Assembly: GCA_903813345.2 (NCBI GenBank)
Contig: CAIIXF020000002.1
Coordinates: 3,574,001-3,638,000, forward strand
DNA: 64,000 nt
DNA from: Owenia fusiformis
Lineage: Eukaryota; Annelida; Polychaeta; Sabellida; Oweniidae
Direction of reading: 5' to 3'
Under the pieces are notes generated by a model that worked only from the letters and a program-made list of their open reading frames with translations, was not told the origin of the DNA and searched no databases. The position numbers and the translations under genes were made by a program. This document shows positions 1 to 64,000 of this stretch, in pieces (within the stretch, counting starts at the first letter, position 1; each line of letters opens with the position of its first letter).

Positions 1-210
1 ATTTTAATATTTTATAACATGTATTATTATAAATTGTATGTATTCATGTTCAACTCATATAAATTGTACACCTTTATGGTTTTTCAAATTTTGATAATGC
101 ACTGATATACCCCCTATGGGTATCTAGTGTGTAAATGTAATACTTAATCATAATGATATTACATGAATAAATAAATAAATAAAAAAACAAAAAAAAGAAA
201 ATAAAAAAAG
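1..210 (+). mobile_element. 3' UTR and A-rich tail of a non-LTR retrotransposon (cut by window edge)
   Basis: These bases match 7464-7674 almost base for base, which is the 3' end of the truncated non-LTR element at 6696-7674. The tail is a run of AAAT units followed by A-rich sequence. The right junction (tail then TTAATACTGG) is identical to the one at 7674/7675, so this is the same insertion copied with the tandem unit, not an independent one. The reverse-transcriptase part would lie left of the window. Confidence 0.8.
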
Positions 211-643
211 TTAATACTGGATTCTGTTGGTGCTGCCATCTTTATATCGGCCCAGAACCTATGGTTACAATTCACTGTGTTAGCGCAGGATCTTGGGTCC
301 TTTATTTAATTCAGGAGCCATGCATATTCCTTATATGCCCTCAATTCAAAATGCAGAAAAATACTAATAATCTAAAAATAATCAACATTTAAGGAACCAC
401 AACACAATGGGCATATTGAAGCCAGTCCGGTAACAAAGAAATTATGGTCCCCCTTTTTAAAGGCCCTTACTGGCCCTGATTGTGTATAAGATAATAAGGG
501 ATAGATTAGCATTTCAGTTTCCGCATGTCCCGAAAAACAACAAGAACAAGGACCAGTAAGTTCTCACCAAGTTTTGGAGGTCATTAAGCACCAGAAGGGT
601 CATCTAAGGACATAATTAAGCAGTGGTTTCAACAAGCCAATAC

Positions 644-1166
644 TTACCTTCTTCTAAGGCCACTGTATCGTGGCCTTCCAGTACAGATATATTTCTGCAT
701 GAACAACTGGTCATGTCGTAATCATAAAATTTGAAATCATATGTCCGCCATTTTTCCACATCACAATTTGAATTGCGAGTTTTGGTCTTATTACCTCACC
801 AAAAATTCCAAAACACACATAAAGTGATCAGTGTATTAGTTCACATCTTCTGGATCGCTAACTTAGAATTTACAGCCAGTTACTAATGTCAGACGTTAAC
901 GACATTTCGTCCAGTTTTCGAACATCGCCATTTTTCTTGGAGCCATTTTGTTTTAATTTTAGACGAAATCCTGATGAAATCATGTAATATCTCATCAAGG
1001 AACCGAGCTGGGTCCGGTTTGGTTAATGATTTATTTATCTGGCGATTTTTAAAATATTCAATAAATTTATGACACCCCGGCATGCTTTTTTCAAATAGAG
1101 TTCACAGTATTCCAGATGCAATCCCCTCTAGCCAAGTATTGGCTAGAGACTCGAGTAAGCCAATAC
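644..1166. other. 523-bp segment present only in unit 1
   Basis: The 10-mer AAGCCAATAC stands at both edges in unit 1 (634-643 and 1157-1166) and once in unit 2 (near 8116). AGCCAATACTT near the left edge has its reverse complement at 1134-1144. Either a small element inserted with a ~10-bp target duplication, or unit 2 lost the segment by recombination between short direct repeats. No gene is seen inside. Confidence 0.5.
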
Positions 1167-1355
1167 CACCCCAACACTGCAAATGATATGCTGAAATGGT
1201 TTAGACAATGCTTTGGTGGTCAGTTCATCAGTTGCAGAACGCAAACCATATGGACAGCTCATTAGCCAGATCTAAATCCCCCAAATTTTTATCTTTGAGG
1301 ATTTCTCAAAGCCAATGTGTATACTGACAGGCCCCTAACAATCTAAGAGCGCAAT

Positions 1356-1822
1356 GGCCAAAATGCCCTAATACGTCACTTCCGCTGAATAGAAAAAAGT
1401 AGTATTCAAAAATAAATGTAGTCCCAACACAATTGTGATCATGACGAGTCAGTAAGCTAGTATGTAGGCACAGTTGTAATCTTTTTGCAATGGCAACATG
1501 CCATTTCTTCTGAAAATGCGTTTATTTGGGTTATCTGAAGGAAAATTTCGAGTCAAGTGGCGTATTAATTTTGCCTTCATTTTTGTGAATTTCAATTTGT
1601 GTCTGCAGAGAGAGGGGGTAGTGTCACAATTGACCAATTATTTCAAAAAGTAGAGATTGGCCCCTATTGAGTTTAGTGTCAAGATGTAGCTTAGACATAG
1701 CTTTAGAACCTCAGATAGGCCAGTGAGGCCACATAAATCCATAACTCGAGATAAAAAGCCAGGCGTTTGCCCTTTTGCCCATTGACTAGTATGGTGACGT
1801 GAATTAGGGCAGTTTTGCCAAT
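1356..1822. other. 467-bp segment present only in unit 1
   Basis: Alignment of units 1 and 2 breaks at CAAT (1352-1355) and resumes at CAAT (1819-1822). Unit 2 reads straight through with a single CAAT. Four bases of microhomology fit a simple deletion in unit 2 better than an insertion. The short ORFs here are not supported as genes. Confidence 0.45.
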
Positions 1823-2477
1823 AACTTCCCACATTAATGTGTAAAGGTCATGGTCATTAACAACTTTGGTCGCAGGATTCGTGTGTGCATAGAGAGAAGT
1901 GCCCACTTTAAGCATGTTTTGTAAAGTACTGTAGTTTTTGACAGAATTAACAGACTATCATCAAACTTTCAGAACACAATTCACATTGAATGAACTAAAT
2001 AATTCTAAAATTTTAAGGCAAAATATGCAAAATTGACCGAGTTATTCAACTTTCTTACGGTCCTGTTTTTTTGGACACCCTGTATTATCATATCTTTTTC
2101 ATATATCTTTATCATGTAGCTGAGGAACAGGCAATTCGATTTTTGATTACTCTCAACTAAGTTTTGAGATATGGTTCTGAAAAATCGATCAACAAAAACT
2201 CCAAATTCAATGTTATTGGTGTTAAAACGACGGGCTTCAATACACAACATAAGGACTTTACAAATATTCCTTTTGAATAACATGTTCTATTGCACATTTA
2301 ACATTTTGTAATTTTAAAGAATTCGATTTATTGACCGAACGTATTTAAGACGGGCTTCATTTAAGGTCATGTAAATCACGAAACGGAATATTGACGAGAC
2401 CTTAGGCCTAATGTAGAGTTTATAAAGACACCGTTCATTGATGTGATATATTTATTGAAACAACTTGGACACGCCAA

Positions 2478-2577
2478 ACCTACGAACGTCAAAAAACTGT
2501 CGTACAGTTTTCTATACGTTGACCAAATTAGCTCATTTGAAGCAAAAAACTAAGGTGGATGTTTTAAAAAACCGGAC
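2478..2577 (+). repeat. Diverged terminal repeat of the GTCACCGTACAG element, directly upstream of GT31 copy 1
   Basis: The order of motifs (ACGTCAAAAAA, GTACAGTTTTCT, ACGTTGACC, then TTTGAAGCAAAAAACTA and TTTTAAAAA) matches the outer end of the element at 20721-23733 in order and spacing, with many substitutions. It ends about 40 bp before the GT31 start codon, so part of the gene's 5' flank or leader descends from a transposon end. Confidence 0.5.
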
Positions 2578-2614
2578 AACTTCGTGCTAACGCATACTTA
2601 ATCATAAAATAAAA

Positions 2615-3586
2615 ATGAGGCTCTGTCAAAGATTAGTGACCGCTACAGTTATGGGTATGTTTGTTTGTATTTTAATAACAAGGGAATTGAAGCATAAGTC
2701 TTCAAAGAATACTAGGAAGATGAGTATTAGATATGATGATAGTTGGTTCAAATCAAGTTACATCATTAACGAGGAAAGTATTTGTCGGGATACTAATGCG
2801 GACATACTATTCTACATCCATACTGCGCCGAATCATAAGAACCACAGGGATATAATACGTTCAACCTGGGGAGGCAAGAAGCAGTATAGGGATTACAAAA
2901 TTACAATGGTGTTCTTATTAGGACATAGCAATGACGATCAAATCAATGAGGGTATACATAATGAAAGCACCATTCACCATGACATCATACAAGGGACCTT
3001 CAGAGACACCTATCTTAATCTTACATATAAGGCTAGGATGGGGCTAAATTGGGTCAATGCCTATTGCTCAAATGCAAAGTTCATTATTAAGACAGATGAT
3101 GATGTATTTGTAAACATTCCGATTCTCATTAAACAACTTGAGGAACTGGAGATAAAGAATGAGACAAAAAACCTATTGATGTGCAGCGTGATATATGAAG
3201 ATAAAGTCAACCGAAATGAACTACATAAAAATTACGTCTCGGAAGATGAGTATGATGTTCATGAACCAGATATATATCCCGATTATTGCCCAGGAATGGC
3301 CTTTGTGCTTTCGAGAAATGCCTTGATGAAGATACACACATTGCTTAACTACACAAGGTTTCTTAAAGTGGATGATGTTTACATAACAGGGATTCTAGCC
3401 AAGATGGCGGGAATAAAGCATAAAGACAGCACCAAATTGACAGGGATTGACGGACTTTGGGGAATCAAGTGGCCATGGGAAGAATATAAGGATTTAGACA
3501 GATCACGCTTGAATCAATACATGTTTATTCTCGTAGAAGGAAAGCCAGAGAGCATAGGTGAAATTTGGGAAAACATGCAATTTTGA
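2615..3586 (+). CDS. Beta-1,3-galactosyltransferase-like glycosyltransferase (GT31), copy 1
   Basis: This intronless gene encodes 323 residues. Its product should be a type II Golgi membrane enzyme that transfers a sugar, probably galactose or N-acetyl-sugar, in beta-1,3 linkage to a glycan. Residues about 7-22 form a single hydrophobic signal anchor after a short basic cytosolic end. Family motifs follow in order: RSTWG (82-86), FLLG (100-103), the metal-binding DDD (161-163) in KTDDDVFVN, YPDYCPG (221-227), and KVDDVYITG (251-259), the counterpart of the usual EDVYVG. N-glycosylation sequons are at 116, 135, 182 and 245. The start is the first ATG after an in-frame TAA at 2588-2590. Length is typical for a compact B3GALT. 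Acceptor and exact donor cannot be told from sequence. An almost identical paralogue is at 9106. Confidence 0.9.
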   Translation: MRLCQRLVTATVMGMFVCILITRELKHKSSKNTRKMSIRYDDSWFKSSYIINEESICRDTNADILFYIHTAPNHKNHRDIIRSTWGGKKQYRDYKITMVFLLGHSNDDQINEGIHNESTIHHDIIQGTFRDTYLNLTYKARMGLNWVNAYCSNAKFIIKTDDDVFVNIPILIKQLEELEIKNETKNLLMCSVIYEDKVNRNELHKNYVSEDEYDVHEPDIYPDYCPGMAFVLSRNALMKIHTLLNYTRFLKVDDVYITGILAKMAGIKHKDSTKLTGIDGLWGIKWPWEEYKDLDRSRLNQYMFILVEGKPESIGEIWENMQF

Positions 3587-4179
3587 TCAATAGAGATTGT
3601 TTGATATCATCTAAATAATTAAGAGGATTACGCACGCAAAACATGGCACGTGATCGATATAGTAGAAAAAACTGGGATCAAGAAAATGACACTCTATTTT
3701 CTCTTAGGTTCCAATACACCATTGGAAAGCCTAAGGTGAGCGTCAATTTTAAGTATCTGACCTCTCGGAGATTTGCTAGTGCAAAGTTGAAAAATGAACC
3801 CATCCATTTGTCTCATTAGTCACGTTACAGTACACAGAGACGATTTTACAAAAGATCGCAGGAAAATCATAGCTGGAGGCCTTACGAAACCAATCACGTC
3901 AGTTGTTTATTACGAAGTTACCATGCTTACGGTGAGATACCTGCCCGCCGCAGTGATATACCACTGCACGGGAGTTCGGAGGCCTTAGCTATATAGTGAT
4001 TTGGATATGTTGCTATAGCAATCGCATTCAGCAGTTTTAGCAATTTCTTTCCATTCACAATGACTCCTACTAATAATAATAACTTAGTTAAACTTTGAGA
4101 AGAAATCTGCTTTTGTTCAATACTTGATCAAATACAAAACATTCAAATGCAAAGAAGCTGTTCCATTGCCTTGAATGTC

Positions 4180-4185
4180 AATAAA
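4180..4185 (+). promoter_or_regulatory. Candidate poly(A) signal AATAAA for GT31 copy 1
   Basis: AATAAA lies about 595 bp after the stop codon and is followed by T/G-rich sequence. The surrounding CAATAAAG (4179-4186) is the intact, single-copy form of the site that is duplicated around the 3.3 kb element in unit 2. Use as a polyadenylation signal is inference. Confidence 0.35.
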
Positions 4186-5004
4186 GGTCAGATGTTTTTT
4201 ATGTCTCTGAGGAACGCTATTACAAACAAATGTGCGATAACAAAAGCTCACTAATGTGACATTGAAAACCAATAACTGTTAAAAATGGCGATTTTACATG
4301 AAATAGTAATTGAAAATAGCTGAAACTAAATTATTTTTTCTCTTTGTTTTATGTATTCTAAAATAAATTGCCTTTATCTAAATTCGGTCAACATACTTTT
4401 TGATCCCTCCGGTTGTAAATAGCTTTGATACCTCGCTAATAAGTTGAGAATTTCGTGAACTCGTTGATGTAACAGGACAACGTACACGCCTTTGAAAACA
4501 TGCCATATCTCGGTAATAAATGGTCGAATCTTTTAACTTTGGTTCTGTTCGGATAGAGAAAATTCATTCAGGGTGTGACGACAGCACGTATGTCACACAA
4601 CCCCAAGCACCTGCAGAGGGTGTCAGATATGTTAAAGTGTCTTTCTAAGACTTAGAAGGAGAAATGTGAGATTTCGAGCCATATGTCTCAAGAAAATGCT
4701 CTTACCTTTCTAGTAGGATGAGTTCAGGTGCCAAAAACAGCTGATCAAAGGATATATATCATTTTCTAATTGAAACTTTTTGTTGAGCCCTGCATTTTTA
4801 ACACTATTTTGACAGGAAGTCATATCCAAAATGAAAACTGAATAAAACAACATTTATCCTAAATGTAGATCAAAATACTTACTCCGACATGCAAAATGTT
4901 ATTATTAATAGTAATGCTGACAATTTTTAAGAAATTTAAGCATGTAAATAAGACTTTTTTCGTCCATGATTATATAGATAAAGAATTTCTCCCTTCAGGA
5001 GCTT

Positions 5005-5085
5005 TGGCAGTTTGGTGTAGTGGTTAGAGCTTTTGGCTCAAACAAAGTTTTATTCTAAAAGATCTGGGTTCAAATCCCTCCGGTG
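5005..5085 (+). repeat. tRNA-like SINE head
   Basis: An A-box-like TGGTGTAGTGGTTAGAGC (5013-5030) and a B-box-like GGTTCAAATCC (within 5066-5078) have tRNA-like order and spacing, and a T-rich tail follows. The anticodon and acceptor stems do not pair, so this is not a working tRNA. It sits in the ~0.9 kb of unit 1 that is absent from unit 2. I read it as a tRNA-derived SINE or tRNA pseudogene. Confidence 0.5.
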
Positions 5086-6695
5086 GAATATGTTTTTATT
5101 CTTTATTTTTGTTTTTTTTCATTTTGATCCACAATATTTCTAAAATAAATTTTTATATATGGCACTTAAACCATATTTAGTATTTCCAAGGGTTTTAATT
5201 TTTAGATGAAATCATAGAAAGTTACTTTAATTGTTTTACACCGTTACACCGCACACAGTAAAGATTTGTTGGACCATTCTCGGATTCGAAAAATAATAGA
5301 TCTACACTGTATTTTGGTAAGTTAAGCTTACAATCTAGACGACAGAATCGCAAAGATAATCATGCAACAAAATAATTTTGGAATGTGTTTTTGATCCTAC
5401 CACCCCTATGAAAAAAATGTAAAATACAGGTAACCGAAAATGAATTATCCGTGGTTATCCATCCTTTGGTTCAGTTTATCAGACCATCGTGTTACAAATC
5501 GTGATAATAGTTGTGATTGAATTAAGATGAGCACCCTGGAAAATTCTGAAAAATCACCGTTTTGCTTGTGAAAATCGACCCGATGACGTTACTCATACAT
5601 TGACAGTAGTCGTGTGGGAAAAGGGACACTTTCCAAGAAAACAATGTGTCCACTCGTCTCCCTCATATATATCTTTTATTGACTCTTTAGATGTCATATC
5701 ATGACATATTAGTCACTAAGGTAGAGCAGTTCTTCCCATTGTCGAGTTGAAGAACTGGTATCTTTATCCTGGCTAGAACCATAGACAATTCTAGCCAGCG
5801 CCAGGCTTTTATCGAGTTAGCAGCACTCTATAACAAAAAAGGGTTTTCGAAATTACCAGCATTACCACTCTTGTGTGAAACTGTGACAATCCACGCGTAA
5901 AAATCGCCACGGTTATAGAATTGAACTCAAAGCAGTAAATTAACCATTTGTATATAAATCACAAATGAATTGGTCTTATTTTAAATGATTATCAATATTC
6001 TTACATCTTAAAGTTAATATTCAGTAATTACGCGTAATTATCCCTTGATACTATACTTCCCGGTGAATAACACCCGGGAATATTTATGATATCGAAAAAT
6101 CGCATTGTCCCGCCCAATCCCGCTCTCGAAAATCGTATTCACCTCCCACACGTCATGCTCTGACACGGAGATAGAACGTCAAAGAAATCTGAGAAATAAG
6201 CATATGCCCTTTGATGAACATTGATCATGTGTATGCATTCGTTAAATGTTTTGCTGTTGATGTGTTTATGTTTAATATACAATGAAATTGTCTGTCCGTT
6301 GATCTGTACAGTACATCCGTCCGTCAATATTGGCCACATAAATTAAAACTGCTATTCATATTAAATCATATCAAAATTCATTTTATGTATACCCAGAGTA
6401 TGTATCTAAGAGTGCCTATATGGTTTGTCATCGCCATTCCCAAGTACACCCTATATCCGCATCCTCCGATCACAGGGCTTCAAAATCCAGAATATATTCT
6501 TTCTTTTTACCGGGGCAAGAAGGAGGTACGGATTCTGAACACCTGCTTAGGAGGATGTATATCCGAGAAATAGCAGATTTTGATGTAAAAATCTTTAAAT
6601 ATTACAACGTGGTTACAATCATAGGCTTAGGTCGATAGAAATAATCTTTAAATAAAGATGGAATGGTAATCGATCTGTGTTTATTTATGAAAAAG

Positions 6696-7674
6696 CTAAA
6701 CTCAATGATCCACAATAGCAGTTAATGATTGATAAAATTACCATTGAACGTGTGGAAAAAAACAAATTTTCTTGGTGTAATAATAGACAATAAACTCAAT
6801 TGGAATGAACATATATCTTATATTATTTCAAAAATATCAAAAACACTAGGTATACTTTATAAAGTGCGTTATAAATTAAATTTGACAGCTTTACTAGATA
6901 TCTATTACTCTCTTATATATTCTCACATTTCATATTGCAATATTATATGGGGAAATGCCAACAAATTCTTATTAGAAAAAATTTATGCAATTCAAAAGAA
7001 ATTCGTTAAATTATCTTTAAAAGATATATATCATGCAAGTTTACCATTATTCAAGCAACTTCATATTTTAACCATATTTGATATTCACAAGTTAGAAAAA
7101 GCAAAATTCATGTTTAACATTGTAAAAGAGCCTGCACTTTTTCCATCCCATCTATTCAAACAGTATTTTAATTTTAAACACCCTCGCCTCACAAGACAAA
7201 TACGACATATAATTCCATGTAGATTTAAATCAAACTTAACAAAGAAATCAGTTCAATACTCTGGATCAATGATATGGAATAAATTGCCAACTTCCCTTCA
7301 ATCTCTACCCTCTCTACACTCCTTTAAATATAATTACAAAAATATGGATAAATTGTTATTGAGCTATAAGCTGTGAGCATGTAATGTTATTTTTCCACAT
7401 TGTGTTGTATCCATAATGTTTATAATTTCACTCATGGATTTATCATGCAGGCAGTAATTGTATATTTTAATATTTTATAACATGTATTATTATAAATTGT
7501 ATGTATTCATGTTCAACTCATATAAATTGTACACCTTTATGGTTTTTCAAATTTTGATAATGCACTGATATACCCCCTATGGGTATCTAGTGTGTAAATG
7601 TAATACTTAATCATAATGATATTACATGAATAAATAAATAAATAAAAAAACAAAAAAAAAGAAAATAAAAAAAG
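6696..7674 (+). mobile_element. 5'-truncated non-LTR retrotransposon with empty site in unit 3
   Basis: The filled site reads TATGAAAAAG, then the element, then TTAATACTGG. The matching point at 15981-16000 reads TATGAAAAAGTTAATGCTGG with no insert, which fixes the ends. The element is about 979 bp: the C-terminal part of a reverse transcriptase ORF, about 290 bp of 3' UTR, then AAAT repeats and an A-rich tail. Because the flank is A-rich the target duplication cannot be separated from the tail; GAAAAAG fits. Confidence 0.88.
6729..7376 (+). pseudogene. Reverse transcriptase C-terminal fragment (non-LTR retrotransposon)
   Basis: The 215-residue open frame covers the end of the RT domain and the region after it. 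FLGVIIDNKLNW (residues 14-25) matches the conserved LGV-ID stretch of jockey/CR1-like RTs, and YCNIIWG lies about 55 residues later. The polymerase YxDD box, endonuclease and 5' UTR are missing, so it cannot move by itself. Just upstream the family-like sequence continues in another frame. A 7-A run near 6757-6763, where six would keep the frame, looks like a 1-bp insertion. Clade assignment (CR1/L2 versus jockey) is uncertain. Confidence 0.8.
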
Positions 7675-8968
7675 TTAATACTGGATTCTGTTGGTGCTGC
7701 CATCTTTATATCGGCCCAGAACCTATGGTTACAATTCACTGTGTTAGCGCAGGATCTTGGGTCCTTTATTTAATTCAGGAGCCATGCATATTCCTTATAT
7801 GCCCTCAATTCAAAATGCAGAAAAATACTAATAATCTAAAAATAATCAACATTTAAGGAACCACAACACAATGGGCATATTGAAGCCAGTCCGGTAACAA
7901 AGAAATTATGGTCCCCCGGGGATTATGGTCCCCCTTTTTAAAGGCCCTTACTGGCCCTGATTGTGTATAAGATAATAAGGGATAGATTAGCATTTCAGTT
8001 TCCGCATGTCCCGAAAAACAACAAGAACAAGGACCAGTAAGTTCTCACCAAGTTTTGGAGGTCATTAAGCACCAGAAGGGTCATCTAAGGACATAATTAA
8101 GCAGTGGTTTCAACAAGCCAATACCACCCCAACACTGCAAATGATATGCTGAAATGGTTTAGACAATGCTTTGGTGGTCAGTTCATCAGTTGCAGAACGC
8201 AAACCATATGGACAGCTCATTAGCCAGATCTAAATCCCCCAAATTTTTATCTTTGAGGATTTCTCAAAGCCAATGTGTATACTGACAGGCCCCTAACAAT
8301 CTAAGAGCGCAATAACTTCCCACATTAATGTGTAAAGGTCATGGTCATTAACAACTTTGGTCGCAGGATTCGTGTGTGCATAGAGAGAAGTGCCCACTTT
8401 AAGCATGTTTTGTAAAGTACTGTAGTTTTTGACAGAATTAACAGACTATCATCAAACTTTCAGAACACAATTCACATTGAATGAACTAAATAATTCTAAA
8501 ATTTTAAGGCAAAATATGCAAAATTGACCGAGTTATTCAACTTTCTTACGGTCCTGTTTTTTTGGACACCCTGTATTATCATATCTTTTTCATATATCTT
8601 TATCATGTAGCTGAGGAACAGGCAATTCGATTTTTGATTACTCTCAACTAAGTTTTGAGATATGGTTCTGAAAAATCGATCAACAAAAACTCCAAATTCA
8701 ATGTTATTGGTGTTAAAACGACGGGCTTCAATACACAACATAAGGACTTTACAAATATTCCTTTTGAATAACATGTTCTATTGCACATTTAACATTTTGT
8801 AATTTTGAAGAATTGAATTTATTGATCGAATGTATTTAAGACGGGCTTCATTTAAGGTCATGTAAATCACGAAACGGAATATTGACGAGACCTTAGGCCT
8901 AATGTAGAGTTTATAAAGACACCGTTCATTGATGTGATATATTTATTGAAACAACTTGGACACGCCAA

Positions 8969-9068
8969 ACCTACGAACGTCAAAAAACTGTCGTACAGTT
9001 TTCTATACGTTGACCAAATTAGCTCATTTGAAGCAAAAAACTAAGGTGGATGTTTTAAAAAACCGGAC
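8969..9068 (+). repeat. Diverged terminal repeat upstream of GT31 copy 2
   Basis: This is the unit 2 equivalent of 2478-2577, with the same resemblance to the end of the element at 20721-23733. It shows that the transposon relic was already next to the gene before the unit was duplicated. Confidence 0.5.
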
Positions 9069-9105
9069 AACTTCGTGCTAACGCATACTTAATCATAAAA
9101 TAAAA

Positions 9106-10077
9106 ATGAGGCTCTGTCAAAGATTAGTGACCGCTACAGTTATGGGTATGTTTGTTTGTATTTTAATAACAAGGGAATTGAAGCATAAGTCTTCAAAGAA
9201 TACTAGGAAGATGAGTATTAGATATGATGATAGTTGGTTCAAATCAAGTTACATCATTAACGAGGAAAGTATTTGTCGGGATACTAATGCGGACATACTA
9301 TTCTACATCCATACTGCGCCGAATCATAAGAACCACAGGGATATAATACGTTCAACCTGGGGAGGCAAGAAGCAGTATAGGGATTACAAAATTACAATGG
9401 TGTTCTTATTAGGACATAGCAATGACGATCAAATCAATGAGGGTATACATAATGAAAGCACCATTCACCATGACATCATACAAGGGACCTTCAGAGACAC
9501 CTATCTTAATCTTACATATAAGGCTAGGATGGGGCTAAATTGGGTCAATGCCTATTGCTCAAATGCAAAGTTCATTATTAAGACAGATGATGATGTATTT
9601 GTAAACATTCCGATTCTCATTAAACAACTTGAGGAACTGGAGATAAAGAATGAGACAAAAAACCTATTGATGTGCAGGGTGATATATGGAGACAGAGTCA
9701 TCCGAAATGAACTACATAAAAATTACGTCTCGGAAGATGAGTATGATGTTCATGAACCAGATATATATCCCGATTTTTGCCCAGGAATGGCCTTTGTGCT
9801 TTCGAGAAATGCCTTGATGAGGATACACACATTGCTTAACTACACAAGGTTTCTTAAAGTGGATGATGTTTATATAACAGGGATTCTAGCCAAAAAGGCG
9901 GGAATAAAGCATAAAGACAGCACCAAATTGACAGGGATTGACGGACTTTGGGGAATCAAGTTGCCATGGGAAGAATATAAGGATTTAGACAGATCACGCT
10001 TGAATCAATACATGTTTATTCTCGTAGAAGGAAAGCCAGAGAGCATAGGTGAAATTTGGGAAAACATGCAATTTTGA
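9106..10077 (+). CDS. Beta-1,3-galactosyltransferase-like glycosyltransferase (GT31), copy 2
   Basis: This is an intact 323-residue paralogue of 2615-3586 with the same signal anchor, RSTWG, DDD (161-163), DFCPG and KVDDVYITG motifs. By eye, codons 1-190 are identical to copy 1. All eight amino-acid differences lie in residues 191-286: S191R, E195G, K197R, N199I, Y224F, K239R, M264K, W286L. I count three synonymous changes in the same stretch. None touches the metal-binding DDD, but Y224F is inside the conserved YPxYCxG box and W286L is in a conserved-looking Trp-Pro-Trp stretch. Both copies could be active. A shift in acceptor use is possible but unproven. Confidence 0.9.
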   Translation: MRLCQRLVTATVMGMFVCILITRELKHKSSKNTRKMSIRYDDSWFKSSYIINEESICRDTNADILFYIHTAPNHKNHRDIIRSTWGGKKQYRDYKITMVFLLGHSNDDQINEGIHNESTIHHDIIQGTFRDTYLNLTYKARMGLNWVNAYCSNAKFIIKTDDDVFVNIPILIKQLEELEIKNETKNLLMCRVIYGDRVIRNELHKNYVSEDEYDVHEPDIYPDFCPGMAFVLSRNALMRIHTLLNYTRFLKVDDVYITGILAKKAGIKHKDSTKLTGIDGLWGIKLPWEEYKDLDRSRLNQYMFILVEGKPESIGEIWENMQF

Positions 10078-11999
10078 TTAATAGAGATTGCTTGATATCA
10101 TCTAAATAATTAAGAGGACTAGGCATGCAAAACATGGCACGTGATATAGCAGAAAAAACTGGGATCAAGAAAATGACGCTATTTGCTCTTAGGTTCCAAT
10201 ACACCATTGGAAAGCCTAAGGTCAGCGTCAACTTTAAGGATCTGACCTCTCAGATATTTGCTAGTGCAAAGTTGAAAAATGAACCCATTCATTTGTCTCA
10301 TTAGTCACGTTACAGTACACAGAGACGATTTTACAAAAGATCGTAGGAAAATCATAGCTGGAGGCCTTATTCACAATTATAGCTATATCAGGAGGAGTGA
10401 GTAGCTCCCATAATTCTTTCATATTCTATCGTATTCGGGGATTCCCCATTACATCATCTCTTGCATCATCTCCAATCAAATTGCAGGATTCGATCACGTG
10501 AACAATCATGGGCACATGCTCTCTCAGTGCTGCGCATGCGCAGAGTTAAATTTTATATCGTGAGAATGGCGTTTACATCAGTTCAACATCGTCATTTCAA
10601 ACCTACGGTAATATTATTGAAGTTACTCGATCCATACTTGTAGAGAATACTCATAAAACTACAGTGAACATTTGGAGATCCATTTCAACGGAAAATCGAG
10701 GCCTGTTTATAAAATTTGTTTTCGAACGTGCTAATATGATAGGGCATCTTTGGGAATTCTCCCCCCCCTGAGCTATATAGTGATTTGGACATGGTGCTAT
10801 AGCATTCAGCAGTTTTAGCAATTTCTTTCCATTCACAATTCACTTTGAGAAGAAATCTGCTTTTGTTCAATACTTGATCAAATACAAAACATTCAAATGC
10901 AAAGAAGCTTGCTTGAATGTCAATAAAGGGGGGGGGGTGTATAGAGGGTCTTGGAAATGCATATACAATATTTTTCAGCTCTCTTATACCATATACAATA
11001 TTTTTTCACCCCTTTTATACCATATACAATATTTTTCACAGCTCTTATACCATATACGATATTTTAGGTGAAATACAATATACAATAATTTTGAAACTGC
11101 TTTTGATTAAAGTTTGGATATTTATAAGGAAATAATATTAGGAGAGAATCCATGTACTAAAGTAAATGTATTATTATAAGGGAAATAGACTCCAGACTGT
11201 TCAGAAAAGCTGTGACCACATTTTATTTTCAGGTAAACAAGTTGATTTAAAACACATTTATGATATAAGATTCATGACTTATCTTTAGTGATTTCACAAC
11301 CTACTTTGACCAAAAAACTAACTTTAACATTTCTGCAATTTGCTAAAGCCATTAGCCCATTACGAGTGTAAAAGTACCATAAAGATATTCAAAATTAGCA
11401 CAAAACCTGCATCATTGAAATGGGTGGAACTCAGTGTTCCTCTTTCTTATGACCTACTTTCCCATGACTTATTTTAATGTCAATGGAATCCTTCATAGTG
11501 AGCCAGGGAATAAAACCCTTGAAACATAATTGATGCAAAATTGAGAATGTGGAATAAAAGATTCATCATGTGTTCTATGAAAATAAAGTTTGCTGAGGAA
11601 AATATGTATCAGATAGGTAATGAAGATTCACAATGCACAATAATTTTGTAAAGCAGTTACCTGAAAATATTAAGTATTGACAATAGTTTCAGAAATAAAG
11701 GACTTCACAAACTTCCATGTAGATAATTCATTTTTGATTGGACTCCAGTCTGGAAATTAGAGTTTGAAATAAAGGCAAGATGAGACTTGATTGTTTAAAC
11801 ATTTGAAACAAGAGACACATCAGGGTTTCAGATAAGGCAGCCTTAAAGACAGTATAAGTTAAACAAAGGTGTGTCAAAATTAAGTAAATTTCCATAAAGG
11901 TCAAACCACATGTTTCACGAATGATTTCAATGCAAAGATGTATTGATGAGAATGAAAACTACTCTATGTAACTGGAAGTAACTTTCTTTTAAAGGACCA

Positions 12000-12657
12000 C
12001 AGACGGTATCCCAACAGATTTCAGTCATATATTGGATTTTGGCTATTTTCTGAGGACTTGAACAGGTGCATATGTAAGGCCAATGCATTAACTCCAGGAC
12101 AAGCAATCATAGAGATTATAAAATAATTTGGACTTTATGTCAGGGAAGGTGCAAATTTGCACCCCATCAACATGTTTTTTCTGTAATGTTGTCCTGATTT
12201 CCAGCCCTTTCCACACCTGTTTTTCAATGTTTGTTGCATCGATCACTCTGTTGCGTTTTAAATGAAAATATGATTCATGCAGGGATTTTAAAGATATCAA
12301 TTTGAATGACCAAAATTTAGCTGAAAACAATGGATCACATGAGTTTTCCCTATGGGAAAATAACATGGGAAATACATGTACTGTTTTCCACTTCATCCCA
12401 AATAAATCATATTTTAGAGGTTAACTGTGTCTCAAAGGGCAACATATTGGTGCATCAAACATTGAAAAAACATATGTGGAAATTTAAGGGCTGAAAATCA
12501 GGACAACATTTCAGAAAAACCTTCCCTGTCTCAAAGTCCAAATTATTGTATTACCTCGATGAGTGCTTGATCTGGTGTTAATGCATTGGCTTAACATATG
12601 CACCTGTTCAAATTCCCAATAAATAGCCGAAATCCAACATATGACAGTTTGAAGACC
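12000..12657. repeat. Inverted repeat inside the 3.3 kb element, first hairpin
   Basis: About 12002-12300 is the diverged reverse complement of 12400-12657. For example GAACAGGTGCATATG (near 12060) pairs with CATATGCACCTGTTC (near 12596). Arms are about 280 bp around a centre near 12330. ORFs read here are products of the palindrome. Confidence 0.7.
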
Positions 12658-12842
12658 AAATAAAAACCTTTTGCTATATTATGCTATATTAGCATTGTGA
12701 TGCTTGTATTAAAACATGCGCTGTATGAACACTTTATACTCAAATATTTTAATGATTTATCCCACATACCCAGAAACACGAGTAGCCATAATGACCATAT
12801 TTTTCATCAAAATTAAGATGAGTCAATGACTTTTGGCAGTCT

Positions 12843-13866
12843 CACACCCGGTGATCTGATGAAATGAACGGAGGGGGGAGTAGCTGATTTTCAAATGTTG
12901 AAGATTTATTTTTTCAAGAAAAAGTTTACAATTGAATGGCTAAATGAATAGATGCAGTGCACAGGGAAATATGTTAGGTCTTCTTGGATTTTTTTTGAAC
13001 TGATGGAGTTCTAAGATAAAAGATTTATTAAAGAAGGCGCAACGTCGCCAACGTGCAAATGCCAATGTTTTTGCTATAAATCAAGCAACAATGGTCTGCA
13101 CAACCTGTAATCAATATATATAAGCGACGTTTTTATCACTAAATTCTTTGCCGGTTTTTTAAAAATAATTTTCCAAATGATAGATAAAAAATAATCGAAA
13201 ATAATTAAAATTGAACGGAGGGGGGGGGAGTGAACGGAGGGGGGGGGTTGAGTAATCTGTCTATAAGGTGGAAGAAATTTCCACAAATTCGTGTACTGGA
13301 AAAATGAACTCACTTACTCAGTAACTTGATGTTACAACTCTGAAAAGTGAAAAATGGGGACATATGGAGTTAATGGAAGTTTCCATATGTCTTATAGACA
13401 CATTACTCCCCCCCCCTCCGTTCAATTTTAATAACTTTCGATTACTTTTTATATAACGTATGTGTTTTACAAAACCAATGATCACAATAGTTTTGTGATA
13501 ATTACTTTACTTACAAGTATTTATTACAGGTCGTGTAGACCCCTGTTGGTTGATTTATATGATATTCTGTGAAGAATTGAGATTAAATATGGATGGATGG
13601 GTGGGTTGATTTATAGCAAAAACATTGGCATTTGCACGTTGGCGACGCTGCACTTTTTTAATGGATCTTTTATTTTAGAACTCCACAGTTCAAAAAAAAT
13701 CCAAGAAGACGTAACATATTCCCCCATCCACTGCGTCTATTCATTTAGCCATTCAATTGTAAACTTTCTCTTGAAAAAATAAATCTTCAAGATTTGTTGA
13801 ATTTTCTACCGAAAATCAGCTAGATCTACTCCCCCTCCATTCATTTCTTCTGATCATCGGGCGTGA
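12843..13866. repeat. Inverted repeat inside the 3.3 kb element, second hairpin
   Basis: About 12843-13285 is the reverse complement of 13375-13866 with moderate divergence. Landmarks are GAACGGAGGGGGG against CCCCCCTCCGTTC, and AACGTGCAAATGCCAATGTTTT (13049 onward) against its complement near 13616. The centre is near 13330. It may be a foldback element that moved into the larger one. Confidence 0.72.
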
Positions 13867-15990
13867 TTCTTATTTGAGACTATATTTAACACCTCCTGTG
13901 AAAAATTGAATGAGAAGGGCACAAAACTCTTAGTTTGAGAAGGATTTTCTCTAAACTTACAGTATTGATTGACCTGGAATGTGGAACCAATTAGAGAGAC
14001 TACTTTTTCATGTGTTTCCAACACGGTTACAGTAAGAGAGTTGGTACAATGGGAAACTTTAGGGTACAATTTCTTCATAATTGGCCTTCTTTGATTCTAG
14101 ATACTATATACCATATATTTTCTATTATACCATATACCATATTTTTTACACCTCTTATACCATATACGATAAATTTTGCCCCCTCTTATACAATATACAA
14201 TAAATTTTCAGCCTCTTATACGATATACAATATCTCTATACACCCCCCCCCCCCCCCAATAAAGCTCAGATGTTTTATATGTCTCTGAGGAAAGCTAGCA
14301 CAAATAAATAGGCGATAACAAAAGCTCATTCATGTGACATTGAAAACCAATAACTGTTAAAAATGGCGATTTTTCATGAAATTGAAAATAACTGAAACTA
14401 AATTAATTTTTCTCGTTGTTTTATGTATTCGAAAATAAATTGCCTTTATCTAAATTCGGTCAACATACTTTTTGATCCTTCCGGTTGTAAATAGCTTTGA
14501 TACCTCGCTAATAAGTTGAGAATTGCGTGAACTCGTTGATGTAACAGGACAAAACGCCTTTGAAAACATGTCATAACTCGGTAATAAATGGTCGAATATT
14601 GAGCAAGTTATGGCTATTTTAAATTCAAATAAAACCGTTAACCCGTACCGGTCCAGCTTTTGACCCGTACCGGTCAATTTTCGTTAGCTGCGTATACCAA
14701 GGGTGATATAAGTGCATGTAGAATCTATTCTGTGAAAATCGACATGGTCGTTATTTCGCACCAATACGTCATTAGGGGATATTGAGAAAATGAATTATCC
14801 GACCGTGGTTATCCAGCCTTTGGTTCAGTTTATCAGACCATCGTGTTACAAATCGTGATAATAGTTGTGATTGAATTAAGATGAGCACCCTGAAAAATTC
14901 TGAAAAATCACCGTTTTGCTTGTGAAAATCGACCCGATGACGTTACTCATACATTGACAGTAGTCGTGTGGGAAAAGGGACACTTCCAAGAAAACAATGT
15001 GTCCACTCGTCTCCCTCATAACAAAAAAAGGTTTTCGAAATTACCAGCCATTACCACTGTGACAATCCACGCGTAAAAATCGCCACGGTTATATTAAATT
15101 AACCATTTGTATATAAATCACAAATGAATTGGTCTTATTTTAAATGATTATCAATATTCTTACATCTTAAAGTTATTTAGTAATTACGCGTAATTATCCC
15201 TTGATACTATACTTCCCGGTGAATAACACCCGGGAATATTTTTGATATCGAAAAAATCGCATTGTCCCGCCCAATCCCGCTCTTGAAAATCGCATTCATC
15301 TCCCAATCCCGCCCACGAATGGTATTCACCTCCCTGTCGAAGTTTTGCCAAACAAAGCTTCCTTTTAGGTTTACTTGGGTCGATGTAATGATGCTCTTAT
15401 GTGAGAAACATTTTCCAAATAAAATTGAAAATAGAGATTTTGAAGTATGAGACGGCAACTTATATTTTCATCATCATTCTCTGACAAGGAGATAGAGTCA
15501 ACGTCAGAGAAATCTGAGAAATAAGCATATGCCCTTTGATGAACATTGATCATGTGTATGCATTCGTTAAATGTTTTGCTGTTGATGTGTTTATGTTTAA
15601 TATACAATGAAATTGTCTGTCCGTTGATCTGTACAGTACATCCGTCCGTCAATATTGGCCACATAAATTAAAACTGCTATTCATATTAAATCATATCCAA
15701 ATTCATTTTATGTATATATCCAGAGTATGTATAAGAGTGCCTATTTGATTTGTCATCGCCATTCCCAAGTACACCCTATATCCACATCCTCCGATCACAG
15801 TTTACCGGGGGAAGAAGGACGTACGGATTCTGGACACCTGCTTAGGAGGATGTATATCCGAGAAATAGCAGATTTTGACGTAAAAATCGTTAAATATTAC
15901 AACGTGGTTACAATCATAGGCTGAGGTCGATAGAAATAATCTTTAAATAAAGATGGAATGGTAATCGATCTGTGTTTATTTATGAAAAAG

Positions 15991-16328
15991 TTAATGCTGG
16001 ATTCTGTTGGTACTGCCATCTTTATATCGGCCCAGAACCTATGGTTACAATTCACTTTGTTAGCACAGGATCTTGGGTCCTTTATTTAATTCAGCCATGC
16101 ATATTCCTTATATGCCCTCAATTCAAGCAGAAAAATACTAATAATCAAAAATTATCAACATTTAAGGAACCACAACAAAATGGGCATACTGAAGCCAGTC
16201 CGGTAACAAAGAAATTATGGTCCCCCAGGGATTATGGTCCCCCTTTTTAAAGGCCCTTACTGGCCCTGATTGTGTATAAGATAATAAGGGATAGATTAGC
16301 ATTTCAGTTTCCGCATGTCCCGAAAAAC
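15991..16328. repeat. Tandem segmental duplication, truncated unit 3
   Basis: This matches 211-540 of unit 1 and the start of unit 2, then stops after CCCGAAAAACA where units 1 and 2 continue with ACAAGAAC. It is joined directly to the end of unit 2 with no retroelement between them, so it preserves the state before that insertion. Confidence 0.8.
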
Positions 16329-18634
16329 ACTTTAGCGATTGACTGATGGGGCAGTAACTATACGTTGGCGATAATGCTGAAATGGATTTCTTTGAAAACT
16401 AGCTATATAGTTTTTATGTAATAAATTGAAGTGAAGAACATCTACTGGATGAGCGTGGTGTAAAAGCGGTTTTGAAAAGTAGCAAATTTCTCTTCATATA
16501 GCTTATTTGTGGTTTATTATTATACATTGATTCTGAAATCATTGGTGTCTAGTTTTTCAGCGTTTTGGGAATATTCAGATTTATACCCCTCTGGTGGAAT
16601 TTTAAGGGGGTACTTGGAAAACCATATATCATTCCTAGAATATAGAGCCAATCATCTTGATTTTTCCAGGTAATCATGTACTTATCATGTTCTACCATTA
16701 TGACAAGTTTCATTAAAATTGATCAACTGGTTGCTATGGAAACGGAGATCATATGTTAAAAAGTACACATTTTCGTCAAAATGTACGATACCCCATGAGA
16801 CAAAACACATATTATTTTCATGAAATTGGAAGGAATCACCATGAAACCATTTTAGAAAACTTATTCAAAGTATATTTGATAATATTAAATCAACTGCTGT
16901 TTTATCTTATCCACACAGTGGAATCTATTGCTGATGATTATATGACAATGCAAGTAAATTTAGAAAGGGGATGTGGCACTTTTCCAAAGAATTCTTTATT
17001 TGTGTTCAACTTTTTGAAGAAAATAAGTAACCATTTGTCCTGAAATTAACAGATATTATTCACATCATTATGTTTGACTATCATGGAAAATTTCATCAGT
17101 GTTGGATTACTGGTTACTATGGTAAACAGATTTATACCCCATTGGTATGATTTTAAGGGGGTACAATGAAAGCCATCTATAATTCCTAGAATATTCAGCC
17201 ATTCATCTTGATATTTACAGGTAATCATCTACTTATAATGCACTACCACTATGACAAGTTTCATTAATGTTTAACACTTGGTAGCTATGGTAACAGAAAT
17301 AATTTATTAAAAAATACACATTAAGGAGATACTATGTATAATTCCTAGAATATTCAATTAATCATCTTTATATTTATGGGTAATCATCTGCTTATCACGT
17401 CTTACTAGTATGACAAGTGCCATCAATGTTGGTCAATTGGTTGCTATGGTAACAGAAATTATTTCTTAATAATTGCACATCAAGGGGGTACTATGTATAA
17501 TTCCCAGAATATTTAATCAATCATCTTGATATTTACAGGTAATCATCTGCTTATCATGTCCTACCAGCATGACAAGTGCCATCAATGTTGGTCAATTGGT
17601 TGCTCTGGTAATAGAAATAATTTGTTAAAAAGTGCACATTAAAGGGGTACTATGAAAGCCATGTATAATTCCTAGAATATTCAATCAATCATCTCGATAT
17701 TTATGGGTAATCATTCGTTTACATGTCCTACCGGTATAACAAGTGCCTTCAATGTTGGTAATTTGGTTGCTATGGTAACAGAAATCATTTGTTAAAAGAG
17801 TACACATTTTCGTAAAAATCTAAGACTCATGCAACCTTTGAGATTAAGCAGATAATATGTTCATCATTTTGGGAGAAATAAGCATGGAAACATTTCATAA
17901 AACTGATCACATCTCACCAATCACAACAGTGGACGCTTTATTGCCATCACTGGTCATCAACGGATATGTTTTACACTCAGAGTAATACATGCTGTTGTTC
18001 TCAATTTTTTTATGTCTGCTGTTTTTTTCAAGTGTTCATTGTTTTTAGAATTCATTAAGAAGCATTTCCAGTATTTTTAATTGGGTGTAATCGTTGTATA
18101 TATCTCTTAGTTTGTTTATTACAAGTGACGTGGTAACTTGTTGATGGCAAAAGAGAGCAAAATTGGCTTGACCAACCCATTCCACCTGATGATCTCATAG
18201 ACATATAGTCATATAAAGATTGCAACGGATGCTTAGACATTGAAAGATCTATGAATGAGGATTTTGATGCAAATGATATAAAAGATGACTAAGTGAGATC
18301 AGCTCATAATTTACTATGTCCCTACGCATAATGTGACAGCCGCATTCTGCATAGTTTTATTATCATAAGCAAATACAATACATCAAATGGCCCAGATGAA
18401 ATATCCATTGATTAAATATTATCAGACATACTCAAAATAGGTAAAATGTTTTCATGCTAATTCCTCCCAATTTGATGAAGATTTTCAATGTCTTAGGGTG
18501 TGTCTTAAAATTTTACGAAATATGTACTTTTTTAACAAATAGATTTCTACCCACATTTGACCCACATTGATGAAACTTGTCATCATGGTAGGACATGATA
18601 AGTAGTAGATTGTATGTAATTAGAAAGATTTCGC

Positions 18635-19480
18635 ACGGCGTGAATTTACAACTTATAACGTATACTTATACTTATAAGCAAACTTACAAGGTGTTTCATA
18701 ATATGGGGTTTTCGTCAGGAAAGATCTTCTCGGACTGTAATAAATAAAGGTCAAAGGGATGCCTTTGTTCTTTCATGAATTGTAGCATGTTTAGTTGATC
18801 CAAATGTGCTTGTCTAGAATAAAATAGGCTCATATATAGTACGTATGTTATAGACCTATCTCTTCTCAAATTGCCTTTTTAAGATGCTCGTTATGAAACA
18901 CCCTGTATGTCATTTGTTGAGCTACTGAATGGGTCGTTTCCAGAAATTGCTAGAACCTTCTGGTTTGATTGGTGTTTCAAATTGATGGTTAACGTATTTG
19001 ATTGGATACTGTTCCTACTCAGCAAATTATTCTTAAAAAATGCTTACGGTCAATTGTTCCACACACATGCAGGTAAAGCTTTATACGGAGATCCAACTCT
19101 ATACGTTTATCATCTCGTATATATACCGTTTTGTAAGTTCATTGAACTTATACTGATCATGAAAACTTTGAAATAATCAACTTGTTTATGTAATGACTCG
19201 CTTTAAAGGATCATGACTCACTTTAAAGGATCGTGTTTATAATACACTACAACTACTAGGACACGGAAGCAAGCATTTAACTATAATGTGCATAATCTAC
19301 ACGTGCAGATGACAGTGCATTCACAGTCTCTAGTTGATGGAGCTTTTCTATATCGGGAATAGTTATGTTCCATTAAGTACAATTTGAAATTGATTTTAGT
19401 AAATATAATAGTTCGACACGACCCTTTAAAGTATATGTATACGTATAAGTTGTACTTTCACGTATGTGCGAAATCTCTCT
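18635..19480. mobile_element. ~0.85 kb TIR element inserted in the right arm of the foldback
   Basis: AGATTTCGCAC...GTGAA...TACAACTTAT..CGTATAC on the left (near 18628-18670) is mirrored by GTATACGTATAAGTTGTACTTTCACGTATGTGCGAAATCT on the right (near 19437-19477, shown here only as a motif order). Foldback-arm sequence resumes on both sides. I could not define a target duplication. A plus-strand ORF of 89 codons (18907-19176) with hydrophobic stretches lies inside; I do not recognise it. Confidence 0.6.
18687..18905. mobile_element. 219-bp MITE, mariner-like (TA target)
   Basis: The inverted ends are CAAGGTGTTTCATAA and TTATGAAACACCCTG, one mismatch, flanked by TA on both sides (18685-18686 and 18906-18907). 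Tip sequence CAGGGTGTTTC and a TA duplication are usual for Tc1/mariner MITEs. It sits within the 18635-19480 element, so three layers of insertion are stacked here. Confidence 0.72.
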
Positions 19481-20879
19481 ATTATCATAATGATTATTTT
19501 GATATTATAGTACGCCCTAATGTGTACTTTTTAACAAATGATTTCTGCTACCATAGCAACCATTTCCCCGCATTTATGAACTTTGTCATAGTGTAAGAAC
19601 ATGGTGAGTAGATGACTACCTGTCAATAACAAGATGATTGGTTAGATATTCTAGGAATTATATATGGCTTTCATAGTACCTCCCTTAATGTGTACTTTTG
19701 AAAAAATGATTTATGTTTCCATAGCAACCAATTGATACACATTGATGAAAATTGTCATGCTTGTAAGACATGATATGTAGACGATTACCTGTAAATATCA
19801 AGATGATTGGCTGTATATTCTAGGAATTATAGATGGCTTTCATTGTACCCCCATTAAAAATCAAACCAAGGGGTATAAATCTGCATACTATAGTAACCAG
19901 TGAACCAACACTGATGAAACTTTCCATGATAGTCAAACATAATGATGTGAATAATATCTGTAAATAACAGGACAATTGGTTATTTATTTTCTTCAAAACT
20001 TTGGACACAAGTTAAGAATTCTTTGGAAAAGTGCCACGCCCCCTTTCTAAATTAATTTGCATTGCCATATAATCATGAGCAATAAATTTCACTGTGTGGA
20101 TAAGATAAAACAGCACTTGATTTAATATTATCAAACATACTCTGAATAAGTTTTCTAAAATATTTTTATTGTGTTTCTTTCCAATTTCATTAAAATAATA
20201 TGTGTTTTGTCTCATGGGGTGTCTTACATTTTGACGAAATTGTGTACTTTTTGACATATGATCTCCGTTTCCATAGCAACCAGGTGACTAACTTTGATGA
20301 AACTTATTACTTTTGTAGGACATGATAAGTACATGATTACCTGTAAATATCAAAATGATTGGTTGTAAATTCTAGGAATTTTTCATGGCCTTTCTAGTAC
20401 CCCCCTCAAAATCAAACAAGGGTGGTATAAATCTGAATATTTCCTAAACGCTGAAAAACTAGACACCAGTATTTTCAGAATCAATGTAGAATCATAAACC
20501 ACAAATTACTGACATAAAGAGAAATTTGCTGTTTTTCAAAACCACTTTTACACCACGCTCATCCAGTAATCCATTTTGAAACGAAGACGGGTGTTGTGTT
20601 GCGTTGCATAATGCACCTAGCATTATAAAATGGCCAATGCAAATTTAGTCTGACTTTGGATTATCTTGTGCCAAGAACATCTTTACGTTCCTGCACAGTC
20701 ACGCCTAACCATCGCGTAAGCAGGCGTCACCGTACAGCGTCAAAAAATAAAGTAGTACAGTTTTCTGTACGGTGACGAAAATTAACTGAGTTGAAGCAAA
20801 AACTATAATGAGGGTTTTAAAAAGATTAATTAGATGAAAATAAATACGATTTCGGGTGTAATCATACTTTTCAGAGAAA

Positions 20880-21440
20880 AAAAAACAGGAGTTTTTTTTA
20901 AAAAAACAGGAGAATCCAGGAGATATTTTGCAAAAAACAGGAGAAAAACAGGAGACTTTTACTGAAAAAAACAGGAGAAAACAGGAGACTTCTTTTAAAA
21001 AACAGGAGAAAACAGGAGGTTTCTTTTAGAAAACAAGTTAACATCTAAAAAACAGGAGATTTTCAGTCTAAACAGGAGATTTTCTTTAAAAACAGGAGAA
21101 AACAGGAGGTTTCTTTTAGAAAACAAGTTACCATCTAAAAAGCAGGAGAAAACAAGAGACTTCCAGTCTAAACAGGAGATTTTCTTTAAAAAACAGGAGA
21201 AAACAGGAGACTTCTTTTAAAAAACAGGAGAAAACAGGAGGTTTCTTTTAGAAAATAAGTTACCATCTAAAAAACAGGAGAAAACAGGAGATTTTCAGTC
21301 TAAACAGGAGATTTTCTTTAAAAACAGGAGAAAACAATTTATTTTAAAAGCATGAGAAAACAGATTATCTTTAAAAACAGGAGAAAGCAGAAAACTTCAA
21401 AGAAAACACATGTTCTTATAAAAAAGACTCTATTTATGGC
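20880..21440. repeat. Degenerate AAAACAGGAGA array
   Basis: AAACAGGAG recurs dozens of times at irregular 8-30 bp spacing, with a higher-order unit of roughly 100-120 bp (CAAGTTA.CATCTAAAAAACAGGAG...). It is purine-rich on the plus strand with no open frame. A related TCGGGAG-rich stretch (22201-22410) lies at the other end of the same insertion. Confidence 0.75.
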
Positions 21441-21527
21441 CAGAAAATACTAATGGTGAAAGATATGATGGTCCAAAATCACTTGCAATACCGGGTTGCA
21501 ATCTATAGGCCTACTGCACATGGCTAG

Positions 21528-21771
21528 GTCCAGGATCAAGGAGGATTGGCTCCCAGAATGCAACATCGATACTCTGTCGATATTCTTGATGTCATGATTG
21601 CAAAATTCGAATTCAAACAGCCGCTATTTTATTCACTTCAACATTTGTATCGTTAATTTTGGTCTTATTTTCAAACGAAAATGCAGTTTGAATTCGAATT
21701 TTGTAGTCACGACATAGGGAGTATCGGTATCGATGTTGCATCCTAGGAGCCAATCCTCCTTGGTCCAGGAT
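21528..21771. mobile_element. 226-bp MITE with 9-bp target duplication
   Basis: GTCCAGGAT stands on both sides (21528-21536 and 21763-21771). The element 21537-21762 has inverted arms of about 80 bp: CAAGGAGGATTGGCTCC at the left, GGAGCCAATCCTCCTTG at the right, perfect at the tip. A 9-bp duplication with long arms fits a Mutator-like MITE. The minus-strand ORF at 21613-21849 is a by-product. Confidence 0.82.
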
Positions 21772-23789
21772 GGGAAAACCAAAAAGCTTACCGTAAATGT
21801 GACTGATAAATCTCAATCTTTGACAAACTTCAATGGTAAAATCATTCAAACTTATTTAACATGATTTCTCTTAATGTATATACATGTACATGCTTAATCT
21901 TGGTAGGCTTACGCAATCGTGCATAAATAGACAAAATTATTCTTACCCCGTTTCACGGACATACTTGCGCAGATTCTTATCGCCTCCGCTCAGGAGATTA
22001 TCTACGTAATACGCATGCGCTAGGATCGTAATAAAGGATGGATTCGCTCTTACTGATTAAAATTGTTGCGCGTGCGCTAATTTCATTGTTGTTGATTGGA
22101 CATTTATATTAGATTAACTTTGTTTTTCATGATTAGATGTCGCTGGAGTTAATTGACTTATATAGATACTGGAGACGATCGATGAGTACTCGGATTCAAG
22201 TTAAAAATCGGGAGGTAGGAGGAAAAAACGGGAGGACATAGACAAAATCGGGGGATTTTTACCTAAAACATGCGAAGTTTTTTGTAGAAATCGGGGGAAA
22301 TCGGGAGAAAAAATCGGGAGATGATGAAAAATTACAAAATTAGAAAATCGGGAGATGGCAAAATTGCGCAGGAGATGGGTTAAAAAAACAGGAATCTCCC
22401 GATTTAAATCGGGAGTTGGCAACTGTGGTTGTAATAAAAACAGCATTCTCTTAAGAATGGTTTTATTTTTCTAATTATGATAAAAGTTTTTCGAGCACTG
22501 CTCGGATTTTTTCTGACTGGATCGGCCCATATAATCGACTCAGAGAAAAATTGTGTTTTTTCACTTTTCGTTTGGTTATTATTTTCCCTGTCGTCTGAGA
22601 GTATGGATTATTTTTATGAGAATATGTATTTGTTATCTACACAGTTTAGAACAGATGAATATTCGGCAAATAATCATTCAGTGTATTTATTTAAAAAAGA
22701 TCAGAACTGTACGGTGACGCATCAGCTGTACGGTGACGCTTCCTTAGATTTTATGAAGTGCTCTAAGCTTACTATTCGAACAAGAGGTAAAGAAGCGTCA
22801 GATCTACATGTACATTATCACTGGTAAGTATCAGGCGAAGGTTACAGCCGTCACCTTCGCATTTAAGATGGCGGACAGGAAGTATTAATTTCGATATTTT
22901 TAGTTTTCATGGAATTAACTATTTGAAAGTTGACGTAATGCTTTGGTATCATTTTAACTAAACCAGGCTTTTCTCATATGACTAACAAAGATAGCCTACA
23001 CAGCCATCTTTACCCCATGCGAGATATTGCATCTTTCATCCTAAAAAGTCACACGTGCAAGATGAGATTTACTTGTGACATCCCTTGTTTTAAAACATCA
23101 ATAACATAGCAACAAGAGAGTTTTTGGTTTCATGATCTTTACCGTATCATACATTTCCAGTAACCTTCCATAAGCTGTGAAAGATATCGTTGAACTGTAG
23201 CGCCCATGCACTATATATGAACAAATGATCATACTCCAGAGTTTCCATTTCATACAACCTTAGTCTCATTTAGTTCATCAAAGCATAGCGTCACCGTACA
23301 GCTGGTGCGTCACCGTACAAATTTGATCTTTTTTAAATATACATAATGAATGGTTGTTTGCTGAATCTTCGCCCGTTCTAAAATGTGTAAGTAACAAATA
23401 CATATTCTCATAAAAATAATCCATACTCTCAGACGGTAGGGAAAATAATAACCAAACAAAATGTGAAAAAACAACCTTTTTTCACTCTTGTCGATTATGT
23501 GGGCCGATTCACTCAGAAAAAATCCGAACAGTGCTCGTAAAACGTTTATCATAATCAGAAAGTTAAAACCATTTCTAAGAGAATGCTGTTTTTATTTCAC
23601 ATGAAATCGTATTAGTTTTCATCAAATCAATTTTTTAAACCCTTGTCATAGTTTTAGCTTCAAAGCAGTTAATTTGCGTTACCGTACAGAAAACTGTACT
23701 CCGCTATTTTTTGACGCTGTACGGTGACGCCTGTAAAGAGGAATATTTGATGCATGATTGATTGAAAAAATGACTCGTTGACCCCTCCT

Positions 23790-24064
23790 TATATAGGGTG
23801 TCCCAAAAAAGGAAACCGAGATTAAATTGCTAATTTCTTAAAGATGAATAATAATAGGAAGAACATTTCACAGCTACCATCCTATAGGTTATGATGTCCT
23901 CTCTCTCATGATACCATCCTTCATCTGTGGAGGAAAACAGAACATCTTGGTATCATATGAAATAAGAAATAATGACACAAACGATGGCGAGTTTTCCCTA
24001 ACATTATTCATCTTTGAGAAATTAGCAATTTAATCTCGGTTTCCTCTTTTGGACACCCTGTATA
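23790..24064. mobile_element. 271-bp MITE, mariner-like (TA target, GGGTGTCC ends)
   Basis: TA flanks are at 23790-23791 and 24063-24064. Inverted arms of about 60 bp begin AGGGTGTCCCAAAA and carry GGAAACCGAGATTAAATTGC near the left end, with its complement near the right. The GGGTGTCC tip and TA duplication are typical of Tc1/mariner MITEs. The middle is unique sequence without an ORF. Confidence 0.85.
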
Positions 24065-24197
24065 GGTCCCAGGAACATGTTTAAAAATGAACATTGTTTT
24101 TTATACATGTTTTCTGAGCTATGCCTCCCCACCGTCCCCGATTTACCGCGGCACTGGGGATGAACTGGAAACGAGGGAGGTTTTGCCTCGTATCAAA

Positions 24198-24779
24198 ATG
24201 GCGGCGCGTGAAAAAATTTCATTCGGTAAGATTTTTGTTTTTTACAATTTTCGTGCTTTTATCCTTCAAATTAAAACTTAATATTTGGCAAGTAAATAGT
24301 TCATAAGTTCCGGTTTTATAATATGATTACAAATTAGAAATCAATACTGGCATTGCTGAGATATTTACATATCAATTCTCTCACTTAGGAAACGAGGCAT
24401 GTTTCTCAAGGAAACGAGGCAGCTATATAGCATTCTTAAGAATGAAACGAGGCAACCATATTTAATTAAAAATGTTTTTGTTTTTATTACAGAACGGGGC
24501 CTACAAAAAGAAGCGTCCCTGTTCAAATGCTATTTCTGTAACACAGGGAACGACAACGTTGCTGATATTGTATTCCATATGATGCAACAGCATGATGGTA
24601 ATCTCTCTGTACGGAAACGAACGTTAGATGAGAAAACAGGTTCATATGTATACACGTCTCATCATTTTGGCGTTGCCATTGAACGTGTAAGAACGCTTAA
24701 GAAGGAAGGGCATACATGTACTGTGATGATAAATTCTGATATGCAGTTGAGAACGACGGATCGAGAGAGAATCAAGTAA
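24198..24779 (+). CDS. Unrecognised small zinc-finger-like protein, two-exon model
   Basis: Exon 1 (24198-24225) starts at an ATG in strong context (AAAATGG), encodes MAAREKISF plus one base, and ends at a good donor (GTAAGA). Exon 2 starts at 24493 after TTTTTATTACAG, keeps frame, and runs to TAA at 24777-24779, or to a donor GTAAAT at the same place. The product is about 104 residues. CYFC, then about 12 residues, then HMMQQH gives a C2H2-like arrangement around residues 23-45 of the joined product; KRTLDEKTGSYVY follows. I do not recognise the family. The splice model rests on site quality and frame, not on transcripts. It lies inside an inverted-repeat-bounded locus, so it may be a captured or decaying copy. 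Confidence 0.5.
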
Positions 24780-25172
24780 ATATATATTCAAATTATTAAC
24801 AGTTTGATTGTGTTTTGTTGGTTAATAGCAACTGAGTTTCTATATGGTATGCCTTTGGGCGAATGTTCCCCTTTATAAAGGCGCACATGGGCGTTTATTT
24901 CCTTTTAACTGATGTCGCAAAACTTGTAAATGTTTTATACTTGATCGCAAATGGAGTTATGAATTGCCAGAAATGTAAAATTATTTTGACTACCCTGTAC
25001 GAGGTATGCATATTAGGAGTTATTAATGTGCCCTAAACCAGGGTCCCTCTACATCCCGCTCTATATGCACATGTAGCAGTATAAGCTGCTATCAGATATA
25101 TTCTTTATAGTAATGGCATTTTCTTCGTGCAATGGATCTATACAATCGCATGATGAATCAACAATTGATTAG

Positions 25173-25381
25173 ACGATGGTCTCGACGATGATCCAGACGG
25201 TGATCTCGACGATGATCTCGAAGAACTCAAAACAATAATTCCCCGATTAGTTGAAAAAATGCAGAAAACTAGAAAAACAGCAACTCCACGGAGTAGCAAA
25301 TCCCACCGAACGGCAGTTGAGTTACCAAAGATTACGAAAATGAAAAATGGCAGCCATTCTGAAGATCAGCCGCCATCTTAA
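25173..25381 (+). CDS. Candidate further exon: acidic repeat then basic segment
   Basis: After a possible acceptor (GATTAG, 25167-25172) an open frame encodes an Asp-rich stretch made by an 18-bp repeat (DDDLDDD-like), then EELKTIIPRLVEKM, then a Lys/Arg/Ser-rich part, ending at TAA 25379-25381. Codon use looks coding. The phase does not match the only obvious donor of the exon at 24493, so either an exon lies between, or this is a relic. The 3' end merges into the minisatellite. Confidence 0.3.
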
Positions 25382-26230
25382 AATATTTTCTCGAACAGAG
25401 CTACTGTGTTTCTAGGCATCAGCATATAAAATTTGAACCAAATCTGTTCACTGGTATTTGACTTATCAAAGATTACGTTTTTTCTTATGAAATGGCTACC
25501 ATTTTGAAATTCAGCCGCCATCTTGAAAAAAAATTCTCGAACAGATCTACTGTGTCCCTAGGAATCATCATATAAAAAATGAGCCAAATCTGTTCACTGG
25601 TATTTGAGTTATCAAAGATTACGTTTTCTACGAAAAATGGCGTCCATTTTGAAATTCAGCCGCCATCTTGAAAATTCTTTCTCGAACAGATCTCCTTTGT
25701 CCCTAGGCATCATCATAAAAAATTTGAGCCAAATCCGTTCACTGGTATTTGAGTTATCAAAGATTACCTTTTTTACGAAAAATGGCCGCCATTTTGAATA
25801 TCAAGCCGCCATCTTGAAAATTCTTTCTTGAACAGATCTATTGTGTCCCTAGGCATTATCATATAAAATTTGAGCCAAATCCGTTCACTGGTATTTGAGT
25901 TATCAAAGATTAAGTTTTTTTACGAAAAATGGCCGCCATTTTGAAATCTAGCCGCCATCTTGAAAATTTTACTCGAACATATCCACTGTGTCCCTAGGCA
26001 TCAGCATATAAAATTTGAACCAAATCCGCAAACCAGTATTTGAGTTATTAAAGATTACATTTTTACGAAAAATGGCGGCCATTTTGAATTCAGTGGCCAT
26101 ATTGAAAATTCCTTCTCGAGCAGAGGTCCTACACCCATAAGGCATAAGCCTATAAAATTTGAATCAAATCCGTGAAACGGTATTTGAGTTATCGCCAGGA
26201 CAAACAGACGGACGGACGGACGGCTTTCCT
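25319..26230. repeat. ~148-bp minisatellite, six copies, ending in (GGAC)n
   Basis: The unit reads roughly: TTTGAGTTATCAAAGATTACG, an AAAAATGGC(C/A)GCCATTTTGAA box, GCCGCCATCTTGAAAATT, CTCGAACAGATCTACTGTGTCCC, then AAATTTGAGCCAAATCCGTT. Copies start near 25319, 25465, 25610, 25755, 25905 and 26045. After the last, ACAGACGGACGGACGGACGG (26207-26223) and CTCGAACTTCGTTCGGTGGG follow, a layout often seen at ends of dispersed invertebrate repeats. Confidence 0.8.
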
Positions 26231-26379
26231 ATATCCCTCTCGAACTTCGTTCGGTGGGATAATAAATAGATCATCAGATTTTATATCCGTGTTGATGAAT
26301 TTTTTCACGCGCCGCCATTTTGATACGAGGCAAAACCTCCCTCGTTTCCAGTTCATCCCCAGTGCGCGGGGAGACTTGT

Positions 26380-27640
26380 AGTTTCCATGAAGTAACATTT
26401 GCTCATTTATAAATAAATCTAGATTTTGAGAAATGATAGATTTAAAATACACGAAAAGGCATTTGGGCTCGGGGATACCATCGATTCAAGGTTAGAAATA
26501 TCATTCAACTTTTTAGGTGTAAAAGTATCATATTTCAAGGTATAATTCAAGTACAAAATCCATAAAAGTTTGATCACGTTGTTTATTTTCTTATGACACT
26601 AATCGAGTACTAGAGATATAGTACCTTTTTGATCGATTATTAGCTTCATGCCCAACGCCTTTTTGAACCCCATGCTCAAGGCATTTTCCTCCAAACTCAA
26701 GCGAATCTAAGAACTTTAACGATAAAGGGCCAATTAGACTTCATGGGAGGCCATGGGACTCAATGGGGGACGATGGATGTAGTAAAACTATGATCTAGGT
26801 TGTCACGCATTTGATGTTTCTTAAAAAATGGAAAAATGTGAATCATCCTAACTTGGCATGCATAGCCAGGATGAGGCAGATTTGGCGTTTGTTTCGTCGC
26901 TTTTTACCATACTTTCCGTCGCTTTTTTTCTCCCTGGCTACGTCACTGACTGAGATAGCAAACTTTCAATTAATTACTCTTGGTCGTAGTCAGCTTTTAC
27001 CAAGGGGGATTTTGCCAGGAGTGAGCTTTTCGACAGTTTTGCTAAAAAAATCACGCGAAAGTGCTAAAAGAACGCATGATTTTGAATTTTTTGGTCATAT
27101 GGGGGCCGAGTCCTTCGTCTACGTGCGATCAAGTGCTGTGACACTTTTTGGGGTGTGGGAGGTGTGGGGGATGGTGCGATGGGGAAGCGGGCTTAGGGTT
27201 GGCATGTGCTAGATTGTACTGTACATTGTATATGTATACGAAATACTGCTGCATCTAGTTGAAATAGTCCAGAGCGGGAAAATGGCCATCGGCCAAACCG
27301 ATTCACTTTAGTGTGTTTGTTTGTAAAAATAATCTCTAAATTATAGCATTAACATTGTAATAAAGAATATCATTTATAGTATCAAACTAAAGCCAGAAAG
27401 TTGAAATTTTCCATCCATACCGAAATGTACAGTTCCGGTATCCGAAAGTGGACGAAAAATAGTAACAAGTAAAATATGTTTGTTTTACTAAGTACTAATT
27501 AAGACTATTTATACAATTATCTTCAGTTTTCGTAAGTCTCTTATCTAAATTGGATTGATATAAAGCAAACTAAACACACTAGCTTTCGATTAAAGTATCA
27601 AACACTCATCGGAACATATTATTCAAACTTCAATATTACA
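26380..27640. other. Gene-free stretch upstream of histone H1
   Basis: I see no supported gene. The 133-codon frame at 26811-27212 includes GCTTTTACCAAGGGGGATTTTGCC-type sequence that reads like dispersed repeat, with no recognisable domain and unlikely composition. 27240-27640 is plain AT-rich sequence leading into the H1 promoter. Confidence 0.5.
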
Positions 27641-27750
27641 TTTAAAAATAGGTAAGAAACACATATTTGTAAAGAGAATCCATATTTAATGGTTACACTG
27701 TGATAATATATAGTAGGTCGTTCTCTGACGTCCGCGTAACATAGTATAAA
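27572..27750 (+). promoter_or_regulatory. Histone H1 promoter: AC boxes and TATA box
   Basis: TATAAA is at 27745-27750, 77 bp before the start codon. The H1-type AC box AAACACA occurs at 27657-27663 (about 85 bp upstream of TATA, close to its usual place) and again at 27572-27578. In metazoan H1 genes this box takes part in S-phase expression. No CCAAT box was found between them. Confidence 0.6.
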
Positions 27751-27826
27751 GCGTGAACATGAACTGAGGAAAACATTCATTTTTAAATTTCAACGTAAAC
27801 CACACAGCAATCGCAAACCTCTCAAT

Positions 27827-28363
27827 ATGTCTGTATCACCAGCAAAGAAGAAAGCCAGTGCTAAGAAACCAGCGGAGCACCCTAAATACATCGAGATGAT
27901 AACACAAGCTATCATGGCACTGAAGGAACGTACTGGATCATCCCGTCAAGCCATCCTTAAGTACATCAAGGAAAACTTCAAAGTCGGTGACAATGTCGAT
28001 GTGCACGTTAAAATGGCTCTTAAACGGGGAGTAGCATCGGGAGCCCTCGCCCAACCCAAGGGGACTGGAGCATCCGGTAGCTTCAAAGCTGTCAAAAAAG
28101 TAGCGACACCAAAGACACCAGTCAAGAAGACTGCAGCAAAAAAACCTGCCAAGAAGCCAGTCGCTAAGAAAACACCAGCTAAAAAAGCTAAGAAACCAGC
28201 AGCAAAGAAACCCGCCACTAAAAAATTCACACCAAAGAAACCAGTAGCAAAGAAATTGGCAGCAAAGAAACCAGCAGCTAAGAAACCCACAGCAAACATG
28301 GCAAAGAAACCAGCCAAGAAACCCGCTGCCAAGAAGGCCGCCAAGAAGCCAGCAAAGAAATGA
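27827..28363 (+). CDS. Linker histone H1 (replication-dependent type)
   Basis: The intronless gene encodes 178 residues. Linker histones bind DNA at the nucleosome entry/exit site and compact chromatin. A short Lys-rich N-terminus (1-16) precedes the H15 globular domain (about 17-88), which begins HPKYIEMITQAI, contains GSSRQAILKYI and ends KGTGASGSFK. The rest (about 89-178) is a Lys/Ala/Pro tail built from AKKPA-like repeats with several TPKK or TPVKK phosphorylation-type sites. The start is the only ATG before the domain and follows a TATA box at a proper distance. A histone mRNA stem-loop follows 32 bp after the stop, so the message is the non-polyadenylated S-phase kind. No other histone gene lies nearby, so this one is solitary within the window. 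The long minus-strand frame here is a shadow of the repetitive tail. Confidence 0.96.
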   Translation: MSVSPAKKKASAKKPAEHPKYIEMITQAIMALKERTGSSRQAILKYIKENFKVGDNVDVHVKMALKRGVASGALAQPKGTGASGSFKAVKKVATPKTPVKKTAAKKPAKKPVAKKTPAKKAKKPAAKKPATKKFTPKKPVAKKLAAKKPAAKKPTANMAKKPAKKPAAKKAAKKPAKK

Positions 28364-28394
28364 ACTGTATCACAACAGTTAGCTAGAAACAAAC

Positions 28395-28410
28395 GGCCCT
28401 TCTCAGGGCC
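28395..28410 (+). terminator. Histone mRNA 3' stem-loop
   Basis: GGCCCTTCTCAGGGCC is a perfect 6-bp stem with a 4-base TCTC loop, matching the metazoan histone stem-loop consensus, with A/C-rich sequence in front. ACAAAAGATAAAA, about 20 bp downstream, may be the histone downstream element that pairs with U7 snRNA. Processing should cut just after the stem. Confidence 0.95.
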
Positions 28411-28454
28411 ATCTATTACTTACAAAAGATAAAATTATTTATGAATGCCGCAGT

Positions 28455-28812
28455 GAAGCTGGTACAATGTGTATACTATTATGATGAAAACGTATTTGAT
28501 TCCTTGGTATTTTTAAAGGTAATTGCCACAGAAACCCTCGTATGCAATGTATACGTATTATGATGATAGCGTATTTGATTCCTTGGTAATTGCCACAGAG
28601 ACCCTCGTATGCAATGTGTACGTATTATGATGATAGTGTATTTATTTGATTCCTTGGTAATTGCCACAGACCCTCGTATGCAATGTATACGTATTATGAT
28701 GATAGCGTATTTGATTCCTTGGTATTTTTAAAGGTAAATGCCACAGAAACCCTCGTATGCAATGTGTACGTACTGTATTATGATGTACATGTATGGTAGC
28801 GTCTTTGATTTA
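28455..28812. repeat. Minisatellite of 70-88 bp units next to H1
   Basis: The unit GTATTTGATTCCTTGGTA...AATTGCCACAGA, ACCCTCGTATGCAATGT, then ATACGTATTATGATGATAGC is repeated about 4.5 times. Copies differ by presence of TTTTTAAAGG. It begins about 50 bp after the histone stem-loop. Confidence 0.85.
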
Positions 28813-29290
28813 TAAAATAATTTTATAGGTAATGTTTGTTTCCAATAAGTGGCTCCATTTTAGGATTATAAACGTGATATCACACTTTTTGATGAATTTT
28901 TACTTCATATTTTAGAAATAATTTGATTTGAAAGATTTAAAGAATTATACCAGTTATTAACGTTTTTTGTTGCACTTTGTACATACAGTACATGTAATTT
29001 GCAGCATATTACACAAAAATATTCACAAATTGAAAAATTGTCTTGTTAAGAGCAATAACAAAAAACGATGAGCTATGATTTTTATTATCTTCTTGTCATC
29101 CAATATAAAATTAGAGATAAAAACGCATGGGCAGTGAGGCAGTCTAAATACCTAACTTATACGCATGTTCGTGCATTTACAAAATTCGAGTAGTTTTGAG
29201 TATGGTCTATAAACCAACGTTAACTGTGGTAACCACGAAGCCTAAAAATAACGTATAAGTAATTTAACTCGCTTCACATAATTTTCAAAG
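28813..29290. other. Gene-free stretch
   Basis: AT-rich sequence between the minisatellite and the TTAA element. I see no gene, RNA or clear repeat. Confidence 0.5.
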
Positions 29291-29294
29291 CCTC

Positions 29295-30130
29295 TTAAAG
29301 TCCCCGTCTAAAGTTTGAAAATATTTTTTTATCATTCATTTACTATTTGTCATTACTTAAAAAGTTATTTCAGAGATTTTTGAAAAAAAAGTTTTTTTGA
29401 AAAAAAAGTTGTGAGTATTTCATTTCTCAAATATTCAAATTTCCCGCCATTTTTCATAAAAAGTTTAAAAAATTTAATCATCAAATATTTCTTAATGCAT
29501 TTCAAAAAAGATTATATTTTGAACACCAATGCAACGATTGAACAAAGGACACACTATTTCAATAATAAAATGCCATATTTAATGGGTCACTTCAATGTTT
29601 TAGCATATCAAAAAGATTTGGCAACATTAGTGATGTCACTAAGGTAAGAAAAACTTTTTGATTTTTTCGATGTCAATCTTTTCTAAATATGCTAGACTTC
29701 AATTATAAACCAATGTTGATTGTCTAACCAGGTTAAAGGGAAGACTATATCATGTTTTAGATATCACTATCGTTGTTCCATTGGTTTTTATGAGAACTAA
29801 AATTTTGAAATGCATTTTCCTCGGAACCATTTTCATGCACTGAGGAGTTCATTTCTCTCTTATTTATGAACCGATTTTCTTAATTTTTTCAGCAGAAAAC
29901 ATGCAGAGATGAACGCTATGCATTGGTATGAATTGTGGCTAATTAAAAGATATGTGTGACCTCTAAAAGTTAGTTTTAAATAAATTCACAAATTTTGGAA
30001 CAAAAAGTCTATCAAAAACCACTTTTTGAAATCAAAAAAAAAGTTTCACATACTAGTATCACACTTTGATAACATTGGGCAAGACTACAATATAAGCCAA
30101 AGTGGTTTAAACTTTAGATGGGGACTTTAA
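29295..30130. mobile_element. 828-bp TIR element with TTAA target
   Basis: TTAA stands at both ends (29295-29298, 30127-30130). The inverted tips are AGTCCCCGTCTAAAGTTT and AAACTTTAGATGGGGACT, one mismatch. A TTAA duplication points to piggyBac or Kolobok. No transposase is present; the 78-codon frame at 29411-29647 has no recognisable domain. Non-autonomous. Confidence 0.8.
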
Positions 30131-30143
30131 CTTTTTATGGATG

Positions 30144-30383
30144 CAGGACGTCCAATTGCAACTGTCCGCAATTTGCGTATTTGTCACGCATTTGCTGAAG
30201 AAATTGAAGTCACGCCAGCTTTTGTTGCGTGACAATAAGTCAGGGTGGAAAAAATTGAGGTGTCCGATATTTTGACCAAGGTGTTCAGTTTTGAATCAAG
30301 GTGTCCACAATTCGAAGGACTTCGAAGGTGTTCAACATTTGTAAGTCACTCATGTTAGGTGTTCCCAAGTTGACAGGCCTGTG
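30144..30383 (-). mobile_element. Partial copy of the CAGGCCTGTCAAC element
   Basis: The right tip GTTGACAGGCCTG (30371-30383) and neighbouring AACACCTAACATGAGTGACTT (on the minus strand) match the element at 58199-58653. The left side matches the other end of that element (CGCAATTTGCGTATTTGTCACGC). The middle is shortened, and the left tip is diverged. Confidence 0.7.
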
Positions 30384-31179
30384 GACGGTATTCGGGAATT
30401 GCTGTTCTGAGTTCGGCGTCAGTAACAAAAAGCAGGTGGTGGCATTTTACATATTAATGTCGTCTATATATTTTCCTCACCTCTGAGGTAAAAGCTAAAA
30501 TATCTGAAGGATCCAATCACCCCTCCCCGTAGCGAATCCATGTAATTGTATTTATCCCACATTTTCGCTCATTTTTTTCCGCGGGAATCTTCTTTCTTAA
30601 ATAAATATGCCCCCCCCCCCCGTGTTGGTTCCCAGATCCGCCCCCGAGGCTTTTCAATAAGTATCGATAAAATGTTTTAAAAGTATTGCTCATAGCCAGG
30701 ATAGTATATCATGAATGGCTTATTATAATCAGTGGTCCAAAGCGGTACTGGAATTAACTATTTCAATTTCAGCAAAACCAAGTGAAATCTGGATCTTAAA
30801 TACCCCCCCCCCCCCCCCCCACTGGCTACGGGCTTAAAGAAAAAAGTCAAACATTTCTTAGTCGAAGCCTAAAAGGATTGGTATCGATATGGTGAAATGA
30901 ATTCAACAATGTTTTTCTCTTAAACCAATTATTGAAAACATTCTATAAAAAACACGGTCCTTTATGTCATTTTGACTAATTGACAACAATCAATTTAATG
31001 GGAAATTATTTATACATGTATATATTTTTATGTAACTGTTTTTGTTAACATTTTTTGTTTTTAGTGCAATTGGTTTTTGTTCCTTTTTACCAATTCTTGA
31101 GAATGAAATAAAATATCTTTCTAAAGCTTGTTGGAACAAAATAGTGTATACAACATTTCTTGGACCTCTCAATACTATA

Positions 31180-32067
31180 GACGTGTCGCAAAAAGGTCGC
31201 GCACGCATTGTTACACATTTTCGCTTTTTAACACCACAAAATGTGACGTTTTTTGAGAAAAATGTACATATATTGAAATCCTTTCGTCCTCCACATTTGC
31301 CTCTATATCTCAAAATATTAAAGGCGAATAACTCTGATATCGTATATGTATTAACAATGGGATAGGAGCATCATAAAACACGAATCAATTGATATTTTAG
31401 GTGAAATAAATATACGTGTTGCTGTGCTTGAAAATAGGCGAATGGCGTAAATTAGCCCTATTTTAATGAATTTTGAAAACCTTTCGTCCTCCACTTTTCC
31501 ACATACAACTGAAAACACATACTTTTGCGAAAAAAATCAACTATTTATTAATAAACTTTAGTTTAAGAGCAAAATAATCATGTATGATTTATTAAAAATT
31601 GATCTCGTATTTTTTGTTTAATGTACACCTGAAAAGTTGAAGGTACCAAAAATGAGCAAAAAAGGTCGCTGTCAACAGATTCTATTTTTCAAACTCTATG
31701 ACGTCACAATATGGGACGCTTACTAAAATTCATCCTTTGAAATAAAACTTCCATCTACCTTTATCAAGACGAAAAATAAGTATAATAGTCATATATTGTT
31801 TGAGTTATGAGCGTTTAAAGACGAAAAATAATTCAAAATGTAACGTGTCAACAGGGGATATTTGCCAGATGTTTTGGTAAAAAACTCTTTTTTCAAAGAG
31901 AACGCGCAAGAATCGTTAACGGAGTATAGTTGATCTAAAAACTTCATCGAAACAGCTTTAAAATGATATATAACTTTAATTAGAATATTATCTTATAATC
32001 CGGGGAATCAAAGTTACATTCACGCGATACCCTTAAAAACGAATGCGCCACCTTTTTGCGACACGTC
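31180..32067. mobile_element. 888-bp TIR element with GACGTGTCGCAAAAAGG ends
   Basis: The left tip GACGTGTCGCAAAAAGGTCGCGC and right tip GCGCCACCTTTTTGCGACACGTC are inverts with one mismatch. Flanks are CTATA and ATAG, so a TA target is possible. The two overlapping 107-codon frames at 30990-31313 (-) and 31042-31365 (+) cross its left border and are not genes. Confidence 0.65.
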
Positions 32068-32336
32068 ATAGTTATACAAAATTTTGGTTGATTTAACAAA
32101 AAGTATTCAAAAAATTAAAACAAAAACCCCTAAAATAGATAACGATTAAGATAAACCTTTTATTTCATTAACAAGATATGCTTTTTTTAAATCAACCAAA
32201 CTTTCCTTTGTACAATTACAATATTGAGAGACCTAAAGACGTTGTGTTTATGCCATTTTGTTCCAATGAGGTTCCGATACATATGATACCAAGAACAAAA
32301 AAAAATGTCTCATGTGTTTTCTAAAAGAACATAGAC

Positions 32337-33593
32337 ACGATGCCCATGTCAAGCAGCGTGCATACTAGGCACGCAGTTTGAAACTCTGACAAACTGCGCG
32401 CATATTTCAAAATGTGAGACGGGGAGGACACGACTCCCAAAAAGAGCCAAAATACGAAAAATACAAGGTTAGTCTCGTTCTAAAGATAGTACCATTCTGT
32501 GAAGATGAACTTAATTTACTCATAGTACTCAATGTTTTTCCCGATGTAAACCTAGTTATCTCAATATAAGGGTCTTAAGTAACTTCTGTGTTCAAAATTT
32601 ACAGTGTAAAGTTATATCTATGTCTTTTTATCGTCATTTGCCGTTTTATTCAGCCATTGTGTCTGTGTATGCTAGAATATATAGGATCACTCCATCTGAT
32701 TAAAACAGCAAAGTTTGTGTTCAAAACGATAATACGCCATAAACTTGATTTAAACATTTTTCTTGTCAAACTGCGCGCCTATATTCACATGTATTTCCCA
32801 AACTGCGTGCCTTCTATTTCAAAACTGCTTGCCTATCCAAGCTTGTTTTGTATTATTAGAAAACACAAGCGCCATACAAGGCACATATGTGTCTAATAGT
32901 AGAACCCCATAATTGAAACACTATGAGAGTCCATCCACCAAGATGGTGATCTGAAAATAAATGTTTTTTTCGTTCCCAACTTAATTGTCACTTCTATTAT
33001 ACATTTTGACTTTCAATATGAAAATCTCATAAAATCTGACGATAAAGCAAAATTTCCAAAGCTACATCGAAAACACCTATACGTGCCTCTGTAGAAATTC
33101 CAATGATAATATGTAGTTTTAATAGTGTATGCGCACAGATTGTAATTTCTGGCTAAAATAGGCGCGCAGTTTGTGGTTTATTTCTTTTTAATCTCCTGAT
33201 TATCTGTTTTATTTCGAAATATTTTGAATTAAACATGATAAATGTGTAAGGAATTAAATATAAAACGAGTCTAAAGTATTTGTCATTTATGTTTAAAGTG
33301 CTAGATCGATTTACGTATAAATTCCCATTAAATCAGTGACGAAAATGCCATTAATCTGCTTGTGTTTTAAAACTAAGATTCATTTGCACACAGTTTTTGC
33401 TAGTATTTGCAAGATTCGTATATTCGCCACAGAATGAACGCATTGAACAAGAAAACAATGCAGGATAAATGTCTTTAAATAACGTTTCAAAATACAGACT
33501 CCAACTTAAATGATCCAATGTTCTTAGGCACGCAGTTTGTGATCGAAACAAACTGCGTGCCTAAGTAGGCGCGCAGCTTGACATGGGCACCGT
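32337..33593. mobile_element. 1.26 kb TIR element with repeated CAAACTGCGCGCCT motif
   Basis: The tips ACGATGCCCATGTCAAGC and GCTTGACATGGGCACCGT are inverts. The motif CAAACTGCGYGCCT, in either direction, occurs at about 32367, 32390, 32767, 32799, 32822, 33160, 33526, 33549 and 33567. Near the right end two face each other as a hairpin. No transposase is found; the 102-codon frame at 32588-32896 contains three of the motifs. Confidence 0.68.
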
Positions 33594-33599
33594 TTTATA

Positions 33600-34900
33600 T
33601 TATATATATTTCAAATTATATTCTTACCATTTAAAAGATGACCATCAAATTGACAATATGTAAAAATTTCAGATTTTTTAATGACTGGTTTAAGAGAAAC
33701 GTGTGTTCAAAAAGTTCACCATATCGATACCCATCCTTTAAGAAAGCTCAGTCTTTCACTTTTCGATGATGAGACAATTCAAATGAGATGGCAGCGGTCA
33801 TGAGACATAATATTCAATATTGGGGCTGGGTGATGAGCTATTGATGAAACAAGGGGGGTGGGTATTTTAACTATTTTTTACTTATAGCAGATATAGACAG
33901 GCCTATAAATTATCAATTTAGCATCATTTATTTAGCTATTGAAAAGTACGGGTCTCAAGTTTGCAATGCACATGGTTTCAGATTAGCAATGCACGGGGTT
34001 GCCTGGTTACCCTATCATACCAAACGAGTTCTCACTACGTTCTCGAAAACGGGCTTAAACTGTGTACGAACGGACGAACTAAGAACCGTTTAGAGTCACA
34101 AACTTCATGAGAACGTAAAAGACAAGCTGGACGTACTACAAACGGAACTGTCGTACTTCAATCCTACGTTTTTACTGAAGTTTTTAGAACGAATTAAATG
34201 TCTTAGGACGTATTGAGAACGAGGTAGATCTAATTGCAAACTCCTATAAAATGATTAAGGACGTATTAACGACTGCTTATAATGAACGGGTTAGCAAAAT
34301 AAGCTATCACACCAAAACTACTGTAGTTGCCACTGCGTTCTTCAAAACGTTGCTTGGAACTGGAAACAGCTGTGTGCAAACGGAACGAACGTAGCTGAAA
34401 CTTTCTACGGCCATTTACGAACTTCATGGACGTGCTCCGATGGGAAAGTAACTCATTTTGCCATTGCGTGTCACACCGACATGGTGCGACCTTAAAAAAA
34501 ACGCGAATGAGATGAACCAGGGACATAAAATGTCTCTGGATGAACGCAAGTATTGACTGGAAGAATCAAGAGTATGTGGCTTGGATATGGCAAATTGATC
34601 ACAGATTGTTGCCATACATTCACTAAAATTATGTTAATCTAATGAAAAATGTAAATACCGATTGATTTTGGGGTCCTTCTCACAATTTTAAAATGTATGG
34701 AATTACTCCTCCACCTATCGGCATTTCTTGAAATTTATCCTGTTAGGACTCACTCTCAAAAGCCAAAACACAGTAATCTCAACCGAACGTAAAAATTGAA
34801 AAGTTGTTGATGCTATCACCAAAAAGTTGGCAAGACAAAAAAATCATATATTATATAGAAGAAAAATCAAAAAGTTTTCAAGACAAAAAAAATCAAACAT
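33600..34900. other. Gene-free stretch with diverged ACG-rich repeats
   Basis: About 33995-34460 has two loosely similar blocks (AGCTATCA.ACCAAA..., then ACTGTGTRCRAACGGA). They look like an old tandem duplication. The minus-strand frames at 34266-34526 and 34424-34615 have no recognisable domain. 34800-34920 repeats AAGACAAAAAAATCA twice just next to the tRNA. Confidence 0.4.
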
Positions 34901-34928
34901 TATATAAATCAAAAATCAAAAGTTATTC

Positions 34929-35000
34929 AGGTTCTACCGAGATTTGAACTCGGATCGCAGGATTCAGAGTCCTGAGTGCTAACCATTACACCATAGAACC
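34929..35000 (-). tRNA. tRNA-Gln (CTG anticodon)
   Basis: On the minus strand the 72-nt cloverleaf is complete. The acceptor stem GGTTCTA pairs with TAGAACC, the D arm contains TGGTGTAATGGTTAGCA (A box), the anticodon stem AGGACT/ATCCT closes a CTCTGAA-type loop giving CTG, and the T arm contains GAGTTCAAATCTC (B box). It closely matches the eukaryotic nuclear tRNA-Gln layout. A TTTT run 7-10 nt downstream on its strand (34918-34921) would stop RNA polymerase III. There is no intron, and CCA is not encoded, as expected. Confidence 0.96.
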
Positions 35001-35004
35001 AGTT

Positions 35005-35960
35005 GAAGGATCTCCGCTGATTTTAACCTAATTATTTTCTGCAAATTATAAAAATGAATAAAAATGTTTTTTTGTAATAATTTGGCAGAAAGCATGTGAT
35101 TTGAACGACCGCGATAGTTTTTTTAGTTCGTCTCCTTATTTTTGCCTAAATTCAATGCAATATAAGCATGTAAACAAATTGTAATCCGCGAAGCATTATG
35201 ACTCATATGTCATACTTTGCGGGAATCCGGCAAAAAAAACAGTCAACTTTTCATTGGGAATATTACTATCAATACAAGATTTTCAACCGGTGTGGTAAGT
35301 TGATTTAATTTATTTTATACCTATCTCACAATTTGTAGAAACTTAAAGTAATGTTATGAGTAAATCAGGGTGAATTTGACGATTGAAATTATATCAACAA
35401 AATTCTATCCAAATTTTTATGGGTCAAGTCTGGGTCAACGGAATACCGTCATTAAAGTTGTGTTTGTCCGAGATTTCCATCACCTTATGTGCAAATACAT
35501 ATTGCTTTTTAAAGTAAATTAAATGGACATGTAATGATGCATTTAATTTTTAAAACAATTGTGTATTTCTTTGTGTATTTTGATGATAGAAAACGGTGAC
35601 AAACTTCAGCCCCTCAAGTGGGCGTGTACACATAGATTCCAGGCGAAGCCAATTAACATACTTGTTTTACAATGATATTATACATATTGACCATGTTGGA
35701 TAATCAGTTATGTTCATGTTATTATAATATATGATATGCCTGTCTGATGATGTCTGTTACTCGAACACCTGATGATGTATCATAGTTTTATTGAACCTTG
35801 ACCTCACGATGAATCATGGCTTTTTGCATCTAGAATGTTGCGTCCGTCCATCCCTTCTCATTGAATGTTGAAACAAAACAAAGGCATGTCATTCTCACTT
35901 CTCATGTATGTACGGCATGCATGGCAGTTGAAAATTTTGATAATTATTGAGCATTTGCGT
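35005..35960. other. Gene-free stretch
   Basis: AT-rich sequence with short GATGATG-type patches near 35750. I see no supported gene or element. Confidence 0.5.
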
Positions 35961-35979
35961 GATTGAAATTTATGTGTTC

Positions 35980-36215
35980 AAATTATCAAATGGCTCCAAA
36001 TAATTGCTTTTTTTGTGGAGGTTATCAAATGGCCTCACATAGCTGCTTGGTTTTTGTGGAGGTTATCAAATGGCCTCACATAGCTGCTTGGTTTTTGTCG
36101 AGGCATCTAATGGCCTCACATAGATGCTTGGTTTTTGTGCTTTGTTTTGTCATCACATCAAATGGCCTCAATTATAGCTGCTTTGTTTTGCCATTTCATG
36201 AAATGGCCTCACAGA
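35980..36215. repeat. Minisatellite of about 45-bp units
   Basis: The unit GGTTATCAAATGGCCTCACATAGCTGCTTGGTTTTTGTGGA is repeated about five times with drift toward the right. The 91-codon frame across it is a repeat product. Confidence 0.85.
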
Positions 36216-36931
36216 TTCATCATTTTGGTATCAATTGATATGCAACTATAAATTATATTTGACTGTGGGGACTCTTATGGTTAGTTAGTGCATCGGCATC
36301 CCCAGGAGGAGTACATTGGGGGCGACCACATCTCCTTTTTTGATCCTATCTTACTTTTTCCCATGCAGGAATTCGCAGAGCTGAGGAAAAGGTAACTCAA
36401 AGCAAAGAATGTTTTCTGGCAGAAGAGGCGGAGAAGCCATAGTTACCACCAGCGGATCTAGACGGGGGCGTGGGGCCCCCTAAAAAGTCGGAAAATTCAT
36501 CTTTTTCCTTTACCGCTTTTTACAAAATTTGACTCTTCGGTCACAGTTATTATCACACGTCCCCCCTAACACAAAATCCTGGACCCGCCCGTGGTTACGA
36601 TGATGAAAAGACTGCGTTTTTTATTTATGAGATGTAGACACACCCACCCCCCCCCTTGGGAAAATCCTGGGGACGCCCCTGTAGTAGTTTGTGGATGGAT
36701 TCAGGTTTCACATGATACTACATGTCAGTATGTATAATTGTCAGTGTCTTATATACCTCACAGGTTTCTAAACAACTTATGACTGGTGTGTTTGGACTAT
36801 TTAAAGTTGCATTTGGTATTTCATGCATTTGGTATTTCATGCATTGTTTCGCCTATTCAGTGATCTCCTTGGATCATGTAAGCAATCTAATGTTGCTGTC
36901 AAGAGAAAATTAGACTTCTCTTAATGTCAGG

Positions 36932-37131
36932 CAGGCCCGAACCCTTCAACCCCCCCCCCCCCCCCCCCCCGCCGGCCAAAAATTCTTTCAAAATCATGTA
37001 GTTTTTCACCATTTGAGCACTTATCAAGTAATTTTAGCCATATTTGGGCCAAAATTGTCAAATGTGAACCCCCCTCTGGAAATTTTTGAAAACCGAACCG
37101 GCCTCCTTGGCAAATCCTGGTTACAGGCCTG
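36932..37131. mobile_element. MITE of the CAGGCCCGTAGCCAGG family, copy 1
   Basis: It begins CAGGCCCG and a long C run, contains GGCCAAAAATTCTTTCAAAATCATG, TTTTTCACCATTTGAGCAC, TTTGGGCCAAAATTGTCAAATGTGAAC, and ends TTGGCAAATCCTGGTTACAGGCCTG. The same body occurs at 50878-51087 and in pieces near 54415 and 61548. Confidence 0.7.
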
Positions 37132-37139
37132 TCGCAGGC

Positions 37140-38240
37140 ATGAATGTTTTTGGCTACAATACATCAAATATACAATGGTGTGATAGATAAACAGATGCAT
37201 AAACCTGCAAAAATGGGTGTACCTTTCTCAGTTGATTGATCTCACTTAAAATAGAGCCTCATATAGTCAAAGAAACTAAAGATAGGTGGCACTGATGCTG
37301 GGTCATTCAATTATGACATCATTGAATTTTTGGAATTCATGAATATGATTTGTATTTTAAAAGTATGATTTGATTTATAAATATTGATTTGTAACAAAAT
37401 TTAAATCTTAGAGTATCTTTTTATGAAAGATGTTGGACGATGAATGGTTGTTTACTAACTAGAAAACTGTTTGTTTTTTGTTTGTTTGCTTGTTAATGTG
37501 TTGGTGGGTTGGTGGCAAGGCCATATGCTAATTACCATATATCAACTTTAACCCATTGTCCCAAGCAGATCAAGATGTAACATTGCATATTTTCTATATC
37601 CTTGCTGGCCAATTAGTAGTTCCCACAGTAACATGTGTCAACACTTATCTGGTGTGCATTTAATAGTGCAGGCTAACTAGTGTATAGCGAACACTTCTCT
37701 CATCCGAACACCACCTCTATGTTGAACACCATTTACCTAGAAATTCCACACAATTTTTAACTTTATTCACAATTAAGTTAAATCTTGACAGACAAATGCT
37801 ACTACTTACAAGGTGTAATATGCAAACACACCCCTTTAGCCACACTCTGTCAGTACGCACAGGTTTCACTGGAGGCCCCTATTCATACAGTACTACATGT
37901 ATAGGTTCAATGTAAAACAGATTGGGCAAGTTACTAATTACCCTCTCTAAGACATTGACTTCATATCCACTCTTCAAATTAAACATATTTTTGATCCAAT
38001 AAGACATGGGTTCTACAGCCTTTACTCTCTCTCTCTCTTGGGAGGGAGTATTGATAAAGGGTTAGTGAAATAGAGGGTCTCTGATGAATTTGAATGCTGA
38101 TGAGTTTATGTTGTCTGAAAATCACAACGTTAGATTATACCTTCTGTCTATAAGTAGCTAACATTCATTCTCGCACATACAACATTCATAAAAGCCATCA
38201 AAGATTCATTTGAGATTATGAAGATTTATCAGCAGCAGAT
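37140..38240. other. Gene-free stretch
   Basis: No supported gene. 37680-37745 has GAACAC-rich sequence resembling part of the CTGAACACC MITE family seen further right. Confidence 0.4.
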
Positions 38241-38254
38241 TCAGAGATTTCGTA

Positions 38255-38575
38255 AAATGATTTGTAATAGTGAGAGGAGAGTACAGTAATCCAATGATTG
38301 ATCAGGTTAGCTTTAAAAATTTGTGATTTGTGATAATGAGAGGAGAGTACAGTTATCCAATGATTGATCAGGGTAGCTTTAAAAATATGTGATGGTGAGA
38401 GGAGAGTACAGTTATCCAATGATTAATTAGGGTAGCTTTAAAAATTTGTGATGGTGAGAGGAGAGTACAGTTATCAAATGATTGATCAGGGTAGCTTTAA
38501 AAATATGTGATAGTGAGAGGAGAGAACAGTTATCCAATGATTGATCAGGGTATCTTTAAAAATTTGTTTAGAGAA
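38255..38575. repeat. Minisatellite of about 60-bp units
   Basis: The unit GTGATAATGAGAGGAGAGTACAGTTATCCAATGATTGATCAGGGTAGCTTTAAAAATTT is present about five times with few changes. Minus-strand frames across it are repeat products. Confidence 0.88.
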
Positions 38576-38579
38576 TTCA

Positions 38580-40100
38580 TGCTGACCTGAACCAACCCCT
38601 TGTACATGTTTGCCTTACTCACTGTGTAACAAAACCTTTAATTCATGTCTGTATAACTGAAATAGTGAAGGTTCTATTTACTGAGAACCAATGGTAAATA
38701 AAACTGCAGTGTGTTTTTCAAAAACTTTATGACATATTTTATACAAGTTGTTTTTACGCTACGCTGTATGCCCTTTACATTTGTTTAAGTGTGGGAAAAT
38801 TCATGTCATTTAATTGATAAATGAATTTAGTATTTTTTCAGTACATCTACACTTTGATACCAACAGTTGCAAAAATAGGGCCAAAAATATGTCAAAACCC
38901 TGATTTGGTTGCATGCATTCATGTTAATTGCCGTGTACAATGCAAAATGTTTTTTTTCATATTCAGTGTCCGTCCATGCACATGTATGAATTTCAATATG
39001 TTAAAATTACATTGGAAAAGTTAAATGCTTGAAGATTTTAATTCGACTTATAATGCCCATGGCACAAAACAACAATTATGAAAATTAAAAATAACTTGCA
39101 TGTTCTGGCCATATACTTTTTTTAAAGTGTATGTTCACACTTGGTTAATGACTTAAAGGAGTTGTCTCATCCAATAATGACTTAAAGGAGTTGTCCCATC
39201 CAATTTAATTTATACCGATTGAAAACTTGCAACATAAATAGACTTTGACTCATAAATCTCTTTTTTGTAAATATTATCTAACATATAGAATATTACCATT
39301 TAGTGATTAGCTTGATTACTACCAAATAAGGATCATTGTTCCAACATTAGTCTAGCTACAAGCCTTTGTGTCCTATCTACTACACCTCTGTTAGAAGTTT
39401 TCAAATGTCTAATCAAGTAGTGGGAGGGGGGGGGGGTTACAGGGGATTTTAGTTAGACCATTTCAACATTTTTAAGGGCACTTTATTAAACAACTAATGT
39501 GTATGAGCAATTTTAGGATCAGGATTACATAGACTGCATCTTTAATTGTTATTGCATTGAATAGTTTTTTATGAATTTGATAAAGAGTTGATGTCATTGT
39601 GTTTTGGTTTCATTTTCATATTTTGTATAACACAAGCTTATAGCATTACCTTTTATTGAGCAATGTAAGGCAATCATCAAACAGAATATACTATCTATAA
39701 ACTCTTTGTCCTTATATGGCATACAATATTCATATGTCCATATATGGAGTGCTTTGTTACATTTACTGTGAATTGATAACAAATGTACAAAATTTCGATA
39801 TTAATAATTGTGAATATTTGAATGATTTGCATTGTAAAATTAGGAGTGTAATTTATCTCAAATCGCAATGAACCTTCTAAGTAGATATAAGATTCCCCCC
39901 TCCCCCTCCTTCCTGTGTTCTGATCTCATGTCTATATTCATCACAAGGTTGTGGTTAGGCCATTGCACTTTAATATGTGTTTTGCGTTCTTTTTGTTTTA
40001 ATGTACATGTAAGTGTACTTTATATCATGATGATTGTTGTGAATGAAATTCAAAATGGACAATCTCTATGTGAATGGTCAAGACTCTAAGAGATAAGATA
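38580..40100. other. Gene-free stretch
   Basis: AT-rich, no supported gene. AATGACTTAAAGGAGTTGTC is duplicated at 39148 and 39178. A G run is at about 39425. Confidence 0.5.
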
Positions 40101-40104
40101 TTTA

Positions 40105-40866
40105 GTCTAAACTTATCCTGTTCCCGGACTATAGTCCTGTACGGAGCCAATACATTTGCCTGTACGATTACAACTTGGGAGAATTATCTACGCCCCTTCC
40201 ACTTAAGAAACCTACCTCAATGCATTCTAGAACTCAAAATGTAACTTCTAATATATTGGAACCGCCGATTGTCTGGGTTAGTTGGCAGAACGAGGTCTTT
40301 TTGTTTCTTGTGGCTCTTTTGGTCGAAGTTCGATTAAGATGGCGGTTATAACGGAATTTCCCGAACTCTTCCGTAATAGCACGAACTTGGTTTTTCGTTA
40401 CTTCACTTCCATGTAAAATGGATTTGTTTCCGGTAAGAAACATTGTTTAACCATTCGGTATACAGTTAAGAGCATAGGATGTCGACATGGCAGTAAATAT
40501 TGAAAATATTGTCCGAAATTTTCGAAATTCCCTCTTACCCGAAACAAATCCATTTTACACGGAAGTGACGTAACGAAAAACCAAGTTCGTGCTATTACGG
40601 AAGAGTTCGGGAAATTCCGTTATAACCGCCATCTTAATCGAACTTCGACCAAAAGAGCCATAAGAAACAAAAAGACCTCGTTCTGCCAACTAACCCAGAC
40701 AATCGGCGGTTCCAATATATTAGAAGTTACATTTTGAGTTGTAGAATGCATTGAGGTAGGTTTCTTAAGTGGAAGGGGTGTAGATAATTCTCCCAAGTTG
40801 TAATCGTACAGGCAAATGTATTGGCTCCGTACAGGACTATAGTCCTGGAACGGGATAAGTCTAAAC
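40105..40866. mobile_element. 746-bp near-perfect foldback element with 8-bp target duplication
   Basis: GTCTAAAC stands on both sides (40105-40112, 40859-40866). The element 40113-40858 starts TTATCCTGTTCCCGGACTAT and ends with the inverted form. Its arms are about 330 bp each and differ at only a few positions, and the unpaired centre (about 40445-40530) is under 100 bp. Minus-strand frames at 40234-40443 and 40620-40868 are arm sequence. The 8-bp duplication suggests a hAT-like mover. Arm similarity implies recent origin or arm-to-arm conversion. Confidence 0.9.
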
Positions 40867-41199
40867 AAGTATTTGTGATTACTGATATTTAGTAAATATA
40901 CTAAATACTTTGAATATTTGTCACTGATTTATAAATTATTATGTAGTTTCAAATTGTATCTCTACCCCTTGTGAGTAAAAGGTGTGTACCTGAGTTGGTG
41001 AGGGGAGGGGAGGGGTGGGGTGGGGGTGGTTGGTGGTTCACAAGGCGATGATTACCCTTTCATTGGCATTAATGTGCTAGGTTGTGACCCTCAAGGACCA
41101 GGGCTAGGCTCGATGCATGACTAACTACAATGTTCCCAGCCTTTGATTGTTTTAGTTTGTCATATCATGTCATCATCCAAGCAGAATTCAATACACTCA

Positions 41200-41515
41200 A
41201 TATTATTGCCTCAATTTAGTTTTTGCCTTAATTCGGTTTTTGCCTCAATTTAGATTTTGCCTCAATTCAGTTCTTGCCTCAATTTGTTTTTGCCTTAATT
41301 CAGTTCTTGCCTCAATTTAGTTTTTGCCTTAATTCGGTTTTGCTTCACTTTAGATGCCTCATTTTAGTTTTTGCCTCAATTTAGTTTTTGACTTAATTCA
41401 GTTCTTGCCTCAATTTGGGCATTGCCTTAATTCAGTTCTTGCCTCAATTTGGGTATTGCCTTAATTCAGTTCTTGCCTCAATTTGGGTTTTGGCTCACAA
41501 ATTTGCCTCGCCTAA
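41200..41515. repeat. Minisatellite of about 21-bp units (TTTTTGCCTCAATTTAG)
   Basis: TTGCCTCAATTTAG and TTGCCTTAATTCAG/GG alternate about 14 times, often as a 42-bp double unit. Confidence 0.85.
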
Positions 41516-41519
41516 TTTT

Positions 41520-42530
41520 AGATTTTGGCGACTAGAAACCCCATGCTTAAATTTAACAAAAATAACATGTAAGAGTATTTGGCAAGTGTCTATTTACATG
41601 AAATAGTGCACAGGTATTTTCAGTTGAGATAATCTGGTTGCTTGGAGTTTGCTAAGGACAGAGATACATATTCAAATCCATGCATTATCATGACATGGTG
41701 TTTATACTGCTTTTTGCCTGATTAGACCCAGGCTTTCAAACACCTATAAGCAATAGGAACACTTACCAGTACTTAGGATATGATACATCTGGGATAAGCA
41801 CAAAACTTGATGGGATTGATTGAATTTTGACAGTTTATATCTGGCATTATCTGTTATTGACATGAGTATGAACTTTGATTTGTTGGAAATGGGAGTTTTG
41901 CAGTCGTGATTTTAAACTTATAAACTACTTATTTCTCGTACTTAAATAGCCCTCCCACTGTAGATGCATACATGGTACAAACTGGAGGGTTAATTAACTA
42001 AATATTGATAATTAGGTTCATCAATTGTTTAAGATAAGCACAGTAAGAGATCAATCAAAAGCATACAGATTGAAGTTTTTGTTGTTTACACTGTGATACT
42101 TTCATATCAGTGGCCAGTGGGACAGCACATATCCTGAGGATAGGATAAATTTTGATTGGAGGATAAAATTATTGAGGATGTGAGAACAGAGAGACATTTT
42201 ATTTATTAAGATAAGGTGAGGTCATGGTGACATGCTATCTTTGGTATGTATATATGACCTATGGTGACTCCTCACTTAACAAATAAAGAGCTGGGGTTCT
42301 CATGGATTTTAACATAAAAAAGTCTCCTAGCTTTAGATTGTTTGTGTGAACTTTAGACAATCGCTACATGTATGCATAGACGTGAGGAATTTCAATGCAA
42401 GTGTAGAGCATATTTTAAAAACTTTAGAAGCAACTAACATCTCGTCTGCGGTGCAAATAAGACTTCTGGAAAACTGAAAAATATTTTCAAACTTGTTGCA
42501 AAACATTTCAAAATTCATTGGGATTATCAA
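41520..42530. other. Gene-free stretch
   Basis: AT-rich with no supported gene, RNA or clear element. Confidence 0.5.
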
Positions 42531-42533
42531 AAA

Positions 42534-42755
42534 CAATCAGTAGTTTCTAAAATCATCAGGAGTATCAAAAACAATCATTAGTGTCTTAAATCATCAGAAG
42601 TGCAAAAACTATCAGTAGTGTCAAAAACCATCAGTAGCATCAAAAACCATCAGTTGTGTCAAGAATCACCAGGAGTGCAAAAACTATCAGTAGTGTCAAA
42701 AAGCATCAGTTGTGTCAAAAACCATCAGTAGTGTCAAATATCATCAGGAGTATCG
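42534..42755. repeat. Minisatellite of 18-20-bp units (ATCAGTAGTGTCAAAAACC)
   Basis: About 11 diverged copies of ATCAGTAGTGTCAAAAACC, some with AGGAGT in place of AGTAGT. The 63-codon frame across it is a repeat product. Confidence 0.8.
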
Positions 42756-42759
42756 AAAG

Positions 42760-44420
42760 TAATCAGAATCATGTACCGGTATTAAACTTCCACGAGAAGC
42801 ATAGAATAATTGTTGAGCAGGTAGATCATCTTATCTGTATTGTGTGAGTAAGCGTTTTTTAGCACTTCAACCTCAGGTGTTTTGTTGGTAAACAAATCAT
42901 ATCCTGCTGTCAGAAACAAACAAATAATGCATGTTAATAACTAACTAAGTACAATATCAAATCTCTAAATTATAATGATGTAAACGACCATGTTGACATT
43001 AATGCAACTTTTGAGATAACTTTAAACGAGTTAGCAAATATGAACGCTGTGATCAATCCCGAGAACATATAATAAAAAGAAACCAAAACAGGACCACATG
43101 ATCGTGTGAGTAATATCCCAATGAAGTCATATTTTGTATATTCTGAGAATGAGCTGTGATTAATACAACTGCATTAATGTAGTGACTGAGTCATAGGAGC
43201 CTATCTGAAGACACAGGGGAGAAAGGCATGTGTACCAGCTGACTCAGCTAGTCGAAATTAGATCGACACTGATGAATACAATAGTAGGATATTTAGCAAA
43301 AAGATACCAGTGTATTATCAGTTTGCATTGGTATTTTGGATATTTGGAATAAAGCAGTATTTGGATACATTGAGGATTTAGCAAATCTGCATGGTGCATA
43401 TTAGTAGGGGATTTGAAACAAAAATAGCACGTTTTAGGATTAAAAACAGTGTGGTACAAAAACATTAAAGATTTAAGGATATATACAGGGTGAGACATAT
43501 TGAGGATTTTTGGATTATCTGCAACTACAGGGTGTCTCATATTATGATGATGGATGTAATGTTATTTGGAGGTGACTGTGAATGGACGAGGAGGTCTTCT
43601 ATAGATGAGTTAGGGTAGGTGTTGTTACCCTGTACCTGTGTCATTTGTAGTAGATGTCTCCCCTTATGAAGTCTAAGGCCCATATTTAATTTCATGTGCT
43701 CCCCTCATGTAGATCTGCTACATGAGGGGATGATATTAAACTCCGCATTTTGTTTGATTTGCTCCCTTCATGTAGATTTGCTCCTCTTATGAAGATAAAC
43801 TCCATAATTATGTGCATATGCTCCCTTCATGTCCCTTTATCCTTGTTTTCTCACAACTAAACTTGAAGCAAATAAGTTTATTTCCTGGCCTAAAATAATA
43901 CAAAACACAAGCATACATTGTACATGTGTGTGAATGTAAAATATTTTTGTTAGGACTTTAAGTGAGTTTGAGAATGGAATGTGAAACGCAAGAATGTATT
44001 TGTTAAGGTTTACTCCTTTCGTAAGATGTATGCACTGGGTGGCTTTAAGACTGCTACTTCCTTCTTGATCAGTTATAAACATTGGATTTTTATGTGTCTG
44101 GTCAGTATAAGGAGATACGATGTACTGAGGGAAAGAGGTACATCAGGGGTTGGGATAACCATTGAAACAGCAGGGTCAAATAATAATATCTAAAAATGAG
44201 TGTATTTAGGATAGATTATCCCATATACTTTAATCAAGGTTAAGATACCCTTTGGAAAGTAATGCATTTCATCTATGTTAAAAATAAAATTATATTTTGG
44301 GTCAACACCCCCCCCTCCTCAAAATGTAACTGGTGATAAATGTTAATTTCTGTGTGAAAATTATTGGATGGTTAACTATGTATACAAGGAGGCATTCTGT
44401 CATTTCACGATGACATTCAA
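42760..44420. other. Gene-free stretch with a small perfect hairpin
   Basis: At 43701-43729, CCCCTCATGTAG and CTACATGAGGGG form a 12-bp perfect stem with a 5-base loop; related CTCCCTTCATGTAGATTTGCTCC sequence follows. TACAGGGTGAGACATATT (near 43484) and TACAGGGTGTCTCATATT (near 43528) are similar direct copies of a mariner-MITE-like tip. No supported gene. Confidence 0.5.
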
Positions 44421-44425
44421 AATAA

Positions 44426-44826
44426 TACAGTTAAACCTATGTAATCTGAACATTACTGTGACTGGTCCAAGGTGTTCAGATTAGCAAGTGTTCACATTTC
44501 AAGGTTCCTTAATATGTGAATCAATGGGAAAACCAAGAAAAGTGTTCACATTTCAAGGTTCCTCAATATGTGAATCAATGGGAAAACCAAGAAAAGTGTT
44601 CACATTTCAAGGTTCCTTAATATGTGAATCAATGGGAAAACCAAGAAAAGTGTTCACATTTCAAGGTTCCTTAATATGTGAATCAATGGGAAAACCAAGA
44701 AAAAGTGTTCACATTTCAAGGTTCCTTAATATGTGAATCAATGTGAAAACCAAGAAAAGGTGTTCACATTCTAGTTCACATTAAGAGATGTTCAGATTAG
44801 AGTGTTCAGATATATAAGTTTTATTG
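44426..44826. mobile_element. CTGAACACC-family MITE expanded by a 54-bp tandem repeat
   Basis: The left end ACAGTTAAACCTATGTAATCTGAACA and right end GTGTTCAGATATATAAGTTTTATTGTA are inverts of the family tips (ACAGTAAAACCTGTATATCTGAACACC elsewhere), next to TA. The middle (44486-44762) repeats GTGTTCACATTTCAAGGTTCC, TTAATATGTGAATCAATGGG, AAAACCAAGAAAA five times almost without change. The 82-codon frame is that repeat. Confidence 0.72.
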
Positions 44827-44829
44827 TAT

Positions 44830-46245
44830 ACATTTTGAATGTCAGTGTTTATCATGGATGCTGAAAGTCTAAAGATGTGGTTTTCAGTAATCTTACACTT
44901 ACTTTATTTATACAGTTTAGAACTCCTAAATAGGCTCTAAATACAAGTATGTGTTGAAATCAATTTAATAAAAATGAATGAATAGTGAAATTTGTTCTTT
45001 AACCTACCCCCTCCCCTTAAATCAAAATGCCCCCCTTATATTAAATAACTATTTTGATTCATTTCTTGACTTAATGTTACTTTACTAGGGAGGTCAGTGG
45101 TTTGAAAATGTAGGCCTCTACAGCTATATCATAACTAATTTACTTGATCAGTCTTGGCTTGCTCATGTTGTCGTAATAGCTAATCATAACATGATGATAG
45201 TAGTGGTTATTAACCACAAACTAATTTGAGCATAGATTGCAATTTATTTTGATAGAACCCAATATATACCATTGTGGGTTGCACAGCATGTACTTATCCC
45301 TTGCATAAGATAAAGAATCCCTTGCAAGATAAAGAGGGACTCCGGTAAATCAGAGGGAATATGTACTACATTATTTATAGTGGTAGGATGTGAGGGGGGG
45401 GGGGTCATATTCTTGTGTACATGGAAGTGTGAAATTTAATGTTTTTTAAGTTTGCAGAATTCATAATTCTTCCAAATGAAAAATTGTGATTAATAATGAG
45501 ACAATGTATAAGGTACTCGACCTCCCTAAACAAGCTATATAAGGTAGAAAAGGTCTGAGACATAAGGTATAAGTGATCCTAGGATCCTAAATAGACACCG
45601 CTCTCTATAAAAATGAAAATGGTAAACCTGAAAATGGTAGAGCTAGAATATAATTCTATACTATACAGTATTGCTATCAGGATATGCCACACCCTTTCCA
45701 TCTTTGTCCTTAATACGGTATGTAACAGAAAGAGAGAGATGCTACGAGTATCAGAATGCGGAATTACATGTATTGCCGATATCAATACTTAATATGCAGT
45801 ATATCGCAAAGTCAATCAAATACAAATACCAAGTGTCTGACATACATGATGCTTCATATGTAAGTACTTAATAAAAGAACATTGAGCTCTAGGGCATTTT
45901 GACATATTAAAAATGTATGTATGAATATATTAAAGAGCTTGGCCTAGACATAAATGAGATGGCTATAATTACAGGTTATGAGGATGTTAGCATTGATTTT
46001 AAAAAATCATTCCCATCATTATGTCGTCTAATTATGATACACATGACTGTTTGCCTAACTCATGTTTTTAATACATGCCTGGGACTTTTGGCTTAAGTTT
46101 TTGATATGGTTTATAGGCTACATATATACATTTAATCCTATTTGGTAGGATAAGTGTACTTAGTGGTGAGTCGTTTAAATTATGCATGAATTTTTTTTAG
46201 TACAAGTCGTGTATCAATCTATCAAACTACAGACTTAGAAGTAAT
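44830..46245. other. Gene-free stretch
   Basis: AT-rich with G/C homopolymer patches (about 45395). The overlapping frames near 45579-45871 have no recognisable domain. Confidence 0.45.
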
Positions 46246-46248
46246 ATA

Positions 46249-46393
46249 ATGCCTTGGTCACATTTCCTCCGATTTTCAGTACCGGCGCCCGACCAATTAG
46301 TATTTTGTTCAATTATATCTCATTCAGTCTTCAACAAAATACTCATCGGTCGGGCGCCGATGTTGAAGATAGGAGCAAATGTGACCATGGCAT
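46249..46393. mobile_element. 145-bp palindromic MITE
   Basis: ATGCCTTGGTCACATTTCC at the left mirrors GGAGCAAATGTGACCATGGCAT at the right. The arms run about 60 bp and include CGGCGCCCGACC against GGTCGGGCGCCG. The centre is short. The target duplication is unclear. Confidence 0.75.
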
Positions 46394-46562
46394 ACTGGAT
46401 ATCATCATAGAGTATTTGGTCAGGTTTTAAATTGGTGTATACGAGGGTCGTTCAAAAAATTAGGTATATATCTGAAACTTGGAAGTTTAGACCAAAATTC
46501 ACCTTACTTTGTGAATAACCCTCATATGGATAAGAACCTACATTTATTTCAGAAGTAAAGAA

Positions 46563-46968
46563 TACTGTAAAACCTGTATATCTGAACACCTCTCTAATAC
46601 AAACACCTCTAATGTTAACATTATTTTTGGTTCCATTTTTTTTAATCTGGCAAAGACTTCCATGAAGAGGAGGGAAAACCCCATGATTCAATTGATGACA
46701 TATGATTTCTTCCTTGGTGCACCTCCTTTCCCGGAAGTACTTACCCTCCATCTTGGTTTTCAAATTTTTCAAATTGACTTAGTTTTAAACCAATCAACGA
46801 TCGCCTCGCTAAACCAATCAGCGATGATGTCATCTCAATACAGATTTACATTATAAGCGTATGTCATCTTTGAACCCTGGGGTTTCTCCCCCCCTTTCTT
46901 CCATGTTAAAAAAACTTGAAATGTGAACACCTGCCATTCTGAATCAGATTGGACAAGTTTCACTGTAT
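46563..46968. mobile_element. CTGAACACC-family MITE, second copy
   Basis: It begins TACTGTAAAACCTGTATATCTGAACACC and ends CTGAATCAGATTGGACAAGTTTCACTGTA, inverted family tips beside TA. The interior differs from the other copies. Tip shape and TA fit a Tc1/mariner (pogo-like) MITE. Confidence 0.6.
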
Positions 46969-47319
46969 GTACTATGATTTCTCCATCAAGAGAGATCACA
47001 GCCATGTGTCAGTTTCCTGCTAGCTTGAAAACAAAATGATGTGATGAGTATCAGTACGCAATCCAGACATCAATTTGTTCCTTTCCTCTTCCTTGAAAGA
47101 AGGAAATACAAAGTCAATGCTGCCTAGACCTCTATGTATAAATGATGCTGGGAATCGTGATATCATGATTCCATGCTTATTGTAGGATTCTATTGCTATG
47201 CAAAGTTCATGAATCTGTCATGACTTTGAGCATATTTAGCAGCAGCTACATATTAACTAATAATGCTATTCTGTACTACAATTGCAAGACACTGCTTGGT
47301 AATCTGAGAAGGTCAAGAA

Positions 47320-47745
47320 ACACCCAAGCAATAATTGTATTGTATTCTGAGAAGGTCCAGTATGCAACACAATAATTGTATTGTATTCTGAAATATGTTC
47401 AGTATGCAACACAATAATTGAATTGTTTTCTGAGAAGGTCCAGTATGCAACGTAATAATTGTATTATATTCTGAGAAAGTCTAATATGCAGCACATAATT
47501 GTATTGAATTCTGAGAAGGTCCAGTAAGCAACGCAATTATTGTATTATATTCTGAGAAAGTCTAGTATGCAAAACAATAATTGTATTGACTTCTGACTAG
47601 GTCCAGCATGCAACACAATAATTTTATTGTCATTCTGAGAAGGTTCAGTATGCAACACAATAATTATATTGCGAATTCTGAAAAGGTTATATGCAATACA
47701 ATTGCATGGCATTCTGACAATATGCAAAACAATAATTGTATCAGG
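47320..47745. repeat. Diverged 55-60-bp repeats preceding the 18-bp array
   Basis: ACAATAATTGTATTGTATTCTGAGAAGGTCCAGTATGCA is repeated about seven times with drift. The 18-bp unit TATGCAATACAAAGGTCC shares TATGCAA.ACAA and GGTCC with it, so the fast-growing array seems derived from it. Confidence 0.75.
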
Positions 47746-47753
47746 TTTTATGC

Positions 47754-48385
47754 AAAGGTCATTTGCAATACAAAGGTCCTATTCAATACAAAGGTCCTAT
47801 GCAATACAAAGGTCCTATGCAATACAAAGGTTCTATGCAATACAAAGGTCCTATGCGATACAAAGGTTCTATGCAATACAAAGGTCTTATGCAATACAAA
47901 GGTCCTATGCAATATAAAGGTCCTATGCAATACAAAGGTCCTATGCAATACAAAGGTCCTATTCAATACAAAGGTCCTATGCAATACAAAGGTCTTATGC
48001 AATACAAAGGTCCTATGCAATACAAAGGTCCTATGCAATACAAAGGTCCTATGCAATACAAATGTCCTATGCAATACAAAGGTCCTATGCAATACAAAGG
48101 TCCTATGCAATACAAATGTCCTATGCAATACAAATGTCCTATGCAATACAAATGTCCTATGCAATACAAATGTCCTATGCAATACAAATGTCCTATGCAA
48201 TACAAAGGTTTTATGCAATACAAAGGTTCTATGCAATATGAATGTCCTATGCAATACAAAGGTCCTATGCAATACAAATGTCTTATGCAATACAAAGGTC
48301 CTATGCAATACAAATGTCCTATGCAATACAAATGTCCTATGCAATACAAAGGTCATATGCAATACAAAGGTCCTATGCAATACAA
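47754..48385. repeat. 18-bp tandem array, about 35 copies
   Basis: The unit TATGCAATACAAAGGTCC is repeated about 35 times over 630 bp with no length change, only substitutions. A GG/TG switch (AAAGG or AAATG) forms runs in the right half. Because 18 is a multiple of three and no unit frame has a stop, long frames stay open on both strands (up to 323 codons on plus, 210 on minus) as 6-residue repeats. None has a flanking domain. Not a gene. Confidence 0.95.
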
Positions 48386-48389
48386 TAAT

Positions 48390-50230
48390 TGCATTGTATT
48401 CTGATAATGGGCTTTACAACACAATAACTACATGGCAATTTGACATTAAATCAGTATTTACTGGCATAAGACCATCATTTCGTCATAGTTTGAGTTTAAA
48501 TTATTATGATATTGAAAAGCTCCTGTTGACTTATCATTGTACCCACAGATTATTAAGGGGCGCATGTTGGTTGCGATGAGGCAGTTTATGAATTACAATA
48601 ACATTTTCAATAATATGTTTGCCAAAAAAGACCATTTGATGACTACTGTTTGTATATACAAGATATTCAAAACTTGTGAAGTAAAAAGGATTTATATAAA
48701 TGTCCAAGGCCAATGTTTACTGGACTACATACTGTACATATACTTTAAGTGGACTTAATGTGACAACATTTTTGTATTTTTGTATTTATTTATCGTACTA
48801 GTTGAATGAACCCAATAGTTTAATTTTGCTTTTTGGAATGATTTTTCTAAAAAAGAGACTGCCTACTGCGAATTACAACCTCTTGGCTCAAGAGTAATAT
48901 GAATTGGTTTGTTTGACTGTTTCAAAACTTGAATGATATATGATCGGTGACCTTCTAAACACTACAACTTACATATACATGTATTTCAACTTTGTTAAGG
49001 TATTAATTCTGTAATGATATGTAAATATCCACATGAAATTTTAATAACTTTACCCATTTCAGAAAGTATTGATACATCTAGTTATATGAAAATAACTCGG
49101 AAATACTATTTATGCTGAACTACCTTAATTGGTGAAATATCAGTCTAGTGTAACATATTAGGTCAATTTTAAAATGCCAAAGAACAATTTATGAAATTAT
49201 TGGTTATAGTATTATTGGGTTCATCTAGGGCATGTGTCTTGTAAATATCCATGAAGTACAATTTCTGAAATTCAGTTGTCTTTTACAATATAGAAAACGA
49301 AAAAAAAAACTGCTATTTAATATTTTCTAGGAATGTCAAAATAAGTTCTAATGGAGAATTGATATTAGCAAATCAAACCATATTAGGTTAGGCACATTCA
49401 ATAATGATATGGAATTTAACATTGTACAAGGGTTGTAAAACTAGGAAGTAATTTTCATCCTACCATATTCTTAGAATTTTTCAAAAAGGCATATGAACAA
49501 AACAAACACCCTTGACTGGTGCAGAAGAAGTTCAAAGATATGATTGACATTTAGATATCAAAAATCAAGTGATGATTTTTGGTAATTGTCTCAGAAAAAA
49601 GAAGATTAAACTGTTTTAGTTAGTCGTTCATAAGTTGTTATAGCCTATAAGTAACACATTCATCAGAGCAAGCAATTTATTAAAGTGTGACCATTTACTT
49701 TAAAGTCATAAAATCAAACTTGCTCTATTATAAATGGGTGGGTTTGAGTACCAGGAGGAAGACCTCTTGAAATCTATCTGTGATTTTATTGTCTCATTTC
49801 GATACATGGATAAGTCACTAATACAATACAATGTGTTATATGTGTATCATTGATATCCCTTATTTCAAAATACAGATATATCTCATACTTTTTACAAACT
49901 TTCTGCCTAATAATGATCGGACATTCCCCATTTTCTCTCATTTCCAATAATTATAAATATGAGAACTTCATTACGATGCTGGCTGCTCCGTGGCGTTACC
50001 CCTCTCATTATTTTTTTGCATTTTAAAATGTAACTTTGGGATATTTCATTCGTGAGTAGTCTCTATTTATTCCGTGTTTGGGTACTCAAGATAAACCCTC
50101 AGTAATAAAATGCTAAGTGGATAACAAATATACACAAAGGGTGAATCATACTTTGATATATACATGTTTTATAAGTGTACACATATCTAGATAGCTCTAG
50201 ATAAGGTACCTTGCTTTACCTGTATTGGAA
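48390..50230. other. Gene-free stretch
   Basis: AT-rich sequence. I see no supported gene, RNA gene or clear transposon. Confidence 0.5.
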
Positions 50231-50236
50231 TATTAG

Positions 50237-50426
50237 TACAATAAAACCTTCATATTCTGAACACCACTGGGACCAACCAAAAGTGTTCGGATTAGCAGGT
50301 GTTCACATGTAAAGCTCAACTTATTAGTGAATCAATAGGAGATAACAAACTTGAGATCAGAAAAAAGTGTTCGCATTGAAAGGTGTTCAGATTAGAGAGG
50401 TGTTCTGATATACAGGTTTTACTGTA
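50237..50426. mobile_element. CTGAACACC-family MITE, third copy
   Basis: It starts TACAATAAAACCTTCATATTCTGAACACC and ends GAGGTGTTCTGATATACAGGTTTTACTGTA. It is about 190 bp, flanked by TA, and close to an unexpanded family member. Confidence 0.72.
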
Positions 50427-50872
50427 GATGTTAAATAGATCTAATTATACTAAACTTCCTATCAGTTATAAATTCTTGAGTGTGCCTATGAAAGGTTGCC
50501 AAGGTGAAATAAAACAAAAAATGTTTCCTATTATAACAAGGAAAGTAGTGATAAGGTGCTAACTAGGATAAGTTGTTAAGTCTAACTAGGATAAGTCTAA
50601 AAGTCTGTTTGTTTGTTTAATTGTTAGTTTGATCATTTGATTGTAGTTTAGTCCGACATCACTATTAAAGAATTTCATTAACATGTTTGTATCCCATTCT
50701 TTCTTTCTGTGTCATCTGCCCATTGCCCCTTTCACTTGTTTGATTTACATTGTAATTACTTACAGGCGCATTTTGGCAAAAGGATAGCATATAGTAAATG
50801 GCTTTATAGTGTTGTATTCACCATTTGGATAATGGGTGATAACTAAAATGTCAGTCCATGCCTGCTACCACA

Positions 50873-51092
50873 CTTATCAGGCCCGTAGCCAGGGGGGTTC
50901 GCAGTGTTCGGGTGAACCCCCCCCCCTGGCCAAAAATTCTTTTAAAATCATGCAGTTTTTCACCATTTTGAGCCCTTCTCAAGTGATTTTAGCCATATTT
51001 GGGCCAAAATTGTCAAATGTGAACCCTCCTCTGGAAATTTTTAAAAACTGAACCCCCCTTAATTGGCAAATCCTGACTATGTGCCTGCTTAT
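50873..51092. mobile_element. MITE of the CAGGCCCGTAGCCAGG family, copy 2
   Basis: CTTAT stands on both sides (50873-50877, 51088-51092). The element 50878-51087 begins CAGGCCCGTAGCCAGG and ends GGCAAATCCTGACTATGTGCCTG, imperfect inverts. The body matches 36932-37131. This is the best-bounded family member here. Confidence 0.75.
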
Positions 51093-51138
51093 CATCCAAT
51101 ATTGACTATTTCCCTGTAAGATTCAAATATTATCATGT

Positions 51139-51256
51139 ATAGTTAAACCTCTCAAATTGAAAACTGTATGGAACACTTATCTAATATTGAAAAAGTGTTC
51201 AGATTAGCGAGGTGTTCAGATTAGCGAGGTGTTTGGATATACAGGTTTCACTTTAT
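51139..51256. mobile_element. CTGAACACC-family MITE, short copy
   Basis: ATAGTTAAACCTCTCAAATTGAAAAC at the left, then GTGTTCAGATTAGCGAGGTGTTCAGATTAGCGAGGTGTTTGGATATACAGGTTTCACT at the right end (read here as repeated GTGTTCAGATTAGCGAG units). It is about 118 bp and internally shortened. Confidence 0.6.
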
Positions 51257-51259
51257 ATA

Positions 51260-53670
51260 TGTTTTACTGTACTCTATATAGTTCAGGTATCTGACCTGGA
51301 GAGTTATACAGTGAAATATTCTAATCTTTTGCTTTTAATGACAAATCTCTAGATCTCAAATGAATACTTCCATAATTGAACACTATTTGCTCTGTCTCAA
51401 GTTTTAAGTGTTCATCTTAAAGGGATTTACTGTATTCTCATAGATGAATTCTCCCGATTCTGCAAAAGAACAATATGCTTATTATAAAAGTATAAAACAG
51501 TGGTTGCGTGCTATCGGGCACAGACTTAATTTACAGTGAATTGATTTTTAATCAAAAAATATTTCTATAATATCTATTACATTCCACATATGTGTAGATA
51601 GTTGATAAAGTAAACTTACAGTTTGGATATTATATAGTGCTAGATGCTGGCATATTTTATTAACAACTTGGATTTTGATAATTCCAGTAAATACATATGC
51701 TTTAATAGAAAAACATACTATACATATTCATACAACTTGAAATGTTTATTTGATTAAGCCCAAAAAAAGTTTGGCATATTATGAAAGGATAATTGCTATT
51801 TCTCTTTAGAAAATATATTTCCCTTTGTGTTCCTACTAATGGCTAGTGTATAATGATCCTCAGGAATTTTAACAAGTTCTGTCAAGACAAGATGCTTTGA
51901 CCCTTGGTTGGTATTTAATTATCAAAGCTGCTGAGGACAATGTTGTATTTACTGAATACAATGTACAATGTTGAAGGAACTATAGTTGGAAACGTATGAA
52001 GAATAAGATATTAATTTTACATTTGAAGAGTAATTGAAAATTATTGAATGAATAGAATTTTTGATGTTCATTTGGGGTCAAGATGCCTTTAGGGGCTGGG
52101 GGGAGGGGGCGTGATGTGTGGTCTCTCATCTATGTTTTGGTTTATTGTCCAGATCCCTTAAACAATTGCAAAAGGTTTAATTTAACTTTTAAGGTCAGTG
52201 AAAATTGTTTCCTGCAAATAGCCTGTGTCAACATCACTTATTTCATGTTTATGTTTCTCATTATTGTGAAACTGTACTTTGTGAAACTGTTTTGGCATCA
52301 GCATTATATGATCCAAAAAGACTTATAGAAAATGTCTGGATGTAATTTTGTTTGTTATCACTGTATTTGCTTATTGTCTTGTATTGATGGTAAAAAGCTT
52401 CAAGGAAAAAGGCCTGACTGGCGGGTGTAAAATTTAAAACCTTGGTGACGGGAAACAAATATATATTTTCCTGGCCTAATTTTATGAAAATTATTTTCAC
52501 TTTTAATTTCACTTAGTTTGTAATAATGAATATTTTCATTTTGTATTGATGAAACTATAGTACAGTGCATGGTCTAAACATTAATGTCCTTAAAGTTATT
52601 GATTGAACTTCTTAGTAATCACCTGATGATTTTCTCTTTTACATTACTTTATCAAATCTGATTATTCTATTAAGACTTATCCAATAGCCGTTCATGAGAA
52701 ATAATTGGATTGAAAAACTCACTCAAAACATACATTTTAAATGCCTGTATATGTTTCTGTGAACTATTTACATAGGAACCTATATACCTTATTTGGGTAA
52801 ATATTCCTTATAAGGTAAATAGCTGATACTATTGAATTCGCTAAACATGACTCAATATGATTCACTGACTCAAAGTGAAATTATGCGATGGGAACATGGT
52901 TACATGTCGTATAAATTCAGGTATATGAATTAGTTAGAACCTAATTTAGATGCTTAGCAAGGTAAATAGGCCAAATAGAACACATAGTTCTTTTTATTAG
53001 GCTACATTAAGTGTGAGAAAAGAACTTGCCTTGGTTTTCTTAAACTCCGACATGATAAAAAGTGCTTTTGAAATGAATATTACAAGTAAATGAAATGAGA
53101 ATGATGTTCGTCTATGTCCACTCTACTATACCTTGTATTTGGTGTTCATGAGCAACCCATTTGGCTTATTAGTAATGATTATGTATTTGTTTTTATTTGT
53201 CTGTTCCTTATTAATGGTTTATTGGATGACTGTTAGGTGGTAAGGTACTTTCAAAAATATATTTAACAATACAATTAGACAAACAGAGAATCTTACGCAT
53301 TTCTAGGGGTTAGGTATAGTAGAGTGATGTCCTGTTTACTGTTTATAGGTCATATTGTACATACCATTACATGTAATTATATTTCGTGAAATAGTTTTAA
53401 TACTTGACTTGACTAAATTGCCGATGACATGTACCTTTATCAATCCCACTTTAGTCTACTTGAAAAATATTGTTTTCTAACAGGTGTCATGAGGTGTATT
53501 CTTTTTACTTAACTCAAACTAAATGAATAAGATAATGGCTGCATTCTCTTCCTAAGTCCCCCCATATTTCTGTTTTTTTGTTCTTCAATTTTTTTAAACC
53601 CCAACATACTAGCAAACCTTTTTAGTAAATAAATTAGTTAAACTAAAAGTGATTTCATTTTTGTAATTGC
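51260..53670. other. Gene-free stretch before the first exon of the 53.7 kb gene
   Basis: AT-rich with no supported gene. TAAGTGTTCATCTTAAAGGGATTTACTGTA (near 51405) is another piece of the CTGAACACC family. Upstream exons or the promoter of the gene at 53673 may be here, but none can be picked out. Confidence 0.4.
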
Positions 53671-53672
53671 AG

Positions 53673-56600
53673 ATTGTCACACTGTTTGGTGGAGAAAATG
53701 GATATGACAGTCGAGTCACCATTGTTGCATGAGTATTTTCCGTCACACCCATTTGATGAGGATCTAAAGTTGGATGCACCTATGGTAAGTAACCTCACTT
53801 TCTCAAAAAAAACTTTCTTTGAAAAAAGTTTCATGCTATATAGGGACGTCCTCAGGATATTTTGAAGGGGGTATGATGTGATGTCTACATTTAAAAAACC
53901 ATCTGCGTTATCAGAGCATTTACTTCTAGGGAGCATGTCACTCTTCCCCAGGGTTTTTGACTCAAAAAGGGGGCACTCACCCCCCCCCCCCCATGGGGAC
54001 ACCCATACTATAGCTTGGACAATAGACCCACCAGTTATATGATAAAATTATTAGAGATTTTATTGAAAAATTTGTCAAAATTGTTTTTCAATCCCTTATG
54101 TTTATGTACATGTTACGTACATAAGTATAACTCAATCTGACAAATCAAAGGATTTCAAAACTTTCTTCATGGACAGTACAGTTGTTTGTTTTTATAAGAT
54201 TGACAATGTTTTGAGTTAGATTGACATCAATGGTACTTTAAGGTTGAGGTCAAATAAGGTCTTGGAATTTCTTATAACAAATGTAGAGTTCAATTTGAAA
54301 CTGATCTTGCTGGCCAGTAGGGGGTAGATTCATCTGACCACTGTTTAATGAAACCCCTGTTGAAAGAAATATATTTTAATCCTGTTCAAATTCAGAAACT
54401 TGTTATAACTACCAGGCTGGAGCCAGGAGCAGATGGGGGAGGCAGGTTTGAGCGAAAAATCATGTATTTCACCATCCTGAGCATTTTCAAGTGGTTTTGG
54501 GCCAAAGTTGTCAAAAGTGAACCCTCTGGAATTTTTTGTAAATTAGCATAGCCAGGCAAGTAGCCAGGCAAGAGGCAGGCAAGGCCTCACCAAAATTTGA
54601 AAGAAATGGATTTTGTTCAATGTTTTTTTCAAATGAAACTATAGAAATGCATTGTGGAAATATACCTCCTTTGGTCTCAATTTTCCCCAACAATATTAAT
54701 GTTTGCCTCACCAATATTAATGTTTGCCCACCAATATTAATGTTACCTCACCAATATTAATGTTTGCCTCACCAATATTAATGTTTGCCCACCAATATTA
54801 ATGTTTGCCCACCAATATTAATGTTACCTCACCAATATTAATGTTAGCCTCATCAATATTAATGTTTGCCTCACCAATATTAATATTTGCCTCACCAATA
54901 TTAATGTTTGCCTCACCAATATTAATGTTTGCCTCACCAATAATAATGTTTTGTCTCACCAATATTAATGTTTGCCTCACCAATATTAATGTTTGCCTCA
55001 CCAATATTAATGTTTGCCTCACCTTACTATCCTGGCTAAGCCCTGGATGAGTAAAAAAGCCAATTTTTGCAGCCTCTCCCATTCTCTTTCCACTTAACAC
55101 AAGAAAACAGCTGTTTTAATGTTGCGCAAAATGAAAACATGTGTTCTTTAAAACAATGTGAGAATTTGACATCAACAAGTGGAAGCAAAATATTAAACAT
55201 TAAATATGGTGTCCAAATGTCAAGATTTGTAGAATAACCAAGTCAATGTTGTTAGCTATAGATTTTTGGCCCTGGGAATATACAGTAAAACCTGTATGGG
55301 GCCACAAAAGTGTTCACTGTCTGTAGGTAGGTGTTCACTACAGAAAGGGGATTTTATATAGGAGTCAAGTAAATTGTGTCTTAAAGTGGTGTTCACTAAA
55401 ACAGGTATTCACTAGAAAGAGGTGTTCACAAAGACAGTACTACTGTGTCTCCATTTCTTTCAAAATCATAGGAAAGCTCCAAAAATAGAACAGACCTACC
55501 AATTTTACAGAGTACAGATCAATCCAATTGTATATGATTACATACAACTTAGACCAATTAGCTTTGTTTAGTAAAGAGAAACCAAAATGATTAGATGCAG
55601 TCAACCCAGCCATGCATTGTATCCGTTTTGTTGTAAAAAATACAATGGGAAACATTTGAATAGAAAACACCAAGTCCAAATAAATACAATTATGAATTTC
55701 AAGGACTGGTTGTAGTTTTCACTTGGGCTGGTGATCTAACAGAAGTCACAGGTCCAGGTGACCGATGATGCTTAGCCTGGACTGGTTAAAATTATGATTT
55801 TGCCAGTTCTTTGGTCCTGTGAGTTGTATTCGCTTAGGAAAAACACTGAATATGAATTGACTGACCCTCTCATCTCATGAAATTGTTTGAAGTTTAAGTA
55901 AATTGTGCATTTCTGTATCATAGACATTTTGGCTCAGTGTATAAAAAATAATTTATTTGAACAAGGAGTTTTATCAGAAGATTATCAGTTTCCTGAAATT
56001 AGAGCTACATTTTCCTCATTTGTTAGTCATTGGTAAACTTGATAGATTGCTTTATTATTAAGCCCTGGTATATCTATGTAAATATTGGTGTATGGTGGGT
56101 CTTGCATTCAGCTTTTTTGATCACATCCTGTCCTCCCCATTCCCCTTCTGGAAATTCCATCCCCCTTTTGGAAGCCTCTTCTTGATAACCCCTCCCCCTA
56201 CTGGAAGTCTCTTTTGGAAAACCCCTCCCCCATTGGAAGCCTTTCCCTTTTCTGGACAACCCCTCCCTCAGCTAGAAACCCCATCAGATTTGAAACCCTC
56301 TCTCTTCTGGAAAATCCCCACCCATGCTGGTAGCCCCTTCCCTCCCCTGGATCCCCACCTGTATATCTTTTCAATAATGTTCTCTGTTATAATGCGTTGA
56401 ATTTCAATTAAAGGGGGAGGAATTACCTATACAGTGCTTGACTGCACCCCTTAAAAGAGAGCTTCATCGGGAGGTGAACTTAAGCTATAAGAAGTCCTGA
56501 GCCATGATGTGATTTGAGATAATTTTTTAAGAATGTTTCTATTGAAGAATTCAATTTTTACTATGGTCACCCTTGTCATTGACCCTCTCTCCCATTTGCT

Positions 56601-59600
56601 GTCTCTTCTTTTATGATAATGAACGGCTTTCAACTGCAAAAAACAATAAAAATACCGTTAAAGTAATAAACAAATAATTTACTTTAAATATTGGTCCTAA
56701 ATGTCAAACATACCAATTGATAATATTTCCCCTTGTGTCATCCTATTTAACATAATTTAATCTCAAACTTAAATCAACTTCTTATTTTCTGACATTATGT
56801 TGAATATTTTGAATGTTTCTTACATTTAAATTTAAATGTTTACCTGTAAAGTCATTTATTTCCCCTCTAGTTAACATTTTAAAATATGACCTTGTGATAT
56901 TTTACACATAGTTGTTGTTTTTCAGGACACAAGTCTATCAGTTATTGTGATGCCCCAGCCTGAAGTCCTATCTGAGCTAAACAATAAAGACCTTCATGGT
57001 ATTATATAGACTCTGATTTCTTTCAGGACACCAGTCCATCAGTTATTGTGATGCCCCAGCCTGAAGTCCTATCTGAGCTAAACAATAAAGACCTTCATGG
57101 TATTATATAGACTCTGATTTCTTTCAGGACACCAGTCCATCAGTTATTGTGATGCCCCAGCCTGAAGTCCTATCTGAGCTAAACAATAAAAACCTTCATG
57201 GTATAGACTCTGATTTCTTTCTTTCAGGACACCAGTCCATCAGTTATTGTGATGCCCCAGCCTGAAGTCCTATCTGAGCTAAACAATAAAGACCTTCATG
57301 GAATAGATTCAGATTTCTTTGATTATGACGGAGATACAAGCAGTACAAGTAGTATGAGTCCATGTCAACGTTTCTTCTCTGATTTACAATCACAGGTATG
57401 TGCCGTTTTTATGAGCGACATTTTTAGGGTTGCAAAATCACTTGATGAGTACCCAGAATGGTGACAAACTACATGATTTTGAGAGGATCTCCATAGCAAT
57501 ACAGAATATATTGGTACAGAGGGGACAATCTCAGTAGCAATACAGATAATACAGAAAAATTCTTATCTCCTAAGTAAAATGTATTGCTCTAAGATCACAC
57601 GATAAAGACGTTTTTAAACGATTTGAAGTGCAATACAGGATATATTCTGTCTCGATATTCTGTATTGGCACTCGACTTTGTCTTGTTCCAATACAGAATT
57701 TCTCGAGCAGAATATATCCTGTATTGCACTTCAAATCATTCAATAACTAATTATAATCTTGTGCTAATGGTTTGATGTGATTGTAGACACAAAGTCAAGA
57801 AGTTAGTCTTGCTTCAAGACGCTGGACCCCCCCCCCCCTTATCTACTTTACAAAAGTTGTGTTGGAGAAGTAGATAAGGGAGGGGGGGGGGTCCACAGTC
57901 TTGAAGCGAGACTTTCAAGATGTCTTGTCATCAAGGGTCTGAGAAAAGCATGGGTCATCAATTTGACACAGATACTAGTTTTCTGCATGAAAAAAATCAA
58001 AATTCTGCAAAAAATTCTGCAAGAAAAAAAGCAAATTCTGCAAGGAGAAAATCGAAATTCTGCACAAATTTTCAAAAAAAGTCCAAATTCTGCAATCTTT
58101 TAAAACGGTGAAAATTGACGTAGCAACGGAAACGGAAGTCAGCTACTTTCTAGGTAAGAACTGCGCGTCATTAGCGAACGGAATGCGTGACATATACGCA
58201 GGCCTGTCAACTTGGGAACACCTAACATGAGTGACTTGGAAATGTTGAACACCTCCCCTCAAAATGTGGACACCTTGGTCCAAATCTGAACACCTTGATC
58301 CAAATTTTGAACACCTTGGTTTAAATTTCATTACATCTTGCCAAATTTTGAACACCTCAAATTTTTCGCGCTCGCTATGCTCGCGGATCAAACAAACGGA
58401 ATGCGTGACATATTCGTAATTCGCGTGAAAAGTCCGAACGAAATGCGTACATTTTTTTTCCGGCGTTCGTATTTTTGCTGTGTAGACGATCTTTTTTAGA
58501 AATTTTTCTACAGAAATATTTTTGCTTGACAATTACCAGGTAAAATGCGTATTTGCGTGACATTTTCTGTCACGCAAAAATAACTGGCGTGACTTCAAAT
58601 TCTTCAGCAAATGCGTGACAAATACGCAAATTGCGGGACAGTTGACAGGCCTGTATACGTAATTCGCGTGAAAAGTCCGAACGGAATGCGTACATTTTTT
58701 TCCGGCGTTCGTATTTTTGCTGTGTAGACGATCTTTTTTAGAAACTTTTCTACAGAAATATTTTTGCTTGACAATTACCAGGTAAAATGCGTATTTGCGT
58801 GACATTTTCTGTCACGCAAAAATAACTGGCGTGACTTCAAATTCTTCAGCAAATGCGTGACAAATACGCAAATTGCGGGACAGTTGACAGGCCTGATAAT
58901 GATTGATTGTTGGACATAAACAGACACTCTTCAAATACCCCGCAAAGGTAGGAGATCGTAAAATATGTAATTTCTGGAAATTCTGGTAATTCCGCGGGAT
59001 TTTCATGAAAATCAGGGATTCTGCAAAAAAATGAAGTTTTGTCAAATTCCGTCCACGCCGCGGTATTACGGAATACTAGTATCTATGATTTGACTTGAAA
59101 TCTAAGATACAAGCAGCTTATGGCCTGGTGTCAAGATTTTTATGTTTTCTGCATTCTGGGTAATTTACAAATAGACAATCTTGCTCCATTGGATCCATAC
59201 TTATCACTGTGTGTTTTGTTATTCAGCTTTCCAATGATATGTAATTAAATGATATCATATCTAGTTATTTAAACCTAATTAGGGCCAATGCAATTAATAT
59301 AAAATACCCCCTTGAGATTACATTCCTAACATGCAGGGTGGGCCGAAAAACGCTACCCTTTTTCTAGTACTACAATCAAAATGGATAACATTTTGGCTCA
59401 CCCTGTATATTTTCTCTGATCAGATATAAATGATGATGGATAAATGGTAAGTTGATAAGCTAAATATTGTTTCAAGTCACTTAGGAATATTAGATTGGGC
59501 TGCCATTTTACATGATATAGAGATCCCCATATGAATTGATAATCTCATGATTCAAGGACAACTAACAATCTATAATACATAAGGGATTGTATCCAAATAT

Positions 59601-60775
59601 TACAAATGGGCAATTGTGTCAAAAATTAAACCCATCTGAATGGCTTGGTTAGTTCAGAGATGTATCGTAAACTGCAAGAGTGAAGACGAAGCTCTCTTTT
59701 AAGAAGCGAAGTCGTACAAATTCAAAGGGTAATAATTTCAAGATTCAAGGGCAACTAACAATCTACATTACATTACATTAATGTACATTACTTTAGGGAT
59801 AATATCCAAATATTGCAAATTTTAACAGTTGTGAAAAATATAAAGTTCCCCCCTTACCACAAAAACTAATATTTGAAAATGGGCATCAACAAAAAATAAA
59901 TAAACTTTCTTCACTTAATTGTCATTCACCCCCCCCCCCCCTCTTATGAAATATACTTTTTTCTTCCCAAATGAGTTAACTTATGTGGACACCAATGCTG
60001 ACATATGATATACATTGATTTGATATACATACCATACCACACCAAATATTTAAGTGACATATTAAAGTTAATATTTAACTTAATATTGATGTTTTCATAA
60101 TAGGTGAAAAACGGTGAAAATTATTATCTAAAACGCGTGGGTGGATTCTAATTAGTTGAACATTTTACTAACAGTCCAAAGTACCCCTTCCTACATGCTA
60201 CATGTCATATCATTTATTGGTGTGTCTCACATTAAGGGAACACCAAATAATATCAGGCTTCCAAGTTAAGGCGTGGGATCATGAGTCCTTATAGTAAGCT
60301 TGTCTCACATTGATTTGTTAATTCGCTTGGATTTTCATTTATGCACTTTTCATACATTACTTCATCCACTGTGAAGTACAATGATAACTGTTTCTGGTCC
60401 TTTCCCTTTGGCACTTTTGCATTAATTGTATTACAATTTTATTTTGTCTCCCATATGAACTACATGGATATTTACATAAAACAATTTATGCAACAGATAT
60501 ATATAAATAAAATTCAAATCATATGATCACATACTGGCACTTTAATACAGCTATGAGCATTCTCTTGAAACAGCACAACAATCAAACAACATTTCAATTT
60601 GTTGCTATGCAACAATATGACATCTCACTACACGAATGTTTGTAATTCCAGGTGAACGACAAACTACTCAGTGATGACGGGAGTGAAGATCACGACCGAG
60701 AGATTCAACGGCGAATTGAGAGAAGACGGAAACTGCGACGTAAATTCCGTAGGCGAAGGACGTTAATCCAAGAGA
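53673..60775 (+). CDS. Unrecognised gene, three exons seen (acidic N-terminus, Arg-rich segment), continues past the last exon
   Basis: Exon a (53673-53784) follows TTTTTGTAATTGCAG and ends at GTAAGT; its ATG at 53698 has good context and may be the start. Exon b (57228-57395) follows TTTCTTTCAG and ends at GTATGT. Exon c (60652-60775) follows TGTAATTCCAG and ends at GTAAGT. Phases agree (0, 0, then 1 out). The joined product so far is about 126 residues. It has an acidic part rich in Asp, Glu and Pro with a Ser/Thr run (SSTSSMSP), then SDDGSEDHD, then a dense basic stretch EIQRRIERRRKLRRKFRRRR that could be a nuclear signal or a nucleic-acid-binding region. Introns are about 3.4 and 3.3 kb. 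I recognise no family. Downstream exons are not found before 64000. The 5' part of exon b is repeated upstream (see 56926). Confidence 0.62.
54415..54560. repeat. Partial CAGGCCCGTAGCCAGG-family copy
   Basis: TTTCACCATCCTGAGCATTTTCAAGTGGTTTTGGGCCAAAGTTGTCAAAAGTGAACCC-type order matches the family body, with diverged ends. It is inside the first intron of the 53.7 kb gene. Confidence 0.6.
54690..55025. repeat. Minisatellite of 18-21-bp units (CACCAATATTAATGTTTGCCT)
   Basis: About 16 copies of CACCAATATTAATGTTTGCCT; some lack the last bases (TTGCC or TTAC). Frames on both strands are repeat products. It is intronic. Confidence 0.9.
55283..55443. repeat. Diverged CTGAACACC-family relative
   Basis: TACAGTAAAACCTGTATGG at the left, then GTGTTCACT repeated, then GTGTTCACAAAGACAGTACTACTGTG. 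The tips are family-like, but the interior has GTGTTCACTA units. Confidence 0.5.
56125..56365. repeat. Pyrimidine-rich degenerate repeat (CCCCTCCCC.TTGGAAG)
   Basis: Units of about 30-35 bp built from CCCCTCCCCC, A.TGGAAGCC and TCTTTTGGAAAAC are repeated about seven times with much drift. It is strongly C/T on plus. The frames on either strand are not genes. Confidence 0.65.
56926..57227 (+). repeat. Three extra partial copies of exon b with splice acceptors
   Basis: Copies start at 56926, 57027 and 57128, before the complete exon at 57228, so the period is 100-101 bp. Each holds the end of the intron (TGATTTCTTTCAG), 74 bases of exon from GACAC, and a short link. The first three run into TAG just after CTTCATGGTATTA, so using any of their acceptors without further splicing would end the protein. 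Differences between copies are few. Confidence 0.88.
57620..57737. repeat. 118-bp hairpin with perfect 30-bp outer arms
   Basis: 57620-57649 and 57708-57737 are perfect reverse complements (GATTTGAAGTGCAATACAGG... outward). Inside, ATTCTGTATTGG and CCAATACAGAAT pair as well. CAATACAG also appears in the sequence before it (57500-57555). It is intronic and may be a small foldback element. Confidence 0.8.
57805..57913. repeat. 109-bp hairpin with C/G-run arms
   Basis: GTCTTGCTTCAAGAC.CTGGACC plus a C run and TTATCTACT pairs with AGTAGATAAGG, a G run and GTCCACAGTCTTGAAGCGAGAC. The loop is about 20 bp. It lies about 70 bp after the previous hairpin. Confidence 0.8.
57960..58095. repeat. AAATTCTGCA short repeat
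   Basis: AAATTCTGCA or a close form occurs about seven times at 12-25-bp spacing, separated by A-rich sequence. Confidence 0.6.
58193..58659. mobile_element. 455-bp TIR element (CAGGCCTGTCAAC ends) with 6-bp target duplication
   Basis: TATACG stands on both sides (58193-58198, 58654-58659). The element 58199-58653 has perfect 13-bp inverted tips CAGGCCTGTCAAC and GTTGACAGGCCTG. Its left part repeats GAACACCTTGGTCCAAAT-type units. Its right part includes GGTAAAATGCGTATTTGCGTGAC and its near-complement GTCACGC. No ORF of note. It is inserted into another copy of its own family (right flank 58654-58895). Confidence 0.82.
58654..58895. mobile_element. Older copy of the same element, interrupted by the one at 58199
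   Basis: From TATACGTAATTCGCGTG to GTTGACAGGCCTG (ending 58895) it repeats 58410-58653 almost exactly. Its left remainder is the short GAACGGAATGCGTGACATATACG before 58199; the proper left tip is missing. Confidence 0.75.
58900..60640. other. Intronic stretch without other genes
   Basis: No gene is seen. It holds a tiny 72-bp inverted-end element (59334-59405) and a C run near 59930. Confidence 0.45.
59334..59405. mobile_element. 72-bp possible mini-MITE
   Basis: CAGGGTGGGCCGAAAA at the left and TTTTGGCTCACCCTG at the right are imperfect inverts; the flanks are TG and TA. The tip resembles the mariner-type MITE at 23792. It may be an internally deleted copy. Confidence 0.5.
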
Positions 60776-61202
60776 GTAAGTTTACCCATTTACAAACAAT
60801 TTCGATCTGAAGAGGTGTATTAGTATTTGTGTGCATTCAAATGAATTTATTGATTATAGATGGTAGCACCTGACTGGGAATATATAATCTTTTGCAGTGC
60901 TGCCATCTATCAATCAATGTGGGTTCAAAAATATACAAATATATTTTTAGATAGTTTTTTGTGCATTTAAAGATGTCAGGGCATACTATTTGAAAATAAC
61001 ATTTGATCACTGCAAATAGGTGAATAAACAAAATACAAGGTTGAATATGTTGCCCTAGATATGCAAATAGTTGCCTATGCAATAAAACAATATCAATTAC
61101 ATGGAGCAGCTGCAATGATTGTGCTTTGGATTTTATGATTGTGCTCTCAATTTTGTGTAGCACAATCCAGGAGTGCACAATAGTATAATGATGCATATGA
61201 TA

Positions 61203-61338
61203 AGCAGTTTTCTTGTACATGCATGAGTACAATAACACAATCAATTGTACATGTATGTGTACAATAACACAATCAATTGTACATGTATGTGTACAATAAC
61301 AAAATCAATTGTACATGTATGTGTACAATAACACAAAA
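61203..61338. repeat. 36-bp tandem repeat (ACATGTATGTGTACAATAACACAATCAATTGT core)
   Basis: ACAATCAATTGTACATGTATGTGTACAATAAC is repeated about four times. It lies in a region where CACAATC is frequent. Confidence 0.85.
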
Positions 61339-61547
61339 TTTTGTGATTATTTTTTGAAATGTCACTCCATTTACATGTCAGTATAGGCCAAAGGTCAAAT
61401 GACACTATAGAACTCTTTTTAACTGCATGACCCTAAAGCACAATCAGCATTGTTTTGGGATTTTTGATTTTCTTAAAATAAACCCTGACCTGGCATTAAC
61501 ATACCAAATTCATAGGTTAACTGTATTCAGTTTTGTGTACATATCAC

Positions 61548-61665
61548 ACGCCCGTAGCCAGGATTTGCCAAGGGGGTTCACTGAGAAAATTCCAAGGGGG
61601 CTAGGGGGTTCACTTTTGACAACTTTTGCCCAAAAAAGGCCAAAATCGCTACAGTTACTCCACCA
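61548..61665. repeat. Partial CAGGCCCGTAGCCAGG-family copy
   Basis: CGCCCGTAGCCAGGATTTGCC, then AGGGGGTTCAC..., TTTTGACAACTTTTGCCCAAAAAAGGCC. This matches one end and part of the body in inverted order relative to 50878. Confidence 0.6.
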
Positions 61666-61669
61666 TTAA

Positions 61670-62200
61670 CAGGAGACAATTATGGATACAATGTGTTGAG
61701 TTGTTGACATTTAATTTTTGTTCTTATACACCTTTTTTAAATCAATCATGTGCATCCAAATACACATTCACAAATGCACAACCTTTCATTGACATAATCA
61801 CTCATTGAAGCACAATCTTAAATGCTGAACAACCATTGAGCGCAATCACAATCAATAATCAGTTTATTCAGTGCTTCAAATTTAGATATTGTTGCACTTT
61901 GAAGTGGCCAGGTAGGTAAATGATTAATGTTTGCTAGTTGACCTCTAAATGAAATATGGGAATTGTGTCAAAAATCCAGGTGATCTACTTTAACCGTATC
62001 ACGACGTCAATCAAAATAATGTTCTTCCACGTAAGAAATAAATCTTTGTAATATGAGTGTAGATTTTCTGAATTAATTGAAAATCAAGATGAATTTCTTC
62101 AATAATAGGTATAAATAGGCTGCATAATAATCTTCAAGGAGTGTTATTTGTTAAATTGTGAAATATAAATGATAATATGTTACTTCCGACTTGTTTACAC
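61670..62200. other. Gene-free stretch upstream of the MXD-like exon
   Basis: AT-rich; should hold the promoter of the exon at 62235. No TATA or other clear box was picked out. Confidence 0.4.
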
Positions 62201-62234
62201 GCGTAGTAATTTTCGTATAGAAACCAAAGAAAAG

Positions 62235-62289
62235 ATGGCTTCTGAAATTTCTAGCAGAAAAATGAATTTAGATCTTCTACTACAAGCTG
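62235..62289 (+). CDS. Likely first coding exon of a MXD/MAD-type Max dimerization protein
   Basis: An ATG in strong context (AAAGATGG) opens 18 codons plus one base, then a good donor GTATGT. The peptide ends KMNLDLLLQA. That fits the start of the SIN3-interaction domain of MXD proteins, where MNIQMLLEA is followed by A(D/E)(Y/F)LE. In MXD genes an intron interrupts this motif right after the first Ala, and the left-over G here would open a second Ala codon (GCN). MXD proteins are bHLH-leucine-zipper repressors that pair with MAX at E-boxes and recruit SIN3. The bHLHZ part would be beyond 64000. The call rests on about nine residues and the splice phase, so it could be a chance match or another SIN3-binding protein. 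Confidence 0.5.
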
Positions 62290-62689
62290 GTATGTATGTT
62301 TCATGATATAACTTTGTGTCTAGATTCTCGAATGTATGCCATAGATAACATTTATCTCTCTGATTTTGAATTTATATCGCCATATAAGATTATATAAGTG
62401 TTTGAAATAACCAGGAAGTGAAAAATCAACATGCTGTTTTTATGTCACTTCCTGTTTTGATTTTTTTGTGAAGACCATGTGGTACTATTGTTCTGTTTCA
62501 AATAGCACTCTAACACTTTTCACATTGCTTTGATTTGTGTGTTGCTCTGATTTAATGTGAATGATCGACTGAGGGCTGATAAATTACATTGATACAGTCA
62601 CTGAAATCAGATGAATGAAAATACAGGCAGAAGTTCTTGGCCTTCAAATTGACTTCAATACATTGTCATTGACAATTGTTATGTTATTT

Positions 62690-62811
62690 GGAACATAGGA
62701 TCTAATCCTAGGCTCAGGGCTGATGTGAAAAAATCACTCCACTTCGGTGGGAATCTAACCCACAACCTCCTGATTATATGTTGAGTGCTCTACCACTTGA
62801 GCCACAGAGCG
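62690..62811 (-). repeat. tRNA-derived SINE, minus strand
   Basis: On the minus strand, GCTCTGTGGCTCAAGTGGTAGAGC (A box) and GGTTGTGGGTTAGATTCCCACC (B box, perfect T stem) lie at tRNA spacing, resembling a Met/Ile-type tRNA. The anticodon stem is broken and the acceptor does not close. A body with CACATCAGCCCTGAGCCTAGG follows. It lies in the putative intron after the exon at 62235. Confidence 0.65.
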
Positions 62812-63095
62812 AACTGTCTCTCTCATTATGCATCTCAATGTCATTGACATTGTTAGATCTCGGATTCAGATTTCAGAAAAAAATATAAGCCAAATGTATT
62901 GATGGTATATTTGAATTCCAATTCTCTGTGATAAGTTTGACTATCATACTTTGAACTCATCAGAGCCTTCAATTCCTCGAAAATCCCAAGGTCATTCATT
63001 GTCAAGATTTAATCTCAGTTCAACAAGTGAATTCCCATATTCGGCTTTCATTATTCATCAGAATTTATTTGGACCTATTACACGGTATATAACCC

Positions 63096-63940
63096 AAACG
63101 CTCCTACATGCACGACGGAGCGTTTCATTACTGAAATTAAACAAAGTAACGCTCCGGAGTAGGAAAACTGGCTGGCGGGAATGATGAGCCGTCTGACGAT
63201 TTCCCCAATAATGGGAATAAGAGGTATGAGTTACATATTTCGAGTATACCATTCGATGGGTGTGATATTCATGTTGTACGTGGCTGGCTGTTGACGTTTG
63301 AAGCAATTAGGAAGAGCTATACGAAGCAGTATAGTTATCAAAATTCAAAAACGTATTTGTCATTCTACCGGTCAAAACCCCTTTTGTCGATACATGTGAT
63401 TAGTTGAGCCAAGATTAGAGCACCAACGTATATTTTAGTCAAATTCCAATGCTTCAACGCACCATACATTATCGTAATAGTGATTTGATGACCGAAAATC
63501 CAGTCTTAAAAATGATGACATTCTCATATCCAAGAAACGCTCCGATCTGATTAACACAGTGAACTGGAAACGCTCCGGTAGTCTAGATCAGTTTAGGAAA
63601 TATATAGCTTGCCTTTCCTTTTCAGGAAGAGAAAGAAAAGATCTATTATACCCCTTGGCATCAATAGAAGAAAGATTAATTCACATATAAATTTTCGTTT
63701 TTCTATAGTTTTATGATTTAGCACATATGTAGGCATGACATCATCTAATGTATAGGCTTAAATCAGCTAGTTGCACGTTTAGCACCACCAGGTTCAGATG
63801 TTTCAATTTGCCTAACAAGTAAAACACGTTTTTAAGAGATAGATTCGATTCGGGACTCTTCTCTAATAATCTGAAAATGATATCAAAACAAAATGGTAAG
63901 AGCGTTTCTAAAATTGTGTTCTAAATCGATGGAGCGTTTC
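63096..63940. promoter_or_regulatory. Cluster of seven GGAGCGTTTC motifs in both orientations
   Basis: GGAGCGTTTC or its complement, allowing one or two changes, occurs at 63096-63104, 63117-63126, 63148-63157, 63534-63544, 63567-63578, 63899-63908 and 63931-63940. The sequence between is not repeated, so this is not a tandem array. It lies 0.8-1.7 kb after the MXD-like first exon. Function is unknown. Confidence 0.4.
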
Positions 63941-64000
63941 GAGGAAAACAAGCGATTTCTCGAGAACAAGTAATGGATTTGGACTGGGATTTTAGGAAAT

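Follow-up and report, generated by a model that had tools for sequence, protein, structure and literature searches.

A mosaic GT31 glycosyltransferase gene between its two probable parents in a tandem array of Owenia fusiformis

An assembly of the annelid Owenia fusiformis contains an array of three intact single-exon GT31 genes (U0, U1 and U2) followed by a right-hand stub, in which the middle gene, U1, is a mosaic of the other two. The left part of U1 is like U2 and its right part like U0, with a single switch between them inside the coding sequence, directly past the DDD motif. From this arrangement, we infer that U1 was made by an unequal crossover between U0 and U2 within the GT31 coding sequence, a reading to which we assign a probability of roughly three in four (about 0.77). 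Hybrid gene birth by unequal crossing-over is a kind of event that is already known, and it is unusually clear here. Literature searches of open-licence papers found no paper on this GT31 array among those listed. The window, i.e. the whole stretch of DNA that was analyzed, spans 64,000 nucleotides (C2:3574001-3638000), and the genome searched comprises 498 Mb in 525 contigs. Positions given without a contig are those of the window, with negative numbers lying to its left. The features of the array are:

-5944..-4838: insertion private to the left half of U0, 1.1 kb, with ATAAG flanks
C2:3569731-3570714: U0 GT31 gene, 327 aa
-774..204 (about C2:3573227-3574204), + strand: LINE copy 1, between U0 and U1; the part in the window, 1..204, is its 3′ end
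644..1156, + strand: insertion A, 513 bp, present in U1 and absent from U2, with 10-bp flanking repeats AAGCCAATAC
1356..1818, + strand: insertion B, 463 bp, present in U1 and absent from U2, with CAAT on its flanks
2615..3586, + strand: U1 GT31 gene, chimeric, single exon, 323 aa; U2-like over codons 1 to about 174 and U0-like from about codon 191
3135..3186, + strand: proposed crossover interval, 52 bp, identical in U0, U1 and U2
4636..5226, + strand: insertion C, 591 bp, at a TTAA site, present in U1 and absent from U0
6690..7668, + strand: LINE copy 2, between U1 and U2, with the insertion point and 5′ truncation of copy 1
8022..8577, + strand: relic M of a repeated element, at the original junction of U0 and U2
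9106..10077, + strand: U2 GT31 gene, 323 aa, the probable supplier of the left half of U1
10929..14256, + strand: 3.3 kb element, in U2 only of the three units, with G-run and C-run ends and CAATAAAG on both flanks
15960..16010, + strand: LINE-free site at the U2/stub boundary, with the empty site at about 15984/15985
15985..16329, + strand: stub that closes the array on the right, with homology to 205-539 and 7669-8020

The first-pass annotation had described tandem GT31 repeats made up of unit 1 (here U1), unit 2 (U2) and a stub. Self-comparison recovers this layout, with matching unit 1/unit 2 blocks at 1-643/7464-8124, 1157-1355/8115-8313 and 1819-3884/8310-10369, and with shorter homologous blocks past 3884/10369 that reach 15994. 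The units do differ by discrete insertions or deletions, as had been stated: between units 1 and 2, insertions A and B are in unit 1 only and the 3.3 kb element is in unit 2 only. The sequence to the left of position 1, suggested as a place to look for more units, holds one more complete unit, U0, within the 20 kb upstream of the window.

The reading frames of U0, U1 and U2 are all open end to end, and score 177.7, 178.6 (E = 1.6e-52) and 179.7 bits, respectively, against the Galactosyl_T model (PF01762; curated cut-off 23). All three contain KTDDDVFVN, in which the DDD is presumably the DxD-type metal motif of GT31. Judged by the PF01762 domain and the kept DDD motif, the array genes appear akin to the animal GT31 beta-1,3-glycosyltransferases (B3GALT5, B3GNT2), and among solved structures, the best sequence match to U1 is B3GALT5 (5.5e-29). 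U1 is probably a working enzyme. Among the matches listed for U1 (n = 48; 40 of 5,054 candidates scored), no genic match other than U0 and U2 is near-identical, and the genic match that follows them is a paralogue on C1 (C1:20294115-20295028, L003) at 83% identity.

The mosaic structure of U1 is seen in a three-way alignment of the units. Across the open reading frame, exactly one copy is odd at 26 sites; U0 is the odd copy at each of the first 15, U2 at each of the last 11, and U1 at none (0/26). When labels are shuffled over these 26 sites, such an order has a chance of 2.6e-7. The last U0-odd site (3134) and the first U2-odd site (3187) flank the switch, and indels on either side group in the same way: U1 goes with U2 in a 12-bp indel to the left, and with U0 in a 4-bp and a 2-bp indel to the right. 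The alignment of units 1 and 2 that had been proposed as a measure of their divergence gives near-identical left parts, with all 8 amino-acid changes between the two proteins lying on the right side. The C1 paralogue served as the outgroup for polarizing these sites (at its dS of about 0.37, single polarized sites can be wrong). On the left, 6 of the 15 sites are derived and common to U1 and U2, 7 are derived in U0 and 2 are ambiguous, with two of the polarized sites (codons 67 and 68) adjoining alignment gaps; on the right, 6 of the 11 are derived and common to U0 and U1, 3 are derived in U2 and 2 are ambiguous. We take the N-terminus of GT31 proteins to be a membrane anchor, the donor-side half to be N-terminal and the acceptor-side half to be C-terminal. 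Read in this way, the sequence of U1 would encode the membrane anchor and donor-side half of U2 joined to the acceptor-side half of U0.

The unit boundaries were described earlier as carrying a retroelement at two places and lacking it at the third, and this is what we find: a LINE fragment lies at the U0/U1 and U1/U2 boundaries, while the U2/stub boundary has an empty site and thereby keeps the older, LINE-free state that had been proposed for it. The fragment has a target repeat (short, A-rich, about AAAAAG, of uncertain length), a 3′ A-rich tail and an empty site. A Pfam search of the array fragment matched no family. A longer relative on C5 contains RVT_1 (5.3e-34) and Exo_endo_phos (6.1e-8) in one 1,031-aa frame, and the array copy matches the C-terminal end of this relative with 95% identity over 203 aligned positions. 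By these features, the boundary element is classed as a non-LTR retrotransposon fragment. Since the insertion point and truncation are the same at two copied junctions and the stub is without the LINE, a single insertion that followed the first duplication and was later copied by the crossover is the most likely history of the element. Two independent LINE insertions were considered and rejected, as point, truncation and sequence agree.

We propose the following order of events. An older tandem duplication would have resulted in two GT31 units, U0 and U2, which would then have diverged by about 3% and gained different insertions, including the 5′-truncated LINE at their common boundary. More recently, the U2 copy on one chromatid would have mispaired with the U0 copy on another, followed by a crossover within 3135-3186. 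The product would have retained U0 and U2 and gained a middle unit, U1, that takes its upstream region, membrane anchor and N-terminal half from U2, and its C-terminal half and 3′ flank from U0. The crossover would also have duplicated the LINE-bearing junction, so that a single U0/U2 exchange would leave a LINE at two junctions and none at the third. Subsequently, insertions A and B, and possibly C, would have entered U1, while the private elements (1.1 kb in the left of U0 and 3.3 kb in the right of U2) may have entered at any time after the first duplication.

A crossover of U2 with U0 predicts that the stretch running from the switch position in U0, over the junction, to the switch position in U2 is present in two copies, and this is the case. 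The parental junction, including the LINE, lies on both sides of the hybrid U1, and the two copied segments (-3737..3134 and 3135..9625) differ at 9 of 5,878 aligned bases, which bears out the earlier view of a recent tandem amplification. They are further separated by six indels (595, 523, 467, 17, 4 and 1 bases, flanking repeats included), three of which are insertions of 0.5 kb. Between U0 and U2, 112 differences are counted over 3,470 aligned bases (about 3.2%), with a dS of 0.050, a dN of 0.022 and a dN/dS of 0.44. Measured by base differences, the split between U0 and U2 would thus be around twenty times as old as the crossover, provided that these differences have not been reset by conversion.

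Of the nine base differences that separate the copied segments, five are packed into 25 bases (2316-2340), where U1 is odd at three sites (U0 = U2) and U2 at two (U0 = U1). This patch does not follow from a single switch, and is possibly a short conversion or clustered mutation. Furthermore, three insertions of about 0.5 kb per 9 base differences is a high ratio compared with U0 versus U2, which have roughly 9 large indels per 109 differences (a rough hand tally; the later count was 112). The Fisher p-value for this comparison is 0.08, or 0.03 if the 5-site cluster is counted once, and the high ratio hints at gene conversion, a transposon burst or an allelic origin.

The relative timeline that had been drawn from transposon presence and absence is kept in part. 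A recent amplification, and a LINE that inserted once and was then copied, remain in place; the pairing of units 1 and 2 and the order given to the 3.3 kb element do not. This element, which was said to have arrived after the split of units 1 and 2, is a real insertion, and it sits in the half of U2 from which U1 would have inherited nothing. Dating it by its absence from U1 fails because the right half of U1 appears to come from U0; all that the absence implies is an insertion later than the older split of U0 and U2, and it gives no order relative to the birth of U1. Among the matches listed, its best relative lies on C3 and shows 8 differences over 3,284 aligned positions (5 across 2,634 and 3 across 650, plus gaps, with about 40 bases between the blocks unaligned). 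The 3.3 kb element is thus young too, yet this does not place it before or after the crossover.

Among the smaller insertions in U1, A and B have clean empty sites and near-identical copies elsewhere in the genome; unless they reflect losses, they arrived after the birth of U1. Each monomer in a sample of a C8 tandem array (L008; period 1,328 bp; 3.4 monomers, 99.8-99.9% alike) contains a piece to which insertion B is about 99% identical, and 25 among the 40 matches listed for insertion B lie at C8:34.746-34.789 Mb (C8:34746458-34788860); either a transposon-like element was taken into the satellite, or the reverse. Insertion C has at least 36 other copies at 94-98% among the matches listed. 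Elements using TTAA can leave without a trace, and for this reason the absence of C from U0 may be a loss rather than a non-insertion. A tRNA-like stretch lies near 5006-5090 within this TTAA-flanked insertion, with what we take to be an A-box and a B-box, and ARAGORN called no tRNA there.

Relic M is also found in U1, where it is split by A and B, and has at least 38 other copies at 83-92% among the matches listed. M starts at the point beyond which the junction is no longer homologous to the right stub, as if the first duplication broke at the start of M, or M landed there. M was not found by blastn in -12000..-4300 or 16000..21000, and a Pfam search on one read-through frame matched no family; its residues look to us like a piece of a mariner-type transposase. 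Directly to the right of the array lies an inverted repeat of about 1.05 kb at 85% (16443-17494 and 19507-20568), which holds internal repeat units of 159-168 bp. The other features called around the array are:

L002:3265-3633, - strand: frame carrying the final part of an Ets domain (2.9e-4, under the curated cut-off), upstream of the array
27740-28360: linker histone H1, one open frame (PF00538, 5e-31)
34929-35000, - strand: tRNA-Gln (ctg), the only tRNA called by ARAGORN in the window

The rival that survives best is a false duplication in the assembly, where the animal would have U0 and U2 only, and two haplotypes would have been chained in tandem, or an error made at the near-identical genes. 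The base differences of about 0.15% and the presence or absence of insertions could indeed be allelic, and false duplications are described as widespread and as going with heterozygosity (PMC9516828). However, there is no N base, and thus no gap of N, in the window or in the 20 kb upstream, and the join connects homologous positions and preserves the frame; random contig ends would not produce such a join. A second copy of the locus is absent from the matches listed (n = 48; 40 of 5,054 candidates scored), a point that weighs little. We therefore consider a false duplication unlikely, and infer that the array is real in the animal. The published Owenia fusiformis assembly report gives 505.8 Mb, 12 chromosome-scale scaffolds, PacBio reads with an N50 above 25 kb and purged haplotigs (PMC9977687); if this is the same assembly, its PacBio reads could span the array.

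Less probable still is that the three units are all long-standing, and that two long gene-conversion tracts made U1 U2-like on the left and U0-like on the right. While the group of small differences at 2316-2340, the unusual number of insertions relative to base differences and the possible recombination in another GT31 cluster on C11 would fit such a history, it calls for two or more events, each several kb long, whose ends fall within the same 52 bp and which also bring the LINE along, where one crossover suffices. Finally, the earlier proposal that units 1 and 2 are sisters from a plain whole-unit duplication, ordered by their transposons, agrees with their almost identical left parts but is rejected as next to impossible, because the three-way alignment and the sites in the reading frame contradict it: beyond 3187, unit 1 goes with U0 instead of unit 2, six derived states there are common to U0 and U1, and the LINE-bearing junction is common to both sides of U1.

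A search with the GT31 model PF01762 gives 83 matches in the genome, with every one of the 102 first-look candidates scored. Four other GT31 clusters (on C11, C4, C8 and C3) were compared with three members each, of which one on C3 (L020) has a short longest frame of 236 aa; left out were a C4 match (17245257), a match (20409078) and a fragment (20463873) near the C8 cluster, and a C3 match (28494991). A cluster on C6 has two copies only. Within the C11 cluster (L015, L016 and L017), similarity changes along the gene, and L017 has 70 odd sites in the first gene quarter versus 11, 2 and 5 in the remaining quarters; it may be another recombinant GT31 gene, or show fast change of the N-terminal part. 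In the C4, C8 and C3 clusters, comparison by gene quarters revealed no sharp switch.

Crossing-over between U0 and U2, as favored here, has known counterparts. In hemoglobin duplications of the anti-Lepore type, unequal crossover inside paralogues results in three genes, with a hybrid in the middle between both parents. We compared U1 with this pattern and found the same composition, as the middle copy has the left of the downstream gene and the right of the upstream gene. Unlike in the hemoglobin case, the genes here are GT31 genes, the LINE at the junction was copied too, and insertions followed afterwards. A second likeness is with Sdic of Drosophila melanogaster, a young tandem array prone to non-allelic homologous recombination, with transposon insertions that vary between versions (PMC7475035). 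Sdic has population data and widespread gene conversion (PMC7475035), whereas the GT31 array is known from one assembly and has one sharp switch.

For the reconstruction of such arrays, transposon presence and absence can mislead on the timeline when a unit is a recombinant, and the parent of each unit half is to be settled before transposons are used for ordering. A wider and rather doubtful reading is that unequal crossing-over among GT31 genes recurs in this genome and makes new enzymes, with one paralogue supplying the upstream region, the anchor and the donor-side half and a second one the acceptor-side half, and that U1 is such a gene shortly after birth, having its own specificity or expression. 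If the array is real in the animal, U1 would be a chimeric glycosyltransferase gene near birth, with both parents adjoining and the crossover placed within 52 bp.
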